The notes under the pieces: model-generated | Database searches by the model: none | What the model saw: the letters and a program-made list of their open reading frames with translations, nothing else | Told to the model about the DNA's origin: nothing | Position numbers and translations under genes: made by a program | Shown: in pieces, positions 1 through 64,000 of the stretch | Numbering within the stretch: the stretch's first letter is position 1 | How the letters are laid out: the number at the start of each line of letters is the position of its first letter | Assembly: GCF_011516835.1 (NCBI RefSeq) | Contig: NZ_WOTB01000015.1 | Coordinates: forward strand, 1 to 64,000 | Source of the DNA: Acetobacter musti | Lineage (GTDB): Bacteria; Pseudomonadota; Alphaproteobacteria; Acetobacterales; Acetobacteraceae | Direction of reading: 5' to 3' | DNA length: 64,000 nucleotides

Positions 1-56
1 TGGCCAGTGGCTTCTGAAAGGCCACATCAACAGGCCTTACAGAAGACCGCACACGA

Positions 57-2528
57 TCACACGTCAATATGGGTCAGAAAACTCTTGCATAACGGACGGC
101 AACCACAGAAGTCTTCCGGTTCATCCTGAACGATTTTCCGGGCATCACGATACCGGCTCAGCACACGAGAACTGACCGGCACGATAGCTGCATCAAGCTG
201 CTGTTGCGTTGCTTTCGGATTTGTCAGGATACGGGCCACCCGATCCACTTCAGGCTGATCGTACAGCCCGGCATCATCCAGTTTGTGGCGCAGGTTCACC
301 ACACAGTTCGGATCACTGAGATCTGCTAGTTCGGCCTTCGTGTAATATTGCTGGAAAGCCTTGAGGATGTCTTCGGGATCATTCTCGAAGTCGACCACGA
401 AGGTCATGTCCTTGCCCGGATAGCAGCGGTTCAGCCGCGAAAGCGTCTGCACGGCCTGAATCCCACCGAGCTTCCGGTCCACATACATGCCGCACAGCAA
501 TGGCTGATCGAAACCCGTCTGGAACTTGTTCGCCACGATCAGAATTCGCCACGGATCTTCGGCAAAAACCTCCCTCAGGTCGCGTCCTTTCAGCGCCGGA
601 TTGATGTTGCTTTCCGTAAATGGCTCCGGACCACTTTCCGGGTCATCTACCTCGCCCGAGAATGCTGCAAGAAGCCCGAATGGATAATGCTTTTCCTTCA
701 CGTAGCGATCCATGGCCAGCTTCCAGCGCACGGCCTCCTTGCGGCTGGCCGTCACGACCATAGCGCGCGCCTTACCACCAAGGAGAGGCTGCACATTCTG
801 GCGGAAGTGCTCCACCACAATCTGCACCCGTGCCGCGATATTGGTGGGATGCAGGCGCACCCACTTCATCAGCGCCTTTTTTGCTTCCGAAGCCTCCACT
901 TCCGTGTCATCCAGAATCTGTCCATCTTGGCTCAGGCGGAACGCCTGTTTCCAGGACACATAATTCTGCAAAACATCAAGAATGAAGCCTTCCTCGATAG
1001 CCTGCCGCATGGAATAGACATGGAACGCCTCAGGCTTGTTGTCCTCTCCTTTGGGCTGATCTGGATGCGGCAAACGCCCGAACAGTTCCAGTGTTTTGGC
1101 CTTTGGCGTAGCCGTGAAAGCAATAAAGGAAATGCCCGCGTCTGCGGCAGTCCTTTGCGCCATTTCCGCCGCCAGCAGGTCTTCCGTGCTGATCTCCCCA
1201 CCATCTGCAAGTTCTGCCAGTTCACCGGATGAAAGGGCTGCCTTGAGCTTGCTGGCGGATGTCCCGGTCTGTGAGGAATGGGCCTCATCAGCAATCACGG
1301 CGAAATGCTTGCCCTCGGTTGCCGCAAGCTGGCGGATTTCCTTCAGCGCGAACGGGAAAGTCTGAATCGTGCAGATAATGATTTTCTTGCCCGTATGCAG
1401 GGCTGCTGCAAGTTCCTGGCTCTTGCTGCCACCATTGCCGGAGATCGATGCCACCACGCCGCGCGTACGCTCGAAACTTTCGATGGTTTCCGAAAGCTGC
1501 CGGTCCAGAACCGTACGGTCTGACACCACAATGACAGTATCGAACAGCTTGTGATTGTGCGCGTCATGTAGATCGGACAGAAAATGCGCCGTCCACGCGA
1601 TGGAGTTTGTCTTGCCCGACCCGGCAGAGTGCTGGATCAGATAACGCTGCCCCGGCCCCTCCTTCAGAATGGTGGAGACCAGCAGCCGTGTGGCGGCAAG
1701 CTGATGATAGCGCGGAAAGATCCAGCCTGAGATCTTCCCCTTTTTCTTCACCGGAATGACGTAGCGGCCCAGAATATCCAGCCATGAGTCCGGCTGCCAG
1801 ACCTCCTGCCACAGATATGCCGTGGTGCCGGGATTGCCCGCACCGCCAGCGTTCCCCTGATTGAACGGCAGAAAGCGGCTGTGCGCGCCATCCAGATGGG
1901 TGCACATCATCACGTCACTGTTGCTGACAGCAAAATGCACGACCGCCCCACCAGGCACCGAAAGCAGCGGCTCCGCAGGTTTGCCAGGCGGTTTCGGCAG
2001 CCGGTCGGTGCAATACTGCTCCACCGCATCCTGAACTGACTGCGTGTAGTTTGATTTCAGCTCGGCTGTCGCAACCGGCACGCCATTCAGAAATAGCACC
2101 AGATCCAGCTCATTGCCGTTACTGGCCGAATAACGCACCTGCCGGACAGCGCGCAGGCGATTGGCGTCATAACGGTGCTGCAAATGCGGATTCATCGTCA
2201 GGGTCGGGCGGAACTGACAGATCTTCAGCGTTTTTGTCAGCCCGATAATGTCCAGACCATCACGCAGGACGACGAGCGCACCCCGCGTGTTCAGCGCGTC
2301 CCTTACCCGTTGGCATAAAACTGCGCTAGCCGAGGCTCCATGCGTTTTTTCCAGCGTTTCCCACGCCTCGGGCTCGCATTCGCGCACCCACGCCAGCAGA
2401 TCTTCGGGGAACAGGGCCTGCACCACGTCATACCGCGCGGCAGAGCCATCTTCATAAAGCCAGCCGGAACGTCCGAGGTAATCGCAGATTTCTGATTCCA
2501 GATGATACTCCTTGTGAAGATCGGTCAT
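57..2528 (-). CDS. hsdR: Type I restriction endonuclease subunit R, 3'-truncated
   Basis: Motor and nuclease subunit of a type I restriction complex; it translocates DNA with ATP and cuts far from the recognition site. Visible parts are a PD-ExK nuclease core (D142, E156 and K158 around TAELK), Walker A SAGSGKT at 301-307 and a DEAH box at 414-417, followed by the second helicase domain. The product is 823 aa, while family members are usually about 1000 aa. The last ~17 residues (from about FCGCRPL) do not look like HsdR, and the C-terminal helical domain that docks on HsdM is missing. An insertion or frameshift near position 110 is my inference. It starts inside the stop of the upstream gene (ATGA overlap). 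Restriction activity may be lost. Confidence 0.88.
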   Translation of the reverse strand: MTDLHKEYHLESEICDYLGRSGWLYEDGSAARYDVVQALFPEDLLAWVRECEPEAWETLEKTHGASASAVLCQRVRDALNTRGALVVLRDGLDIIGLTKTLKICQFRPTLTMNPHLQHRYDANRLRAVRQVRYSASNGNELDLVLFLNGVPVATAELKSNYTQSVQDAVEQYCTDRLPKPPGKPAEPLLSVPGGAVVHFAVSNSDVMMCTHLDGAHSRFLPFNQGNAGGAGNPGTTAYLWQEVWQPDSWLDILGRYVIPVKKKGKISGWIFPRYHQLAATRLLVSTILKEGPGQRYLIQHSAGSGKTNSIAWTAHFLSDLHDAHNHKLFDTVIVVSDRTVLDRQLSETIESFERTRGVVASISGNGGSKSQELAAALHTGKKIIICTIQTFPFALKEIRQLAATEGKHFAVIADEAHSSQTGTSASKLKAALSSGELAELADGGEISTEDLLAAEMAQRTAADAGISFIAFTATPKAKTLELFGRLPHPDQPKGEDNKPEAFHVYSMRQAIEEGFILDVLQNYVSWKQAFRLSQDGQILDDTEVEASEAKKALMKWVRLHPTNIAARVQIVVEHFRQNVQPLLGGKARAMVVTASRKEAVRWKLAMDRYVKEKHYPFGLLAAFSGEVDDPESGPEPFTESNINPALKGRDLREVFAEDPWRILIVANKFQTGFDQPLLCGMYVDRKLGGIQAVQTLSRLNRCYPGKDMTFVVDFENDPEDILKAFQQYYTKAELADLSDPNCVVNLRHKLDDAGLYDQPEVDRVARILTNPKATQQQLDAAIVPVSSRVLSRYRDARKIVQDEPEDFCGCRPLCKSFLTHIDV

Positions 2529-3487
2529 TCACCAGTGCCTTTTTCTGTTACGGCATCAAGCTGATGCGCCTGCCAGTCCCGAAACGAAATGTCCGGGTTG
2601 CTCTCCAGCTTCCACGCCGCAGGGCCACTTACGGAATGACCGAATACAACCGCAGCGGCTGCACTCGGACTTCTGAACGCGTAGTCCTTGGTAAACACAC
2701 GATGCGTTCCCGCCATTTGCAGGATGCCGGATCGCACCAGTTCGTCATGCAGCGGCTTATAGGAACTTGCCTGTGCGCTGTCCTCTCTCTGCCAGTCACT
2801 CCGGGCCTGCGATCCGGCTTCAACAATAAATTCGCCGTCCTGAAAAACAGCTTTTGCCGTCAGATCAATGCGCGGCTTGTGCAGGACAAACCGAACAGTC
2901 TCCGGCGCCGCATCGGTCCTCTCTCCTTCCGACGCTTCAAAGACCGGAACAGGCCGCGATGACCCCGCCGGACGGCTGCGCTGGATGAACATATCCACCC
3001 GGATGGCGGGCAGAACCACCATCAGGCTGGCAAGAAACGCCTCCATCTTGGCAATATCCGCTTCCGTCAGACCCGGCAGCTTTGGGGAGTTGCCATTATG
3101 CAGCGGCGTATGCCCGATCTCCCGCGCCATGACGATCAGCCGCGCTTCCAGATACTTCACATGCGCCTTGTTGAGCCGGTTCGCGCTGGCGGAAACCAGA
3201 ACAGCGGTTTCCCACCAGTCCTTGTCGCTCGCCGCCGCGTGCTGTTTCAGCCTGACACCAAGATCCTCGGCTTCCCCGATATAGGCGAAGTCCTGCCCGT
3301 CCTTCTCGCCCAGCAGTAGATAGACCCCGGCATAACCGGCCTCTTCCCGTCTGAGCGCTTCGGTCAGGCGCGTGCGCGGCGTGACGAACACATGCCCCGT
3401 CCAGTTGAAGAGTTCGGCGGTGATCATGCCGTCCGGATGACCGTCGATATAGAAAAGCTCCAGAGAGCGGCCCTTGGTGTCGATCAT
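2525..3487 (-). CDS. GIY-YIG nuclease family protein with DUF4357
   Basis: A 320 aa protein with a GIY-YIG nuclease-like domain (GVYLLLG at 54-60, YIGEAEDL at 69-76, followed by the usual Arg-rich helix) and a C-terminal DUF4357 domain at about 240-305 (FTKDYAF and SPSAAAAVVFG). GIY-YIG domains cleave DNA with one metal ion; the role of this two-domain family is not established. The gene sits between hsdS and hsdR and overlaps both by 4 nt, so it is probably translated with the restriction system. Possible roles are accessory nuclease, control of restriction, or a separate defence gene. Family assignment is firm, function is not. Confidence 0.85.
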   Translation of the reverse strand: MIDTKGRSLELFYIDGHPDGMITAELFNWTGHVFVTPRTRLTEALRREEAGYAGVYLLLGEKDGQDFAYIGEAEDLGVRLKQHAAASDKDWWETAVLVSASANRLNKAHVKYLEARLIVMAREIGHTPLHNGNSPKLPGLTEADIAKMEAFLASLMVVLPAIRVDMFIQRSRPAGSSRPVPVFEASEGERTDAAPETVRFVLHKPRIDLTAKAVFQDGEFIVEAGSQARSDWQREDSAQASSYKPLHDELVRSGILQMAGTHRVFTKDYAFRSPSAAAAVVFGHSVSGPAAWKLESNPDISFRDWQAHQLDAVTEKGTGE

Positions 3488-3753
3488 GCTGCGAGGGCCT
3501 TGCTCTGGGCACGAACGTCGATCTTGCCGGTGACGGCGGCGGAGATGAGTGCGGCACGGCGTTCTTTGAGCAGGGTAATAGCGTTAGTCGCTGTTAAAAT
3601 AAGGCTTTCAAATTCGGTAATCGCTCTAGCTAGGTATGTAACAATTTCATCTTGAATTTTGCGAGAAGGAAGGCAAATGGGAAAAGATGCGATTTGCGAA
3701 GGGCTGATATGAGGAACGCTAACTCCTGTCATTTCCGGAGCAAGAAAATGCAT
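3484..3753 (-). pseudogene. hsdS: HsdS specificity subunit, C-terminal fragment after frameshift
   Basis: This reading frame encodes the end of HsdS: the tail of the second target recognition domain (APEMTGVSVPHISPSQI), then the C-terminal conserved helix with KIQDEIVTYL and ERRAALISAAVTGKIDV, a standard HsdS ending. It continues the gene at 3729-4802 in another frame. Restoring one base near 3756-3766 joins the two into a protein of about 440 aa, a normal HsdS length. The stop overlaps the GIY-YIG start by 4 nt, which shows this frame is the ancestral end of the gene. The Met at 3753 is internal and has no credible ribosome binding site. Confidence 0.8.
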
Positions 3754-4802
3754 AAATTTGGCAATGAATATTGATACATTAGAAAAGAACTATTTAAATA
3801 TTTGCTTGATCGCAATAACCCTACCCGCTGCAAAAGCAAGCACGGTAAGTCTTTCTTATATATCTTTGAAATTCGTAGACCTGAAGAAATCCATGGGCGA
3901 TCCATGCCAATTACAATATCACCCTCTTTTAATTCATAAATATCAAGTCCATCGTCAATTTGACGTTTCCAATATACTACATCGTCCCAACGTAATTTTC
4001 CAACTCCGACATTAACACCACGAAGTAGAGGTACGCCCTCGCCATATTTCAAAAACTTGTCAGATGGAAACGCAAAACCGGATATGACTCTCACCACACG
4101 GCCTGCTGTCACAACATCCCACCCTTCCGGCACCATCCCGATCCACGGGATGCCTGAGTCCTTCATGGGGGCGTTGGGATTCAGGCCTTTTGTGACGGCG
4201 TGGGAGATGACGGCTTGCCGCTTTTCCGCAAGGAGGGCAATCAGCCGCTCCTGTTCGGCGATCAGGGCGTCAATCTTCCCGCACTCACGGTCAAGAAAGC
4301 TGGCTATTGCCTGCTGTTCGGGGAGTGGTGGAAGCGCGAGATAGATCAATTTCATTTCATTATAATTAGTGCTCCAAAGGTCAGCGACGATGCCTTTTCC
4401 ATATTTATAATACTCTTCCTGAAAGGCTGTTGATCTAAGAAGATAGTGACAAAAATGTCCATAAATTCTTTCAGAAGGGGAAATTACCGTATTTATTAAA
4501 GAGACAGACCCATCGTGGGGAGAAACTCCAGAGGAACCCCTTCTGTCTGATCTACTATTAATAACAAAATCTCCTGCAATTACACACTTTCTATTGTCAT
4601 TATCATCAGTTTTAGCTGCAGTTTCTAACTGAGGCACAATACCATTTTTGGTTACAGACAACGGGGGATAGTCCGCATCACTGACCTTCTGTCGACGTTC
4701 TGCAAAACACGAACCGATACGAGAAAGTGTCCACTCCGCAGGAACTCTCCCAATCCATTCAACCCCACTGTCCTTATAAGCCGGATACTTTGGGAAACTC
4801 AT
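3729..4802 (-). pseudogene. hsdS: Type I restriction specificity subunit S, N-terminal part, frameshifted
   Basis: HsdS selects the DNA sequence methylated or cut by the type I complex. This frame carries the first target recognition domain, the central conserved coiled-coil (LPPLPEQQAIASFLDRE, then IDALIAEQERLIALLAEKR), the linker GLNPNAPMKDSGIPWIG that mirrors the N-terminus KDSGVEWIG, and most of the second recognition domain. It then runs into an unrelated ending (NLCIFLLRK). The sequence 3756-3766 (minus strand TTGCCAAATTT) needs one extra base to read on as KFMHFLAPEMTG. The recognition domains are clearly more AT-rich than the neighbours, as is usual for exchanged HsdS domains. It overlaps hsdM by 4 nt. 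Confidence 0.85.
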
Positions 4803-6646
4803 GCCGAAAGCTCCCCAAGCACCCGCATGATTTTCGTAGTCACCTCTTTCAGATCCGCATCAATCTCCTCAAGCGGTCGCGGTGGCTCGAACACATAGAA
4901 ATACCGGTTGAAAGGAATTTCGTAGCCAATCTTTGTCTTGTCCTCGTCAATCCACGCATCAGGGGCATGGGGCAGGACTTCGCGTTTGAAGTAGGTGTGA
5001 ATATCCTCATTCAGCGGCACGTTTTCCGTGTCCCGCAGGCTGCTGTCAGGCACGGGCTTGCCCTTTGCCTTTCCGCGCTGACCGAGGACGATATTGCCGT
5101 CCTCATCACGCTGCGGACGCTCCACGGTGATGGTCTGGTAGCCAAACGCCTCATTGCGGAAGATGCGGCTCAACGGCGCAAGCCTGACTTTGCCGCTTTC
5201 AGGCCCTTCCGGTGGTTCCGCGCCCTTCATCACAACCTCACGCGTCTGCGTGCCATCGGCGGCGGTTATGGTGGCAAGCTGTGCTTCCTGCGCATCGCGG
5301 AACAGGCGCGTAACGAGGGTAATGTCGTCCTCCCCCATTTCCTTGCGCTTGGAGCCGAGGCTTTTCCGCATCTTCTGCCAGAAGGACGAGGCGTCGATCA
5401 GTTGCACCTTGCCCTTGCGGTTCTTTGGCTTGCGATTGGTGAGCACCCAGACATAGGTAGCGATGCCGGTGTTGAAGAACATATCGGTCGGCAGCGCGAT
5501 GATAGCTTCGACCAGATCGTTTTCCAGCACAAAGCGCCGGATTTCGGACTCGCCGGATCCAGCTGCGCCCGTGAACAGGGGTGAGCCGTTCAGGACGATA
5601 CCAAAGCGCGCGCTGCCATCCTTCGCCGGACGCATCTTGTGGACCAGGTGGAGCAGGAACAGCATGGAGCCGTCCGAGATGCGCGGCAGGCCGGGACCAA
5701 AGCGCCCATCATAGCCCAACTTGTCATGCTCAGCGCGGACGGCTTTCTCGACCTTCTTCCACTCCACGCCAAAAGGCGGGTTGGAGAGCATGTAATCGAA
5801 TTTATAATCCGCCAGTTCATCATCGGACAGTGTGTTGCCAAGGCGGATGTTGCTGACGTCCTGATTGCGGATCAGCATGTCAGCCTTACAGATGGCATAG
5901 GATTCCGGGTTCAGTTCCTGCCCAAACATGGTCAGGCGGGCGTCCGGGTTGTGGTCAAGCAGGAACTCTTCCGCGACGGAGAGCATACCCCCGGTGCCAG
6001 CCGTCGGGTCATAGATGGTGCGAACGGCGGCATTACCGGGGGTCAGCAGGCTGTCATCCTCGGCAAAGATGAGGTTCACCATCAGCCTGATGACTTCACG
6101 CGGGGTGAAGTGCTCACCGGCTGTCTCGTTAGAGGCCTCGGAGAACTTGCGGATCAGTTCCTCGAACACCTGCCCCATCTGGTGGTTATCGACGGCTTTG
6201 TCGCTGAGGTCGAAGCTGATAAATTTTTCGAGCACCAGATAGAGCAGGTTGGCCTTTGCCAGACGGTCTGTCTGCTCGGTGAAGCGGAAGTGGTCGAAGA
6301 TGTCACGGGCAGCGGGTGAGAAGGCGTTGATATAGGCGGAGAGGTTCTGGGTCAGGTTATCCGGATCGCCCAGCACGCCTTTCAGAGTGAAGTCGGATGT
6401 GTTCACGAACTTCAGACCAGCGGCTTTCTCCATGAAAGGCATGGGGTCGATGCCTTTACTCTCCCACTTCTCCTTTTCCTTTAGCACTTTGGCTCGGGTA
6501 GGAGCCAGAACGGCATCAAGGCGGCGCAGAACGGTAAAGGGCAGGATGATCCGACCGTATTCGGCTGGCTTGAAGTCGCCCCGCAGGAGATCGGCGACCT
6601 GCCAGATCATGGAGGACAGGGAGGCGGTCCGGGGTGTCGTGCTCAT
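4799..6646 (-). CDS. hsdM: Type I DNA methyltransferase subunit M
   Basis: N6-adenine methyltransferase subunit of the type I complex; with HsdS it protects the recognition site and with HsdR forms the restriction enzyme. The 615 aa protein has the N-terminal helical domain (about 10-140), the substrate-binding signature EHFTPREV at 178-185, SAM motif I DPTAGTGG at 213-220 and the catalytic NPPF at 289-292. Length and motifs are typical and no defect is seen. It is first in the minus-strand operon and overlaps hsdS through ATGA. With the specificity subunit split, methylation depends on whether the half-HsdS still folds. Confidence 0.95.
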   Translation of the reverse strand: MSTTPRTASLSSMIWQVADLLRGDFKPAEYGRIILPFTVLRRLDAVLAPTRAKVLKEKEKWESKGIDPMPFMEKAAGLKFVNTSDFTLKGVLGDPDNLTQNLSAYINAFSPAARDIFDHFRFTEQTDRLAKANLLYLVLEKFISFDLSDKAVDNHQMGQVFEELIRKFSEASNETAGEHFTPREVIRLMVNLIFAEDDSLLTPGNAAVRTIYDPTAGTGGMLSVAEEFLLDHNPDARLTMFGQELNPESYAICKADMLIRNQDVSNIRLGNTLSDDELADYKFDYMLSNPPFGVEWKKVEKAVRAEHDKLGYDGRFGPGLPRISDGSMLFLLHLVHKMRPAKDGSARFGIVLNGSPLFTGAAGSGESEIRRFVLENDLVEAIIALPTDMFFNTGIATYVWVLTNRKPKNRKGKVQLIDASSFWQKMRKSLGSKRKEMGEDDITLVTRLFRDAQEAQLATITAADGTQTREVVMKGAEPPEGPESGKVRLAPLSRIFRNEAFGYQTITVERPQRDEDGNIVLGQRGKAKGKPVPDSSLRDTENVPLNEDIHTYFKREVLPHAPDAWIDEDKTKIGYEIPFNRYFYVFEPPRPLEEIDADLKEVTTKIMRVLGELSA

Positions 6647-6679
6647 AAGAAAATCTGGTCCGATGTCGAAAATGTGGAA

Positions 6680-7078
6680 TCACTGGTTTTGAAAATGTTG
6701 CCGGAGCCAAGCCGCGAACGCGTCTTCCTCCATTGCGCCAGACGCAAGAGCCACCATGGCTTCGACAGCTTCCGGAGCGCCGACCTGCACACGAGTGCCG
6801 TTCAGCCGCAGGAAAAGGACGCAGCAACTCCAGGCTGTCCGCTTGTTGGCGTCGTTGAAGGGATGATTGCGCGCGATGCCATAAGCGTAGGCCGCAGCCA
6901 GAGTCGCGGTGTCCGGCGGATCGGATTCCGCATAGTGCCAGCGGTTTTCTGCGCGGGCTAACGCGCTATGCAGCAGATCTTCGCTTTTGAGCCCGTGGGT
7001 TCCGCCGTATTCTTTCAGGACCTGATCGTGCATGAACAGCACCGCGTCAGGTTCCAGAAACTCAGGCACATCCGGCAT
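6680..7078 (-). CDS. doc: Doc-type death-on-curing toxin (Fic fold)
   Basis: A 132 aa Fic-fold protein with the Doc-type motif HPFNDANKR at 72-80. Doc of phage P1 has the same NKR ending and phosphorylates EF-Tu, stopping translation, whereas canonical Fic AMP-transferases have G-x-G-N-G-R there. The gene starts at ATG 7078 and shares one base with the stop of the preceding antitoxin gene (TGATG), the usual coupling of toxin and antitoxin. Activity is inferred from the intact motif. It may act as a stabiliser of the island. Confidence 0.88.
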   Translation of the reverse strand: MPDVPEFLEPDAVLFMHDQVLKEYGGTHGLKSEDLLHSALARAENRWHYAESDPPDTATLAAAYAYGIARNHPFNDANKRTAWSCCVLFLRLNGTRVQVGAPEAVEAMVALASGAMEEDAFAAWLRQHFQNQ

Positions 7079-7305
7079 CAGCGCTTGGCCAGTTCCTGAA
7101 GAACGTCTGCCTGCTCACGCAGTGTCTCACGCGCCATCTGCATCTGGCGCTCAAGCTTGAGATTGCGCTTCACCAGCTTGATTCCGTCGGCCATTTCGAC
7201 CAGCGTGAGTTCCTGTCCGACCTCCAGACCAAGGCGGATACGTGTTTCCGCTGGAAGGGTAACACCGACAGAATTGCCCTGTTTGCGAACGACAACCGTT
7301 TCCAT
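7078..7305 (-). CDS. AbrB/MazE-family antitoxin
   Basis: A 75 aa protein with an AbrB/MazE swapped-hairpin DNA-binding fold at about 1-48 (VVVRKQGNSVGVTLP, then LGLEVGQELTLVEM) and a charged C-terminal tail (about 50-75) suited to masking a toxin. It should neutralise the Doc-type protein encoded next and repress its own operon. The ribosome binding site GGAGATGGG lies just before ATG 7305. Doc toxins were first described with Phd antitoxins; pairing with an AbrB-like partner is also seen in bacteria. Confidence 0.85.
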   Translation of the reverse strand: METVVVRKQGNSVGVTLPAETRIRLGLEVGQELTLVEMADGIKLVKRNLKLERQMQMARETLREQADVLQELAKR

Positions 7306-7319
7306 GGGCCCATCTCCAT

Positions 7320-7342
7320 ATTACATGTCGTAATACGTAACA
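7320..7342. promoter_or_regulatory. Imperfect palindrome upstream of the antitoxin gene
   Basis: The segment TTACATGTCGTAATACGTAA (7321-7340) has matching TTAC and GTAA ends and partial inner symmetry, about 12 of 20 positions. It lies 16 nt before the antitoxin start, where an autoregulated toxin-antitoxin operon would have its operator. Assignment is by position and symmetry only. Confidence 0.35.
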
Positions 7343-7407
7343 GGACCGCATCAGGGGTGACAAGCGCAAATGCCCCTTTAGCAATGCTGATCAGACAGAA
7401 TTGCGAG

Positions 7408-7926
7408 TCAGATGGTTCCCCAGCCTTTGATGATTTCGATCCACTCGCTTGGTGAAAGCTGGCTTGGACCATGCGGTTCCGGGTATCGACGCCCTGAAGG
7501 CAGCCGTTTCTCCTGAATATGTATATCTCTGGACGCCTTCTGCGCCATCCTGTCACTTACAACCTGCACACCACGGAAAATGGCGCGGGCCATATGCTTT
7601 CCGGCTGCGCGAACCTGATCGGTGGCCTTGATAAGCAGCCTGTAGGTATTGCTGGTTCTTACCCATCGACTACCAACCAGCTTCCTGCGGCAGGTCCGCT
7701 CGACCAGCCCGAGTTCGTAGGCACGTTCAAGCGCTCGGATGACCGTTCGCACGGAATACCGACAGGCCCGAGCAATGGCATCGTGGCTTGGATAGAGCCC
7801 ATCCGCACCCAGAAAGGTGGCGAGCGTCATAAGCACAGATTTTTCGGATGGTTTCAGCTGGTGGTCAAAATAGAGCCCCAGAACCTGCTTGCGGAAAGCC
7901 GCCTTGACGGAAGCATGGCGGCTCAT
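7408..7926 (-). CDS. Helix-turn-helix domain protein
   Basis: A 172 aa protein with a winged-helix HTH of the HTH_36 type at about 25-85 (KPSEKSVLMTLATFLGADGLYPSHD, here broken up as SEKSVLMTL, YPSHDAIARACRYSVRTVI and RALERAYELGLVERT). Such proteins occur in plasmid, phage and island modules, often near replication or partition genes. The C-terminal half (90-172) is basic and not recognised. It lies just inside the island boundary, upstream of the toxin-antitoxin pair on the same strand. Its target is unknown. Confidence 0.7.
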   Translation of the reverse strand: MSRHASVKAAFRKQVLGLYFDHQLKPSEKSVLMTLATFLGADGLYPSHDAIARACRYSVRTVIRALERAYELGLVERTCRRKLVGSRWVRTSNTYRLLIKATDQVRAAGKHMARAIFRGVQVVSDRMAQKASRDIHIQEKRLPSGRRYPEPHGPSQLSPSEWIEIIKGWGTI

Positions 7927-8034
7927 CGCTCTGCACTCCCGGTCGAAACCAGAATACGATGAAAAAAACTTGCCTGAAAGGTCCGGAGATCCGTGACAAC
8001 AGAGTCAGTTTCTAGTACGCTGCTCACACGCATT

Positions 8035-8057
8035 GCACGATTTTTCCTTGATCGTGC
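8035..8057. other. Short perfect hairpin at island edge
   Basis: GCACGAT (8035-8041) and ATCGTGC (8051-8057) form a 7 bp stem around a 9 nt T-rich loop, between the HTH gene and the tRNA fragment. It could be an integrase arm-site or a structural remnant. No T-tract follows the stem, so a terminator is unlikely. Confidence 0.3.
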
Positions 8058-8117
8058 GTGCCGTTTTTGAACGTGTTTGACTCTGTAAGTCTCTGATTTC
8101 GTTGGGGTCAGCCGGTT

Positions 8118-8162
8118 TTGACATGGTAGGGCTCACAGATTCAATCCCTGTTGCGCCCACCA
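8118..8162 (+). other. 3' fragment of tRNA-Val(GAC), probable island attachment site
   Basis: The plus strand carries the anticodon loop TTGACAT (GAC at 8120-8122), the 3' anticodon-stem strand GGTAG, a variable loop, a T arm with loop TTCAATC (8140-8146) and the acceptor end TGCGCCCACCA (8152-8162). This matches the 3' half of tRNA-Val(GAC). The upstream bases cannot form the 5' strand of the anticodon stem, so identity begins at the anticodon loop, a common crossover point for tyrosine integrases. The T stem has an A-C mismatch, as expected of a displaced copy free to drift. The functional tRNA should be on the plus strand left of the window. Confidence 0.72.
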
Positions 8163-8335
8163 TCCGGTCGGTGGAATCTGTAAATTTTTTGTTCTGATGC
8201 CGGCTGGCTGGATTGTTTTTCCCAGAAGGCTTCGTCCTGTGCTTTTCGTATCCTGACAAACAGTGCGACAAGGGCCGCATTAATGGCTGTTACGATAACG
8301 GCGGTCGCCGCGCAGTAAGAGATGATTGCCGACAT
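8141..8335 (-). CDS. Small membrane protein, hypothetical
   Basis: A possible 64 aa protein with one membrane segment (about 3-27, alanine/valine/isoleucine rich) followed by a basic, polar tail. Codon use looks coding, with many C- or G-ending codons. Its last codons read antisense through the tRNA fragment, so its present 3' end may be a product of island insertion. The upstream AGAGAT is only a weak ribosome binding site. No family recognised. Confidence 0.35.
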   Translation of the reverse strand: MSAIISYCAATAVIVTAINAALVALFVRIRKAQDEAFWEKQSSQPASEQKIYRFHRPDGGRNRD

Positions 8336-8450
8336 CAGAGGTATCTCTTTCTGTCGGCAATATTTGTTTCGGGCATAGCGACGCTTTCCTGTCTTCAGCT
8401 CTGACAGGATGATGTCATACGTGTCCTGAGGGATATTCAGGGATGAATAC

Positions 8451-9098
8451 TCAGTCGCCTTTCGGGAGCACGAACAGATCCGGAGAGGCGCTGCCTCCGG
8501 AGACGAGCTGCGACAGTGTCACCTGTGTCTGACGCCCCTGCGCGTCCACAACGACCCAGCCACGCAATACAAGCGACTGCTCGTCAAACGCCATAACGAG
8601 CGTACCTTCTCCGGGTGACGCCGTTCTGACGGCTGCGATCTGGATGATGCCGTTTTCGTGGCGAAAACTGGTGACCGTTACATCGCCCGAGAGAGAGATG
8701 TGGGCGCCGAGCAGAAGGCTCAGAGGAGTCCGTTCGAGCGGAATTTCGGTTGTCTGATCCAGCTGCGAGTCACGAAACACGACTTTCCCGTCATTGGCGA
8801 CAAGAAGAAGCGGGCTGGGTTTATCATACTGAAAACGCATACGGCCTGGTCTTACCAGCCAGACGTCTCCGGTTGTCTTCTGGCCATCAGCCGCGGTCTG
8901 TTCGAAGCGTCCACGCAGGGTCGTCACGGCATTCATTCTGTCCTGCACGCGATCGACCCAGCCCTGGTCCGCAGGAGAGAGAGCCGCTGCGGCCGCCTGC
9001 GTGGGTGATATCCCGTTACAGCCGGCGAAGAGAAGCAGGGCACCGACTGCCCATCTCCGGCAAACGGAAAAGCGGAAAAACATCCGGGAACCTTCCAC
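8451..9098 (-). CDS. lolA: LolA-family outer membrane lipoprotein carrier
   Basis: LolA shuttles lipoproteins across the periplasm from LolCDE to the outer membrane. The 215 aa product has an N-terminal export signal, then the LolA pattern: QDRMNAVTTLRGRFEQTAADG near 51-70 (broken up here as LRGRFEQ), the GDVWLVRPGRMRFQYDKPSP beta hairpin, and the ending DLFVLPKGD. Met6 (MFFRF) is an alternative start at 9083. The signal contains LLLFAGC, a lipobox-like string, which is unusual for a soluble carrier; a signal peptidase I site after AAAAA is the other reading. It is last in a minus-strand run after the flavoprotein gene. Confidence 0.85.
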   Translation of the reverse strand: MEGSRMFFRFSVCRRWAVGALLLFAGCNGISPTQAAAAALSPADQGWVDRVQDRMNAVTTLRGRFEQTAADGQKTTGDVWLVRPGRMRFQYDKPSPLLLVANDGKVVFRDSQLDQTTEIPLERTPLSLLLGAHISLSGDVTVTSFRHENGIIQIAAVRTASPGEGTLVMAFDEQSLVLRGWVVVDAQGRQTQVTLSQLVSGGSASPDLFVLPKGD

Positions 9099-9148
9099 GC
9101 AGACAAGAATGAAATGGTCGGGTCAGCCCATGACAGCCGCTGAAAAAA

Positions 9149-10567
9149 TCAGCGGCCGGTCACGATCCGGTCGACCAGTTCTTTGACGGTGGGAACAAAA
9201 CCGTTGGAATAGAAGGGATCCGTGGCGAACCGCCAGGCGTTTGTCCCGCCGAACATCAGATTATGATCCGCCACCGTTTCCTGATCGGGACCGTGGGCAT
9301 GGGCGATGGTCTGAAGTGTTTTCTGGATACAGTATGACCGCGGATCCGCCTTATGCCCGTTACTGAAATCAGGCGGGTTCTGGCTCCAGTTCGAGAAGCG
9401 GCATTCCGACAGACAGCCCATGCAGGCGACCTGGTCGGTCAGAATCTCGCGTGAACGCTCGGGCGTCACGAAAATCAGCGTCGAATCCGGTGTCCGCATT
9501 GCTTCCGTGAAGCCTTCTGCTTCCCAGCCACGGGCACGAAGCAGATCGGCCTCAGTGACAAACACTTCCCGTTTACGGGCGCCGACGCCATAGGGTGCCG
9601 TATGCTCTCCTACAGGCTCGGGAGAAAACGCAATCTGCCGGTCCGACCGTTCGCGCAGTTCTTTCAGGAAACTGTTATTCACCGCGGAGGAATAAAATCC
9701 GGTGGGAGAGAACCGGTTGAGAAAAACGTCGCCTTTCTCAAGAGTTTTGAGGCGCTGTTTCCATGCCTCGGGGATCGGGCTCTCTTTTGTCAGCAGCGGC
9801 CGGGTTCCGAACTGAAAAACGACAGGCCCCAGCTCAGGGTTATCGATCCAGTCCTGCCACTCCTCCAGCCACCAGACACCGCCTGCCATGATAATCGGTG
9901 TATCGCCGAGGCCGAAACTGTTCATCAGTTTGCGCAGCGCGGCGACACGCGGATAAGGGTCTTCGGGCTTCAGGGGATTTTCCGTATTGGAAAGACCATT
10001 ATGGCCGCCAGCACGCCATGGATCTTCATACACCACGCCGCCGAGAAGATTCGCTGTCTTGTGATAGGCGCGTTTCCACAGCGCATTGAAGGCGCGTGAC
10101 GACGAGACAATCGGGTAATAGTGAACGCCGAATTTCGCGGCGATTTCTGACAGGCGATAGGGCATGCCGGCACCACAGGTCAGGCCGTGGATCAGTCCCT
10201 TCGCACCTTCCAGCACGCCGGTGATGACCCGTTCGGCGCCACCCATTTCCCACAGGATATTGGCATGAATGCGTCCGCGCCCGGACGCCGTCTCATGCGC
10301 TATCTCAGCCTGGGCGATTCCTCCGCGAACGGCGTAGTCGATCAGCTCTTCATGCCGCTCGCGGCGTGTTTTTCCGCGATAGATCTGCGGAACAACCTCA
10401 CCGTTTGCGTCGTAACTGTCGGCGTTGACGATTGAGATTGTCCCGGCCCCTCCGGCCGCAGCCCAGGCGCCGGCGGACTGACCGGTCGAGACGGCGACGC
10501 CCTTGCCGCCCTCGACCAGCGGCAGGACTTCTGCGCCACTCAAACTTACTGCGTTAATCGCCTTCAT
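9149..10567 (-). CDS. Nitronate monooxygenase-type flavin oxidoreductase
   Basis: A 472 aa FMN-dependent TIM-barrel enzyme of the nitronate monooxygenase / 2-nitropropane dioxygenase family; members oxidise alkyl nitronates, though the physiological substrate is often unknown. Visible are an N-terminal GGKGVAVSTG, the glycine-rich GAGMPYRLSEIAAKFGVHYYP region, IIMAGGVW, and a Cys-rich segment near the end (CMGCLSECRF) typical of the long subgroup. I chose ATG 10567 because AGGACAGG sits just before it; a 25-codon longer reading (10642) runs into the pnp terminator region. Transcribed away from pnp on the same strand. Confidence 0.82.
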   Translation of the reverse strand: MKAINAVSLSGAEVLPLVEGGKGVAVSTGQSAGAWAAAGGAGTISIVNADSYDANGEVVPQIYRGKTRRERHEELIDYAVRGGIAQAEIAHETASGRGRIHANILWEMGGAERVITGVLEGAKGLIHGLTCGAGMPYRLSEIAAKFGVHYYPIVSSSRAFNALWKRAYHKTANLLGGVVYEDPWRAGGHNGLSNTENPLKPEDPYPRVAALRKLMNSFGLGDTPIIMAGGVWWLEEWQDWIDNPELGPVVFQFGTRPLLTKESPIPEAWKQRLKTLEKGDVFLNRFSPTGFYSSAVNNSFLKELRERSDRQIAFSPEPVGEHTAPYGVGARKREVFVTEADLLRARGWEAEGFTEAMRTPDSTLIFVTPERSREILTDQVACMGCLSECRFSNWSQNPPDFSNGHKADPRSYCIQKTLQTIAHAHGPDQETVADHNLMFGGTNAWRFATDPFYSNGFVPTVKELVDRIVTGR

Positions 10568-10641
10568 GCCTGTCCTGTCGCCGTCACTGTTCCTGTGAAT
10601 TCCGGTGCCTCTTAACGCGGCGCCGGAGCTTATGCCATACA

Positions 10642-10680
10642 CAAACGGGCGTTGCGACCCTTTGTCGCAACGCCCGTTTG
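10642..10680 (-). terminator. Terminator hairpin after pnp
   Basis: A perfect 17 bp inverted repeat (10642-10658 with 10664-10680) around a 5 nt loop lies 22 nt after the pnp stop codon. The following minus-strand bases are TGTGTATG, a weak T-tract, so it may also act as an RNA 3'-end stabiliser. Confidence 0.7.
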
Positions 10681-10701
10681 CTGACTCTCATTTAACCGAT
10701 G

Positions 10702-12849
10702 TCAGTCTTCGCGGCGCGGTGCGCGGGCGGGACGTTCGCCCACCTCTGCCGTTATGTCGGCACCGGTTGCCTGATCTACAACCCTCATCGAGAGCTTTAC
10801 CTTGCCGCGGTCATCGAAGCCGATGACCTTCACCTTCACGGCATCTCCCTGCTTCACGACGTCGGTGGTGCGGGCTACGCGTCCCTGAGCAAGCTCGGAG
10901 ATGTGTACAAGACCGTCCTTAGCGCCCAGGAAATTCACAAAGGCTCCGAAATCGGCGGTTTTTACGACTTTACCGTCATAGATGCGACCGACCTCGGGTT
11001 CGGCGACGATGCCGTTGATCCTGTCGATGGCCTTCTTCGCCTGATCGTCGGATGAGGCGGCGATGGTGATCGTGCCGTCGTCACCGATATCGACCTTCGC
11101 CCCTGAATATTCGACGATCTCACGGATAACCTTGCCACCGGATCCGATCACGTCACGGATTTTTTCCTTCGGCACGCTCATCGTCGTGATTTTCGGCGCT
11201 GTGGACGAAACGTCGGTACGTCCTTCCGTGAGGGCTTTGGACATCTCACCGAGAATATGGAGACGACCGCCACGCGCCTGTTCAAGGGCGATTTCCATAA
11301 TTTCCGGCGTGATGGACGTGATTTTGATGTCCATCTGCAGAGCCGTTACGCCTTTCTCGGTGCCGGCCACTTTGAAATCCATGTCGCCCAGATGGTCTTC
11401 ATCGCCGAGAATATCGGAGAGCACCGCAAAGCCGCGATCTTCCTTGATCAGACCCATGGCGATACCGGCTACCGGGCGCTTCAGCGGCACACCGGCATCC
11501 ATCAGCGCCAGCGATGTGCCGCAGACGGTTGCCATTGACGAGGAGCCGTTGCTCTCGGTGATCTCGGAGACCACGCGCATCGTGTACGGGAACTCAGCCT
11601 TCGTTGGCAGCAGCGGATGGACAGCGCGCCATGCCAGCTTGCCGTGACCGATCTCGCGACGTCCGGGCGATCCTACGCGACCGCATTCCCCGACAGAGAA
11701 CGGAGGGAAGTTGTAGTGCAGCATGAAATTGGTGCGATATTCGCCGCCAAGTGCGTCGATGACCTGCTCGTCCTGACCTGTGCCGAGGGTAGCCACGACC
11801 AGCGCCTGCGTCTCGCCACGTGTGAACAGGGCAGAGCCATGAGCGCGCGGAAGGATACCGACTTCGGAGACAATCGGGCGGACCGTTACCAGATCGCGGC
11901 CATCGATGCGCAGGCCTGTGTCGAGCACGGAGCCACGGACGATGCTGGCCTCGAGATCCTTTAGCATCGGCTTCGCGGCTTCGGCGTCCAGCCCGGCATC
12001 CGTCAGTTTGTCGAGCACGGCTTTTTTGGCGGCCGCGATCTTTTCATATCGCGCCTGCTTAGCCTTTTCCTTGTAAGCCGCGGTCAGAAGCTTCCGGCCA
12101 AGGGTGTCGACCTTTTTACGAAGCGCGATGGCTTCCTTTGACGGGCCTTCCAGATCCCAGGGGGCCTTCGCCGCATGTTCGGCCAGAGCGATGATCGCCT
12201 CGATGACCGGCTGGAACGCTTTATGACCGAAAGTCACCGCGCCAAGCATGACGGCTTCGGATAACTCGCTGGCTTCGGATTCGACCATCAGAACACCTTC
12301 TGTGGTGCCTGCGACGACGAGATCAAGCTCGCTGTCTTTTGCCTCTTCAATGGTCGGGTTGAGGACATATTCGCCGTCAGTGTAACCGACGGAACAGGCG
12401 CCTACCGGTCCGAAGAACGGGATACCGGACAGGGTCAGCGCCGCCGAGCAGCCGATCAGCGCCGGGATCGCCGGATCGTTCTCCATGTCATGGCTGAGAA
12501 CCGTGGCGATAATCTGAACTTCGTTGCGGAACCCTTCCGGAAACAGCGGACGCAGCGGACGGTCGATGAGGCGGGAGTTAAGCGTTTCCGCCTCGGAGGG
12601 GCGACCCTCGCGCTTGAAAAAGCCGCCCGGGATCTTGCCCGCTGCGTATGCTTTTTCCTGATAGTTCACGGTCAGGGGGAAGAAATCCTGCCCCGGCTTG
12701 ACGCTCTTCGCGCCGACGGCGGTGCAGAGCACGACGGTGTCGCCGTAGGTGACGACAACGGCTCCGTCCGCCTGGCGGGCGATCTTACCGGTTTCGAGCA
12801 CGAGCGTGCGACCGCCCCACTCGATCTCTTTACGGAAATAATTGAACAT
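10702..12849 (-). CDS. pnp: Polyribonucleotide nucleotidyltransferase (PNPase)
   Basis: Phosphorolytic 3'-5' exoribonuclease of RNA turnover, a trimer that joins the degradosome in many bacteria. The 715 aa product shows two RNase PH domains (about 12-145 and 325-460), the active-site string [15 protein letters not shown] with its aspartates, a KH domain at about 553-615 ([15 protein letters not shown]) and a C-terminal S1 domain ([19 protein letters not shown]). Length is standard. It lies downstream of truB-rpsO, the classic order, with a terminator between and a structured leader that could serve the autoregulation known for this gene. Confidence 0.97.
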
Positions 12850-12891
12850 TCTGCATCAGACCTTTCGGGCCGACACCGCATCTCGCGTCCC

Positions 12892-12922
12892 GGAAACGGA
12901 TCACGGATGTGATCCCGGTTCC
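12892..12922 (-). promoter_or_regulatory. Stem-loop in the pnp leader
   Basis: GGAAACGGATCAC (12892-12904) and GTGATCCCGGTTCC (12909-12922) pair over about 12 bp with one bulge and a 4 nt loop, 43 nt upstream of the pnp start. A second short hairpin (CTGGCG/CGCCAG, 12968-12984) lies further up. In enterobacteria pnp is autoregulated through an RNase III-cut leader hairpin; the same here is inference. Confidence 0.4.
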
Positions 12923-13072
12923 GTCTGACAGGGGCCGGTGCAGACAGCGTCTCGGACGGCATGGTGACTGGCGAAAAACGCCAGGGCGCCATGTGGCCTG
13001 AAACGCCGTGGCTGGCCGGAGAGCCCCACGATAAGCCGGTTCGGCTCCAGATTCGTCCGGTATTTTCCGGAC

Positions 13073-13115
13073 AACAAAAAAACCCGGGCACCTGCTGAAC
13101 AGGTGTCCCGGGGGC
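13073..13115 (-). terminator. Rho-independent terminator after rpsO
   Basis: On the minus strand CCCGGGACACCTG pairs with CAGGTGCCCGGG (one bulged base) around the loop TTCAG and is followed at once by seven T residues. It ends the truB-rpsO transcript 84 nt after rpsO and separates it from pnp. Confidence 0.9.
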
Positions 13116-13199
13116 ATCCCTTACAGGATTACGGACAACGGGGAAACAGGCGGGGTGCCAGAGATGTGATCTCCCGCTCTTTCCACGTCATGCCGGTGA

Positions 13200-13469
13200 T
13201 CAGCGACGCAGGCCCAGACGACCGATCAGCGTCTCGTAACGGGTCTGGCTCTTGCGCTTCAGATAGTCCAGGAGACCACGACGGTTTCCGACCATGACCA
13301 GCAGACCGCGGCGGGAATGGAAATCCTTCGCGTGGGTCTTGAGGTGTTCGGTCAGGTTGTTGATCCGCTCGGTGAGGATCGCGACCTGAACTTCCGGCGA
13401 CCCGGTATCCGTCGGGTTCGTTTTGTATTCCTGAATCAGCGCCGTACGGCGTTCTGCGGTAATCGACAT
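13200..13469 (-). CDS. rpsO: 30S ribosomal protein S15
   Basis: Primary 16S rRNA binding protein of the small subunit platform. The 89 aa product starts MSITAERR and contains the family signature around [18 protein letters not shown] and [21 protein letters not shown], ending [13 protein letters not shown]. Length is standard. The start at 13469 is supported by CGGGAGATACC upstream; a reading that extends to 13538 lacks family support. It follows truB by 23 nt and is closed by a strong terminator. Confidence 0.97.
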
Positions 13470-13492
13470 CGGTATCTCCCGAATAATGAGGT

Positions 13493-14416
13493 TCAGAGCA
13501 GACGGACGGGCTGCAGCCACCCCTCTTCGAGACGGCACAGACCCAGCACACGCTCACCGTCCATTGCACGAACGATGCTGTCCGGGCCGGTCTCAGGGAT
13601 ACGTCCCGTGAGATCCGACAGATCGAGCGCCTGTCCATGCAGCAGGAGAACTGTCTCGTCCGGGGTCAGGGCCAGCGCCGGGATGTCGGCCAGCGCGGTC
13701 GCGACCGGACGCAGAAGTTCCGGTGAAGCGGGTGCTTCTTCGGCGCTTGCGACGATTTTGTCCAGAGAAATTGCGTCTGCTTCCGTGAAGGGTCCGACCC
13801 GCAGGCGACGCAGGGCGGCGATATGCCCGACCGTGCCGCAGGCCAGAGCAACGTCGCGGGCCAGAGAGCGCATATAGACGCCCTTGCCCGATTCGACCTC
13901 GAAGACGGCGTGATCCGCGTCCGGCCGGCCGATCAGTTCGAAGCGGTCCACCCGTGCCGGGCGGGGTGGAAGTTCCGGAGGGCGCCCTTCGCGGGCCATA
14001 TCGTAAGCGCGTTCACCCGCCACCTTGAGGGCGGAAAAAACCGGGGGCACCTGCATGATGTCGCCTGTCAGACCGGTTGTGGCGGCACGCAGTTCATCGT
14101 CCGAGGGACGGACGTCCGATGTCGCCGTCACATTTCCATCCGCATCGTCGCTGTCGCGGGCCTCGCCAAGACGCAGAGTGAACTGATACCGCTTTGTGCC
14201 GTCCATGATGTATGGCACCGTCTTGGTTGCCGCGCCCATTGCGATTGGCAGCAGGCCTGTCGCCAGCGGATCGAGTGTGCCGCCGTGGCCGACTTTCTGA
14301 GCGTCGAAGGCGCGTTTCACGATACTGACGACGGCTGTCGACGTGATACCTGAAGGCTTGTCGATGATCAGCCAGCCATTCAGAACGCGCCCTTTCCGGA
14401 TGCGGTTACGTGCCAT
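13493..14416 (-). CDS. truB: tRNA pseudouridine(55) synthase
   Basis: Makes pseudouridine at position 55 in the T loop of tRNAs. The 307 aa protein begins with a basic tail, then [13 protein letters not shown] and the catalytic motif [10 protein letters not shown] with nucleophile D49, followed by the RNA-binding YMRSLARD segment and a C-terminal PUA-like part. Length is standard. It lies directly before rpsO, as in the widespread truB-rpsO-pnp order, and probably shares its transcript. Confidence 0.96.
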
Positions 14417-14526
14417 CTGTTCCTAGTCCCGGCTGTGCAGGGTCGCCTTCCGGCAGCCCGTGGAAAGGCGGGGGTCTAGCTGACGTCCGGGGTGGCGACA
14501 ATGTCTGTTTTCAGACCTGCCACCGG

Positions 14527-15720
14527 TCAAATCGTAACGGGAACGGTAAAGCACGCGACAGAGTGGGTGTGCAGAACACGGCACGCCGCGGCTGCGTCCT
14601 GCGGACCGAATCCGACCAGGCGCGCCCGGTAGAGTGAATTCGCGGCAGGTGAAACCCGTGTCACGACAGCGCCCAGCCTGCCAGATGTGCCTCCGATAAA
14701 GGTCCGGGCCTGAGCGAGAGCAACACGGGCCTCATTTCCGCTGGAAAAGGCGCCGACCTGCACGGCCCAGGCGCGACCACCGGCTCCGGACTCACTGCTG
14801 CCCCCGGAATAGCTGCCTGAATAGCTGTATGTCGCGACCGCCGGATGGATGACTGGCCGGGCTGATGGTGAGGCAGGTTCAACGTAGCTGGCGAGTTCAG
14901 CCGGCAGTGGTTGTTGCGCGGACGCGACTGCGACAGGGGGCGCCATTGGCCGGGGTACGGGCGCCGGGTCGGCATGCGGCGTATCGTGATCGACGAGGCA
15001 CCTGGACGGATCGTAAGCTGCGTCAGCGTCCCGGATACATCCGTCTGCGGTCCGCGTCATAGTGCTGACGTCAGGTCCGGCGGCTGCAGCCGGCATAACC
15101 GGTGTTGTAACGGGCATGGCCTGCGCCACACGCACCGGTGCGGTATCCATGTCAGTCGCGCCGGCTGCCGGAGGAACGTCACCAAGATGAGGAGCAATTG
15201 ACGCGACGTAATTGACAGTCTCGTCGGGTAAGGCGTCGCCTGTCTGGAGATACTGTTCCAGACGGCCGGGTCCCGCATTATAGGCGGCGAGGAAGCCTGG
15301 CGATCCGAATCTGTCATAAAGCTGGCGGATGTAGCCTGTTCCGGCGACGATATTGTCGTGCGGTTCGTATGGATCGCCACCGAGACTGTATAATCCCGCG
15401 AGCTCGGCCCATGTGGCGGGCATCAGCTGCATGAGGCCGATTGCTCCGGAGCCGGAGCGTGTCAGCCGGCCGTTAATATATTCTTTTCCGCCGGATTCCT
15501 GATTCATGACCGCCCGGACCCATTGTTCCGGCACGGAGAACCGGCCTGCGGCTTCCCGGATATATGGTCCCCAGGGGTCGGATGCCGGTCCGGGCGCCCT
15601 GTAGTTTCCCCTGCCCCACTGTGACCGGTCGCCACCGGGAGGAACTGTGCTGCATGCCGCGAGAGCGGCGAGCAGACTGAGCGTAAAAGAGTGTAACAGG
15701 CAGCTGGACGACCTGCTCAT
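14527..15720 (-). CDS. Lytic transglycosylase lipoprotein with SPOR domain
   Basis: Cleaves the MurNAc-GlcNAc bond of peptidoglycan. From the chosen start (ATG 15720, preceded by AGAGG) the protein has 397 aa: a lipoprotein signal ending LAAC (Cys23), an SLT domain of the family 1 type at about 50-175 with catalytic Glu75 in MNQESGG and the downstream GLMQLMPATW and AAYNAGPGRLEQYL motifs, a long Pro/Ala linker (180-320), and a C-terminal SPOR domain (about 330-395, WAVQVGAFSSGNEA) that binds denuded glycan at the septum. The combination suggests a role in cell separation, like RlpA or MltB systems. A 15-codon longer start exists. Confidence 0.88.
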   Translation of the reverse strand: MSRSSSCLLHSFTLSLLAALAACSTVPPGGDRSQWGRGNYRAPGPASDPWGPYIREAAGRFSVPEQWVRAVMNQESGGKEYINGRLTRSGSGAIGLMQLMPATWAELAGLYSLGGDPYEPHDNIVAGTGYIRQLYDRFGSPGFLAAYNAGPGRLEQYLQTGDALPDETVNYVASIAPHLGDVPPAAGATDMDTAPVRVAQAMPVTTPVMPAAAAGPDVSTMTRTADGCIRDADAAYDPSRCLVDHDTPHADPAPVPRPMAPPVAVASAQQPLPAELASYVEPASPSARPVIHPAVATYSYSGSYSGGSSESGAGGRAWAVQVGAFSSGNEARVALAQARTFIGGTSGRLGAVVTRVSPAANSLYRARLVGFGPQDAAAACRVLHTHSVACFTVPVTI

Positions 15721-15971
15721 CACATGGGCCTCTGACGAAAATGCCGCGTCCGGAACATGACGCAATTGTATGGCATTGGAAAATTAAGGCAGAAATGAGG
15801 TCAGGCCGCACATAGCAGACCGCTGCTCGCTCTGAACCGTGTGCTCATGTTTGACATGCCTCCCACAAGCTGGCATTTGGCCACGCCTTAACTGGATGCG
15901 CGTTTCGTACGGTGCTCCAGGCTCGCCGGGGAGTATCTCCCCAAACCATGATCACGACTGACAGGTTCACC

Positions 15972-16304
15972 ATGGCCCAGCCTGAACTCGGTTCCAAACG
16001 CGTCTGTGTTTCTTGCGGGGCGCGTTTTTACGACCTTAACAAGGAACCTGCTGTTTGCCCGAAATGCGGCGCTGAACAGCCGGCCGAAGTCCCCCGGCTT
16101 AAAAGGGCCGGCGACAGTGTTCCGGCTTTGCCGGTTAAATCTGTTGCCAAGCCTGAAGACGAAAACGATGACATCGACATTGATACAGATGATGACGATG
16201 AAGATGCGGATGTCATGGAAGACACGGCTGATCTCGATGACGATGCCGACGATATCGGCACGGACATCGATGTAAACACCGATAAGGACGAGCACGACTC
16301 GTAA
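15972..16304 (+). CDS. TIGR02300 / FYDLN-acid family protein
   Basis: A 110 aa alphaproteobacterial protein: an N-terminal zinc ribbon (C12, C15, C29, C32) that includes the naming motif RFYDLNK, then from about residue 60 a run of Asp/Glu that makes the tail very acidic. Its function is unknown; a nucleic-acid or protein-chaperone role has only been guessed from the composition. ATG 15972 matches the conserved start ([10 protein letters not shown]). Divergent from the transglycosylase gene. Confidence 0.88.
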
Positions 16305-16330
16305 GAGTGGCTGTCGGGTTTTAGCGGGAT

Positions 16331-16354
16331 CCGTCCCAGATGGGTCTGAGACGG
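16331..16354 (+). terminator. Possible terminator after the FYDLN gene
   Basis: CCGTCCCAGA (16331-16340) pairs with TCTGAGACGG (16345-16354) with one mismatch around TGGG, 27 nt after the stop. A T-tract is lacking (ACATTCTC follows), so confidence is modest. Confidence 0.4.
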
Positions 16355-16933
16355 ACATTCTCGCTTATGATTATCGACGGATTACATTCTTCCACTGTGC
16401 CCGCTTTGCAGGCTGATGTCGCAGTCTGATATTGGCTCTGCAAGTTCCATACATCTGTCTGAATATTATACTATCGATGTGGCGCAGGCTCATCTGCGAT
16501 AGTCTTCGGGTGCGTAAATCTTGTCCCTTTGTCATCTTCGGGCAACAGAATCAGGCAGAGCGGCCTGCTCCAAGCAATGCTTCCTCTTAATATTCTGATT
16601 TTTCCGAAACAGATTTTCTGTTCTCTCTCTTGCCATACAGAGTGATCACGATGATAAAAATTATCGTCGGGTGCGGCTTTGATCTTTTCGTCGAATATCC
16701 AGTAACAGGAATATCTGCAAAATCCGGGTAACAGATCAATATGCTTATCGTTGACGGGTATTTCCGGGCGGGTCAGTCTCTTTTGTTGCCGGCCAGACCA
16801 TTCGGGATTTATCACTTTATTACCATGATGCTTTGCTTCTATGGCCGTTTCCGGTGCCCGATGCTGCCTGGCGCAGAAGAATTTGTAGCCGGCCAGGCAT
16901 TGCGGATACCGCCCACTTTTACGCAAGAGTATT
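16355..16933. other. Intergenic stretch, no supported gene
   Basis: The only long open frame is a minus-strand stretch of 151 codons (16471-16926) rich in Cys, Arg and His, with no recognised motif and no good ribosome binding site. A short plus-strand frame (16741-16998) overlaps the start of the glycosyltransferase gene. Base composition is lower in GC than the flanks. It may hold the promoter of the gene at 16934 or a decayed gene. Confidence 0.4.
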
Positions 16934-18070
16934 ATGTCTCTGTTTTCCAGGTTTCGCAGACGAATAAAAAATTCGCAGGAATACCTGCCTGTATCTGACC
17001 ATTGCCTGTATCAGGCAGCCGGAAACCGGACCCTGATTGAATTGTCGCCCCGGCGCAGGGGCATTTTCGCAGCAAACGGTCTGCTGGATGATGGTTCGGA
17101 AAGCCTGTTCCGTCACTGGGAGACCTCGACCACACCCATTTTCCGTTACAGTTTCGGACCGGCTGTATTCGACCCGGTGCTCACCATGTTCGGGTCTGAT
17201 GGCAGGGCGATCCGGGATCTTCTTTACACTCAGCTCTACACTCAGCCGGAAAATGTTCTGAAGGCTTTCGATGCCGATCGGGAAACTCCGGTTGAAGTCA
17301 GCGATCTGACGGCCTGGGCCGGATTCGATCACTGGAATAGCAATTTTTACCACTGGTTCGCCCATACTCTGCCGGCGATCTGTCATTTTCGGAAAGCAGC
17401 CGGCCCCGATGATGTGTTTCTTCTGCCTGAACTGACATCGTGGCAGGCTAAGAGCATTGAACTGATGGGATTGCCCCGGGAGCGCTGGAAAATCACGCGA
17501 CCCGGCCTGCGCTATAAATTTGCTCGTGTCATCTACACGGATTTCATCCGTGGAAAGACTGACTTCACGGTATCGGAGACACTGACGGAAACCAGTCGCA
17601 TTCTTAAACGGGCTGCCGGCTGCGGCGAAACGCGCTCCGGCGAATATCCGCAGATGCGCCTGCTGTTCATTCAGCGTGGCTCTGCTGCCAATCGTAAAAT
17701 TCCAAACGAAACGGATCTGGCGGCAGGTCTGGAAAGAGTCGGCTTCGAATGTGTCCGGCCGGAGAAACTCAGTCTTCGGGAGCAGATATGTCTGTTTTCC
17801 GAGGCCCGGATGGTCGTTGGTTTCCTGGGAGCGGGCCTGACGAACATTGCATGGTGCGCACCGGGCACGATTGTTTATGAGCTTGTTCCGAGCCATCATC
17901 AGAACCCGTGTTTTCTGCCCATCGCGATCCGCAACAACCTTTGCTACTGGGCTGATCTCGTGGAGACGGGAGTCATGCGGGAGGACCACACGAGCCAGTC
18001 TGTGCTGCCGGTCGATGTGGAACATGTGGTGAGACACGCGAAAGCTCTGCTGCATCTTACCGATGCGTAA
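16934..18070 (+). CDS. Glycosyltransferase family 61 protein
   Basis: A 378 aa protein of the GT61 / DUF563 family, enzymes that transfer sugars such as xylose or GlcNAc in polysaccharide or glycoprotein synthesis. Family landmarks are WNSNFYHWFAHTLPAICHF at about 137-155, RLLFIQRG near 238-245, and the C-terminal VVGFLGAGLTNIAWCAPGT with the conserved glycine/asparagine run. No signal peptide is evident, so it likely acts in the cytoplasm on a lipid-linked or surface glycan. It is a lone gene between housekeeping genes, and its acceptor cannot be told. Confidence 0.85.
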   Translation: MSLFSRFRRRIKNSQEYLPVSDHCLYQAAGNRTLIELSPRRRGIFAANGLLDDGSESLFRHWETSTTPIFRYSFGPAVFDPVLTMFGSDGRAIRDLLYTQLYTQPENVLKAFDADRETPVEVSDLTAWAGFDHWNSNFYHWFAHTLPAICHFRKAAGPDDVFLLPELTSWQAKSIELMGLPRERWKITRPGLRYKFARVIYTDFIRGKTDFTVSETLTETSRILKRAAGCGETRSGEYPQMRLLFIQRGSAANRKIPNETDLAAGLERVGFECVRPEKLSLREQICLFSEARMVVGFLGAGLTNIAWCAPGTIVYELVPSHHQNPCFLPIAIRNNLCYWADLVETGVMREDHTSQSVLPVDVEHVVRHAKALLHLTDA

Positions 18071-18103
18071 CAGGATGCGTGAACGCGGCCGAATGGTCTC
18101 AGA

Positions 18104-18511
18104 TCAGGAGGCTGCCCATCGCTCGATCTCCACTCCGACAGAATCAAGATCAGAAAAAATATCCAGTTTTTCGACGCTGACGCGCACCACGTGAATGCGC
18201 TTATTCTTCAGAATCTCGATGGCAATCCGTTCGGCGAGCGTTTCGACCAGTTTGGTATGCTGCGCGGTCGCCAGCCTGCGGATGGTGAGCACGGCGTCTT
18301 CGTAAGAGACAGTGCGGCTCAGATCATCCGCACCCTCGACCAGGTTACGGATCTCTGAAACGCCGAATGATACATTAATGCGGACGCGCTGGGTAACGCC
18401 CTGCTCATGCGGGAATACGCCAATCTGAGCGTCGACGAGCATATCCTTCAGAAATACGCGCCGTAATGGGGGTTCGTTCGGCCATGGAGCAAGCGTCGTC
18501 ATGTGTTTCAT
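18104..18511 (-). CDS. folB: Dihydroneopterin aldolase
   Basis: Converts dihydroneopterin to 6-hydroxymethyl-dihydropterin and glycolaldehyde in folate synthesis. From ATG 18511 it is 135 aa, with VFLKDMLVDAQIGVFPHE at the start, the conserved Tyr in SYEDAV, the KLVETLAERIA stretch with the catalytic-site Glu, and VRVSVEKLD near the end. The start overlaps the stop of the SDR gene (ATGA); an alternative Met lies three codons on at 18502. The coupling with a pteridine-reductase-like SDR supports a joint pterin role. Confidence 0.92.
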   Translation of the reverse strand: MKHMTTLAPWPNEPPLRRVFLKDMLVDAQIGVFPHEQGVTQRVRINVSFGVSEIRNLVEGADDLSRTVSYEDAVLTIRRLATAQHTKLVETLAERIAIEILKNKRIHVVRVSVEKLDIFSDLDSVGVEIERWAAS

Positions 18512-19314
18512 TCTTCCATCAGGGCGTCCGTATCGGGCGGACTGCTGTGCCACTGGAGGTGCTGTCCACCGTCCAGAGCCAGCATTTGCCCGGTCACGGA
18601 TGGAAGTGCGAGAAGAGCGAGGGCTGCGTATGCGACCTCTTCCGGCGAAGTGCCGTGACCAAGTGGCACCGAGGCACATTGTCGCTGAAACTGGCCGGTA
18701 GTCTGCCGTGGGCTGGGGAGAGCAGGACCGGGTCCGATCGCGTTGACCCGAATCTGTTTCGGCGCCAGGGCCAGCGCCATTGTCTGTGTCAGCGTCCAGA
18801 GCGCCGATTTGGAGACTGTATAGCTGACGAAATGTGGAGTCAGCGACCAGACCCGTTCATCGAGCATATTGAGCACCATTCCGTGGCGCCCCTTCGGAAG
18901 GGTTCTGGCAAAATTCTGAATCAGCACCATCGGCGCCCGCAGGTTTGGCTCAAGATGATCCGTCCAGCTCTGCCTGGAGACCGTGTCCCACTCATCTCTC
19001 TCGAAGGTGGATGCGTTGTTAACAAGCACGCCCAGAGGACCAAGCGCTGCGGAGGCACGTTCCACGAGATGCCGCACCTGTTCCTCGTCGCCAAGATCGG
19101 CCTGCAGGAGGCAGCCACGGCCACCTGATGCTTCGATTTCCGTAAGGAGGGACCGGGCTTCCCCCTCGCTTGCGCGATAATGAATCGCGACGGCAAATCC
19201 GGCCTGAGCAAGCGCCTGTGCTATTGCCCGGCCGAGTCTGCGTCCCGCACCGGTTACAAGGGCGGCACGGGGAATATGCGGGCTGATCGGCGGCGTCAGT
19301 GCTGTTGCATTCAA
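18508..19314 (-). CDS. SDR family reductase, pteridine reductase-like (FolM/PTR1 type)
   Basis: A 268 aa short-chain dehydrogenase/reductase: NADP-binding TGAGRRLG at 21-28, NNAS at 99-102, and active-site Tyr165 and Lys169 (YTVSK). Where classical SDRs have a catalytic Ser, this one has Asp152 in LNMLDERV, the arrangement of PTR1 and FolM, which reduce dihydropterins or dihydrofolate. Arg-Arg in the dinucleotide loop also fits an NADPH enzyme. It overlaps folB by 4 nt. I infer dihydromonapterin or dihydrofolate reductase activity; a different carbonyl substrate cannot be excluded. Confidence 0.85.
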   Translation of the reverse strand: MNATALTPPISPHIPRAALVTGAGRRLGRAIAQALAQAGFAVAIHYRASEGEARSLLTEIEASGGRGCLLQADLGDEEQVRHLVERASAALGPLGVLVNNASTFERDEWDTVSRQSWTDHLEPNLRAPMVLIQNFARTLPKGRHGMVLNMLDERVWSLTPHFVSYTVSKSALWTLTQTMALALAPKQIRVNAIGPGPALPSPRQTTGQFQRQCASVPLGHGTSPEEVAYAALALLALPSVTGQMLALDGGQHLQWHSSPPDTDALMEE

Positions 19315-19329
19315 GGCCGGTTCTCCACG

Positions 19330-19926
19330 TCAGACAGGGCGCCTGGCGCTGAGTGCAGCCGCCAGAGTTCCGTCATCAAGAACATCGAGTGTCCCGCCCA
19401 TCGGGACGCCCTGCGCGACACGGGTGACTTCGACTCTGTACGGGCCGATCTTCTCCTGCAGCCAGTACATTGTCGTGGCGCCATCAACCGTTGCGCCGAG
19501 GGCGAGAATGACTTCTTTCACAGCGCCCTCCCGCAGGCGCTCGAAAAGCGGCCCGACATTCAGATCGGCCGGTCCGACCCCGCGCAATGCGGACAGAACC
19601 CCGCCCAGCACCAGATAGACACCACGATGTGCGCCGGCCCGCTCAAGAGCCCAGAGATCGTTGACCCCTTCCACGACACAGATAACGTCTTTCGCCCGTG
19701 CCGGGTCCCGGCAGATATGGCAGGGATCCTCGACATCCAGATTGCCGCAGGACGAACAGGTCCGCACGGACACGGCAGCGCTTTCCAGGGCGCGGGCCAG
19801 AGGAAGCAGTTTTCCGCGCGGGTCGCGCAGCAGCGCGAGCACTACCCGCCGCGCCGAGCGAGGACCGAGACCGGGCAGACGCGCGACCAGACCGACCAGA
19901 TGATCGATATCGGGGATCGGCATCAT
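19330..19926 (-). CDS. recR: Recombination protein RecR
   Basis: Works with RecF and RecO to load RecA at single-strand gaps. The 198 aa protein has the N-terminal helix-hairpin-helix (VARLPGLGPRSARRV), a Cys4 zinc finger (C57, C60, C69, C72), and a Toprim domain starting CVVEGVNDLWALE. Length is standard. It forms the common dnaX-ybaB-recR order on the minus strand, with 32 nt to ybaB. Confidence 0.96.
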   Translation of the reverse strand: MMPIPDIDHLVGLVARLPGLGPRSARRVVLALLRDPRGKLLPLARALESAAVSVRTCSSCGNLDVEDPCHICRDPARAKDVICVVEGVNDLWALERAGAHRGVYLVLGGVLSALRGVGPADLNVGPLFERLREGAVKEVILALGATVDGATTMYWLQEKIGPYRVEVTRVAQGVPMGGTLDVLDDGTLAAALSARRPV

Positions 19927-19958
19927 TCGGATTTCCAGGGAGCCGCCAGAACAGTCTC

Positions 19959-20282
19959 TCAGAACGGAAGTTTGAGTCCCGGCGGCAGGTTCAGGCCACC
20001 TGTGACTTTCTGCATCTCTTCCGAGGCCCGTTTGTCGAGCTTTGTCCGGGCGTCTGCGCAGGCCGCCACGATCAGATCCTGCAGCATCTCCATTTCGGTC
20101 GGATCGGCCAGCTTGGGATCGATGCGGATGGAGCGCATATCGCCTTTACCGCTCAGCACGACTGTCACCATTCCGGCGCCTGCCGTCCCTTCAATCTGAA
20201 TGTTTTCCAGACTTGCCTGCATTTCTTCCATTTTTGCCTGCATCTGGGATGCCTGCTTCATCAGGCCGGCGAGATTTTTCAT
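19959..20282 (-). CDS. YbaB/EbfC family nucleoid-associated protein
   Basis: A 107 aa dimeric DNA-binding protein with the family layout: an N-terminal coiled-coil ([20 protein letters not shown]), a beta core ([20 protein letters not shown]) and a C-terminal helix ending LPPGLKLPF. Members coat DNA and influence gene expression. It sits between dnaX and recR, its usual place, and was probably cotranscribed with both. Confidence 0.93.
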
Positions 20283-20333
20283 GATGCTGTCCTTACTGTT
20301 TCGTTTCGAAGCGGAAAATGCGCTCCGGATATG

Positions 20334-22337
20334 TCATTCGTCTTCCGGGTCCGTCATGTCGTCGTCAAGCCCCGCGACCGGAGGTTCGCTGACCTCGATG
20401 GGCAGCCCATAGTGATCGTCGAAGGAATGATCTTTCACATCTCCCAGTTCGGCGCCTGGAAATGCGGTCAGAATGGCCTTTACGAGAGGATGATTTGCCG
20501 ACCGGCGTTTATGAAGCTGGATGATGTCCGCACTCTGCTCCGCCAGGGTCGGTTCACCCGGGGCATCGACCTCCCGGACGATCCAGTCGGCGGAAAATCG
20601 TGAGCGGAGGAGGGCCTGCAGACGTTTTGTCAGATCTCCCGGCGCCTCGCCGTCCGTTCGCACCTCCACCAGAGGCGGAGCAAAAGTCACGAGATGCGTC
20701 GAATAGCGCAGATGGCCATGTAATGTGGCTTCCCGGCTGTTATCCTTCACAAACGCGACGAGTTCACGCCAGGATTTTGGCTCTTTTTCAGCGGAAATCT
20801 CCGCTGTTGCCTGGACAGGGACAGGCTCTCCGCCCGCTCCACTACGCCAGTCGCCATTAACCGCCTGCGGAAGACGCTCCACTACATCGCTAGGAGCAGG
20901 TTCACCTGCGCCGGACCGGAATCTGTTCTGATCCGGCTGGCCACGGGCTTCGATGCTGGCGGGCGTGGCTGATACTGACGGGAAGGTTTCTTTTGGGGCC
21001 GTCGTCTGCCGTACCGGGCCATCCTGATCCAGGCGCTTCAGGATGTCGGCTGGTGACGGCAGATTCGAGGCGTAGCACAGACGCACAAGCACCATTTCCG
21101 CTGCTTCCCGCCGCAGAGGAGCATCGTCAATTTCACCGATTCCCTTAAGCAGCATCTGCCACATGCGGGAAAGCGCAGAGATGGAAAGCGACGATGCAAA
21201 GGCGGCGCCCCTGGTCCGCTCGGACTCCGGCAGATCGAGCGCATCTTGCAGATTCTGAACGGTTTTCAGTCGAGTAACCGTATGGGTCAGTTCCGCGAGA
21301 TCCCGCAGCATCAGCCCGAGATCGCCTCCCCGGTCGTAAATGGCGTCCGACAGAGCGATTGCAGCGGTAATATCGCCACGCATGACGGTATCGAAGAGAT
21401 CGAAAACGACACCCCGGTCCGAGAGGCCCAGCATTCCGGTTACGAGTGCCGTGGAAATAATGGCATCGCCACTTCCCTGGGCGATAGCCTGATCCAGAAG
21501 GGAGAGCCCGTCGCGCACGGAACCGTCAGCGGCGCGCGCGATCAGCTTGAGAGCTTCGGGCTCGATTGCCACATGCTCGCGTTCGGCAATACCTGAGAAA
21601 AAAGTCGCCAGTTCCGACTGGGCAATACGGCGCAGGTCAAATCGCTGACAACGCGACAAGACTGTGACGGGAACCTTGCGCAGTTCAGTGGTCGCGAAGA
21701 TGAACGTCACCTGCGACGGCGGTTCTTCCAGGGTTTTCAGCAGAGCATTGAATGCGTTTCTGGAAAGCATGTGAACTTCATCGACGATGAATACTTTCAT
21801 GCGGCCCTGAATCGGCCTGAAATGGCAGGCCTCTATGATCTCACGCACGTCATCCACGCCCGTGCGTGAGGCCGCGTCCATTTCGAGGACATCCGGATGC
21901 CTGTCGGCCAGGATGGCAACGCAGTTAGAGCACACACCACAGGGATCCGCCGTGGCACCTCCTTTCCCGTCCGGTCCCGTGCAATTCAGTCCCCGCGCGA
22001 TGATCCGCGCCGTGGTAGTCTTGCCCACACCACGTACACCGGTCAGCATGAAAGCGTGCGCAACGCGGCCCGTTGCGAAGGCATTGCGCAGGGTCCGGAC
22101 CAGCGCGTCCTGCCCGATCAGCTCTTCTAAATTTACCGGACGATATTTGCGGGCGAGGACCCGGTAGCCGGCATCTCCCGAAGCCGGGGCAACGTCGGAC
22201 GCATCGGGTCTGGTCGATACGATATCTTCGGTTACAGCCTGTACCAGCGGGGAAGATTCTTCTGCATCCCCGAACAGACCGGGGCCGCCACTCTCAGGCA
22301 ACGGCAGATCGTCAGCCGGGCTTTCAGGATCAGACAT
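20334..22337 (-). CDS. dnaX: DNA polymerase III subunit gamma/tau
   Basis: Clamp-loader ATPase that also ties the polymerases together at the fork. From ATG 22337 (MSDPESPADD) it is 667 aa: Walker A GVRGVGKT at 100-107, a zinc-binding CGVCSNC segment, Walker B DEVHML, sensor LKTLEEPP, then a proline/glutamate-rich linker and a tau-type C-terminal domain. A further 34 codons are open upstream to 22439 but overlap the SRP RNA gene, so I reject that start. I saw no A-rich frameshift signal for a separate gamma form. Confidence 0.95.
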   Translation of the reverse strand: MSDPESPADDLPLPESGGPGLFGDAEESSPLVQAVTEDIVSTRPDASDVAPASGDAGYRVLARKYRPVNLEELIGQDALVRTLRNAFATGRVAHAFMLTGVRGVGKTTTARIIARGLNCTGPDGKGGATADPCGVCSNCVAILADRHPDVLEMDAASRTGVDDVREIIEACHFRPIQGRMKVFIVDEVHMLSRNAFNALLKTLEEPPSQVTFIFATTELRKVPVTVLSRCQRFDLRRIAQSELATFFSGIAEREHVAIEPEALKLIARAADGSVRDGLSLLDQAIAQGSGDAIISTALVTGMLGLSDRGVVFDLFDTVMRGDITAAIALSDAIYDRGGDLGLMLRDLAELTHTVTRLKTVQNLQDALDLPESERTRGAAFASSLSISALSRMWQMLLKGIGEIDDAPLRREAAEMVLVRLCYASNLPSPADILKRLDQDGPVRQTTAPKETFPSVSATPASIEARGQPDQNRFRSGAGEPAPSDVVERLPQAVNGDWRSGAGGEPVPVQATAEISAEKEPKSWRELVAFVKDNSREATLHGHLRYSTHLVTFAPPLVEVRTDGEAPGDLTKRLQALLRSRFSADWIVREVDAPGEPTLAEQSADIIQLHKRRSANHPLVKAILTAFPGAELGDVKDHSFDDHYGLPIEVSEPPVAGLDDDMTDPEDE

Positions 22338-22433
22338 ATTTCCGGCAAGTCCAAACGAACCGCATAATGGTTCCTGGCAAAGCGACATGCCACAGGGCTG
22401 AACTGCCGACTTCACAAAAAATTGAGAGACCCG

Positions 22434-22527
22434 CCACAACCCGAGCGAAACTTACTGCGGCTGCTTCCTTCCGGACCTGACCGGGTTGGCAAGGTACCCG
22501 TCCGCAACGGATCTCCCGGCATTGTGG
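22434..22527 (-). ncRNA. ffs: Signal recognition particle RNA, small type (4.5S)
   Basis: The minus strand carries the conserved SRP tip: GGTCAGGTCCGGAAGGAAGC, with the GGAA tetraloop flanked by the Ffh-binding symmetric and asymmetric loops. The ends pair, CCACAA (22522-22527 on the minus strand) with TTGTGG (22434-22439), closing a single ~94 nt hairpin. A T-run follows at 22414-22422 (minus strand TTTTTT). The RNA assembles with Ffh to target membrane proteins. It lies upstream of dnaX, a frequent neighbour. Exact ends are estimated from the pairing. Confidence 0.92.
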
Positions 22528-22737
22528 TAGCACACAACTCTGGTCAGGACAAAGCCCGGAAAGGGACGACCATCCGGAAAAATCTTTCCGGAGTTTCTCG
22601 CGTGAAATACATGCGCATTCCATGCAGCGCGGGTTGTCGCCGTCTTATTATGAGTGAGACGATTCTGCCGGTCGTTCAGTGCCGAAGTATAAATTTATCA
22701 CGGATATGGCGGCCGGACGATCTGCTGACGGGCGATT

Positions 22738-23148
22738 TCAGTCACGTTCGATGGTGCACTGAAGCGGATGCTGATTCTGGCGTGCAAGATCCATAACCAG
22801 CGTTACCTTGCTTTCAGCGACTTCATACGTAAAGACGCCGCATACCCCTACGCCCTTCTTATGGACGTGGAGCATGATATTCGTCGCTTCATCACGTGTT
22901 TTATTAAAAAATCTTTCCAGAACATGCACCACAAATTCCATCGGCGTGTAGTCATCATTCAGCATGAGGACTTTGTACATAGATGGTTTTCGGGTCTTTG
23001 TTTTCGCCCTTACAAGGACACCCACATCTGAGGCGTTATCGTTATCTTTAGAATCATCTGTCATCGCGATACGCGCAGCACCTTTCGGAAGGCGACCTGG
23101 CCGCCCGCCGTTACAGCTGATATTGTTCTCTTCAACCGGCGATCTCAT
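22738..23148 (-). CDS. clpS: ATP-dependent Clp protease adapter ClpS
   Basis: Delivers N-degron substrates to ClpAP. The conserved core spans the last ~85 residues: [20 protein letters not shown] with the Asp-Asp pair that binds the substrate amino group, [19 protein letters not shown], and the ending [11 protein letters not shown]. Start choice is open. ATG 23148 has AGAGAG upstream and gives 136 aa; ATG 23064 gives a shorter form without a ribosome binding site; frames up to 23286 are also open. clpA is 2.2 kb away on the other strand. Confidence 0.93.
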
Positions 23149-23477
23149 AATGCTCTCTGTAAACCGCAGCCGCACGTGTGAAAACATAATTCTGTCACCG
23201 CTGATCCGCTTACGTGACCCGCGTATGCACACAGGATATGGCCAGGACATAAAAATGTTCTTCCTGCCGGGCAGAACAACCTGCATTCCGCATGCGGCTC
23301 ATTAGTAAATTTTTTCTGGACGGTCGAATCGGGACTGCTAAGCTTCTGAATCGACGGGACAGAGGGACTGCTGTAATCTTGGCCATACGAGACAACAGGA
23401 AACCGGACCTGGAGGCGAATGATCTCCCGGGGCCTGTTCGTGGCCGTTTTACAGGACGGGAAATGGGAGAGGCACGC

Positions 23478-24572
23478 GTGACAACTCGCCGGAACATCAG
23501 AGTGCCACGCATGGCGGTTGCCGCTCTTCTGATATCAGCTTTGACGCCGCGCCACGCTGCGCATGCCCAGTACGCGGGACGCATCAGTGCATTCGTATCT
23601 GACGCAAGGACTGGCGCCGTTCTTTCGCAGGTCAATCCGGATCTTCAGCGCTACCCGGCCAGTCTGACCAAGCTGATGACGCTCTATATGGCTTTCAGTG
23701 CCCTTCGCTCCGGTCAATTAAGTCTTGATCAGGCCGTTCCTGTATCCATTCACGCAGCGACTCGCGAGCCATCAAAACTTGGGCTGGTGCCTGGCTCTTA
23801 CCTTACTGTCGAACAGGCAATTCTGGGGCTTGTGACGAAATCGGCGAATGATGCGGCCTGCGCACTGGGAGAACTTATTGGCGGGAATGAAGTGCAGTTC
23901 GCCGCCATGATGACCGCGCAGGCTCATAACCTCGGCATGTCACAGACGACTTTTCAGAATGCATCCGGTCTGCCTGATCCGGATCAGGTCACGACAGCCC
24001 GCGATCTTGCGACGCTTGCCCGGCGCCTTATTTCAGATTTCCCGGAAGATTATCATTACTTCTCTGTGAGTGTTTTTTATTATCACGGACATGAAATTCC
24101 GAACCACAATCCGATGCTGAGATACTACCCCGGCGCCGATGGAATGAAGACCGGCTATACAGCGCAGGCCGGACTGAACCTGGTGACGTCCGCCATGCGG
24201 GATAATGTACGTCTTGTCGGTGTTGTCATGGGGGCTTCCTCAAGCGCTGAACGCACGCGAACAATGGCCGCCCTGCTGGACCAGGGATTTTCTGATGAAG
24301 GAGTCGCTCCGGTCGAACGCAGTGTATCTCCGACCAGACCTTTCATCCTCGCACGGACAATGCGGCCGGGCCGCAGAACACTTACTTTCCTCGCTTCGTC
24401 GCATGATGCACGCCGGGCGCCGGTTCAGGTGGCTGAGGCCCCTCTTCGGCACAGCCAGAAACTCCATTCAAAATCCGGTATGGTCCGCTACGTTCTTGCT
24501 CGTGCGGCACAGCCAAAACACAGCAAATCGACGCATGCAGGGTCGCAGGCAAAACATCGCTCAAAAACATAA
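23478..24572 (+). CDS. D-alanyl-D-alanine carboxypeptidase (PBP5/6 family)
   Basis: Trims the terminal D-Ala of peptidoglycan stem peptides in the periplasm. From GTG 23478 (GGGAGAGG six bases upstream) the protein is 364 aa: a signal peptide (basic start, hydrophobic MAVAALLISAL, cut after HAAHA), then the S11 peptidase motifs SLTK (S63, K66), SAN (123-125) and KTG (225-227). The C-terminal ~90 residues are basic and rich in Ser/His/Lys, not the usual PBP5 beta domain with amphipathic anchor. ATG 23463 is an alternative start. Confidence 0.92.
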   Translation: MTTRRNIRVPRMAVAALLISALTPRHAAHAQYAGRISAFVSDARTGAVLSQVNPDLQRYPASLTKLMTLYMAFSALRSGQLSLDQAVPVSIHAATREPSKLGLVPGSYLTVEQAILGLVTKSANDAACALGELIGGNEVQFAAMMTAQAHNLGMSQTTFQNASGLPDPDQVTTARDLATLARRLISDFPEDYHYFSVSVFYYHGHEIPNHNPMLRYYPGADGMKTGYTAQAGLNLVTSAMRDNVRLVGVVMGASSSAERTRTMAALLDQGFSDEGVAPVERSVSPTRPFILARTMRPGRRTLTFLASSHDARRAPVQVAEAPLRHSQKLHSKSGMVRYVLARAAQPKHSKSTHAGSQAKHRSKT

Positions 24573-24699
24573 CGGAAGATCGGCTTTAATATCTGAGCCG
24601 ACAGGGTGTTTTGTTCCTGCATGATGCTTATCATGGAGGACAGAGCCACGAATGGTCATCTGTAGTTTGTCAGGGGTGACCTGAAACACACAGACCAGA

Positions 24700-24789
24700 T
24701 GGCGGATGGGGTGGGATTCGAACCCACGGTACGCTTACACGCACGCTGGTTTTCAAGACCAGTGCCTTCAACCGCTCGGCCACCCATCC
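24700..24789 (-). tRNA. tRNA-Ser(UGA)
   Basis: A 90 nt class II tRNA on the minus strand. Acceptor GGATGGG pairs with CCCATCC, followed by encoded GCCA. The anticodon arm CTGGT-CTTGAAA-ACCAG holds TGA, the long variable arm (GTGCGTGTAAGCGTAC) marks tRNA-Ser, and the T arm is GTGGG-TTCGAAT-CCCAC. It reads UCA and related serine codons. Confidence 0.96.
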
Positions 24790-25339
24790 TGTTTCACGAA
24801 ACAGTCTGTCTTTGCCCTGTTCCGGCACGGGTTCCTAGCGTGTTTTTTTCCGTGCGTCCATCCTTGGAAATAGCGTTATAATCACCAGATTGTCTGGTCG
24901 AGAGCTGGGGAGCCTTTCAAAACAAACTCAGAATATAACAGACGATATTCTTAAAAATCTATAAACGTCTCACTATATGTCACCTCAGTTCGCCTGCATA
25001 TTCTCTTGCTATACCCCATAGTTTCAATGGCGCTTTCCATCCCGTTCACATCGGGACCGGATATCGGGGTTTTTACGAAATAATCCCGGCATAATCGGTC
25101 GGAATGTCGAATTTCCGTCTGAATTAAGCCCGTTTTTAACCAGTGCGCTGACAGGATTAACTGACTGAAAATTCGCAGGGTAATGCTGGTGTCGTTTATC
25201 CGCGGAGATTACGAAAAATTTTTCCGCCCGGTGCAGTCTTATGGCTGGCTTTTCTGACCAAAGCACCCAAATATGACGGAGTGAAAGGTCCCCTGCGGCG
25301 TGACCGGATACGCCAACCGAAGAAAGGAGTATCTTAATC
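24790..25339. other. Intergenic region between tRNA-Ser and clpA
   Basis: No supported gene. A short palindrome (TGTTTCACGAAACA, 24790-24803) lies directly before the tRNA 5' end. The middle part (about 24890-25020) is AT-rich and the last 60 nt lead to clpA, with the ribosome binding site AAAGGAG at 25322-25328. A minus-strand open frame over 25024-25353 has no recognisable features. Confidence 0.5.
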
Positions 25340-27709
25340 ATGTTGTCACGCAATCTTGAGCAGACACTGCACCGGGCGCTGACTCTCGCAGGTGAGCGAC
25401 ATCACGAATATGCTACTCTCGAGCATCTTCTGATTGCCCTGATCGATGACGCTGATGCGGTTACGGTGTTCCGTGCCTGCGGTGTTGATCTCGACAAGCT
25501 TCGTAGTGACCTTATGGAGTTCCTCGATAAAGACCTTGCTGGTCTCACATCGGAACGACCTACTGAGCCGAAACCGACGGCTGCGTTTCAGCGCGTTATT
25601 CAGCGTGCGGCAATTCATGTTCAGTCGACAGGACGGGATGAAGTGACCGGGGCGAATGTGCTTGTCGCCCTGTTTGCCGAGCGTGAAAGTCACGCTGTTT
25701 ATTTCCTGCAGTTGCAGGACATGACGCGGCTGGATGCGGTAAATTTCATCTCGCACGGCATAGCAAAGGCACCTGACAGGACTGTCAGACGTACTGTTAG
25801 CGGCACGCAGCCTTCAGCGGAGAAAGAGGAAGGCGAGCGGGACGAGAAAGCGCGTGGCGCGCAGAAGACGGGTGACGCGCTGTCAACATACTGCATCGAC
25901 CTGAACAAGAAAGCTGCGGAGGGAAAAATCGACTCCCTCATCGGTCGTGATGCTGAGGTTGAGCGGACCATCCAGATTCTGTGCCGCAGAACAAAAAATA
26001 ACCCACTTTATGTGGGTGATCCTGGCGTCGGAAAGACTGCTATTGCGGAAGGGCTGGCCAAGCGCATCGTTGAGGGGGATGTCCCCGAAGTACTGCTGAA
26101 CTCAACGATCTATTCGCTCGATATGGGAACGCTTCTTGCGGGGACTCGCTATCGGGGTGATTTCGAGGAACGTCTGAAAGCCGTTGTGACGGAACTCGAC
26201 CAGAATCCCGGCGGGATTCTGTTTATCGACGAGATTCACACCGTTATCGGAGCTGGTGCGACATCTGGCGGGGCGATGGATGCCTCCAATCTGCTGAAGC
26301 CCGCTCTTGCGGCCGGAACCCTGCGCTGCATCGGATCGACAACGTATAAGGAATTCCGGCAGCATTTTGAGAAAGACCGGGCTCTTGTGCGGCGCTTCCA
26401 GAAGATCGATGTCGAAGAACCCAATCCTGATGATGCCATCAAGATTCTTCGTGGTCTGAAAACGAACTACGAGAAGCATCATAAGGTTCGGTACACCGAT
26501 GACGCTCTGCGCGGTGCTGTGGAGCTTTCGATCAAATATGTCCACGATCGCAAGCTTCCTGATAAAGCGATCGACATCATTGATGAGGCGGGGGCATCCC
26601 GGATGCTTCTGCCCGAAAGCAAACGTCGCAAGACGGTGACGTTGCGCGATATTGAAGAGGTGATTGCGAAGATTGCGCGTATTCCGGCAAAGACGGTTTC
26701 CGCTGACGATAAGGAAGTTCTCAGAACGCTGGAACGCGATCTGAAAAATATGGTCTTTGGCCAGGACAGGGCGATTGAAGCGCTTTCCGACGCCATCAAG
26801 CTGTCGCGGGCCGGCCTGCGTGATCCGGAAAAACCGATTGGCAGTTATCTGTTCTCGGGTCCGACGGGTGTGGGTAAAACCGAAGTAGCCCGGCAGCTGG
26901 CCAGCACTCTGGGTATCGAACTCATCAGATTCGATATGTCTGAGTATATGGAACGGCATTCCGTTTCGCGGCTTCTCGGGGCGCCCCCAGGCTATGTCGG
27001 ATTCGATCAGGGAGGACTTCTCACTGACGCCATCGATCAGCATCCGCATGCGGTTCTGCTGCTTGACGAGATTGAGAAGGCTCATCCCGATCTCTTTAAT
27101 GTTCTGCTGCAGGTCATGGATCATGGTCAGCTGACGGATCATAACGGCAAGACTGTCGATTTCAGGAACGTGATCCTGATTATGACAACCAATGCCGGCG
27201 CGGCGGATCTCAGCAAGGAGGCGATCGGTTTCGGACGCGACCTGCGTGAAGGTGAGGATGAAGAGGCCATTAAGAGACTCTTCACCCCTGAATTCCGTAA
27301 CCGTCTTGATGCGATCATTCCTTTCGGCAATCTTCTTCCCGAAACTGTGGGACGTGTTGTCGAGAAATTTGTTCTGCAGCTTGAGGCGCAGCTTGCGGAT
27401 CGCAATGTCACCATTGAGATGTCTTCGGCGGCCAAGGAATGGCTGGCTGAACGTGGTTATGACAGGCTTTTCGGAGCAAGGCCTCTTGGCCGGGTGATCC
27501 AGGAATCGATCAAAAAGCCTCTTTCTGAGGAACTGCTTTTTGGCAGGCTGGCAAAAGGTGGTGCTGTTAAAATCTCAGTGAAGGACGGGAAACTGAATTT
27601 TGAGTTTCTCGAAACAGCACCGGTGGCTGCGGTCTCCGATGACGGGGATCGGGCTGAGCGCAGTGAGGAACAGGAGGAAGGGGCCGACCCAGGCAGCCTG
27701 CCTTCATAA
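25340..27709 (+). CDS. clpA: ATP-dependent Clp protease ATP-binding subunit ClpA
   Basis: Unfoldase that feeds substrates to ClpP, helped by ClpS. The 789 aa protein has the N-terminal repeat domain that binds ClpS (1-145), a first AAA+ module with Walker A GDPGVGKT at 226-233, a second with GPTGVGKT at 507-514, and the ClpP-docking loop IGFG after KEA. An acidic tail ([14 protein letters not shown]) closes it. The start has the strong ribosome binding site AAAGGAG. It is a single gene with its own terminator; lack of a coiled-coil middle domain rules out ClpB. Confidence 0.96.
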
Positions 27710-27717
27710 TGACGGCA

Positions 27718-27753
27718 CCGGGGTGTCCTGGACGGACACCCCGGCTGTTTTTT
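27718..27753 (+). terminator. Rho-independent terminator of clpA
   Basis: CCGGGGTGTCC (27718-27728) pairs perfectly with GGACACCCCGG (27734-27744) around TGGAC and is followed by CTGTTTTTT. It lies 9 nt after the clpA stop codon. Confidence 0.93.
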
Positions 27754-27992
27754 AGTCACCTGAATTCACGTTTTTTACCATAGAATTATACAGTAATTCC
27801 GGGAACAGTTTCTTGTATTGATCTCTGTATCGGCCCCCTGTTTTGGAACCGGAATTCAAACTATTCTATAGCGATCTGATTCACTTATATAATATAAATA
27901 CGTATGATTACATCCGGAACGAACCTAATCTTGCGTGGCAGGCGTAAACGCGGCAAGGTCTGTCTCCCTTAATTTCGTGAATGAGGACGATC

Positions 27993-28799
27993 ATGGAAGG
28001 TGACACAGCGCGCGGCGGTGTTGTGCTTTATGATGAAGCAGACTTCGTCGGCCTGAGAGCTGCAGGCAGACTGGCTGCAATGACACTGGACATGATTTCT
28101 GATTATGTGCGTCCCGGCGTAACGACCGGTGAACTGGATGCCGTAATCCATAAGTTCATGACAGATCATGACTCTGTTCCGGCAACGCTGAACTACAGGG
28201 GTTATCCGAAGTCATCCTGTATTTCCCTCAACCATGTCGTCTGTCACGGAATACCCGGGGAGCGGGTTCTGGCTGATGGCGATATTCTGAACATTGATGT
28301 GACGTGCATTTTAAACGGCTGGTATGGTGACAGCAGCCGTATGTATACGGTTGGCAATGTGCCGATAAAGGCCAGGAAACTGATCGACGTAACGTATGAC
28401 TGCATGATGGCCGGAATTTCGGTCGTCCGGCCTGGCGCTACTCTTGGAGACATTGGTTTCGCGATCCAGAAGCTGGCGGAAGCGAACCGGTTTTCTGTGG
28501 TAAGAGATTTTTGCGGACATGGCATCGGCCGGACATTCCACGCCCCTCCGAATATTCTTCACTACGGGAAACGTGGCGAGGGCATGGTTCTGAAGGCCGG
28601 AATGGTTTTTACCATTGAGCCTATGATCAATATTGGCAAACCCGATGTTAAAATACTTGACGATGGCTGGACTGCCGTAACGCGCGACCGGTCTTTGACC
28701 GCCCAGTTCGAACATATGCTGGCCGTCACTGAAACGGGCTATGAAATCTTTACGCTCTCTCCGAAGGGTTATACCCGGCCACCCTACTCAGAGAACTGA
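27993..28799 (+). CDS. map: Methionine aminopeptidase, type I
   Basis: Removes the initiator methionine from new proteins using a two-metal centre. The five metal ligands are present in order: Asp in LNIDVT, Asp in WYGDSSR, His in FCGHGIG, Glu in FTIEPM and Glu in AQFEHM, plus the substrate His in NHVVCHGIPG. Start ATG 27993 is preferred because GAGGA lies six bases upstream; ATG 27981 adds four residues. No SH3-type linker or insert is seen. The preceding ~240 nt after the clpA terminator are AT-rich, hold no gene, and should contain the promoter. Confidence 0.95.
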   Translation: MEGDTARGGVVLYDEADFVGLRAAGRLAAMTLDMISDYVRPGVTTGELDAVIHKFMTDHDSVPATLNYRGYPKSSCISLNHVVCHGIPGERVLADGDILNIDVTCILNGWYGDSSRMYTVGNVPIKARKLIDVTYDCMMAGISVVRPGATLGDIGFAIQKLAEANRFSVVRDFCGHGIGRTFHAPPNILHYGKRGEGMVLKAGMVFTIEPMINIGKPDVKILDDGWTAVTRDRSLTAQFEHMLAVTETGYEIFTLSPKGYTRPPYSEN

Positions 28800-28811
28800 C
28801 TGATCTGATAA

Positions 28812-28854
28812 GCGGGATTACAGCTTTAATATTCTGTTGCGACTGTAATCCCGC
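28812..28854. terminator. Long-loop inverted repeat between map and tonB
   Basis: GCGGGATTACAG (28812-28823) and CTGTAATCCCGC (28843-28854) are a perfect 12 bp inverted repeat with a 19 nt AT-rich loop. It lies 12 nt after map and 95 nt after the end of the convergent tonB gene, a fitting place for a bidirectional terminator, though no T-tract follows on either strand. Confidence 0.5.
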
Positions 28855-28948
28855 GCGATCTCCGGGTCCGGGTCAAAGGCCCTGCATTATACATGCTGAC
28901 AGATTGCTTTACCCGGCATCGGATCATACCGGTGATTACAGAGACCGG

Positions 28949-29818
28949 TCATTTTTCTCCCTGATTGATATAGAACTCGACCGGCACCGTGAGAGTAATT
29001 GTCTCTCCGGCGATGGCATCAGGCGGAGACGGCAAAGGTTCGGCGCGATGCACGAGGGCCAGGGTTTCGTCGTCAAGAAGTGCGTGACCAGAACTTCCTG
29101 CAATGCTGGCCGATAAAACATGTCCCTTACGGTCCATTCGGAAACGCAGCATTGCGGTACCCTCCTGATGCTGGCCCTGAGCCACAGCGGGATAGCGTTT
29201 GTAACGTTCCAGTCGCGCGAGCAATGCGCTTTGCCACGTCAACGGATCATGAGACTGATTTGCGGAAGAGGCTCCCGGTGCTGAAGCCGTCTGAACGGAC
29301 GATGGAGGCGCATCGGTCGACGGCGGAGCAGTGGTCTGCTGCGCCGGCGGCGTTTTATCCGGAAGAACTTTCCTGACCGCCGGAACAGATCTGGTTTTAT
29401 GCCTTACCACAGGGTGCACATCCTGCTTCGGCACAGGAACAGGCGGATTTGGAGCTGGCGATAAGGGCGCAGTAACAGGAGGTGGTGTTTCCGCAGCAGC
29501 TACAGGCTGAGACTGTATCTGTTGCGGCCCGGGAGGACTGTCGGTCGGGGTTGAAGACGTTGCGGCGAGTTCGGGAGCGAGGTCAATCGCGATTGCTGCG
29601 GGCGGGGGCGCCGGAACGGGAATGACAGGCTGCGGCAGACCGACGTACCAGACGATCACCAGGGCAGAGATGGCGACGCCCGCAAAGGAAGCCCCCCAAA
29701 GCTGTCTTGCCTGGCGCTCTTCATGCCGAAGTCCGGTTACGCACCTGGTCCGAAATGACTGAATACCATCCGAAGGGAGCGCGTCAGCCAGTGACGCCGG
29801 AAGCGCCGTGCTGTTCAC
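28949..29818 (-). CDS. tonB: Energy transducer TonB
   Basis: Couples the inner membrane proton gradient to outer membrane receptors for iron chelates and other ligands. The 289 aa protein has a cytoplasmic start of ~40 residues, one membrane anchor (about 43-62, SFAGVAISALVIVWYVGL), a long Pro/Ser/Thr-rich periplasmic spacer (65-195), and a C-terminal TonB domain (about 205-289, YKRYPAVAQ and GTAMLRFRMDRKGHV). It overlaps exbD by 4 nt and is third in the exbB-exbD-tonB operon. Confidence 0.93.
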   Translation of the reverse strand: MNSTALPASLADALPSDGIQSFRTRCVTGLRHEERQARQLWGASFAGVAISALVIVWYVGLPQPVIPVPAPPPAAIAIDLAPELAATSSTPTDSPPGPQQIQSQPVAAAETPPPVTAPLSPAPNPPVPVPKQDVHPVVRHKTRSVPAVRKVLPDKTPPAQQTTAPPSTDAPPSSVQTASAPGASSANQSHDPLTWQSALLARLERYKRYPAVAQGQHQEGTAMLRFRMDRKGHVLSASIAGSSGHALLDDETLALVHRAEPLPSPPDAIAGETITLTVPVEFYINQGEK

Positions 29819-30249
29819 GGCACGCTTCCCTCTTCCTGATTTTGCAGATTAACAAGGGCGACCTTGACATAACCGGCACTGCGCAGCCTGTCCATGACGC
29901 CCATCAGGGAACCGTAGTCGACGGTTTTGTCGGCACGAAGGAAGATCCGTTCGTCTTTATTTCCCTTTGTCGCGGTGGCGAGAGCCGGGGAAAGGCCGTC
30001 TGCTGTGACCGTATCCTCACCAAGCGCCAGCGTCCGGTCCGCCTTTATCGTAACGAAAACAGGGGCATCCGGAGGAGGCACCGGCGTCGCCTTTGACGAT
30101 GGCAGATCCACGGGCACGCTGACCGTTGTCAGAGGGGCGGTAACCATGAAGATCACCAGAAGGACCAGCATAACGTCAATAAAAGGTGTGACGTTAATAT
30201 CATGTACTTCTTTGACGGTTTCAGATGCGTGACGGATACGGATAGCCAT
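29815..30249 (-). CDS. exbD: Biopolymer transport protein ExbD
   Basis: Proton-channel partner of ExbB in the TonB motor. The 144 aa protein has a short cytoplasmic part, then the conserved entry to the membrane helix with the essential Asp (NVTPFIDVMLVLLVIFMV), and a periplasmic domain containing FLRADKTVDYGSLM and VALVN. Length is standard. It lies 9 nt after exbB and overlaps tonB, so the three subunits are produced together. Confidence 0.94.
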   Translation of the reverse strand: MAIRIRHASETVKEVHDINVTPFIDVMLVLLVIFMVTAPLTTVSVPVDLPSSKATPVPPPDAPVFVTIKADRTLALGEDTVTADGLSPALATATKGNKDERIFLRADKTVDYGSLMGVMDRLRSAGYVKVALVNLQNQEEGSVP

Positions 30250-30258
30250 GACCGCTCC

Positions 30259-31014
30259 TTATTCCGCCGGAATTCGCTGATCGTGCGCCGCTACGAGGCG
30301 AACGACATGCCCCGGTCCCTGCCCTGCGCACTGGCGCCCCAGATCACGCGAGACCAGCCGCATGACCAGGGCCGTGAGATCGGCCACACTTTCCCGGCAC
30401 CCCCCGCACTGCCGCGCCAGGTGGTTGTAAATCACTACGGCAGGAATCGCAGCCACCAGGCCCAGCGCCGTCGCGAGAAGGGCTTCCGCAATACCTGGGG
30501 CAACCACTGCCAGACTGGTCGCCTTCGTCGCGGCGATACCGGTGAAGGAGGTCATAATTCCCCATACGGTCCCGAAAAGACCGACGAACGGTGCGGTGGC
30601 GCCGATCGTTGCGAGAAGACCGGTCCCGCGCATAAGCCGGCGTGCTTCCGTAGCTTCCAGTCGTTCCAGATGCAGGGCAATGCGCTCTTTGAGTCCTTCC
30701 CCGTCTTCAGGGATGTCATATGATCGCTGGCGTTCAAGTTCTGCGGCCGCGACCAGTGTGTGGGCAATACGGCAGCCACGAGTCAGTTCCTCACCTCCGT
30801 CGAGGCTCTCAGCCTGATCGAGAGATGCTTCCGCATTCAGAAGTTTTCGCTTAATCCTGAACAGCTCGAAGCTTTTCGCAATCAGAACGGTCCATGTGAC
30901 CAGGCTTGCCAGCGTGAGAATAATCATCACGCAGCGCACTACAGGACCCGCGCCAAGAAACATGTTCCACGGGGAAAACGCGGCGGCTGAAAGCGCCGGA
31001 AGATCAGCAGACAT
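30259..31014 (-). CDS. exbB: Biopolymer transport protein ExbB
   Basis: Pentameric proton channel of the TonB system (MotA/TolQ/ExbB family). The 251 aa protein has three membrane helices (about 24-45, 132-155 and 170-195), with the family core RGTGLLATIGATAPFVGLFGTVWGIM and PGIAEALLATALGLVAAIPAVVIYN, broken here at GTVWGIMTSF. It is first in the operon. The divergent intergenic region contains a Fur-box candidate, fitting iron control of TonB energisation. Neighbouring tonB and piuC argue for ExbB over TolQ. Confidence 0.93.
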   Translation of the reverse strand: MSADLPALSAAAFSPWNMFLGAGPVVRCVMIILTLASLVTWTVLIAKSFELFRIKRKLLNAEASLDQAESLDGGEELTRGCRIAHTLVAAAELERQRSYDIPEDGEGLKERIALHLERLEATEARRLMRGTGLLATIGATAPFVGLFGTVWGIMTSFTGIAATKATSLAVVAPGIAEALLATALGLVAAIPAVVIYNHLARQCGGCRESVADLTALVMRLVSRDLGRQCAGQGPGHVVRLVAAHDQRIPAE

Positions 31015-31224
31015 TCGCAGTTCTACGCCTTTGCGTATTGGTCAGTTTCAGCGCTCTTCAGATCGACGTTTACAAGAAAACGATATTTTCTCATCCGACC
31101 AGAGGCAGCGCCATCCGGATATTTCCGGAATAACGCAACATTATGTTACAAACACAGGTAAAAACACATATCCGGGCGGTTCGCACCCTTCTCTCTTGGC
31201 TTTATGGCAAACCCGCGTTAATTA

Positions 31225-31245
31225 CGCAACTAAGAATCAGTCGCA
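31225..31245. promoter_or_regulatory. Fur box candidate between exbB and piuC
   Basis: CGCAACTAAGAATCAGTCGCA is a 21 bp imperfect dyad agreeing at 17 positions with the Gram-negative Fur-box form TGCAAATGAGAATCATTCGC followed by A. It lies 48 nt before the piuC start and about 210 nt before the exbB start. Iron-loaded Fur bound here would repress piuC and perhaps the exbB operon. Confidence 0.65.
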
Positions 31246-31292
31246 CATTAAATTGCTGCCGGTTTTCCCTTCATCATGAGAAAGGCCCGTTC

Positions 31293-31976
31293 GTGCTTGT
31301 ACATATCCCCGGCATACTGACGTCGGATGAGATCAGCTTCTGCCGTGGAAAACTGATCGAGTCCGAATGGATCGACGGAAAAGTCACGGCGGGAGAACAG
31401 TCGGCGAAGGCGAAGCGCAATCTTCAGATTCCCCAGGATTCGGAGGCTGGCAGGGAACTGGGTGAACTCGTCCTGCATGCGCTCGGCAGAAATCCGACAT
31501 TCACAAGTGCGGCGCTGCCTCTTCGGGTCTTCCCTCCCCTGTTCAACCGCTACGATACCGGCATGCATTTCCATGCCCATGTGGACAATGCCATTCGTCC
31601 TATTCCCGGCTCCGGTTTCAGGATCAGAACGGACGTTTCCTCGACACTTTTTCTTACCTCTCCCGAAGATTACGATGGTGGCGAGCTCATCATTCAGGAC
31701 ACGTTCGGCACACAGAACGTCAAGCTCGCCGCGGGTGATCTCGTATTGTACCCTTCGACGAGTCTCCACAGTGTCCGGCCTGTTACCCGTGGCAGCCGGT
31801 GGGCATCCTTTTTCTGGACCCAGTCTATGGTGAAAGACGACACGAAGCGCGCGCTTCTCTATGAGTTTGATCGCTCCATCATTGAAGCCCGCAAGATTCT
31901 TCCGGATGATCACGCGGCAATTCTGGGCCTGACGGCGACTTATCATAACCTCGTCCGGCAGTGGGCAGAATTATGA
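31293..31976 (+). CDS. piuC: PKHD-type Fe(II)/2-oxoglutarate dioxygenase (PiuC family)
   Basis: Member of the Fe2+-dependent PKHD-type hydroxylases found beside TonB-dependent iron receptors; the substrate is not settled, with siderophore-antibiotic uptake phenotypes linked to piuC in other bacteria. The iron-binding triad is visible as H96-x-D98 (HAHVD) and H159 (STSLHSV), with a 2-oxoglutarate-binding Arg near 169. GTG 31293, preceded by GAGAAAGG, gives 227 aa, the normal length; the open frame extends back to 31143 without family support. Divergent from exbB. Confidence 0.9.
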
Positions 31977-32506
31977 AATTTTCATTCTGATAAGACATAT
32001 TTCGTCATAATAACGTTGCGTCATATTTATCGAGAATAATTATTGTTTTCATATAAGGAGGGGCTTATGAGAAGCCAATCATTCTTTTTGTGAAACAGGT
32101 GAATGCAGTTGCGGTGTGTCAGAAACATTTTTTGAGCCGATCTGCTCAGAGCCGAAAGCCATGTATGGTGCGATTGATGTGAAAATCTGCGGATAAGCGG
32201 CGGTCGACTGTGTTCCACATTACCATCGAATTATCGGCAGTCCGGGTTCATGGAAGGACGTTGCCGATGGTGGAACACTGCGAGCATTCCTTCATATGAT
32301 CATTGTATCTCCGGACCGACGAAATACAGAATTACTTCTTCACCCGGCAGCCAGAGTCTGGTTTCACATTGTAACGATAATTCTGTTCTTGTAAAAAATA
32401 GATTATTTCCCCCTTAATTCTCTTTATTTTCAGTCATACTATATTCTTTATGGCACTTTGAGTTTCCTCAGGTGACCAGAAACCTTGCTTTATCAGGATA
32501 TCTACT
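31977..32506. other. Intergenic region with micro-ORF and broken inverted repeat
   Basis: A strong AAGGAGG (32055-32061) precedes ATG 32067, which opens only an eight-residue frame (MRSQSFFL) ending at 32093. Further on, 32211-32243 and 32256-32277 form an interrupted inverted repeat (TGTTCCA/TGGAACA, CCAT/ATGG, CGGCA/TGCCG). The last 150 nt are AT-rich and probably hold the promoter of the next gene. No protein gene is supported. Confidence 0.45.
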
Positions 32507-33028
32507 GTGCAGTCCTTCCTCAGGAAATATGCAACACCGCTGACCACAGGTCTGTTTTTCGTATCATCTGTTTCAGGAGTGGCGCTTTTCTTCCACTGGA
32601 TGCCAGGAATGTTTCATTCCATGCACATCTGGCTCAGCATGGTATTGCTTTTGCCGTTTTTCCTTCATCTCTGGAGAAACTGGTCCCAGTTTCTCATATA
32701 TTTTCGCAACAGAAATTTCTTCCTGCCTTTTGCCGTATCAATACTGGCTGCCGTGGCTTTCATGATGACGACAGGCCATAAAGGCGGCAATCCCGCCGCG
32801 CGCATTTTTCCCTTACTTACGCATGCGACCATCGATGAACTTGCGCCATTATTTCACGTATCTCCCGAACAACTGACTGCCCGTATTACGCATAAAGGGT
32901 ATCAGGTGACTTCCACCGGCGAGACTCTTGAGGAGATTGCCGATGCCGCGAAGAAACAATCATCTGAGCTTTTGATGGATATTATGTCCCGGCAGGAGCA
33001 TCCCGGCGGCACACCGCATCAGCATTGA
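32507..33028 (+). CDS. DUF4405 domain membrane protein
   Basis: A 173 aa protein starting at GTG 32507 with AGGATA upstream. Three membrane segments are evident (about 12-32, 40-60 and 70-90), with paired histidines (FFHWMPGMFHSMHIWLSM and FFLHLWRN), the layout of the DUF4405 family, which resembles small cytochrome-b561-like heme membrane proteins. The polar C-terminal half includes LAPLFHVSPEQLTARI, similar to short solvent-exposed ligand-binding tails. Function unknown; a redox role is inference from the histidines. Confidence 0.7.
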   Translation: MQSFLRKYATPLTTGLFFVSSVSGVALFFHWMPGMFHSMHIWLSMVLLLPFFLHLWRNWSQFLIYFRNRNFFLPFAVSILAAVAFMMTTGHKGGNPAARIFPLLTHATIDELAPLFHVSPEQLTARITHKGYQVTSTGETLEEIADAAKKQSSELLMDIMSRQEHPGGTPHQH

Positions 33029-33071
33029 GAGTGCGTGCAGGTGACACGGTCTGGGAGTATGATTCACCATT

Positions 33072-34073
33072 TTAAATGATGGCCTGAAGAACGACACAAG
33101 CATCACATAACGATCCTGGAGTGCGCGTTTCGAAAGCCGGGCCGTCAGAGCATTCGGCCGCAGACCTGTTAGCAGGGATCGTTATTTCGATGGCGATCCT
33201 TCGAACACGGATATGAGTGCGAGGCAGATGAACCCTGGGCCTGAGAAAGTTATTTCCGGCTGGGTTGAAATCCGGGCTGCAGTGCGGAAGAAACAGGAAG
33301 CTTGCGCCGACGGTCAGGATTGTAACCCGCACGCTGGCCCCTTGCGGGGGACCGGGGATTGTCCATCACGATAACATCACCCGGTTGCACGTCCGGCACG
33401 GGGATGCACTCGACATAAGTCTGGAAACTCCGGTCGTTGATCATCGGCTGGTCCAGTATCTTCGGCGCGACCAGGCCGGTCAGCCTCAGGCCCGCGATCA
33501 AGGTGGCTTTTTCTATTACCCGTGAGGAACGGCCGAGTAACAAACGCTGGCCGCGTGGAGTACGACCGCAGAGCACGACCGTAGTGTCGTGCTATATTGG
33601 TCGACGCCCAGGTCTCATCAATGAACATAAGGCGTCGGATCGGAAGCAGGCCGGGCGTCGAACCAGTCCTGCCAACGCTTCAGGGCGTCCGGTCGGTCCT
33701 GCCCCGCCGCATGGGCGGTCTTTTTTATGTGATCCATTGGCGGCACAGAAACACCTCAATGTGCCGACGCTGAAATGATGCCCTTCTATCAGCCAGTTGC
33801 GCATAGATTTCGGTCAGCATCAGATCATTCTTTTCGTCGATCAGGACCCGAACACGCATAGCCTGCGCCTCATCCGACCTGATAAGCGGATCGCCATAGT
33901 GCGGCTTCGGCGAGGCGCTGTCGGTCTCCCAAGCCTACAGGATGCACCAATGGATTGTACCAGCCGGGCTGATACCAAACTGTTCGATGCTCTGACGGCG
34001 AGACAGGTTATCGGCCTGAGGCACCACCACACGTTCGCAAAGATCAGGAAACAGAGTACGTGACGAATTCAGG
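33072..34073 (-). mobile_element. Decayed IS630-family transposase
   Basis: The minus strand holds pieces of one IS630-type transposase spread over all three frames. They run in order: an HTH start with NLSRRQSIEQFGISPAGTIHW (shown here as SRRQSIEQFGISP), the linker RASFQRRHIEVFLCRQWIT, the first catalytic Asp in FIDETWASTN, GLRLTGLVAPKILD, the second Asp in DVIVMDN, and CSPDFNP. At least three frameshifts and several stops separate them, so the element is dead. Terminal repeats were not found. It lies between the DUF4405 gene and the porin gene; coordinates are approximate. Confidence 0.82.
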
Positions 34074-34564
34074 CCGGCGTCCAACCCTCGCCAGCAGCCT
34101 GGAACAGGTCGGACCAGAGATGGGAATTCAAATGAGTCAAATCGGCGAGAAACGCTCTGGTGGCCGGTCGGGGCCATTTTCACTGCCGCTCAGACACCGC
34201 TCGTTTCGAGTTACACCTCTGTTTTAAAAAGAAAGTCATTACCTCTGCGCGGATATGACATTTTATAACATAATGCGGAAACTTATTCCTCGCTCACGCG
34301 TATCAGCGCAGGGCAGAACTCAAAAAATAATCTGTCCTGCTTATTAAAAATAATAATAACGAAGCACAGGATGGATGAAAGCGAGGCTGCACACCACGGC
34401 GTGTGACATGTGCGTCCCTACCGCAACACCCGGAATCTGCCTTTGCTGTTCCACCCTGACTCAGCAGGCATCACTTTCCGATCGTTCTGAACGCCGCTCC
34501 CAATCCGAAAGCTGGCAGCCGCCCGCTTTCCGGTTCGTCGTGGTCTTTCCGCAGGGTTTACGAT
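34074..34564. other. Intergenic region upstream of the porin gene
   Basis: About 490 nt without a supported gene. The part nearest the transposase relic (to about 34200) looks like further decayed sequence. The part from 34200 on is AT-rich (for example CATTTTATAACATAATG near 34258) and probably carries the porin promoter. A plus-strand open frame (34375-34845) is out of frame with the porin and has no features. Confidence 0.4.
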
Positions 34565-36238
34565 ATGCGTGTTTCCTCAGAACCAGAAAACCAGATATCC
34601 GATGCGAGAAATCGCCGCGGACTCAGACAATATTTCCGCTCGCAATATCTGCTCCGGATAACAGTACTCGCCGGCTCACTTTTGTTTCACGTCGCCACCG
34701 CTACCGCCCAAAATGCCGCACAAGGCCAGGCGACCGCAGTCCAGGCCTCAACTTCGGCCCAGACTACGCCGTCTCCGCCAGCTGCAACCATACAAAACTC
34801 CGATTTGCCGGCATGGCTTCAGAGCATTATCGGCAACGCCAATAAAACCGAGATGCCACCCACCGTATCGAACCCGACTCCCTTCGGTGAGACACAGCCG
34901 ACAATCCCCCTTTATGAAGAAATCCCTGGATTTCTGCAGGCCTCGTACGGCCCGCCATCTTTCGGACCGCCTTACGGCACCACCCATATGCTCGGAGACT
35001 GGGGCGGTGTTCAGCCCTGGCTTCAGAAAAGGGGGCTTTATCTGGCTCTCGATGACTACGAAGACATCGCAGGCAATGTCTCAGGCGGCAAAAGACGCGC
35101 CTACAGCGATGCAGGGCAGCTCGGTTCCACTCTGGACGCCGATCTGCAGAAACTTATGAACGCCGGTTCCTGGTCGGACGATTTCTGGATGCACCTGCTC
35201 GTCGTTAACGGACACGGCACCAATCTGAGCCGTCTGTATGGCGATAATGCCAACCAGGTGCAGCAGATTTACGGCAGTCGCGGAAATGTCGTGACCCATC
35301 TTGTCTGGGCTTATTTTGAAAAAGCCTGGCTGCACAGGAAAATCGATCTTGCCGTTGGCTGGTTTCCGTCCGGCACTTTTTTTCAGAACTCTCCCTGGGT
35401 CTGTAACTTCATGAATGTCTGGCTCTGCGGCGGGGAATCTCCGACAAAATTCCTTCCCGGCAGTCGCGGATGGCCCTCCGGTAATATCGGTGGCGTTCTT
35501 CGCGTCATGCCGATAAGACAGTTCTATCTCTTGGGTGGTCTCTTCGCTGTCTCGCCGCATTCTTATAACGGCGGCATCTCCGGCTGGGCGTGGGCGCAGG
35601 ATAATCTCGGAAAACTCTCTACCCAGGTTGAGGCCGGGTGGATTCCGTCATTCGGCCGGGATCATCTTATCGGTCATTACAAAGTCGGTGTCATGTACGA
35701 CAATTCGCGCTACAGCGATCTCTATCAGGATATCAACGGAAATTCCTGGGTTCTGAGCGGACTTCCCGTCCGCAGACAAAGCGGTCAGACCTCCGTCTGG
35801 GCGCTGGCGGACCAGATGCTTATCCGGCATGGTACCGGCGAACTGAACGGCCTGGTCCTGGGTGGCTATTTTGGCTGGGGATCGGGCCAGACGTCACAGA
35901 TCAGTCAGAGCTTCACCGCGATCCTTATGGACACGGGCGCATGGTGGAAACGTCCGCTGGACAGCGTCGGTATTGCATTTCTTTGGTCGAAATTCAGCCG
36001 CTCTGCCATCCTGTCTCAGGAAGCGGCCGCAGCCAGCGGTCTCGCCCTTCCGGGAGGCAATTACGGCACTCCTTATGGCATCCAGGGACACGAGGCCATT
36101 TACGAAGCCTATTATGGCTTCCACATCGTGGATGGCTTCACAATCAAGCCTGACTTTCAGTATGTAAATCATGTTGGTGGAACAACTGTTTTCAGGGATG
36201 CTGTTGTCCTGAGCACTGCGATCAATGTGGCTTTCTGA
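34565..36238 (+). CDS. OprB-family carbohydrate-selective porin
   Basis: Outer membrane channel for sugars. The 557 aa protein has a long n-region, a hydrophobic signal (about 30-47, ITVLAGSLLFHVATATAQ), a Gln/Ala/Thr/Pro-rich low-complexity segment (48-125), and the OprB barrel, which opens with HMLGDWGGVQPWLQKRGL and contains aromatic-rich strands such as HLVWAYFEKAWLHRKIDL and GISGWAWAQDNL. It ends in Phe (TAINVAF), as expected for BamA recognition. Acetic acid bacteria carry several such porins beside periplasmic sugar dehydrogenases; none is adjacent here. The start at 34565 has only a weak AGGG upstream. Confidence 0.9.
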   Translation: MRVSSEPENQISDARNRRGLRQYFRSQYLLRITVLAGSLLFHVATATAQNAAQGQATAVQASTSAQTTPSPPAATIQNSDLPAWLQSIIGNANKTEMPPTVSNPTPFGETQPTIPLYEEIPGFLQASYGPPSFGPPYGTTHMLGDWGGVQPWLQKRGLYLALDDYEDIAGNVSGGKRRAYSDAGQLGSTLDADLQKLMNAGSWSDDFWMHLLVVNGHGTNLSRLYGDNANQVQQIYGSRGNVVTHLVWAYFEKAWLHRKIDLAVGWFPSGTFFQNSPWVCNFMNVWLCGGESPTKFLPGSRGWPSGNIGGVLRVMPIRQFYLLGGLFAVSPHSYNGGISGWAWAQDNLGKLSTQVEAGWIPSFGRDHLIGHYKVGVMYDNSRYSDLYQDINGNSWVLSGLPVRRQSGQTSVWALADQMLIRHGTGELNGLVLGGYFGWGSGQTSQISQSFTAILMDTGAWWKRPLDSVGIAFLWSKFSRSAILSQEAAAASGLALPGGNYGTPYGIQGHEAIYEAYYGFHIVDGFTIKPDFQYVNHVGGTTVFRDAVVLSTAINVAF

Positions 36239-36585
36239 CACAGACTCAGAGATGAGATGGAACCAGGAGCGAGAAAAGACGAGAGGCGTAGAGACTCTGT
36301 GGTGTCGGACTGTCACTCGTGGTGCAGGTTTCAATCGATAGGTCATAGAGTTTTCAGTTCCGTGGCCTTTTTTCTGACTATTTTTCCGCTCTGGAAGGTT
36401 CCTGCATCGAAATTCTTTGTTAGTCGGAGGCCTGGTAAGGGTTTCACGTCGCTGTCTCTGAAGGGTGCATTGCGGGACACAGCCGGATCAGAGTTTAGCG
36501 CCTTCATTTCTGACGAGCACGCCAGTTTCTTCACCGATGCAGAACATGGATCGGTGAAGGAGCCGTATCTGCTTTAAAATGACGA
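36239..36585. other. Intergenic region between porin and DUF4105 genes
   Basis: No supported gene. One hairpin is clear: TTCACCGAT (36530-36538) with ATCGGTGAA (36550-36558), 9 bp around an 11 nt loop, placed 28 nt after the stop of the minus-strand gene and perhaps acting as its terminator, though without a T-tract. Open frames on both strands here lack recognisable features. Confidence 0.4.
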
Positions 36586-37605
36586 TTATTCTGCAGCGTG
36601 CCGACGAATTTCTTCCGAATAGTCAGGACCCGGGACGGCACCGCTTTTTCTCCGGATACGACTCTGGTCCCGAAGTGCCGGAAAAGTCATGGTATTATCC
36701 AGAAGCCCGAGGTCATAAGCCAGGGACGCTGTATGGCCACTCAGAAGCACGCGCCAGTCCAGTCGGTAGCGGAGCTGAGCTCCCGCACGGGCAAGGATTC
36801 CTGTGGTGCAGTTATCCGTGAGCGTATTGTACCATTGTGGGCGACTGTTCAGGGTGTGAATCTCGTTAACATAACTCAGAAACAGTCTTTCGCGTACGGC
36901 AGGCGTCAGTTTCAGACGATAGAGGTAAACGCGCTCGCGTCTGATATCCGTGCGAACACCGATCAGATCCCGTTCATCCGCCGTGACGTAGATAAGTTCG
37001 TAATGGTGGAAAAAACCCGCTATCGTCGAATAGGGAAATGTTTCCTGTCTTCGGGTTTCTATGGAAACAGCGAGATGTTGTCCCCCTTCGAATGAAAAGC
37101 TCAGAAAAACATGTGCGATATTATCGCCCGCCCAGTAGGAGGTAATGAGATCGACACCGTCCAGCCTGTCCAGATTAAAATCTGCGTCGTAATAACGCGG
37201 AATATAATCCTGCTCGGTTTTATAGATGAAATTTCGAATATGCTTCAGATGAACAATGCGTCCGTTAACACCGGCATCTGCAAGAACCTTATACTCGCCG
37301 GCCCAGTTCCTGTTGTTTTTCGGCGGATCGGTAAGGTACCACACACAGAAAGATAAGCTCAGTCCGGCGAGACAAAGACGACCGGGATATGTGTGTCGCG
37401 CGACATAACAGGCGACCATGGCGCCTGCAAAACAAGCAGCCAGACTACAGCGCAGTGCGGATGGGGTTATTGTCGAGTAATACAATGCCAGAGCACCCGC
37501 CGTCGTGAACACGACGAGCGCAATCAGGACCGTTATATGACGGAGCCGTCCTGGCACCCTGTGTTTCGTGTCCGGCACGGTATTTACGTGACCAGCGTTA
37601 TCCAT
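36586..37605 (-). CDS. DUF4105 (Lnb N-terminal domain-like) membrane protein
   Basis: A 339 aa protein with three N-terminal membrane helices (about 24-42, 48-66 and 74-92) followed by a DUF4105 domain at about 110-320: NRNWAGEYKVLADAGV, DNIAHVFLSFSF, WYNTLTDNCTT and LDWRVLLSGH. The conserved Asn-Cys-Thr and His suggest a papain-like hydrolase centre, known by fold comparison for this family rather than by tests. It overlaps the upstream hydrolase gene by 8 nt, so the two are likely coexpressed. Confidence 0.82.
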   Translation of the reverse strand: MDNAGHVNTVPDTKHRVPGRLRHITVLIALVVFTTAGALALYYSTITPSALRCSLAACFAGAMVACYVARHTYPGRLCLAGLSLSFCVWYLTDPPKNNRNWAGEYKVLADAGVNGRIVHLKHIRNFIYKTEQDYIPRYYDADFNLDRLDGVDLITSYWAGDNIAHVFLSFSFEGGQHLAVSIETRRQETFPYSTIAGFFHHYELIYVTADERDLIGVRTDIRRERVYLYRLKLTPAVRERLFLSYVNEIHTLNSRPQWYNTLTDNCTTGILARAGAQLRYRLDWRVLLSGHTASLAYDLGLLDNTMTFPALRDQSRIRRKSGAVPGPDYSEEIRRHAAE

Positions 37606-39616
37606 TCGCAGCTTTTGCTATTTCTGTGCTGCGAGCAGACATATCATGGAGAACTGTATTCTGGTGAACAGCGGCAGCCGGTCTATGTGTGTCGTCATTC
37701 TCCCCGGCTGGCGCCTTTTCCGCTGACCTGATCTGTTCATGCAGGATGCGTCTGACCTCTGCGATTGTGACCGGATCGGATTGCGTCGAATGACCTGAAT
37801 GACGAACAACCAGTTCCGAATCAACACCGGAGATATGTGCGCTTTCATACGAGACGACGCCGTCATCGGCCTTTTGCAGAGGACCGTCGCCCAGAACCGG
37901 AATGATCGAATGAGCGTGGACGGCCGGTGACACCGGAATTTCTGAAAGTGCCCTGATGAAAGGGCTGCGGGGCGACATGCCGTAGACGCTTCCGGCTCTC
38001 CATGATTCAAATCGCGTTCCTGAATTCGGTGCATTACCTGAGAGGACCTGTTGCAGGATATCTGTGACGGTCGCGGGAAAGCTGACAAGACGCCCGGCCA
38101 GGCGAGCGATGGAGTAGCCAGCCAGGTAGCTGCCGTGTTGCGGTGTGGAGATAAAGATCACTCTGTTAACTTCCGGCATGGGTGTCGGAAACATGGCTTC
38201 TTCAAGCAGATGGCGATCCCGTGCCGGGAGATCCAGGGTGTCCAGGGGACGTTTCGTTATGCCGCTCCAGAGACGATTTCCGGCTTGTATAACAAGCATT
38301 TTTGCGAGCAGGCCGCCCTGGCTATGCCCGATGAGCGTAATCTGACCGAGAGCCGGATCAGCGCCTGCTCCGCCAAGCTGGCTGACAGCCTGCTGAATCG
38401 AGCGCCTGAGTTCGAGCGCTGAATAGGGAATCGGATTTCCGGTCGCATAGGAAAAAAGCCAGAATTCAAAGTGACTCCGGATAGCCGGGTCTTCCAGGAG
38501 ATCGTTGATCATGCTGGCCCATCTGGCCGGTCCGGATGCTGTTCCGTGCACGAAGACGACCGGCATATGCCCGTACTGATGGGGCGCCACAGCGATCAGG
38601 CTGGGACTTCGTTCATCGAGAAAAAGACTGCCGTCCAGAAAACCCCGATATTCGCTTGACCAGTCGACTGAGTCCTGAAGACTGATGGCGCGCGCCGCTG
38701 TCTGGTCATATTGCAACGGCGCAGAATTGCGTCCGATAACGCGATCACTCTCTTCATCAACGGACGAAACAATAAACTTGGCACTGATCCTGTCAGAAAA
38801 TATCTGTGACCGGGGATGCTCAAAAATCAGCAGCAGATTGGCCGGAACACGAAGCTTGTCGGCGATCTGAAAAGAACGACCCTCCGCCCCTGAAAGCTGA
38901 GGTAGCGCCGCCAGAGGTTCACCGAGCCCCGCATGGCGATAGACATTTCTGACGCCGTCAACTGAAAGTCTGGCGGTTGGCCGAAAGTCGGTCAGCGGGT
39001 GGCCGTGCCATGTAAAGTTATCGGGAATGACGTCGATATCGAGAGCACCGGTGGGTAACTGCCAGTGCTGCCGGCTGATCTGAACCGGCGATCCCAGCGC
39101 TTCCGTCAGCCCCAGCATGTAAATGTCGCCAGCCTGACGAAACCGTACGTCATATTCATTCGGACGCACATTCTCCGGTTCTCCCGGAGCCAGATAGGCA
39201 TATGCATATAATGCCGCCGCCATGAAATCAGCCCGGACGTGAGTCCGGCGGCCGCGCAGATAGCTCAGTTCAGCGAGTGCAAACAGTCTGTCACTGAACT
39301 CCGGCGCATCCGGGTGTGCGGCCGTGACAGAACGGAGGGCCGCGATGGCTGCATCGGGATGATCCTGCCACAACTGGCGCAGATTTTCTCTCTCAAGAAC
39401 GATCCGGGTTGGATTACTGAGGATACATCCCGAGAGAGCGCTGCGAGTTTCGTTCCGGTAAGCCTGAGTGAGGCTGAGGCTGTGCACCGATACGGGAGAT
39501 GTGCAGCCGGAGAGTAAAATCGTTACGAGTGATGCGGCAAAGAGACGGGTGTCGGTGAAGAAACGAAGATACATCATTGCGGGACGCACCTTACCCGCCG
39601 CGCCCTCCGGTGTCAT
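37598..39616 (-). CDS. Lipoprotein alpha/beta hydrolase, esterase/lipase-like
   Basis: A 672 aa predicted lipoprotein. Starting from Met14 or Met15 (39577 or 39574) it has a basic n-region, a hydrophobic stretch and the lipobox LLSGC, so it should sit in the outer membrane or periplasm. Residues ~50-250 are a helical part of unknown role. The C-terminal ~350 residues form an alpha/beta hydrolase: MPVVFVHGTASGPARW (oxyanion side), nucleophile elbow GHSQGG near residue 430, and later VVSYESAHI and the His in VVRHSGHS. The substrate is unknown; lipid or lipoprotein acyl groups are possible given the DUF4105 partner. Confidence 0.82.
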   Translation of the reverse strand: MTPEGAAGKVRPAMMYLRFFTDTRLFAASLVTILLSGCTSPVSVHSLSLTQAYRNETRSALSGCILSNPTRIVLERENLRQLWQDHPDAAIAALRSVTAAHPDAPEFSDRLFALAELSYLRGRRTHVRADFMAAALYAYAYLAPGEPENVRPNEYDVRFRQAGDIYMLGLTEALGSPVQISRQHWQLPTGALDIDVIPDNFTWHGHPLTDFRPTARLSVDGVRNVYRHAGLGEPLAALPQLSGAEGRSFQIADKLRVPANLLLIFEHPRSQIFSDRISAKFIVSSVDEESDRVIGRNSAPLQYDQTAARAISLQDSVDWSSEYRGFLDGSLFLDERSPSLIAVAPHQYGHMPVVFVHGTASGPARWASMINDLLEDPAIRSHFEFWLFSYATGNPIPYSALELRRSIQQAVSQLGGAGADPALGQITLIGHSQGGLLAKMLVIQAGNRLWSGITKRPLDTLDLPARDRHLLEEAMFPTPMPEVNRVIFISTPQHGSYLAGYSIARLAGRLVSFPATVTDILQQVLSGNAPNSGTRFESWRAGSVYGMSPRSPFIRALSEIPVSPAVHAHSIIPVLGDGPLQKADDGVVSYESAHISGVDSELVVRHSGHSTQSDPVTIAEVRRILHEQIRSAEKAPAGENDDTHRPAAAVHQNTVLHDMSARSTEIAKAANG

Positions 39617-39680
39617 TCCTCAGTCTGGTAAAGTATTACGCCATGGTCAGCCGGCTATCGGGTGAATATTTTTGGGGCGA

Positions 39681-42455
39681 TCATGCTTCCGCGATGAGAC
39701 ATTCCACTGGAACCATATCTGGGCTGCACAGGCTGACCGGTTCCTCTGAGACTATCATCTGACGTCCAGGACGGATAACACTCCGCCAGAGACCGCGGCA
39801 GACATCCGGAAGCCGGACCGGCGCCGGTAACGTTGCCGGCACGAGCGTCACAGCATCAGGATTTAGCCGGAACATGTGCCGGGGCGCTGCGACCAGGAGC
39901 TGTGTTTTCTGATACGCGCGGCGGAATACGATCAGATGTTCATCGGATGTTTCCACCGGTTCGTATGAGCCACGTGCGAAAAGAAGGGGGTGTTGTGCCC
40001 GGCACCGCAGCAGGGCGCGGATCAGTTCCAGTTTGATGACCCCATCCTTCCATCGGGTGGCTGTCTCGTCAAAATCGTTTTCCTGCTGAAGCAGGTCTTC
40101 GCGACGCTGGTAATCAACGGCACGTCGGTTGTCCGGGTCGACCAGACTGAAATCCCAGAGTTCACATCCCTGATAAAGATCAGGCACGCCGGGCGTCGTG
40201 AGCCGCAGCAGAGTCTGTGACAGACTGTTCAGCGCCGCAGCCGGGGCTACGTCTTCAGCGAAGGCAGTCATCTCCATGAAGAACGCGGCTGATCGTTTCG
40301 GATCAAGAAGCGCTGCAAGATAATCCTGACATGCCGTTTCATAGACTTCGTCCGGGTCCAGCCAGTTCGTATGACGCTTTCCCTCGCGCAGAGCTTTTGT
40401 AAGCCAGGCTGAAACCCGCGCGTTCAGGCCTTCGAACTGCCCATCAGGCGGCCAGACGCCAAGCAAGGTCTGAAACAGCATCAGCGCGTCAACACGATCC
40501 GGGCCGGCACGGTCGTCAGAAGCAGGCAACCAGCGTTGCATCAGTGTACGCCACTCGTCGGCGGCTTCGCTGATAACGGCAATCCGCATCCGGGCGTCTT
40601 CCCCACGTTTGTGATCATGGGTCGCCGTGGTGAGCATCGTGTCCGGAAAGTCCTGCAGCCGCTGTGCACATGCCGCGTGGAAATCCGGAACTGAGAGGGC
40701 CAGCCTGTCCGGATCGCTGCCGACTTCATTGCGAGATATGAGCCTCACATACCGATAGAAAGCGGTGTCTTCGAGGGATTTCGCTGCCAGAGGGGCTGTC
40801 AGATGCTCGAACGCACGCTGCGTTTCCCGGATGGTAACGGAGGGAACGTCCTCCGGACGTGATGAGAGCAACGTGGTGACACGGCGAAGAAGATCATGTC
40901 GTGACGGCAGAAGATCCTGACGGGCCTTCTGTCCGGCGTCGCGCAGTGCCACAAAATCGGCGCTGTGATCCAGCAACATGCCGTCCGCGTAATATGTCCG
41001 GTATCGGTTAAAATGCCTGAGCAACGCTTTTATGACGCCTGCGATCGCGGCTTCCGTGTCATCATGACCGCTGTATCCATCATTATCTTCCCTGCCCTCT
41101 TCTTCCGCCAGAGCTTTCACGAACAGATCCACGAGACGAGTGAACTCCGCAGTGAACAGCCCGGGCAGAATTTCGTCGCGGGCATTCAGTTCAGTGGCCG
41201 CCATAGTCGGCTGGTCGCCGTGACAGTCGCGCCAGAGCGCGTTCAGGCTGGCTTCACCGCTCTGATCATGCAGCACTGCGGAGACCTGATCCATGAAATC
41301 ATAACCGGTGGTGCCATCGACATGCCATTTGACGGGAAGTTTTTCCGTACCAGCAAGGATCTTCTCTACATAAACCGGAGCCCGGTCTGGTGCATCGGCA
41401 GGTCGGCAGGGTGCCATCTTCTGGAAACGCTCACGTAACCTGTTGCAGTAGACTGCAGGAGCGGCAAGACCATCGATATGATCCACCCTGACGCCGTCGA
41501 TCAGTCCACGCGCATAAAGCGACGTGACGTACGCATGTGTTACGTCAAACACGCTCTCGCGTTCGACGGCGACGGCACCAAGTTCAGTGTTATCAAAAAA
41601 CCGCCGCCAGTTGATGATATCGTTTGCGGTTCTCCACCATGTCGCGATCCAGTGCTGCTTTCTGATCAGATTATGAAGCCTTTCTCTTCCATCCTGCGTT
41701 GCCGGATCATGTAACGCGAAAAGCCGGTTCAGAACTTCTTCTCCACCGGCAGTTCTGCTCCATGAAGAACCTTCCTGAAGAACAGAGGTAATTTCAGAAT
41801 CCGGAGATGCACGTTCTGCGACTGCGCAGAATGCGGCACATAAGAGTTGCGGCGCTTCTGCCAGTTTTAACAGCGGTCCGTAATGCGCCGGACATACGGT
41901 AAATCTGTGCTGATAATGATAAATGAAAAACAGTCCGGTTTTATAATCATATTTTAAAGATAATAAGCCGTCACAAAGTGCTGCGCCATAAGCGCGATCC
42001 AGAAAAGGAAGGATAATCTTTCCATGATTCTCCGGAGAACCTGATTTCCATGAAATATCAAAAAAACTGGCGTATAAACTGTTTTTTCCCCAGGCGAGCA
42101 CATCTTCCCACCAGACATTTCCCTCGCCGCCAACTGCCATGTGGTTAGGAACGATATCGAGAATCAGCCCCATCCGGTGGAGGCGTAAAGCATCTGCCAG
42201 ACGTCGCAGTGCGTCTTCTCCGCCGAGTTCCGGATCGATGCATCCGCAATCAAGGATATCATAACCGTGAGATGAACCGGGACGACTTCTGAACAACGGT
42301 GATGCATAAAGATGGCTGACGCCGAGTTTCGCAAAATACGGTACCAGCCCGGCTGCATCGTCGAGGGTAAAACCCTGCCTGAACTGCAGACGCACGGTCG
42401 CGCGAACCGGGTCGCCATATCCGCCCCTGCGCGATGCTTCTTCCGTGATTGTCAT
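39681..42455 (-). CDS. treY: Malto-oligosyltrehalose synthase
   Basis: Turns the reducing-end alpha-1,4 bond of a maltodextrin into an alpha,alpha-1,1 bond, making maltooligosyl trehalose. The 924 aa GH13 protein shows LILDIVPNHMAVGG, the nucleophile region GVRVDHIDGLAAP, the acid in VYVEKIL, and TATHDHKRGED. The start at 42455 overlaps the malQ stop by 4 nt; the open frame continues 61 codons further into malQ but without family support. It is last in the glycogen/trehalose operon. With TreZ it forms the TreY-TreZ route to trehalose. Confidence 0.95.
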   Translation of the reverse strand: MTITEEASRRGGYGDPVRATVRLQFRQGFTLDDAAGLVPYFAKLGVSHLYASPLFRSRPGSSHGYDILDCGCIDPELGGEDALRRLADALRLHRMGLILDIVPNHMAVGGEGNVWWEDVLAWGKNSLYASFFDISWKSGSPENHGKIILPFLDRAYGAALCDGLLSLKYDYKTGLFFIYHYQHRFTVCPAHYGPLLKLAEAPQLLCAAFCAVAERASPDSEITSVLQEGSSWSRTAGGEEVLNRLFALHDPATQDGRERLHNLIRKQHWIATWWRTANDIINWRRFFDNTELGAVAVERESVFDVTHAYVTSLYARGLIDGVRVDHIDGLAAPAVYCNRLRERFQKMAPCRPADAPDRAPVYVEKILAGTEKLPVKWHVDGTTGYDFMDQVSAVLHDQSGEASLNALWRDCHGDQPTMAATELNARDEILPGLFTAEFTRLVDLFVKALAEEEGREDNDGYSGHDDTEAAIAGVIKALLRHFNRYRTYYADGMLLDHSADFVALRDAGQKARQDLLPSRHDLLRRVTTLLSSRPEDVPSVTIRETQRAFEHLTAPLAAKSLEDTAFYRYVRLISRNEVGSDPDRLALSVPDFHAACAQRLQDFPDTMLTTATHDHKRGEDARMRIAVISEAADEWRTLMQRWLPASDDRAGPDRVDALMLFQTLLGVWPPDGQFEGLNARVSAWLTKALREGKRHTNWLDPDEVYETACQDYLAALLDPKRSAAFFMEMTAFAEDVAPAAALNSLSQTLLRLTTPGVPDLYQGCELWDFSLVDPDNRRAVDYQRREDLLQQENDFDETATRWKDGVIKLELIRALLRCRAQHPLLFARGSYEPVETSDEHLIVFRRAYQKTQLLVAAPRHMFRLNPDAVTLVPATLPAPVRLPDVCRGLWRSVIRPGRQMIVSEEPVSLCSPDMVPVECLIAEA

Positions 42456-44557
42456 ACCCCCGGTCTTTCCGCGCGTAACAACGCCAGTCGTCTCGCGACC
42501 GCCGCACGGACAAGAAGAGTTTTTGTGACCTGCGGATAACGCCGGCACCAGTTCGGATGCCCGCTGATGGTTCCGGGAATATTGGGCTGTCCGGTAAGCC
42601 CGAGAAGATCCTCCATGGCTATGATCGCCAGAGGACAATTCGTATCTGCCACGAACCGGATCGCCATATTCACAACTGTTCCGGCTCCTTTGTCAGAAGG
42701 AGCCGGCTGCTTCGCATTGTCTGCGTCTCTGTTTCCATCCAGCCTGTCCATTTCCGCTTTCAGCGACGACCAGAGAGCTAAACGATCCCTGGCCCTTTCC
42801 TCCCCGGCCTGTTCCAGTCCGGACCCGGAACTGAACTGACCAAGCCTTTTCCGCCATGCGATATCGCAACCCTGCCACCAGCCGGCGATGGTCGGCAGAT
42901 CGTGCGTGGTCGTCAGGGCCACTGAAGTTTCCGACCATTTTGACGGAGCCAGAAAAGAGCCCGTCTCATCACGCTGAAAAGGAAGCACATTCATACCGAA
43001 AATGCCTCGCCGTTTCGCTGCCTTGCGGAAATCCGGCTCAACAGTACCCAGATCTTCTCCGATCACCACCGCCTCCGCTCTGCTCGCCTCCAGCGCCACA
43101 AGCCTGAGCATATCTTCTCGGGGATATGACAAATACGCTCCGTCATTCGGGCCACCGCCGTCAGGTATGACCCAGAGCCTCTCCATGCCCATCACGTGAT
43201 CAATGCGAAGACCGCCCGTGTGCGAAAAACAGGCCCGGAGAGTTCGGATAAACGCTCTGTAGCCAGTTTCTTTGAGCGCACGCGGCGAATATGTCGTCAG
43301 CCCCCAGTTCTGGCCTGACCGGCTCAGCGCATCGGGAGGGGCTCCGATCGACAGACCTATGAGATAATCATGCTGATTCGACCAGCATTCACTGCCGGCA
43401 GGATCAACACCGACAGCAAGGTCACCAATAAGACCGATCTTCATACCGGCTTTTACAGCGTCTGTATTCGCCGCCTGGAGACTGCGCGATGCAAGCCACT
43501 GCAGAAACTGGTGGAAACTGACGTCCTGCGCCATGTCGCGGGCAAAACGATCGACTTCTGGCGTACCAGGGCGACGGACAGGCTTTGGCCAGAGCCGCCA
43601 GTCCCTGCCTCCCGGGCCGCGCTGCGCTTCACGGGCATGAAGTGCCTCGAACACAGCGTGATCATGCAGAGCTTTTCCCTGAGCCTGTATAAAGGCTGCA
43701 AAGTCATCTGGCTCCTGTTTAAAAATATGGTCGTCAAATAACGTCCGCAGCAATTTCAGACGGCATTTTGCAGCTGCCGGCCAGTCCACGAATTCCAGCG
43801 CTTCCAGCCGTTCAGGTGTCTTCTGAGCCAGCCGGGTCCTCCGCGTTGCTGCCCGGATTGCAGCTGCATCGAAAACAGCTCCGGGATCGGCAAGCAACAC
43901 ATTCAGGAACAGGCGGCTGGATGGCGAATAGGGGCTGTATTGCTCTGGCTGAGCTGCGAACATCGCGTGAACAGGACTAAGCATTAACGCTTCCGCGCCG
44001 GCCCGTGCGATTGTGCGTGCCAGTTCGCCAGCGGCTCCGAGATGACCTATGCCGCCGTCCCCTTTCTGTCGCAAAGCATAAATCTGTGCGGCGAGCCCCC
44101 AGTATCGCGATTTCCCGTGACCGGAAGAAGCGAACGGATCGGGGCATCTGCGTGGCGCAACGGCCAGAACCATCTTCTGCTCTGCGATAAATAATTCATG
44201 ATATCCTGTTTCTCTGACAGGAGGTATGATCAGGGAACCGTCCTTTCCAGTCTTCAGCCTGCCGGTCTTTTCAGTGCCGTTTTCAAGCCTCAGAACGAAA
44301 CGCTCTGCCGTTCCCGGTATCCCGTCATCCCGGCAACTGTCTGCTTTTAAGGAAGCAAGACGCGTGCTGGAGCCCGCTTCCGTCACGATCATCGGGGGCA
44401 TTCCATTGACCGGCAGCCTGTCGGCCGGCGTCTCCAGCACTTTCAGGAGGCACTGCAGATTGTCGTGAGAGACGCGCCGGACCTCTCCCCCGGCATCCCG
44501 CCAGCGCACTTTCAGACCAGCCGTTATGGCCCTTCTGATGAGAGCCTGATCAGACAT
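42452..44557 (-). CDS. malQ: 4-alpha-glucanotransferase (amylomaltase)
   Basis: Moves alpha-1,4-glucan segments between chains, remodelling malto-oligosaccharides. The 701 aa GH77 protein has an extra N-terminal domain (1-150), then SRYWGLAAQIYALR, GGLRIDHVMGMERLWVIP, VVIGEDLGTVEP with the acid near residue 500, and TTHDLPTIAGWW. The start overlaps the end of treZ by 8 nt and its stop overlaps treY. Its likely role here is to rebuild chains long enough for TreY and GlgA from the short products. Confidence 0.95.
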   Translation of the reverse strand: MSDQALIRRAITAGLKVRWRDAGGEVRRVSHDNLQCLLKVLETPADRLPVNGMPPMIVTEAGSSTRLASLKADSCRDDGIPGTAERFVLRLENGTEKTGRLKTGKDGSLIIPPVRETGYHELFIAEQKMVLAVAPRRCPDPFASSGHGKSRYWGLAAQIYALRQKGDGGIGHLGAAGELARTIARAGAEALMLSPVHAMFAAQPEQYSPYSPSSRLFLNVLLADPGAVFDAAAIRAATRRTRLAQKTPERLEALEFVDWPAAAKCRLKLLRTLFDDHIFKQEPDDFAAFIQAQGKALHDHAVFEALHAREAQRGPGGRDWRLWPKPVRRPGTPEVDRFARDMAQDVSFHQFLQWLASRSLQAANTDAVKAGMKIGLIGDLAVGVDPAGSECWSNQHDYLIGLSIGAPPDALSRSGQNWGLTTYSPRALKETGYRAFIRTLRACFSHTGGLRIDHVMGMERLWVIPDGGGPNDGAYLSYPREDMLRLVALEASRAEAVVIGEDLGTVEPDFRKAAKRRGIFGMNVLPFQRDETGSFLAPSKWSETSVALTTTHDLPTIAGWWQGCDIAWRKRLGQFSSGSGLEQAGEERARDRLALWSSLKAEMDRLDGNRDADNAKQPAPSDKGAGTVVNMAIRFVADTNCPLAIIAMEDLLGLTGQPNIPGTISGHPNWCRRYPQVTKTLLVRAAVARRLALLRAERPGV

Positions 44558-46352
44558 GGCTTTCGTCCTTTAGCCATACTGCGATACTATTTGATTCTAT
44601 CGTTGAGTTTCCTGTCGATGTGTTCCGCGCGTAAATCAGCTTTCCTTCAGGATTAAATATGAGCAGGGCGGGCGTCTTATCGAAATTGACAGCGATGGAA
44701 AGCATCGCGCCGTCATTCATTCGCCATTGCGCGACAAGCGCAACAGCGAGATCGGAACCTGTCCCATCATTCACTCTGGGCAGTATCGTTACTCCCGCGC
44801 TGTGTGCACCTTTCAGACGTGGAATAATAAGGTGATGGCGCAACGTGAGCAGTTCGTCAGTGAGAGAGAGCCATGCGCCCTGATCCGCATCGTCTTTCCG
44901 GAACCCTTCGGGACGTGAACGCCTGAACGTGTCCGGATCGTTGGGATCCGGAATTAACTTTCGCTGCTCCGGGTCGTGGAACCGGCTGAATGAAGCAAAT
45001 TCGCTGCGGCGGCCTTCCCTGACAATCGCCGCAAGCTCATTTTTATGACTGGTAAAAAAGAAAAACGGATTACGGCATCCCCACTCCTCTCCAAAAAACA
45101 GCATTGGAATCTGAGGTGAGAGCAGCATCAATGCATACGCCGCTTTCAGTGCATCGGGATCAGCCAGCACTGTCAGGCGTTCTCCCATGGCCCGGTTACC
45201 GGTCTGATCGTGATTCTGCAGAAAGAAAATAAACTTATCCGCCGGAAGATCGCTGCTCGCCGACCCACGCGGTTTGCCGGTTACGGAAGACAACTGCCCC
45301 TGGAAGAAGAAACCTTCTTCCAGAACTGCGGCAAGAGCCATAATCGGATCGGAGGAAAAGTTTCCGTAATAGCCCTCGTTTTCCCCTGTAAGAATAACGT
45401 GCAGTGCATTATGCGCGTCATCATTCCACTGAGCTGTAAATCCGTCCCGAAGCAGGCCGGCGTCATTGTTTTCATTTTCCAGAATCAGATGAACAAACCG
45501 ACCGCTTTCTGTTGTCTCCGATACGACATGACGCAGCTCTTCAAGCCAGCTCCGGTCATCGATCGCCTGAACAGCATCAAGCCGGAGACCATCAAACCGG
45601 AACTCCATGATCCATGTCAGGGCATTATCCAGGAAAAATTCACGCACCTCTCTTCGGGTAAAATCAATCGCTTTTCCCCATGGGGTGAGGCTGTCCCGGG
45701 CAAAGAACTCCTCTGCGTAAAGCCCCATGTAATTTCCATCCGGTCCGAAATGATTATAAACCACATCAAGAAAAATCATCATTCCGTGACCGTGGGCCTG
45801 ATCAACGAGGTATTTGAGATCGTCAGGCGTGCCGTATGATGACTCTGGTGCAAAGGGAAAGACGCCGTCATATCCCCAGTTTCTGCTGCCTGGGAACTCC
45901 GAAAGCGGCATCAGTTCAATGGCGGTGATGCCGAGCCCGGCCAGGCGCGCCAGATCATCAGCAAGTTTCCGGTAGCCCCCTGCCAGCCCCGCATGCACCT
46001 CCCAGATCACTGTCTCTTCCCACGGACGTCCGTGCCATGAGTCATTTACCCATCGGTAAGACAGTGGATCTGTCACTTCGCTTGGACCATGCACATCATC
46101 CGGCTGCGAACATGATGCGGGATCCGGAACCGCCAGGTCTTCGGAAATACGATAACGATAACGCACTCCGGCTCCGCTTTGGGTCTCGCACTGAAACCAG
46201 CCATCAGGCTCGCGGCTCATGGGGACAGCAGGCAGTCCTTCACGTTCAAGAGTCACGGAGGAACATGATGGCGCCCACAGTCGAAAGCGGGTGTGATCCG
46301 GTCCGGTCAGGGTCGCGCCCTGTCGCCGCTGATATCGGAAAAAACCTGACAT
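44550..46352 (-). CDS. treZ: Malto-oligosyltrehalose trehalohydrolase
   Basis: Releases trehalose from maltooligosyl trehalose. The 600 aa GH13 protein has an N-terminal carbohydrate module ([14 protein letters not shown]), [20 protein letters not shown], the catalytic Asp near 258 in FDGLRLDAV, and LILENENND with the acid. Start ATG 46352 is chosen because GAAGGAGAGG lies eight bases upstream; the open frame begins eight codons earlier, overlapping glgX. The C-terminal beta domain is complete. Confidence 0.94.
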
Positions 46353-46368
46353 CGTGACCACCTCTCCT

Positions 46369-48495
46369 TCACGCATTCCGCGTGCTGGTGTCAGTTCCCG
46401 CGAGATTCAGTCTGAACAGAGCCACGGAATGTGCCGCGACCAGTACAACGCTGCGTCCGCCAGGTGATTTCGTCACCTGCACCTCGTCTGAATTTTCTTC
46501 AGCACTGCTGATCAGCAGTACCCACTCGCCATCTGGTCCGGGAAGAACACATGACACGTCATTGCTTCCCGGATTCAGAAACAGACATGTTATATCAAGT
46601 TCTTCTCCTTTTCCCGCTGCGCGCCTTACGCCCACGACCCGAAGATCGTCGCTGTTCCAGTCATCGACAGACATCGGCTCCCCGGAAACGTTAAACCAGG
46701 CGATGTCCGGCAGATCGGGCCGTAACTTATGACGTCCATGCATGTATCGTGATGTACGAAGCGAAGGATGCGTCTTTCTCAGCGATGTTAGACGCGTGGT
46801 AAAATCGTACATGGCACGCCCGCGGGGAGTTTTCAGGAGAGACCAGTCCAGCCATGATATATCGTTATCCTGGCAATAGACATTGTTATTTCCATTCTGT
46901 GTCTGCCCGAATTCGTCACCTGCGAGCAACATGGGGGTGCCGTGCGATAACAGCATCGTGGCCATAATGGACCGCCGTATGCGATCACGCGTCGCGACAA
47001 TTCCTGTGTCGTCCGTCGGTCCTTCGGTTCCCCAGTCACTGCTGTAATTTTCCTGTGCTCCGTCCCGGCCATCTTCCATATTGGCTTCATTGTGGCGCTG
47101 CGCGTAGCTGACAAGGTCCATCAGCGTGAAACCGTCATGGGCCGTTACGAAATTGACGCTCGCCCAGGGACGGCGGCCACTTTTGTCGAACAGATCTCCT
47201 GAACCGGCCAGCCGGGCCGCCATGTCCCCCTGCATTTTGGCGTCACCCCGCCAGAAACGGCGCGTCGTGTCACGGAATTTGTCGTTCCACTCCATAAATC
47301 CAGGTGGAAAATTTCCGGTCTGATAGCCGCCTGGTCCGGGGTCCCAGGGTTCCGCGATCAGCTTTCGGGTCGAAAGAACCGGATCCTGCATGATTGCGTC
47401 GAGAAAACCGGATCTCTGATCGTAGCCGTAATTTTCACGTGCCAGGATAACAGCAAGATCGAATCTGAAGCCGTCGATGCCGAATTCCGTTACCCAGTAG
47501 CGCAGGGAGTCGAGAACCATCTGCAGCACCCGCGGATGAGACAGGTTCAGCGTATTTCCACATCCTGTATCGTTAATGTAATGACGTTCATTTCCGGGAA
47601 CCAGTCTGTAATAACTGGCATTATCCAGACCGCGATAACAGAATACCGGACCGAGTTCATTCCCTTCGCAGGTATGATTATAGACAACATCCATAATCAC
47701 TTCGATACCGGCTCTGTGCAGCTTCCTGACCGCCGCACTGAAATCGTCTGCCCGGCCCCGACCGACATAGGAAAGCTGCGGAGCAAAGAAGGAAAGAGTA
47801 TTATACCCCCAGTAATTCGTTACTCCGCGCTCAATCAGAAAACGATCTGTCACGAACGACTGTACAGGCAGAAGTTCAAGCGTGGTGACACCCAGTCTGA
47901 CGAGATATTCAATGAAACGTGGATCTGACATTGCACGAAATGTTCCGCGCTGGATTTCCGGCACACCGGAACGCTTCATTGAAAGACCGCGCACGTGAGC
48001 TTCCACCACGATCATATCTTCCGGAGCGATGTCGGGACTGACATCCGCCATCCGACGTCTTCCCTCAACCACACGGCATTTCGGCATTGCGGAAGCGCTG
48101 TCACGTCTGTCAAACGACAGATCAGCACGCGGTGAATGGACCCTGTAGCCGAACAGCGCATCTGTCCAGCGGATGTCATTACTGAGTTCACGCGCGTAAG
48201 GGTCGATCAGAAGTTTATGCGGATTGAACCGGTGCCCGCGGAGCGGTTCATAGGGGCCGAAGGCACGGAATCCATACAGCAGACCGGGCTCCGCTTCAGG
48301 CAGATAACCGTGCCAGATTTCATCCGTGTATTCCGGCAGTTGCAGACGGGCGGTTTCTCTTCGTCCTGCTTCATCGAAGAGACACAGGTCGATGCGCGTC
48401 GCATTCGCGGAAAAAACCGCGAAATTTACTCCATAACCATCATAGGTCGCTCCGAGTGGCCACGGTTTTCCGGGCATGAGAGACGGCGGCATCAC
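46369..48495 (-). CDS. glgX: Glycogen debranching enzyme GlgX
   Basis: Hydrolyses alpha-1,6 branch points, mainly short outer chains left by phosphorylase. The 708 aa GH13 protein has an N-terminal CBM48 (GYGVNFAVFSANATRIDLCL), VIMDVVYNHTCEG, the nucleophile near 343 in GIDGFRFDLAV, LIAEPWDPGPGGYQ with the acid, and VNFVTAHDGFTL. Start is GTG 48495 or ATG 48492; both overlap the glgB stop. The linear dextrins it frees are the natural substrates of TreY downstream. Confidence 0.95.
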   Translation of the reverse strand: MMPPSLMPGKPWPLGATYDGYGVNFAVFSANATRIDLCLFDEAGRRETARLQLPEYTDEIWHGYLPEAEPGLLYGFRAFGPYEPLRGHRFNPHKLLIDPYARELSNDIRWTDALFGYRVHSPRADLSFDRRDSASAMPKCRVVEGRRRMADVSPDIAPEDMIVVEAHVRGLSMKRSGVPEIQRGTFRAMSDPRFIEYLVRLGVTTLELLPVQSFVTDRFLIERGVTNYWGYNTLSFFAPQLSYVGRGRADDFSAAVRKLHRAGIEVIMDVVYNHTCEGNELGPVFCYRGLDNASYYRLVPGNERHYINDTGCGNTLNLSHPRVLQMVLDSLRYWVTEFGIDGFRFDLAVILARENYGYDQRSGFLDAIMQDPVLSTRKLIAEPWDPGPGGYQTGNFPPGFMEWNDKFRDTTRRFWRGDAKMQGDMAARLAGSGDLFDKSGRRPWASVNFVTAHDGFTLMDLVSYAQRHNEANMEDGRDGAQENYSSDWGTEGPTDDTGIVATRDRIRRSIMATMLLSHGTPMLLAGDEFGQTQNGNNNVYCQDNDISWLDWSLLKTPRGRAMYDFTTRLTSLRKTHPSLRTSRYMHGRHKLRPDLPDIAWFNVSGEPMSVDDWNSDDLRVVGVRRAAGKGEELDITCLFLNPGSNDVSCVLPGPDGEWVLLISSAEENSDEVQVTKSPGGRSVVLVAAHSVALFRLNLAGTDTSTRNA

Positions 48496-50711
48496 ACCTC
48501 CGTGCGGGCAGATGAGAGAACGATGACCGCGAGGGGCGGTAATGTCAGTTCACAGGACCAGTCCTGACCGTGTGCTGGCCGACTTTGTGCATTGACTCCA
48601 CCGCCATTCCCGACATTGCTTCCGCCATAGATGCCCGCATCGGTATTGAGAATTTCGTGCCAGTATCCGCCTGAAGGGAGGCCTGTCCAGTAATTTTCTC
48701 TGATGACCGGCGTTGTGTTCCATACAATGACAACCGGCGATCCGCTCACCGCGAAACGTATCCACGCGAAAACGGCGTTGCTGACATCGTCACCGATAAG
48801 CCACGAAAAGCCGGCCGGATCGCAATCCAGTTCGTGCAGCGCCGGATACAGACGCATGGTCCGGTTCAGATCTCTGACAAGAACCTGCATCCCTGCTTTC
48901 AGCGGGTCTCCGGTTGCCGCCCAGTCCACTTCGCCGTCGTGATTCCATTCATGCGCCTGGGCGAGTTCACATCCCATGAAAAGCAGTTTCTTGCCTGGGT
49001 GACACCACATGAACGCCAGATAGGAACGCAGACTGGCATGTTTCTGCCAGTGATCGCCGGGCATCCGTGCAATAAGAGATCCTTTTCCGTGTGTGACCTC
49101 GTCATGTGACAGGCTGAGGACGAAACGTTCTGAAAATCCGTAGTGCATTCCGAACAGGATTTCAGACAGGTGATGTCCTCTCCAGAGCGGATCACGCTGA
49201 ATGAATGAGAGCGTGTCGTGCATCCAGCCCATATTCCATTTGAAGGAAAAGCCCAGTCCTCCTTCAGATGTTGCACGCGTGACACCCGGCCATGCGGTAG
49301 ATTCTTCTGCTATGATGACTGCGTCAGGAACTTCCCGGGAAATGGCATCGGTGAGTTCACGAATGAAACTCACGGCTTCCAGATTTTCCCGTCCGCCGTG
49401 AATATTTGGGACCCAGTCTCCTTCCTGCCGGCTGTAATCGCGATAGAGCATGGAGGCGACCGCGTCGACGCGCAGACCGTCAACGTGGTAATGCTGCAGC
49501 CACATCAGAGCACTGGATATCAGAAACTCCCTTACCTCATGGCGCCCGAAATTATAAATCAGGGTGTTCCAGTCGCGGTGGATGCCCTCACGCGGGTCGC
49601 TGTGTTCGAAAAGAGCCGTACCGTCGAAGCACGCGAGGCCATGAACATCGTTGGGAAAATGTGCGGGCACCCAGTCCAGGATGACACCGAGACCGGCGGC
49701 GTGGCATGCATTCATAAAGGCGGCGAATTCGGCAGGGGTGCCGTGCCGGGCTGACGGTGCGAAAAGACCCAGTGACTGATAACCCCACGATCCTCCGAAC
49801 GGGTGCTCCATGATGGGCAGCAGTTCGATGTGGGTAAAACCAGCCTGTGTCACATAGGGAATCAGTTCGCGTGTGAGGTCACCCCATGTCGCCGTGCGAT
49901 CAGGGTCGCCGCCAGGGCGGCGCCACGATGCTATATGCACCTCATAGATCGAGATAGAGGAACCGGGCGCCTGCCGGGCGCCACGTGTGTCCATCCAGGC
50001 GTCATCGTCCCACGCATAGCGGACGCCGGAGGTGACAATGGACGCCGTGGCGGGTGGGCGTTCTGAAAATCTGGCAAAGGGATCTGCTTTTTGCGGAAGC
50101 AGCGTTTCGTTTTTCGCCATGATTTCGAATTTATATCGCTCGCCCGGTGAGATGCCGGGAAGAAAAATTTCCCATATACCGGCTGTGTGTCGCAACCGCA
50201 TTGAATGACGCCTGCCGTCCCATATGTTGAAGTCGCCAATCACCGACACCCGGAGCGCGTTGGGCGCCCATACCGCGAACAGGACACCGTCAACGCCATG
50301 AAGTGTTACAGGATGAGCACCCAGCATTGCGTCAGCATGGAAACTGCGTCCCTCCGCGAATAACCGAAGGTCGTGTTCGTCGATTACAGGACCAAACGAA
50401 TATGGGTCGGCCGCTTCTTCGACCGCGTCCGCCCATGTAACACGGAAGTGGTACCGGGCTCCCTGCGGAACTGTGCCGATATACAGGCCGGTGTCATCGA
50501 TCTGGCGCATTGCCCGCTCAGCGGGTGCCGATCTGGGTCTTTCCACCACCAGTCTTACCTTCGCCGCATCAGGATAAAATGCACGGATAATATCGACTTT
50601 ACCCGCATTATGACGGCCAAGAATCGAAAACGGATCCGGACATCGTCCGGCCAGAAGATCTCTGGCGTGTTCCGGGACGATATAGAGAGACTCATCCTGT
50701 CTGCGCGTCAC
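48492..50711 (-). CDS. glgB: 1,4-alpha-glucan branching enzyme
   Basis: Forms alpha-1,6 branches in glycogen. The 739 aa GH13 protein has a double N-terminal module (DPFSILGRH and VLFAVWAPNALRVSVIGDFN), GFTHIELLPIMEHPF, the nucleophile near 414 in VDGLRVDAVASMLY, the acid near 467 in VIIAEESTAW, and LSHDEVTHGKGSL. Start GTG 50711 is preferred because GGGGAGG lies seven bases upstream; ATG 50762 is also in frame with a weaker site. It follows glgA by 76 nt. Confidence 0.95.
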   Translation of the reverse strand: MTRRQDESLYIVPEHARDLLAGRCPDPFSILGRHNAGKVDIIRAFYPDAAKVRLVVERPRSAPAERAMRQIDDTGLYIGTVPQGARYHFRVTWADAVEEAADPYSFGPVIDEHDLRLFAEGRSFHADAMLGAHPVTLHGVDGVLFAVWAPNALRVSVIGDFNIWDGRRHSMRLRHTAGIWEIFLPGISPGERYKFEIMAKNETLLPQKADPFARFSERPPATASIVTSGVRYAWDDDAWMDTRGARQAPGSSISIYEVHIASWRRPGGDPDRTATWGDLTRELIPYVTQAGFTHIELLPIMEHPFGGSWGYQSLGLFAPSARHGTPAEFAAFMNACHAAGLGVILDWVPAHFPNDVHGLACFDGTALFEHSDPREGIHRDWNTLIYNFGRHEVREFLISSALMWLQHYHVDGLRVDAVASMLYRDYSRQEGDWVPNIHGGRENLEAVSFIRELTDAISREVPDAVIIAEESTAWPGVTRATSEGGLGFSFKWNMGWMHDTLSFIQRDPLWRGHHLSEILFGMHYGFSERFVLSLSHDEVTHGKGSLIARMPGDHWQKHASLRSYLAFMWCHPGKKLLFMGCELAQAHEWNHDGEVDWAATGDPLKAGMQVLVRDLNRTMRLYPALHELDCDPAGFSWLIGDDVSNAVFAWIRFAVSGSPVVIVWNTTPVIRENYWTGLPSGGYWHEILNTDAGIYGGSNVGNGGGVNAQSRPAHGQDWSCELTLPPLAVIVLSSARTEV

Positions 50712-50787
50712 CCACCAGCCTCCCCGTCCGTCAGTATCGTTCGCGATGGTCCCGCACCTCATGTTTCCGGGGCGGTGGCCCTGATCT

Positions 50788-52437
50788 TCAGACTCTTGTT
50801 CTCAGTGTCTGACCCGAGGCTGCGGGTTTTCTCGCTATTCGTCTTTTTGGATTTGCCTGCTTCACATATTTCAGCCCCGCGCTGCCTGCGGGCGGCAGAC
50901 GAACGATATTCCGGCCGCTCTGATCAACGATTTCGACGCCGGATAGTTTTGCGAAAAGTCTCACATATTGTCCGGCTTTTCCGCGCCAGGATACATCCGT
51001 CATGGCTCCGTTCCTTTGCAGGGCCATCCAGGCTTCACGGTCTTCTCTGAACAGGGCTCTTGCCCGCTCCGTCGCCGCAACAAGAGAGGCCGGATCGACC
51101 GGCGAGAAAAGGAACCCGGTTGCAACGCCCCGGCTTACGGCGGCCTCATTGGCGTCCACGATCGTGTCCGCGAGTCCTCCCACACGGGATGCGACAGGCA
51201 CTGCGCCATAGCGCAGAGCGCAGAGCTGCGTCAGTCCGCATGGTTCAAATCGTGACGGAATCAGTAACGCGTCAACAGATGCCTGCATGCGGTGGCCGAG
51301 CTCTTCACTATAGCCAAGATGACAGGCGAAACGTCGGGGAAATTTGCGCTGGAGCCCTGACAGGATACGATGGATTGCTCTGTCGCCCTCGCCAACCACG
51401 ACAATCTGCGTATTGAATCTCAGAAGACGGTCCATAATTTCGGGAAGAAGGTCGATCCCTTTCTGTCTGGTCAGCCGGCTGACAACTCCGACGAGAAAAG
51501 CGTTCCGGTCCTGAGGAAGTCCGAATTCCGATTGAAAGTTCAGTTTGTTCGAAAGACGGGAAATCACGTCTCCCGTCATGTAAGGAAATCTGACGACAGG
51601 GTCCCGCGCGGGATTCCAGATAGATGTGTCTATTCCGTTCAGAATACCGCTCACGCAGTCAGCCCGTGAACGAAGCAGGCCGTCGAGACCCATACCCCAT
51701 TCAGCACCCTGTATTTCATGCGCGTAGGTCGGAGAAACCGTAGTGATCCAGTCGCAAAAAAAGAGTCCGGCCTTTAAAAAACTGATGTTGCCGTAGAACT
51801 CGCAGCCGTCGATCGACATGGCTGCGTCAGGCAGACCGAAGAGAGAGCGATGTTCCGCCGGGAAACTGCCGTGAAAAGCGAGATTATGAATTGTCTGAAC
51901 GACCTTCGGACGACCAGACATTCCATGGGTCCGGCATACGCTCTCGCCATCGTAGTGAATGTAGGCTGCCGTAAGACCAGCCTGCCAGTCATGCGCCTGA
52001 ATGATATCGGGATGATATCCTTCAATAAAACCCTGCCCGATAAAGGCGGCGGCACGTGCAAGTCCGGCAAACCGGATACCGTTATCGGCCCAGTCGCTTC
52101 CGTCCGGACCGAGATAAGGATTTCCGGAGCGATCATACAGTTCCGGAATATCGAGAATCAGGAGCTCGTTTTCTCCGGCTGTGCATGACCATATCGCCGC
52201 CTGATGACCCAGTATTTCCGGAAGAAACGGTATTCTTCTGGCCGTTTCATTCATGGCGGAGAGCACGGCGGGATAGCCCGGGAGAAGGGTCCGCACTTCA
52301 ATGCCGTAATTCGACAACGCTTCCGGCAACGATGCCACAACGTCTCCGAGGCCTCCCGTCTTTACGAATGGAAACATCTCGGATGCGACCGATAACACGC
52401 GGATCGGACGAGAAAGTATCGAGGCTGCATGAACCAT
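50788..52437 (-). CDS. glgA: Glycogen synthase
   Basis: Adds glucose from ADP-glucose to the non-reducing end of glycogen. The 549 aa GT5 protein has the ADP-glucose-binding KTGGLGDV from Lys26, an N-terminal Rossmann domain with HDWQAGL, and the C-terminal site SRFEPCGLTQLCALRYGAVPV, shown here from the Glu of RFEPCGL. The C-terminal ~60 residues are a basic extension (NPKRRIARKP). First gene of the glgA-glgB-glgX-treZ-malQ-treY run. The ADP-glucose maker GlgC is not in the window. Confidence 0.95.
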   Translation of the reverse strand: MVHAASILSRPIRVLSVASEMFPFVKTGGLGDVVASLPEALSNYGIEVRTLLPGYPAVLSAMNETARRIPFLPEILGHQAAIWSCTAGENELLILDIPELYDRSGNPYLGPDGSDWADNGIRFAGLARAAAFIGQGFIEGYHPDIIQAHDWQAGLTAAYIHYDGESVCRTHGMSGRPKVVQTIHNLAFHGSFPAEHRSLFGLPDAAMSIDGCEFYGNISFLKAGLFFCDWITTVSPTYAHEIQGAEWGMGLDGLLRSRADCVSGILNGIDTSIWNPARDPVVRFPYMTGDVISRLSNKLNFQSEFGLPQDRNAFLVGVVSRLTRQKGIDLLPEIMDRLLRFNTQIVVVGEGDRAIHRILSGLQRKFPRRFACHLGYSEELGHRMQASVDALLIPSRFEPCGLTQLCALRYGAVPVASRVGGLADTIVDANEAAVSRGVATGFLFSPVDPASLVAATERARALFREDREAWMALQRNGAMTDVSWRGKAGQYVRLFAKLSGVEIVDQSGRNIVRLPPAGSAGLKYVKQANPKRRIARKPAASGQTLRTRV

Positions 52438-52905
52438 CGTCCCGTTTTCCTTCTGCGCAGACGTACCGGGGCACGACGCAGTCGCTAAATTGCCTTTTTT
52501 CTGTGAACGACTCAGAGCGGCTGTACGGCAACGCTCACGAGTAAGTGATATCCGGAAATCTGCTCAGACGTCGGCCTGGCTCCGAAGCGAAACTGACGTG
52601 AGATCAGCGGAGAGTTTTATATCCCGGACATATTCCGGAATAAGAATTAAGGTGTTCTGCCTCAAAATAACCAGAAGGCGTTTATATATTTTGCGGACAG
52701 AAGACTGAGCAGGTTCTTGCCTACGCCGGCAAGGATCGCGCCGCCATTCATCTCATTATGTCTGACGTGATCTGGCTCAAAGGGGCCTGATCCATTTGCG
52801 GGTTCGGGGTAAAGCTCCGAAAATCGCTCCGAATGTATGTGCAAAATATATAAGCGTCGGGAAAACCCGATCCAGATTCAGCGAATTTAGCTTCAGGACA
52901 TCGGT
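52438..52905. other. Intergenic region upstream of glgA
   Basis: About 470 nt without a gene, between the GH15 gene and glgA on the same strand. The part near 52660-52690 is AT-rich (TTTATATATTTTGC) and CTTGCC/GGCAAG around 52716-52732 can pair. It should contain the 3' end of the GH15 transcript and the promoter for glgA. Short open frames here show no features. Confidence 0.45.
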
Positions 52906-54723
52906 TCAGCCGTTCGGACGTCTGCGCCCGCTTCTCCGGCCACCTTCATAAATGAGGCTTCCGGCCAGCATGTGAGCCGAGTGAACAAGGGCGAAGTGAC
53001 TGAATGCCTGCGGAAAATTCCCGAGTTGCCGATGTGTGACAGGATCATATTCTTCCGCGAGCAGTCCCAGATCGTTGGCGCAGGCAATCAGCTGCTCGAA
53101 CATCTGTTGCGCCTCGGTCCGTCGCCCGCTCATAACCCATGCATCGCAGAGCCAGAAGCTGCATGCCAGAAATGAGCCCTCTTCACCTGCGAGACCATCC
53201 GCGCTTTCGCCATCGGGCGGATACCGCCAGACGAACCCATTGCGAAGAAGATCGCGCTCTATTCGTGCGATGGTTCCCTGCACGCGCGGATCACTGGTCG
53301 GCAGGAAGCCAAGCTGGGCAATGTGGAGGAGCGAGGCGTCCACTCTGTCCGCGCCATAGAACTGCACAAAGCTGTTGGTTTCCCGGTCGAACCCCTTTTC
53401 GCAAATTTCAGCATGAATTTCGTCGCGCGTCGCCTTCCAGAGTTCGACATCTCCATCGAGATTGAAATCTGTTGCACTGGCAATCATGCGGTCGAAGGCA
53501 AACCAGCACATCATTTTCGAATAGACAAAGTGACGTGTACCGCCCCGGACTTCCCACAGACCGGAATCCGGTTCACGCCACAGTCCAAGCAGCCGCTGCG
53601 CGATGGAGCGCTGCAGTGGCCACACTGTATCCAGACCGGGAAGTCCGTCCCGCCGCGCGGCGTCGAATCCACCGATCACCGATCCGTAAACATCGAGCTG
53701 GAGCTGATCATGCGCTCCGTTGCCGATGCGGACCGGCCGGCTGTTCTCATAGCCGCACAAATGCGTCAGCTCGACTTCCGTCAGCCTGCGTTCACCATGC
53801 AGACCATACATAATCTGCAGCCCGTCGACCGCGCCGGCGGTTGCGCGCATCAGCCACTGATGCCAGGCGCTGGCCTCGTCGACGTAGCCGGATATCGCCA
53901 GAGCATGAATTGTCCACGCCGCATCGCGAAGCCAGCAGTAACGGTAATCCCAGTTCCTCACGCCGCCGGGCATTTCGGGTAAAGATGTGGTCGGGGCAGC
54001 GACGATGCCCCCGGTGGGCTGATAGGTCAGCGCCTTCAGTGTCAGCAATGACCGTCTGACAATGCCTTCGTACGGTCCGTCATAGAGGCAGTGGGATGAC
54101 CATTCCCGTCCTCTCGCGATCGTATGACGTAACAGGGCGTAGGGATCGCGCGGCAGTGGCGGTGAGATATGGGACGGGAACCATTCCAGGGTCGCGAAAC
54201 CACTCTGTCCGGCGGAGACTTCGAACTCACCTTCTGTCGAAAAATCGACATTGGTGAGATCAGCACTGCTGCTCAGTCTTACGGCGTCGGGTCCGGCGAA
54301 CGCATAGAGAGCTCCTTCACGGCGCTGCATCCAGGGAATTCGCTCGCCATAACCGAATCTGAGCCTGAGATTGGAACGAAAGGCGACCGTACCTTTGTCA
54401 CCGCGAACGATGCGGACCAGTTCATGAAGATCGCTGTCACCTGGAGGTGGCAGAAAATCGAGAACAATCGCGCGGCCGGATGCTGTCTCCCATGCTGTTT
54501 CCAGAACCATCGTATCAGGAAGATAACGACGCGAAACAACTGCATCCGGATCGGCCGGACACAACGCCCATTCTCCGTTTTCGGGTGTGCCTAACAGGGA
54601 AGCAAAGATCGCTTCCGAGTCAAAGCGCGGCATGCAAAGCCACTCGATCGTTCCGCCGCGATGAACAAGGCCGGCCCCGCGAGCGGAACTGACAAGAGCG
54701 TAATCCTCAATCAGACGATCCAT
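52906..54723 (-). CDS. Glycoside hydrolase family 15 protein
   Basis: A 605 aa cytoplasmic GH15 enzyme of the bacterial glucoamylase/trehalase-like group: N-terminal beta domain starting IEDYALVSSARGAGLVHRGG and the (alpha/alpha)6 barrel with GGVRNWDYRYCWLRDAAW near 260. No signal peptide is present. Some bacterial members hydrolyse trehalose, others alpha-1,4-glucans; position just before glgA and the TreY-TreZ genes fits either trehalose or glycogen breakdown. Separated from glgA by 468 nt, so it may be its own transcript. Confidence 0.88.
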   Translation of the reverse strand: MDRLIEDYALVSSARGAGLVHRGGTIEWLCMPRFDSEAIFASLLGTPENGEWALCPADPDAVVSRRYLPDTMVLETAWETASGRAIVLDFLPPPGDSDLHELVRIVRGDKGTVAFRSNLRLRFGYGERIPWMQRREGALYAFAGPDAVRLSSSADLTNVDFSTEGEFEVSAGQSGFATLEWFPSHISPPLPRDPYALLRHTIARGREWSSHCLYDGPYEGIVRRSLLTLKALTYQPTGGIVAAPTTSLPEMPGGVRNWDYRYCWLRDAAWTIHALAISGYVDEASAWHQWLMRATAGAVDGLQIMYGLHGERRLTEVELTHLCGYENSRPVRIGNGAHDQLQLDVYGSVIGGFDAARRDGLPGLDTVWPLQRSIAQRLLGLWREPDSGLWEVRGGTRHFVYSKMMCWFAFDRMIASATDFNLDGDVELWKATRDEIHAEICEKGFDRETNSFVQFYGADRVDASLLHIAQLGFLPTSDPRVQGTIARIERDLLRNGFVWRYPPDGESADGLAGEEGSFLACSFWLCDAWVMSGRRTEAQQMFEQLIACANDLGLLAEEYDPVTHRQLGNFPQAFSHFALVHSAHMLAGSLIYEGGRRSGRRRPNG

Positions 54724-54977
54724 TCAGCGTTCTGCTCCAGGCTGTCGAAAAGCCGCTGTGCACAGGGAATTACGTCCGTGCGGCTTACGATCATCGCCAG
54801 ACGATAATGTCCGGCGGAGAAGCAAGTTTCTCGCTGGAGGACGGAAGCCATGTATCAGAATGTACACAGATAAAGGTGTTACCGGAGGCAGGGCGAAAAT
54901 ACGCTCCGGACCGGCATCTTTTATCCGGAATGCGCAGGGTCAGACAGGATTTTTCTTACAGGGCAATGATATCTCTG

Positions 54978-55577
54978 TCAGAACGCGTCGCTGCTGTGTC
55001 GAAAAAAACTGGCGGGTCCGATGAAGGCAAGCAGAAGCTTATCGTATTCGCGGGCCATGAGCCGGAAGGTCTTTCGATCGAACGGTCGTCTCAGTGCGGG
55101 TGGCTGCACGGCATAGGCATGAAGAGCGACATCCGGCAAAGAGCGGGACATTTCCAGCATCGCACGGCGGATATGATATCCGGCGGTCACGACAATCAGA
55201 CTGTGTATCTCATTGTCACGGACCCACATCGTGGTTTCCACGGCATTTCCGGCTGTCGAGGTGGCACGGCGTCCAAGGGTCACACGTCTCGCGAGAGCCG
55301 GAGGCAGTTCCGGCTCAAGGGCGGACAGTGTGACATGAGGATCAACCCCTGAAATAAGCAAAAGTTTTCCGGAACCGTTCCTGAGCAGACCGAGAGAAGC
55401 TTCAATGCGTCCGTTTCCGCCTGTCAGGGCCACAATTCCGTCGGATGGCGGAGGCTGTCGTGGCGGATGTCGGGCATCCAGAACAAACCAGGCAAATCCT
55501 GTGATCCAGAGCGTCATAATACTGACGATAAATAAAATGGCGAAGAACCATGATCTGTGGCGCGCAGGCCCGGTCAT
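54978..55577 (-). CDS. YdcF family protein (DUF218)
   Basis: A 199 aa protein with one N-terminal membrane helix (about 12-33) and a DUF218 domain: DGIVALTGGNGRIEASLGLL, LLISGVDPHV, STAGNAVETTMWV and SLIVVTAGYHIRRAMLEM. Some DUF218 proteins take part in envelope polysaccharide or cyclic Enterobacterial antigen handling; the activity is unproved for most. ATG 55577 overlaps the ftsX stop (ATGA), so it is the third gene of the ftsE-ftsX operon. The following 254 nt to the GH15 gene hold no supported gene. Confidence 0.88.
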   Translation of the reverse strand: MTGPARHRSWFFAILFIVSIMTLWITGFAWFVLDARHPPRQPPPSDGIVALTGGNGRIEASLGLLRNGSGKLLLISGVDPHVTLSALEPELPPALARRVTLGRRATSTAGNAVETTMWVRDNEIHSLIVVTAGYHIRRAMLEMSRSLPDVALHAYAVQPPALRRPFDRKTFRLMAREYDKLLLAFIGPASFFRHSSDAF

Positions 55578-56578
55578 GGCAGGCGACGCAGCCATACCCG
55601 AACGATGACCTGCGCGGTGAGCAGAGCGGTAAGCATTGCACACAGAGGAACGCAGGCGAGCCCGATCATAAGATCGCCGGGTACGCTGCCGTCTGTAAAA
55701 GCTGCAAAAGCTTCCGGAAGAATGGTCGAATAACCCTGCTCCGGCATTGTCACCGCCTGGGGACCGGAAAGCGGAGCCATAAATCGGACCACAATCGCAA
55801 TCGGGGGAACCGCCAGCAAGGTCCCCGCTATGCCTCCCGCCAGAGAAAGCCAGGCGACGCGTCTGCCAAACCGGCTTGCGACATAGCCGTCTGCGGCGCC
55901 CAGACCGTGCAGAATCGCAATGCTTTCACGGCGAGCACCCAGGCCGAGACGGGTGGCCATCCCGATGACTGCCACACCGATTCCGCCAACCAGCACGATG
56001 GCCAGTGCCGCGCAGGCCAGAAGACTTCGCGCAACCATCTGAAGGCGGCTCCGCCAGTCATCATTTCGTTCCACCAGTGTGCCGGGCGCCAGACCGGCCA
56101 GACGGGATGAAAGGCCGTCCGTCAGACTCGCACCCGGAGCGAGATGAAGCTCTATCACGCCAGGAAGAGGAAGCGCCGCCACTCCGGACGTGCCAAGCCA
56201 GGGTCTGAGAATCTGATCCAGTTCCCGTGCGTCAAGCCGATGGATTTCAGACAGCGCAGACTGCGCCCGCAGAACGTCCATCACGGCATCAATACGCGAT
56301 CGCTGATGATCAGTCTGATTTTCTTTAACCGGAACCTGCGCCGTGGCGTCGTCCGAGGGAAGCGATGCGGGTCTGTCCGGGTCCGGGACCTGAATCGTCA
56401 CGAGATTTGCCGCGCCATGCGCCCATCGGGCGGACAGCGACCACGCGCCGAAGGCTCCCGCCCATGTCAGAGCCGCCAGCAGGCTCATGGCGGCGACCAT
56501 TGCGACGAGGCTGCGGTCCGGGAGGGCATGGGACAAAGCGAGGCCATCACGTACCCGCCGCCCCCGGCGGTCACTCAT
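55574..56578 (-). CDS. ftsX: Cell division protein FtsX (ABC-type permease)
   Basis: Membrane partner of FtsE; the complex activates peptidoglycan hydrolases at the division site. The 334 aa protein has a first helix at about 25-48, a periplasmic domain with the PLPGVIELHL segment and LERNDDWRSRL, and three C-terminal helices (about 175-200, 225-250 and 295-320). Sequence is divergent, as is common in Alphaproteobacteria. It overlaps ftsE by 8 nt and ydcF by 4 nt. Confidence 0.9.
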   Translation of the reverse strand: MSDRRGRRVRDGLALSHALPDRSLVAMVAAMSLLAALTWAGAFGAWSLSARWAHGAANLVTIQVPDPDRPASLPSDDATAQVPVKENQTDHQRSRIDAVMDVLRAQSALSEIHRLDARELDQILRPWLGTSGVAALPLPGVIELHLAPGASLTDGLSSRLAGLAPGTLVERNDDWRSRLQMVARSLLACAALAIVLVGGIGVAVIGMATRLGLGARRESIAILHGLGAADGYVASRFGRRVAWLSLAGGIAGTLLAVPPIAIVVRFMAPLSGPQAVTMPEQGYSTILPEAFAAFTDGSVPGDLMIGLACVPLCAMLTALLTAQVIVRVWLRRLP

Positions 56579-57257
56579 TGCTCACCAGGCGACCATGTTC
56601 CAGACGCAGAGCCTGGGCGGGAAAACGACGCACCAGGGCGTCATTGTGAGTCGCGACGATGACGGTGGTACCCATTGCCGAAATTTCCCGAAGCATGGCT
56701 ATGACCCGGCTCGCCTGAGATTCTTCGAGAGCATTTGTCGGCTCATCCGCGAGTACCAGATCCGGACGGGCGACGACCGCGCGGGCTATCGCCGTACGCT
56801 GCTGTTCACCGCCCGAGAGTTCTGCCGGACGGGCGCCTTTCCGCGCAGCAAGATCCACCCAGTTCAGAATCGCATCGACTTCCGTGGAGACGTCCGTCTC
56901 ATGACGTCGCTGAAGCCGCAGCGGCAGGGCCACATTATCAGCGACTGAAAGCGTTGGCATGAGACGAAAATCCTGATGCACCATACCGATTCGCTGTCTC
57001 AGACGGGCCAGAACCGAGCGTCCGACCGCCGGCCGTATATCGACACCAAGCAGTTCGAACTCGCCGGAAGCAGGCAGTGTCTCAAGATGCAGCAGACGAA
57101 GGAGCGAGGATTTTCCGGCGCCTGACGGTCCCAGCAGCCAGCGAAACTCGCCCTGTGGCACGGTGAAGCTGATCGACGTGAGCGCGGACAGCGTCTCCCC
57201 CCGCCTGCCACGCATCTGTCCAGCGTGACGCCACGTGACGTTGTGAAGTCGGATCAT
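56571..57257 (-). CDS. ftsE: Cell division ATP-binding protein FtsE
   Basis: ATPase of the FtsEX complex. From ATG 57257 it is 228 aa, the normal size: Walker [10 protein letters not shown] at 43-51, Q-loop [19 protein letters not shown] (here [10 protein letters not shown]), ABC signature LSGGEQQR, Walker B LVLADEPT. After the Walker B, the usual GNLD D-loop reads NALEES, which is unusual and could change dimer contacts. The open frame extends 41 codons upstream to 57380, with an atypical sequence that I do not include. Divergent from the zinc-ribbon gene. Confidence 0.93.
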
Positions 57258-57475
57258 AACGACACGCGCGAAGCCGGTCTGGTGAAAGCTGGGGTATTCA
57301 CGAACACGAACCAGCATAGCGCACCGTGAAGAGAGGTGTCGATGTCCGTCTGCCGGAGCCTTTCCCGATTGCGCCATCACGTTTAGGAATTAGGAACCGA
57401 TCAGAGGCATACTGTTAACAAAGATTTGAGTGCATCATGGAGAGAGTATCTCCGTGACCCAGTTGAGGAAGCCGG

Positions 57476-59017
57476 ATGCTAATCGTTTGTCCGTCCTGCG
57501 GCATTAAATATAATGTGCCGGCGTCGTATCTGAAAAAGGACCGCGTGCTTAAATGCGCGAGTTGCGGCACGAGCTGGATTGTCCCGGCGATCACTGCGAA
57601 AAGCGTCGAGACCGCAACATCCGGCTCTCTGGCGGAAAGCCCTGCTCCGGCCGCAACCGCAGAAGACAGTAAAGCCCCACCCGCTACGCCAGCCCTGGTA
57701 TCTGACACGAAAACTACGGACGGACAGGAAGAACCGGCACATCATCCGGCGGAATCAGAGCCGGTCCCGGAGCCGCAGGACGTCCGGTCGGACATTCCGG
57801 AGGAAAGGGAACCGCCACCTTCTCTGCACACAAACGATCAGGCCTCGTCAGGTCATCTGTCTGAAGAGGTTCAGGAACCGGTAGTTTCGCCTCCGGAAAC
57901 AACAGCAACCAGCGCATCTGCCATCGGACATGATGACGGGGGAGCTGAAGAGACAATACCGGAAGCAGACAAACAGCCGCCGTCAGAAAACCCGGTGGAA
58001 GCTTTCGTATCCCGACCTGAGACCGACGAAACGCCGGCACATCATGGAGAGGCGCCTCATACATCGCCGTTTTTCACGGTTCAGACTGAATCTGACGCGG
58101 AAGTGGAGACAGAAGAGCATACTCATTTCAGTTTTCTTGATGAGGCGCTCGCACGAAATGCCAGCGAGAACAGGACATCGCAGTCTCCGCAGATGTCAGT
58201 CTGGGACGAAGCTGAGCTCGAAGATCAGATTGCTCACTCGTCCTGGCAGCAACAGCACGCGGACGAGCAGGAGCGTCTCGCTGACGAGCCTGCAAATCTG
58301 GACAATATGGAGCCGGAAGACCTGCATGCTCTGATGCAGCGTAACCAGCGTCACACCGGACAGGAACCGCACGCTGACCACTCCGGCTTCCCTTCCTCAG
58401 CCGGAAATCGTGCCGGAACGGAGGGAGCCGGTTCATCTGACGAGCATCCGGCGCAGGATTCTCTTGATGATGTGGTGGCCCGCCTCAGGGCTGCCCGCAT
58501 GGGAGAGGCCACCGGAGCTGAAGCCGGACCGAAAACTGCCTCGCCCCAGGCTGAAACGCCTGTCCGTGAAACGCAATCGGACGAACCCGCGGCCCCTTGG
58601 GTGCCAGCCTGGGAACGTGCTCAGCAAACGGCTCCGGTGAGCGCGCCGGAGCCGGAACAGGCCGATGAAGAGACAGAAGATCTGCCCGTCTGGGCGACTG
58701 TCGGCGGTACAGACGCGGCTGAAGCACACGGCGAGGCTCCGGTTCAGCATGAGCCAGCCCCGGCGGAAACGGCAGATGACGCTGAAATCCGTCATGTCGA
58801 ATCGACGGTCGATATCGCTTCGCGATTGCGGAACGATGTTCTTCAGCGCGGCTCCATGGCTCCGCAGATTGTCAGACGACCTTCGTTGCTGGAGCAGCCG
58901 GCTTTCTGGAAGAAAGCGTGGATTGCAAGTGGCGTATGTGCGATCGCCGGAACAGCCGCCGTCTGGCACTGGTTCGGAGCGTTACGCCAGATCTGGCCGG
59001 CTCTTAATCTGCTGTGA
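57476..59017 (+). CDS. Zinc-ribbon (MJ0042 type) acidic membrane protein
   Basis: A 513 aa protein: an N-terminal zinc ribbon of the MJ0042 type (C5, C8, C27, C30, CPSCGIKYNVP and CASCG), then more than 400 residues of low-complexity Glu/Pro/Ala/Ser-rich, acidic sequence without regular repeats, and one membrane helix near the C-terminus (AWIASGVCAIAGTAAVWHW). The layout is common next to ftsE in Alphaproteobacteria. Function unknown; it may sense or recruit at the division machinery. Confidence 0.85.
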   Translation: MLIVCPSCGIKYNVPASYLKKDRVLKCASCGTSWIVPAITAKSVETATSGSLAESPAPAATAEDSKAPPATPALVSDTKTTDGQEEPAHHPAESEPVPEPQDVRSDIPEEREPPPSLHTNDQASSGHLSEEVQEPVVSPPETTATSASAIGHDDGGAEETIPEADKQPPSENPVEAFVSRPETDETPAHHGEAPHTSPFFTVQTESDAEVETEEHTHFSFLDEALARNASENRTSQSPQMSVWDEAELEDQIAHSSWQQQHADEQERLADEPANLDNMEPEDLHALMQRNQRHTGQEPHADHSGFPSSAGNRAGTEGAGSSDEHPAQDSLDDVVARLRAARMGEATGAEAGPKTASPQAETPVRETQSDEPAAPWVPAWERAQQTAPVSAPEPEQADEETEDLPVWATVGGTDAAEAHGEAPVQHEPAPAETADDAEIRHVESTVDIASRLRNDVLQRGSMAPQIVRRPSLLEQPAFWKKAWIASGVCAIAGTAAVWHWFGALRQIWPALNLL

Positions 59018-59059
59018 CTATATATGCGACGCCCGGCTGTCGGGGGTCGCGATACCTGA

Positions 59060-59470
59060 TTACATAGAGCGGGCGGCGACCGCTGAAAGCGTTGCTCCGA
59101 GAGCGGCGACCGCCATCAGCATCACGCCGTCAAAAATCAGTCCTGACGGCGTAAGCAGATGCGATCCCACCAGGATCTGGTGGGGAACCGCGTCAGCGAC
59201 ATGCGACATAACATCACGCGCCTGCGCGTCCACACTACCTGCTCCGGATGATACGGCTCCCAGGACATGAGGCAGAGCTGCCCAGCCAATCCCGAGAATA
59301 AGCACGAGAGGCGCCAGCAGTTCCGCTATCTGCTGAGCGAGATAAAACAGGAAATACAGGACCGACCAGATTCCGAGCCGGATGATCGATGCCAGACGCG
59401 GTCTCGCGGAGCGCCCGTCGCTAAGTTCGGCTGAGTAATGTGACCGAAAGCTGTCGTCACTGGGGCTCAT
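59060..59470 (-). CDS. Hypothetical membrane protein
   Basis: A 136 aa protein from ATG 59470 (AGAGAGAG upstream), with two or three membrane segments: about 30-65 (LGIWSVLYFLFYLAQQIAE then LLAPLVLILGIGWAALP) and 108-132 (LIFDGVMLMAVAALGATLS). A signal or family is not recognised. It converges on the zinc-ribbon gene with 42 nt between stops. A longer reading starts at 59533. Confidence 0.6.
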   Translation of the reverse strand: MSPSDDSFRSHYSAELSDGRSARPRLASIIRLGIWSVLYFLFYLAQQIAELLAPLVLILGIGWAALPHVLGAVSSGAGSVDAQARDVMSHVADAVPHQILVGSHLLTPSGLIFDGVMLMAVAALGATLSAVAARSM

Positions 59471-59617
59471 GCGGTGGCGTCTCTCTCTGCTGACCTTATA
59501 GCGTGGGCTGCATAACACGACACGACACGTCACGCTGCCCTGCCGCCAGTCGACGTAACCTTCGCGGCGTCGAAACGCAAATCGAACCGCACTTTACGTA
59601 TCATAAAAGGGACGCGC

Positions 59618-59875
59618 TTATTGCTGATAGACCTTGCCGTAAGACGCCGCGCCAAGTCCCGGGCAGCTGCATGGTGCGCCGACAGGAGAAGCGAGCGGAA
59701 GCTGACACGTGTAAAAACCTGCCTTGCATGTTCCACCCAGAGGAGTGCCTGGCGGGTAAGATCCCGGGGGTACTGGCGTGCCGGCCTGGCCCGTACAGGC
59801 GGAAAGCATGACAGCGGTTACACCGGCCAGAATTTTCCGCGCATGCCGACGACAGAAAAAATACGACGTCATCAC
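59618..59875 (-). CDS. Small Cys-rich lipoprotein, hypothetical
   Basis: An 85 aa predicted lipoprotein: basic start (CRRHARK), hydrophobic ILAGVTAVML, lipobox LSAC, then a short mature part rich in Gly/Pro with four further cysteines (TCKAGFYTCQL, APCSCPG). The ribosome binding site AGAGG lies about ten bases before ATG 59875. No family recognised; the cysteine spacing suggests two disulfides in the periplasm. Confidence 0.6.
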   Translation of the reverse strand: MMTSYFFCRRHARKILAGVTAVMLSACTGQAGTPVPPGSYPPGTPLGGTCKAGFYTCQLPLASPVGAPCSCPGLGAASYGKVYQQ

Positions 59876-59986
59876 AAAGGCGACCTCTTATTTCATTAAT
59901 GGCGGCGCGATCCGAAAGGCCGCGCCAGCCGCGACTGATCCGTTATTATAAAGGTTTAACGTGTTTAAGCCCACCGGGATGCACGT

Positions 59987-61183
59987 TCAGTTGGCAACAG
60001 CATCGCCAGCAGCACGTCCGCTTGCCCAGGCCCAGTGGAAATTATAGCCACCCAGCCAGCCGGTGACGTCGACAGCTTCTCCGATCGCATAAAGTCCGGG
60101 GACTGCGATTGCTTCCATCGATCGCGACGACAACGCACGGGTGTCTATTCCTCCAACGGTGACTTCCGCTTTTGCGTAGCCCTCGCTGGCCGACGGAATC
60201 ATGGTCCAGCTTTTCAGTGCTGCAGCCGCTCCTCGCAGAAGCCTGTCCGACCATTCTCCCGCAGCCTTATCTCCCAGCAGACCCGGTCCCAGAATCTCGG
60301 CAAGGCGGCGCGGCATCCATTCGGAGAGAATGGCGGCACCATGTGCGCGGGAGCGCGCGCTTCGGGCCTGTCTGAGACATGCGAATGCGTCTCTGTCGGG
60401 CAGAAGATCCACAGAAAGGGTCTTCCCGCTGGTCCAGTAAGAGGAGATTTGCAGGATGGCCGGACCGGAGATTCCCCGATGAGTAAACAGCATGGCCTCT
60501 TCGAACGCGATCTTCCCGCAGCTTACACGCACCGGAAGAGACACTCCTGACAGACCGGTCACCCATTCGGGCATGTCATCGCCCGTTCTGAGCGGCACAA
60601 GGCCCGGCGCCGGAGAGACGACAGGCAGGCCGAACTGCCGGGCCAGCCGGTGCGCCAGACCGGTTGCGCCAAGTTTAGGGATCGAAAGTCCGCCGCATGC
60701 GAGAATCAGAGCCGGCGCTTCAGAGACGCCGTTACCCGTCGTGACGACGAAGCGTCCGTTGTGCTGCACATCCTGAATTGTCTCATTCAGGCGAAGCGCA
60801 ACATCGCCTGCGGCGCATTCGTCCAGCAACATGGTCAGAATCGCACGCGCCGGGCCGTCGCAAAAAAGCTGTCCGAGCGTCTTCTCATGCCAGGCGATAC
60901 GATGGCGCGCGATCAGCTCAAGGAAATCAGCCGGCGTGAAACGGGCCAGAGCGGACCGGGCGAAATGCGGATTTGAAGAGATAAATCGCCGTGCCTCGAC
61001 ATGAAGATTCGTAAAATTACATCTTCCGCCGCCTGAAATCAGAATTTTTCGGCCCGGCTCGTCATTATGTTCAAGAACGAGCACGCGTTTACCCCGCTGT
61101 CCTGCCGTCAGAGCCGCCATGAGGCCTGCGGCACCCGCGCCAAGGACGATTACGTCAAATGCTTCATTTCGCTTTCCAGTCAT
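59987..61183 (-). CDS. FAD-dependent oxidoreductase, BaiN/HI0933 (YhiN) family
   Basis: A 398 aa flavoprotein: FAD-binding GAGAAGLMAA at 15-24, Glu at the end of the second strand, and the family string GRKILISGGGRCNFTN at 44-59. The C-terminal signature TGWLGGYNFHWAWASGRAAG closes the FAD site. These proteins occur in most bacteria; related BaiN reduces bile acid intermediates, but the general substrate is unknown. It is preceded by 130 nt to the divergent globin gene. Confidence 0.9.
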   Translation of the reverse strand: MTGKRNEAFDVIVLGAGAAGLMAALTAGQRGKRVLVLEHNDEPGRKILISGGGRCNFTNLHVEARRFISSNPHFARSALARFTPADFLELIARHRIAWHEKTLGQLFCDGPARAILTMLLDECAAGDVALRLNETIQDVQHNGRFVVTTGNGVSEAPALILACGGLSIPKLGATGLAHRLARQFGLPVVSPAPGLVPLRTGDDMPEWVTGLSGVSLPVRVSCGKIAFEEAMLFTHRGISGPAILQISSYWTSGKTLSVDLLPDRDAFACLRQARSARSRAHGAAILSEWMPRRLAEILGPGLLGDKAAGEWSDRLLRGAAAALKSWTMIPSASEGYAKAEVTVGGIDTRALSSRSMEAIAVPGLYAIGEAVDVTGWLGGYNFHWAWASGRAAGDAVAN

Positions 61184-61316
61184 AATCGGTCCCTGTGCGG
61201 TCGGGTTGTGTCAGCCGGAGGCTTGTTTCACTCAAACAGGCTGATGGGAAGGTCCGCGGCGGCGTTCATGGAATCTGCTATCGTCATCGGAGATAAATTT
61301 CGGGAATGATGACGTG

Positions 61317-61751
61317 ATGACCGGGCCGGACAGCGAAAAGACGAAGGATTACACGCGCAGGCTGAAGGCTGCTGTTTCCGCTTTTTATGGAGAAGTCCGC
61401 AAGGATGACATGCTGGGTCCGGTCTTCGCGGCCCGTGTCCATGACTGGGACAGCCACATCGAAAAAATTACGAACTTCTGGTTATGCGTTCTTCTTGCCT
61501 CAGGTGAGTACAAAGGCAGTCCTGTGGCGACGCACTACGCCTTCCGCGACCATCTCAGTCCTCAGATGTTCGGGCGCTGGGAAGCATTGTGGAAGGAAAG
61601 CCTGGTTCAGTTTTTCGACCCGGATGAGGCCCGTCATATTCTTTACAAGACGACCCGTATCTCAGGCAGTCTTCAGACAGTGCTTTTCGATGGCGTGCAA
61701 CGTTTTCTGTCCGGCAACGGCCTGCTTCATTCCAGACGCGACGAAGTCTGA
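61317..61751 (+). CDS. Group III truncated hemoglobin
   Basis: A ~144 aa 2/2 globin. Group III hallmarks are FYGEVRKDDMLGPVF (helix B, with the distal-pocket Tyr), HDWDSHIEKITNFW, and the proximal His in VATHYAFRD (H74 counted from GTG 61314), followed by FGRWEALW. Members bind O2, NO or peroxide; the role here is likely protection from oxidative or nitrosative stress, by inference. The start may be GTG 61314 or ATG 61317. Confidence 0.9.
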   Translation: MTGPDSEKTKDYTRRLKAAVSAFYGEVRKDDMLGPVFAARVHDWDSHIEKITNFWLCVLLASGEYKGSPVATHYAFRDHLSPQMFGRWEALWKESLVQFFDPDEARHILYKTTRISGSLQTVLFDGVQRFLSGNGLLHSRRDEV

Positions 61752-61761
61752 CGGCCTTCAT

Positions 61762-62709
61762 TCACGCGGCTGTCGGATCTTCCCGCCGCCAGAGTCGCCG
61801 CATAAGGCGCCCGTCAATCGCTGCCAGACCGAGACCGATCAGACAGGCTCCAGCGGCGGTGTTCCATGCAATCGTCTCTCCAAGAAAAACGGCTCCCATG
61901 ATGAGTGCGCTTACGGGAACAAGAAACGTGACAAGAGCCGCCCGTGTCGCTCCGTGAACTGTAAGGATGCGAAAATAGATCAGATAGGCGAGCGCCGTAC
62001 TGAGCAGGGCGATGCCGAAAAGAGCAGCCCATCCGGAGAGAGCAATTGGTGGAAGAGTCCAGAACCGGTCGATCACAATTGCGAACGGGGCGACGACGAC
62101 GGCCGCGCCTGTCAGTTGTCCTGTCGCCAGGTGCAGCGGCGTAACCCCCGCGAGCTTTCTGGACAACGCATTTCCGATTGCATAGGACGTTGTCGCTCCG
62201 AGGCATGCGAGTTCACCCGGAAGTTCTGTCAGTGACAGACCAGATACCAGGTTATGCCCGACCAGCACAGCGACACCGGCGAACGCGCAGCCGATGCCGG
62301 TTACGACGGAGCGGGTGAGCCGTTCGTCCTTTGTCGTCAGATGCATGGCGACCGCGGTGAAAACCGGGGTTGTCGCATTGAGAGTCGCAGCGACGCCGCT
62401 CGGAACAAACCGTTCGCTCCACGCATACAGGCAGAACGGCAGGGCGCAGTTGAACGCCCCCAGAATCAGGAACCACCGCAACAGATAAGGCGTAAGCGAG
62501 AGGCGGCTTCCGTTCATGAATAGTACTGCGTGCAGAGCAAGCGCTGCGAGTCCCACCCGTCCCAGCACGAGAGTCGCCGGAGGCAACACGGGGGCCAGTA
62601 CCTTATAAAAGAAGAACGAGCCGCCCCACAGCACGGAAAGAAATCCCAGCACGAGCCAGCTCTGCCCGGCCGGAACGGGCTGTTTCCGAATATCACCGTG
62701 AGTCGTCAT
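61762..62709 (-). CDS. EamA/DMT family transporter
   Basis: A 315 aa inner membrane protein with ten predicted helices in two EamA repeats (about 12-140 and 155-295); recognisable parts are VLGFLSVLWGGSFFFYKVL, the first repeat's ATLNATTPVFTA, and VSALIMGAVFLGE in the second. DMT family proteins export amino acids, nucleotides or drugs. ATG 62709 is chosen over 62721 on the basis of the usual short cytoplasmic N-terminus. It converges on the globin gene with 10 nt between stops. Confidence 0.88.
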   Translation of the reverse strand: MTTHGDIRKQPVPAGQSWLVLGFLSVLWGGSFFFYKVLAPVLPPATLVLGRVGLAALALHAVLFMNGSRLSLTPYLLRWFLILGAFNCALPFCLYAWSERFVPSGVAATLNATTPVFTAVAMHLTTKDERLTRSVVTGIGCAFAGVAVLVGHNLVSGLSLTELPGELACLGATTSYAIGNALSRKLAGVTPLHLATGQLTGAAVVVAPFAIVIDRFWTLPPIALSGWAALFGIALLSTALAYLIYFRILTVHGATRAALVTFLVPVSALIMGAVFLGETIAWNTAAGACLIGLGLAAIDGRLMRRLWRREDPTAA

Positions 62710-62852
62710 ACAGAGGCACACTCATTGTCAGGGGCGGCTTCCCGGCGACTGACCGCACGATATTCAGTCGTCATCCGGAGCACGGGATAATTTGGCAAAT
62801 GAATCTTAATGAACGGCACAACCGGAGCAAGAGGCGGACCCGATAAGAACAT

Positions 62853-63446
62853 TCAGTCAACGGATGGGATGAGCGCCGCAGTATAGATTTCGCGCACAAC
62901 ACTGACAGGTGTTCCGTCGCCACGACGGAGCACTGCAACGTGCTGCAAAATCCCGTCTGATGCCGCGCTGAATGACAATTTGCGGCTCTCCATCGTCTCA
63001 CGGGAGATCAGAAGCGACGAGACGACCCTGCCAAATGGCTCAGTTGTGGTATTGAGGAGGCGATTCATGGCCGCTGTCAGCCGTGCCGGCACATACCAGT
63101 TCTCTGCCCGGGACAGAACGGGGCCGCCGGACGTGAGGTGAACGCGCCGGTAGCGTACTGTTTCCTCTGTCCCGACAGCCAGCAGTTCCCGGATATCGTC
63201 GGGCGCCGCAACCGTTTCATTGCGTTTGACTGTCGCCTCAATCCGTACCGGGGCCGGATACAGTTGCCGTGTTTCGCACCACAGTTCCAGCGCACGGGTC
63301 GCGCTGGCGGCGGCAAGAAGGGTCTCGTCAAGGTCTTGCAGTATTCGGAAATTGAGAAGGGGATTGTCCGTCAACGGCTCATCCGGTTTCAACGATACGC
63401 CGGCCGACCGGGAGGCGGGATCTGGTTGTAAGAACCGGGAGTCCAC
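62853..63446 (-). CDS. Chorismate lyase-like (UbiC/UTRA fold) protein
   Basis: A 197 aa protein with the chorismate-lyase-like pattern: TRALELWCETRQL, Arg in VRYRRVHLT, and SRAENWYVPARLTAAMNRLL followed by PFGRVV. UbiC removes pyruvate from chorismate to give 4-hydroxybenzoate for ubiquinone; the resemblance is distant, so function is inferred. The only ATG (63446) overlaps the methyltransferase gene by 68 nt; a TTG at 63374, just after that gene's stop, could be the real start. Confidence 0.65.
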   Translation of the reverse strand: MDSRFLQPDPASRSAGVSLKPDEPLTDNPLLNFRILQDLDETLLAAASATRALELWCETRQLYPAPVRIEATVKRNETVAAPDDIRELLAVGTEETVRYRRVHLTSGGPVLSRAENWYVPARLTAAMNRLLNTTTEPFGRVVSSLLISRETMESRKLSFSAASDGILQHVAVLRRGDGTPVSVVREIYTAALIPSVD

Positions 63447-64000
63447 CCCAGATATTTTTTACGGCTTCGATGATCACGACGCCACCGAGTGCCGGCAGGA
63501 CAGAGCGGCCTGCTTTTTCGATCATCTCACCTGTTCTGCGGCCGGAGGGCCGGCGGAAAGGCGGCAGATAAAGTCCGGTTTCGCTATTTTCGACATGAAA
63601 CATCGCTTCCTCCAGCCGAAGACGAATCTGCCGCTGAGAAAACGGCGTTCCCTGCCCGAACGGCGTTGTATCGCTGAGAGACCACAGCCCCCGCCGGTTA
63701 GGCACGACAAGCAGAAGTCTGCCGTCATCGCGCAGCACCCGCCATACGGCCCGCAGCAATTCCTGACAGGCGTGACTGGTTTCCAGCGCATGAATCATCA
63801 GAACCCGGTCAAAAGACAGATCATCAAATGGAAACTGTCTGCCGCTGACCACACATTCCCGGCGATAATATTCCTGTCCCGCCTCAAAAGACGTACCCGT
63901 ATCGAGGCGCGCGGCTATTGTGAGCGCCGCCTGTTCGTCCCAGAAAGAAAGATAAGGTGCGGCAAAGCCGAGGCCTAACAGGCGCTGCCCGCGCATATCC
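63379..64000 (-). CDS. Class I SAM-dependent methyltransferase, 5' end outside the window
   Basis: A methyltransferase cut by the window edge; the frame stays open to 64000. The motif I region reads RGQRLLGLGFAAPYL, a variant common in Alphaproteobacteria, then DRVLMIHALETS (motif II), and LRDDGRLLLVVPNRRGLWS (motif III). Related proteins modify small molecules or lipids; the substrate cannot be told. It lies directly upstream of, and overlaps, the chorismate-lyase-like gene. The visible Met at 63996 is probably not the true start, since family members begin 20-30 residues earlier. Confidence 0.85.
   Translation of the reverse strand, partial: DMRGQRLLGLGFAAPYLSFWDEQAALTIAARLDTGTSFEAGQEYYRRECVVSGRQFPFDDLSFDRVLMIHALETSHACQELLRAVWRVLRDDGRLLLVVPNRRGLWSLSDTTPFGQGTPFSQRQIRLRLEEAMFHVENSETGLYLPPFRRPSGRRTGEMIEKAGRSVLPALGGVVIIEAVKNIWGGLPVLTTRSRLPVGRRIVETG

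Follow-up and report, generated by a model that had tools for sequence, protein, structure and literature searches.

The window analysed here, 64,000 nucleotides of Acetobacter musti DNA, begins at the first base of contig C15 of an assembly in 138 contigs. Its first 109 bases (1..109) belong to an IS-like repeat, of which they form one end; the repeat is multicopy, with matches at other contig ends, and has inserted into hsdR. There follow, all on the minus strand, the N-terminal part of hsdR (110..2528), a gene for a DUF4357 protein with a weak GIY-YIG likeness (2525..3487), hsdS (3484..4802), an open frame for the type I methyltransferase HsdM (4799..6646), a Doc/Fic family toxin (6680..7078), a small antitoxin-like ORF (7078..7305; doc partner or AbrB/MazE type, its best model lying just under the cut-off) and a winged-helix/HTH protein that resembles phage replication initiators (7408..7926). 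Beyond them, on the plus strand at 8118..8164, lies the 3' half of a tRNA-Val(GAC), running from the anticodon loop through the CCA end (8162) and two further bases. On its other side, a lolA-like gene (8451..9098, minus strand; best model 70 bits, cut-off 112) belongs to the chromosomal flank.

By searching the assembly with positions 8000-8300 of the window, the origin of the tRNA fragment may be elucidated. The best other match of 8118-8164 is C9:150180-150226 (96% over 47 bases, E 9.4e-15), which falls in a complete tRNA-Val(GAC) called by ARAGORN at C9:150150-150224 on the plus strand, and a weaker match is the tRNA-Val(CAC) on contig C36. A displaced tRNA-Val(GAC) 3' end at 8118-8162, with homology starting at the anticodon loop and no matching 5' half, had been proposed from the letters of the window, and this was borne out to the base: the likeness to the intact tRNA ends, going upstream, at the first T of the anticodon loop, ARAGORN calls no tRNA at 8118 in the window, and both the start and the CCA end are exact. 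The two bases past CCA (TC) are also common to both copies, and 2 of the 45 core bases are changed in the fragment. When the 45-base GAC core is sought with up to 3 mismatches, only these two places are found in the assembly, the intact copy with 0 and the window copy with 2 mismatches.

Because the window begins at the first base of its contig, the left end was sought on another contig. Directly downstream of the intact tRNA on C9 there is a tyrosine integrase gene on the minus strand (L004:14176-15393; PF00589, E 5e-15), so that both elements that the original prediction had placed to the left, a plus-strand tRNA-Val(GAC) and an adjacent integrase, exist, their leftward position following from the two hsdR parts that link C9 to the window. 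The integrase ORF can be extended upstream, yet 7 of the 21 relatives' loci aligned (those with genome handles) have a stop between residues 89 and 100, and the start was therefore put at residue 102, giving 405 aa. Among 11 named loci of this integrase family, eight, from Acetobacter, Acidomonas, Brytella and Gluconobacter, have an identity of 74% or more, and the other three one of 44-50%. Phage and plasmid records hold integrase relatives in 60 and 45 cases, all below 60% identity, and a search of solved structures gave 7 sequences, mainly XerC/XerD-like recombinases and integrases. Three Gluconobacter loci (L119, L120 and L121) share a break of the integrase frame at residue 457, and in all three the frame stops some 80 bases short of the tRNA.

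Contig C9 breaks off 5.5 kb past the tRNA, within hsdR: its end holds the end of HsdR (to C9:155667), and the window opens inside the other part of the gene. Two relatives have hsdR as one uninterrupted reading frame (1,023 aa), in which the two parts lie on neighbouring bases; in L163, window position 110 falls at 4702 and C9:155667 at 4701, and in L161, which also holds a related integrase and an intact tRNA-Val, they fall at 3786 and 3785, respectively. The last bases of C9 and the first bases of C15 are repeats that recur at 7 and 6 further places, respectively, all of them contig ends in this assembly, and they have a 13-base stretch in common, in inverted orientation; they can be read as the two ends of one IS whose interior is unseen. 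Since the two island ends are on different contigs, their continuity is taken from hsdR and from these repeat ends, and the abutting of the hsdR parts in the relatives gives the extent of the island across both contigs: C9:150180-155667 (5,488 bp), window 110-8117 (8,008 bp) and an IS of unseen length. On this reconstruction the island is about 13.5 kb plus an IS, and the IS is presumably all that is missing between C9 and the window.

The island carries restriction and toxin genes, as predicted, with hsdR, hsdS, hsdM and Doc all inside it. The hsdR gene is split by the IS, and the hsdS frame is broken into two ORFs (3729-4802 and 3484-3753), while hsdM remains open; the C-terminal part of hsdS that is present on its contig in G024 (L161) is one open frame. 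Judged from its reading frames, the restriction system is doubly damaged. The C9 part of the island carries, in addition, a MobV-like ORF, KptA/Tpt1 and a resolvase. The MobV-like ORF (L004:16249-17529) is below both curated relaxase cut-offs, with 20.2 bits where 25.5 are required and 33.8 where 100 are required, and its full-length identity to a protein annotated as a plasmid recombination protein is 47%; it is possibly a mobilization gene or a captured plasmid piece. Its first 234 residues are approximately 73% identical to a stretch of small Acetobacter pasteurianus plasmids. No phage structural genes were found among the 10 island proteins scanned against Pfam, a set to which the small ORFs and the IS interior do not belong. 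Among viral contigs, a search with the HTH protein yielded a single relative (47%, over a part only), and the right end of the island matched two plasmid records, over the tRNA part only.

By an integrase search over 397 genomes of the family and a core search over 20 chosen genomes, further islands at tRNA-Val(GAC) were found. Seven islands show both ends (G000, which is the present island, G007, G024, G041, G084, G126 and G414), and G015 holds an eighth. Both ends lie on a single contig in G126, 26.1 kb apart, and in G414, 17.6 kb apart, whereas in the present assembly they are on different contigs, linked by way of the split hsdR. The right ends of the seven islands align, most closely in the last 120 bases, and so does the start region of the HTH protein beside the fragment. 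In G126, Doc is shared at 93% and the HTH protein at 90%; where cargo was compared, it differs between some of the eight islands. Judged from these comparisons, the eight islands form one family, all of them at the same tRNA gene and with their ends conserved. Within the genus, 10 of 49 genomes have a second core copy without a 5' half at up to 3 mismatches (G000, G007, G013, G015, G022, G024, G025, G041, G043 and G046), a count that excludes G008, which has two intact inverted copies, and the extra matches of G023, which have another anticodon. Over the 34 bases compared, the right ends of G013, G022, G025, G043 and G046 are of other kinds, and these seem to be distinct elements. In four of them (G013, G022, G025 and G046), 40-53 kb separate the two core copies and the right ends are unlike, so that this tRNA is apparently also a target of other, larger elements. 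In G126, a second tRNA-Val-like gene (L157:528-604) with a 3' fragment 3.5 kb off (4096-4143) lies to the left of the hutG-like gene, possibly a remnant of another element.

The integrase frame extends into the tRNA gene, on its antisense strand, and meets a stop codon there (ending in GATGIEPVTPTMSR before the stop), which places the attachment site within the integrase reading frame; the frame thus crosses the attachment core, as in phage Mx8. A tRNA is adjacent, by ARAGORN, in 19 of the 22 integrase loci with genome handles, the present one included, a set that contains some remnants or otherwise broken genes; in 16 of the 19 the frame ends inside the tRNA (tRNA-Val or tRNA-Gly) in the same register, in one (G024) it does so in another register, and in two (G414 and G011) it ends before the tRNA. 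At the other end of the islands, the antisense frame beyond the core is open for 37 codons in seven of the eight Val islands and for 32 in G024, where there is an early stop. The integrase of the excised circle would therefore cross attP and gain a 37-codon tail that the integrated form lacks. In the present island, this tail and its stop (8005-8007) would come from 8005..8117 on the minus strand, the putative right arm of attP.

Arm-type sites are part of the general model of tyrosine recombinase attachment sites. Over 120 bases on each side of the core in 14 elements (8 at tRNA-Val and 6 at tRNA-Gly), CACGC/CACGT motifs recur at near-fixed places on both sides. The left motifs are at +74 and +85 in the Val elements (shifted by 1-2 bases in G024 and G015) and around +51 and +62 in the Gly elements, with G234 at +63 and +74, and G123 and G011 having one each. 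On the right, one motif is at +58/59 in 13 of the 14 elements (G011 is without it), and an inverted copy is at +87/88 in all 14. In total, 26 forward and no reverse motifs are found on the left, against 3.4 forward expected from single-base shuffles, and 20 forward and 16 reverse on the right, against 3.1 forward expected. In the window, the putative arm sites are an ACTTA motif at 8086..8090 on the minus strand (+28 from the core, where 12/14 elements have such a motif), CACGT at 8071..8075 on the minus strand (+43; 7/8 Val and 0/6 Gly elements), CACGC at 8056..8060 on the minus strand (+58) and the inverted copy at 8027..8031 on the plus strand (+87). Direct alignment of the left and right arms is weak, shuffled right arms reaching the observed score in 24 to 856 of 1000 cases for Val and in 2 to 120 of 1000 for Gly; the case for arm sites therefore rests on recurrence at near-fixed positions. 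Since the elements are related, not independent, and the pairwise arm alignments are individually weak, the sites are called putative arm-type sites. The left sites lie inside the integrase gene, where the motif pair, on the antisense strand, codes for the RANSVL/RASCV stretch of the protein. Beside the fragment, an inverted repeat at window 8027-8060 has stems unchanged in seven islands and a loop altered in G084.

One reading of the crossing frame is that the tail present only in the circle alters integrase activity, so that integration would switch the state of the enzyme, by analogy with Mx8, for which a review gives a precedent (PMC6070905). The near-constant length of the open frame past the core, given above, also speaks for it. 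The substitution patterns point elsewhere. The integrase body has pN/pS of 0.11-0.15 (residues 102-490, 6 pairs among 4 elements) and is therefore maintained as a protein. Silent changes are unusually scarce in its last 51 codons ahead of the tRNA, where pS is 0.028-0.085 compared with 0.18-0.47 over the whole stretch. In the 37-codon tail, on the other hand, pN/pS is 0.50-0.93 in 15 of 28 pairs among the 8 elements; seven pairs have amino-acid changes only, three have a single silent change only, and three are identical. The tail is thus conserved overall with changes that are not mainly silent, a pattern that gives no support to selection on a peptide and, with small counts, points to constraint on the DNA, as expected of attP arms. 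In addition, the early stop in G024 shortens the tail, and just five of the eight islands have an integrase frame that continues into the core in register (G000, G041, G084, G126 and G007, in the last of which the gene is in pieces); in G024 and G414 the frame does not arrive there in register, and in G015 no more than 13 codons are open ahead of the tRNA. The extra tails of six paired tRNA-Gly relatives are 4-11 codons long and mutually unlike. Left out of this comparison were L209 (a fragment in G332 with a matching integrase at tRNA-Val; 79 codons), L216 (truncated where its contig stops) and L217 (G049; 11 codons). As an attP joint, G049 was rejected: its integrase reads into a tRNA-Gly fragment, not an intact tRNA, and the stretch beyond is without the right-arm pattern. 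A regulated change of tail at integration is on balance unlikely.

A broader idea, improbable to a similar degree, is that the integrase family of acetic acid bacteria and their relatives has folded the attachment site into its own gene: the codons before the tRNA would double as arm-type sites, the final codons would come from the tRNA antisense strand and the stop from across the crossover, and the circle protein, differing from the integrated one, might set the direction of the reaction. A literature search with the peptide motifs of the tRNA-encoded tails found no papers.

The state of the site before integration can be sought in relatives. A LolA match is present in all 49 genus genomes searched, 48 of them at E of 5.7e-50 or better. 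In 29 relatives' loci, read for 1.5 kb on each side of lolA where the contig permits, tRNA-Val(GAC) is present in 4. Among 14 lolA neighbourhoods of up to 19.5 kb each, six contain it, within 0.6 kb in G010, G020, G006 and G040 and farther away in G034 and G002; eight have no tRNA-Val, and the two stretches shortened by contig ends are among these eight. In all six neighbourhoods with the tRNA, a hutG-like gene is on its other side, as on C9. The last base of the tRNA is 282 bases from the first base of the lolA match in G010 and 292 bases in the present genome, and the interval is alignable. In the closest relatives, an intact tRNA-Val(GAC) thus lies between the hutG-like gene and lolA, which corresponds to the empty site. 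The expectation that the tRNA would abut lolA in genomes lacking the island therefore holds for the closest relatives, while in the wider set lolA is its neighbour only in some. The case named against the original prediction, relatives with the same restriction genes at this site and no tRNA-Val next to lolA, did not occur among the loci read; the two genomes in which these restriction genes turned up, G024 and G007, have them on one contig with the integrase family and one end of a tRNA-Val(GAC) island.

Based on the results presented above, the fragment is, with a probability of approximately 95%, the attR of a genomic island integrated at tRNA-Val(GAC) between the hutG-like gene and lolA. 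The two ends, the integrase, the link through the split hsdR, the empty site in relatives and the seven sister islands can be read from the sequences themselves, and from them we infer that recombination happened as proposed. The tyrosine integrase would have recombined the island attP with the tRNA gene at the anticodon loop; the 3' half brought by the island would have restored the gene at the left end, beside int, and the original 3' half would have been displaced to the right end, about 290 bp from lolA, and drifted by two bases. In the excised circle, the integrase frame would run on across the island's right end. That the fragment is instead left over from an older, separate island, the one at the intact tRNA ending elsewhere (tandem or nested islands), is very improbable. 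The two changed bases, compared with cores identical at 45/45 in the attR of six sister islands, and the use of the same tRNA by other elements in the genus would suit such a leftover; however, hsdR reaches across the gap between the contigs, the right end next to the fragment is of the same sequence family as those paired with this integrase family on the single contigs of G126 and G414, and the assembly has only two core copies at up to 3 mismatches. That the likeness arose by chance, or that the fragment is a decayed tRNA gene without a link to integration, is excluded for practical purposes by the E value of 9.4e-15, the exact anticodon-loop start, the integrase, the sister islands and the empty sites.

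The biology is ordinary for a tRNA-borne island. The Islander paper (PMC4383910) describes the same signature: an intact tRNA with an integrase marks one end, a displaced 3' fragment of like orientation marks the other, and the crossover is in the anticodon loop. The present island differs in that its ends are on two contigs and that its type I restriction genes have suffered from an IS and from a frame break. The anatomy of an attP inside int is mildly unusual and a modest addition, with Mx8 as precedent. The Islander paper also notes that the Mx8 and SSV integrases extend across attP. In Mx8, according to the review (PMC6070905), attP is inside int and integration gives int a new 3' end; the reading frame crosses the attachment site in both cases, whereas the site here is a tRNA gene. 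In the SSV-type archaeal 'suicidal' integrases, as described in PMC8371274, the attachment site is likewise inside the gene and integration splits it, while here only the last residues change. No report of an integrase-attP overlap in tRNA-borne islands of acetic acid bacteria was found in the literature searched, a coverage that leaves out most subscription journals.

These results confirm that the boundary of an island can be recognized in raw sequence by a short piece of a tRNA, and they map both ends of an island that a fragmented assembly conceals. The overlap of integrase gene, attachment arm and target tRNA offers a DNA-level reason for the conserved C-terminal RANSVL/RASCV stretch, and caution is due when integrase alignments are read, as C-terminal conservation may reflect constraint on the DNA. 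In Acetobacter, the phage phiAP1 targets tRNA-Ser(TGA), and phiAP1-like integrases differ by a 21-residue C-terminal extension, as PMC8566455 reports. An acetic acid bacterium and the 3' end of a tRNA as target are common to both systems, phiAP1 being a phage at tRNA-Ser and the present element an island at tRNA-Val(GAC). A tRNA-Ser(TGA) lies on the minus strand of the window at 24700-24789.
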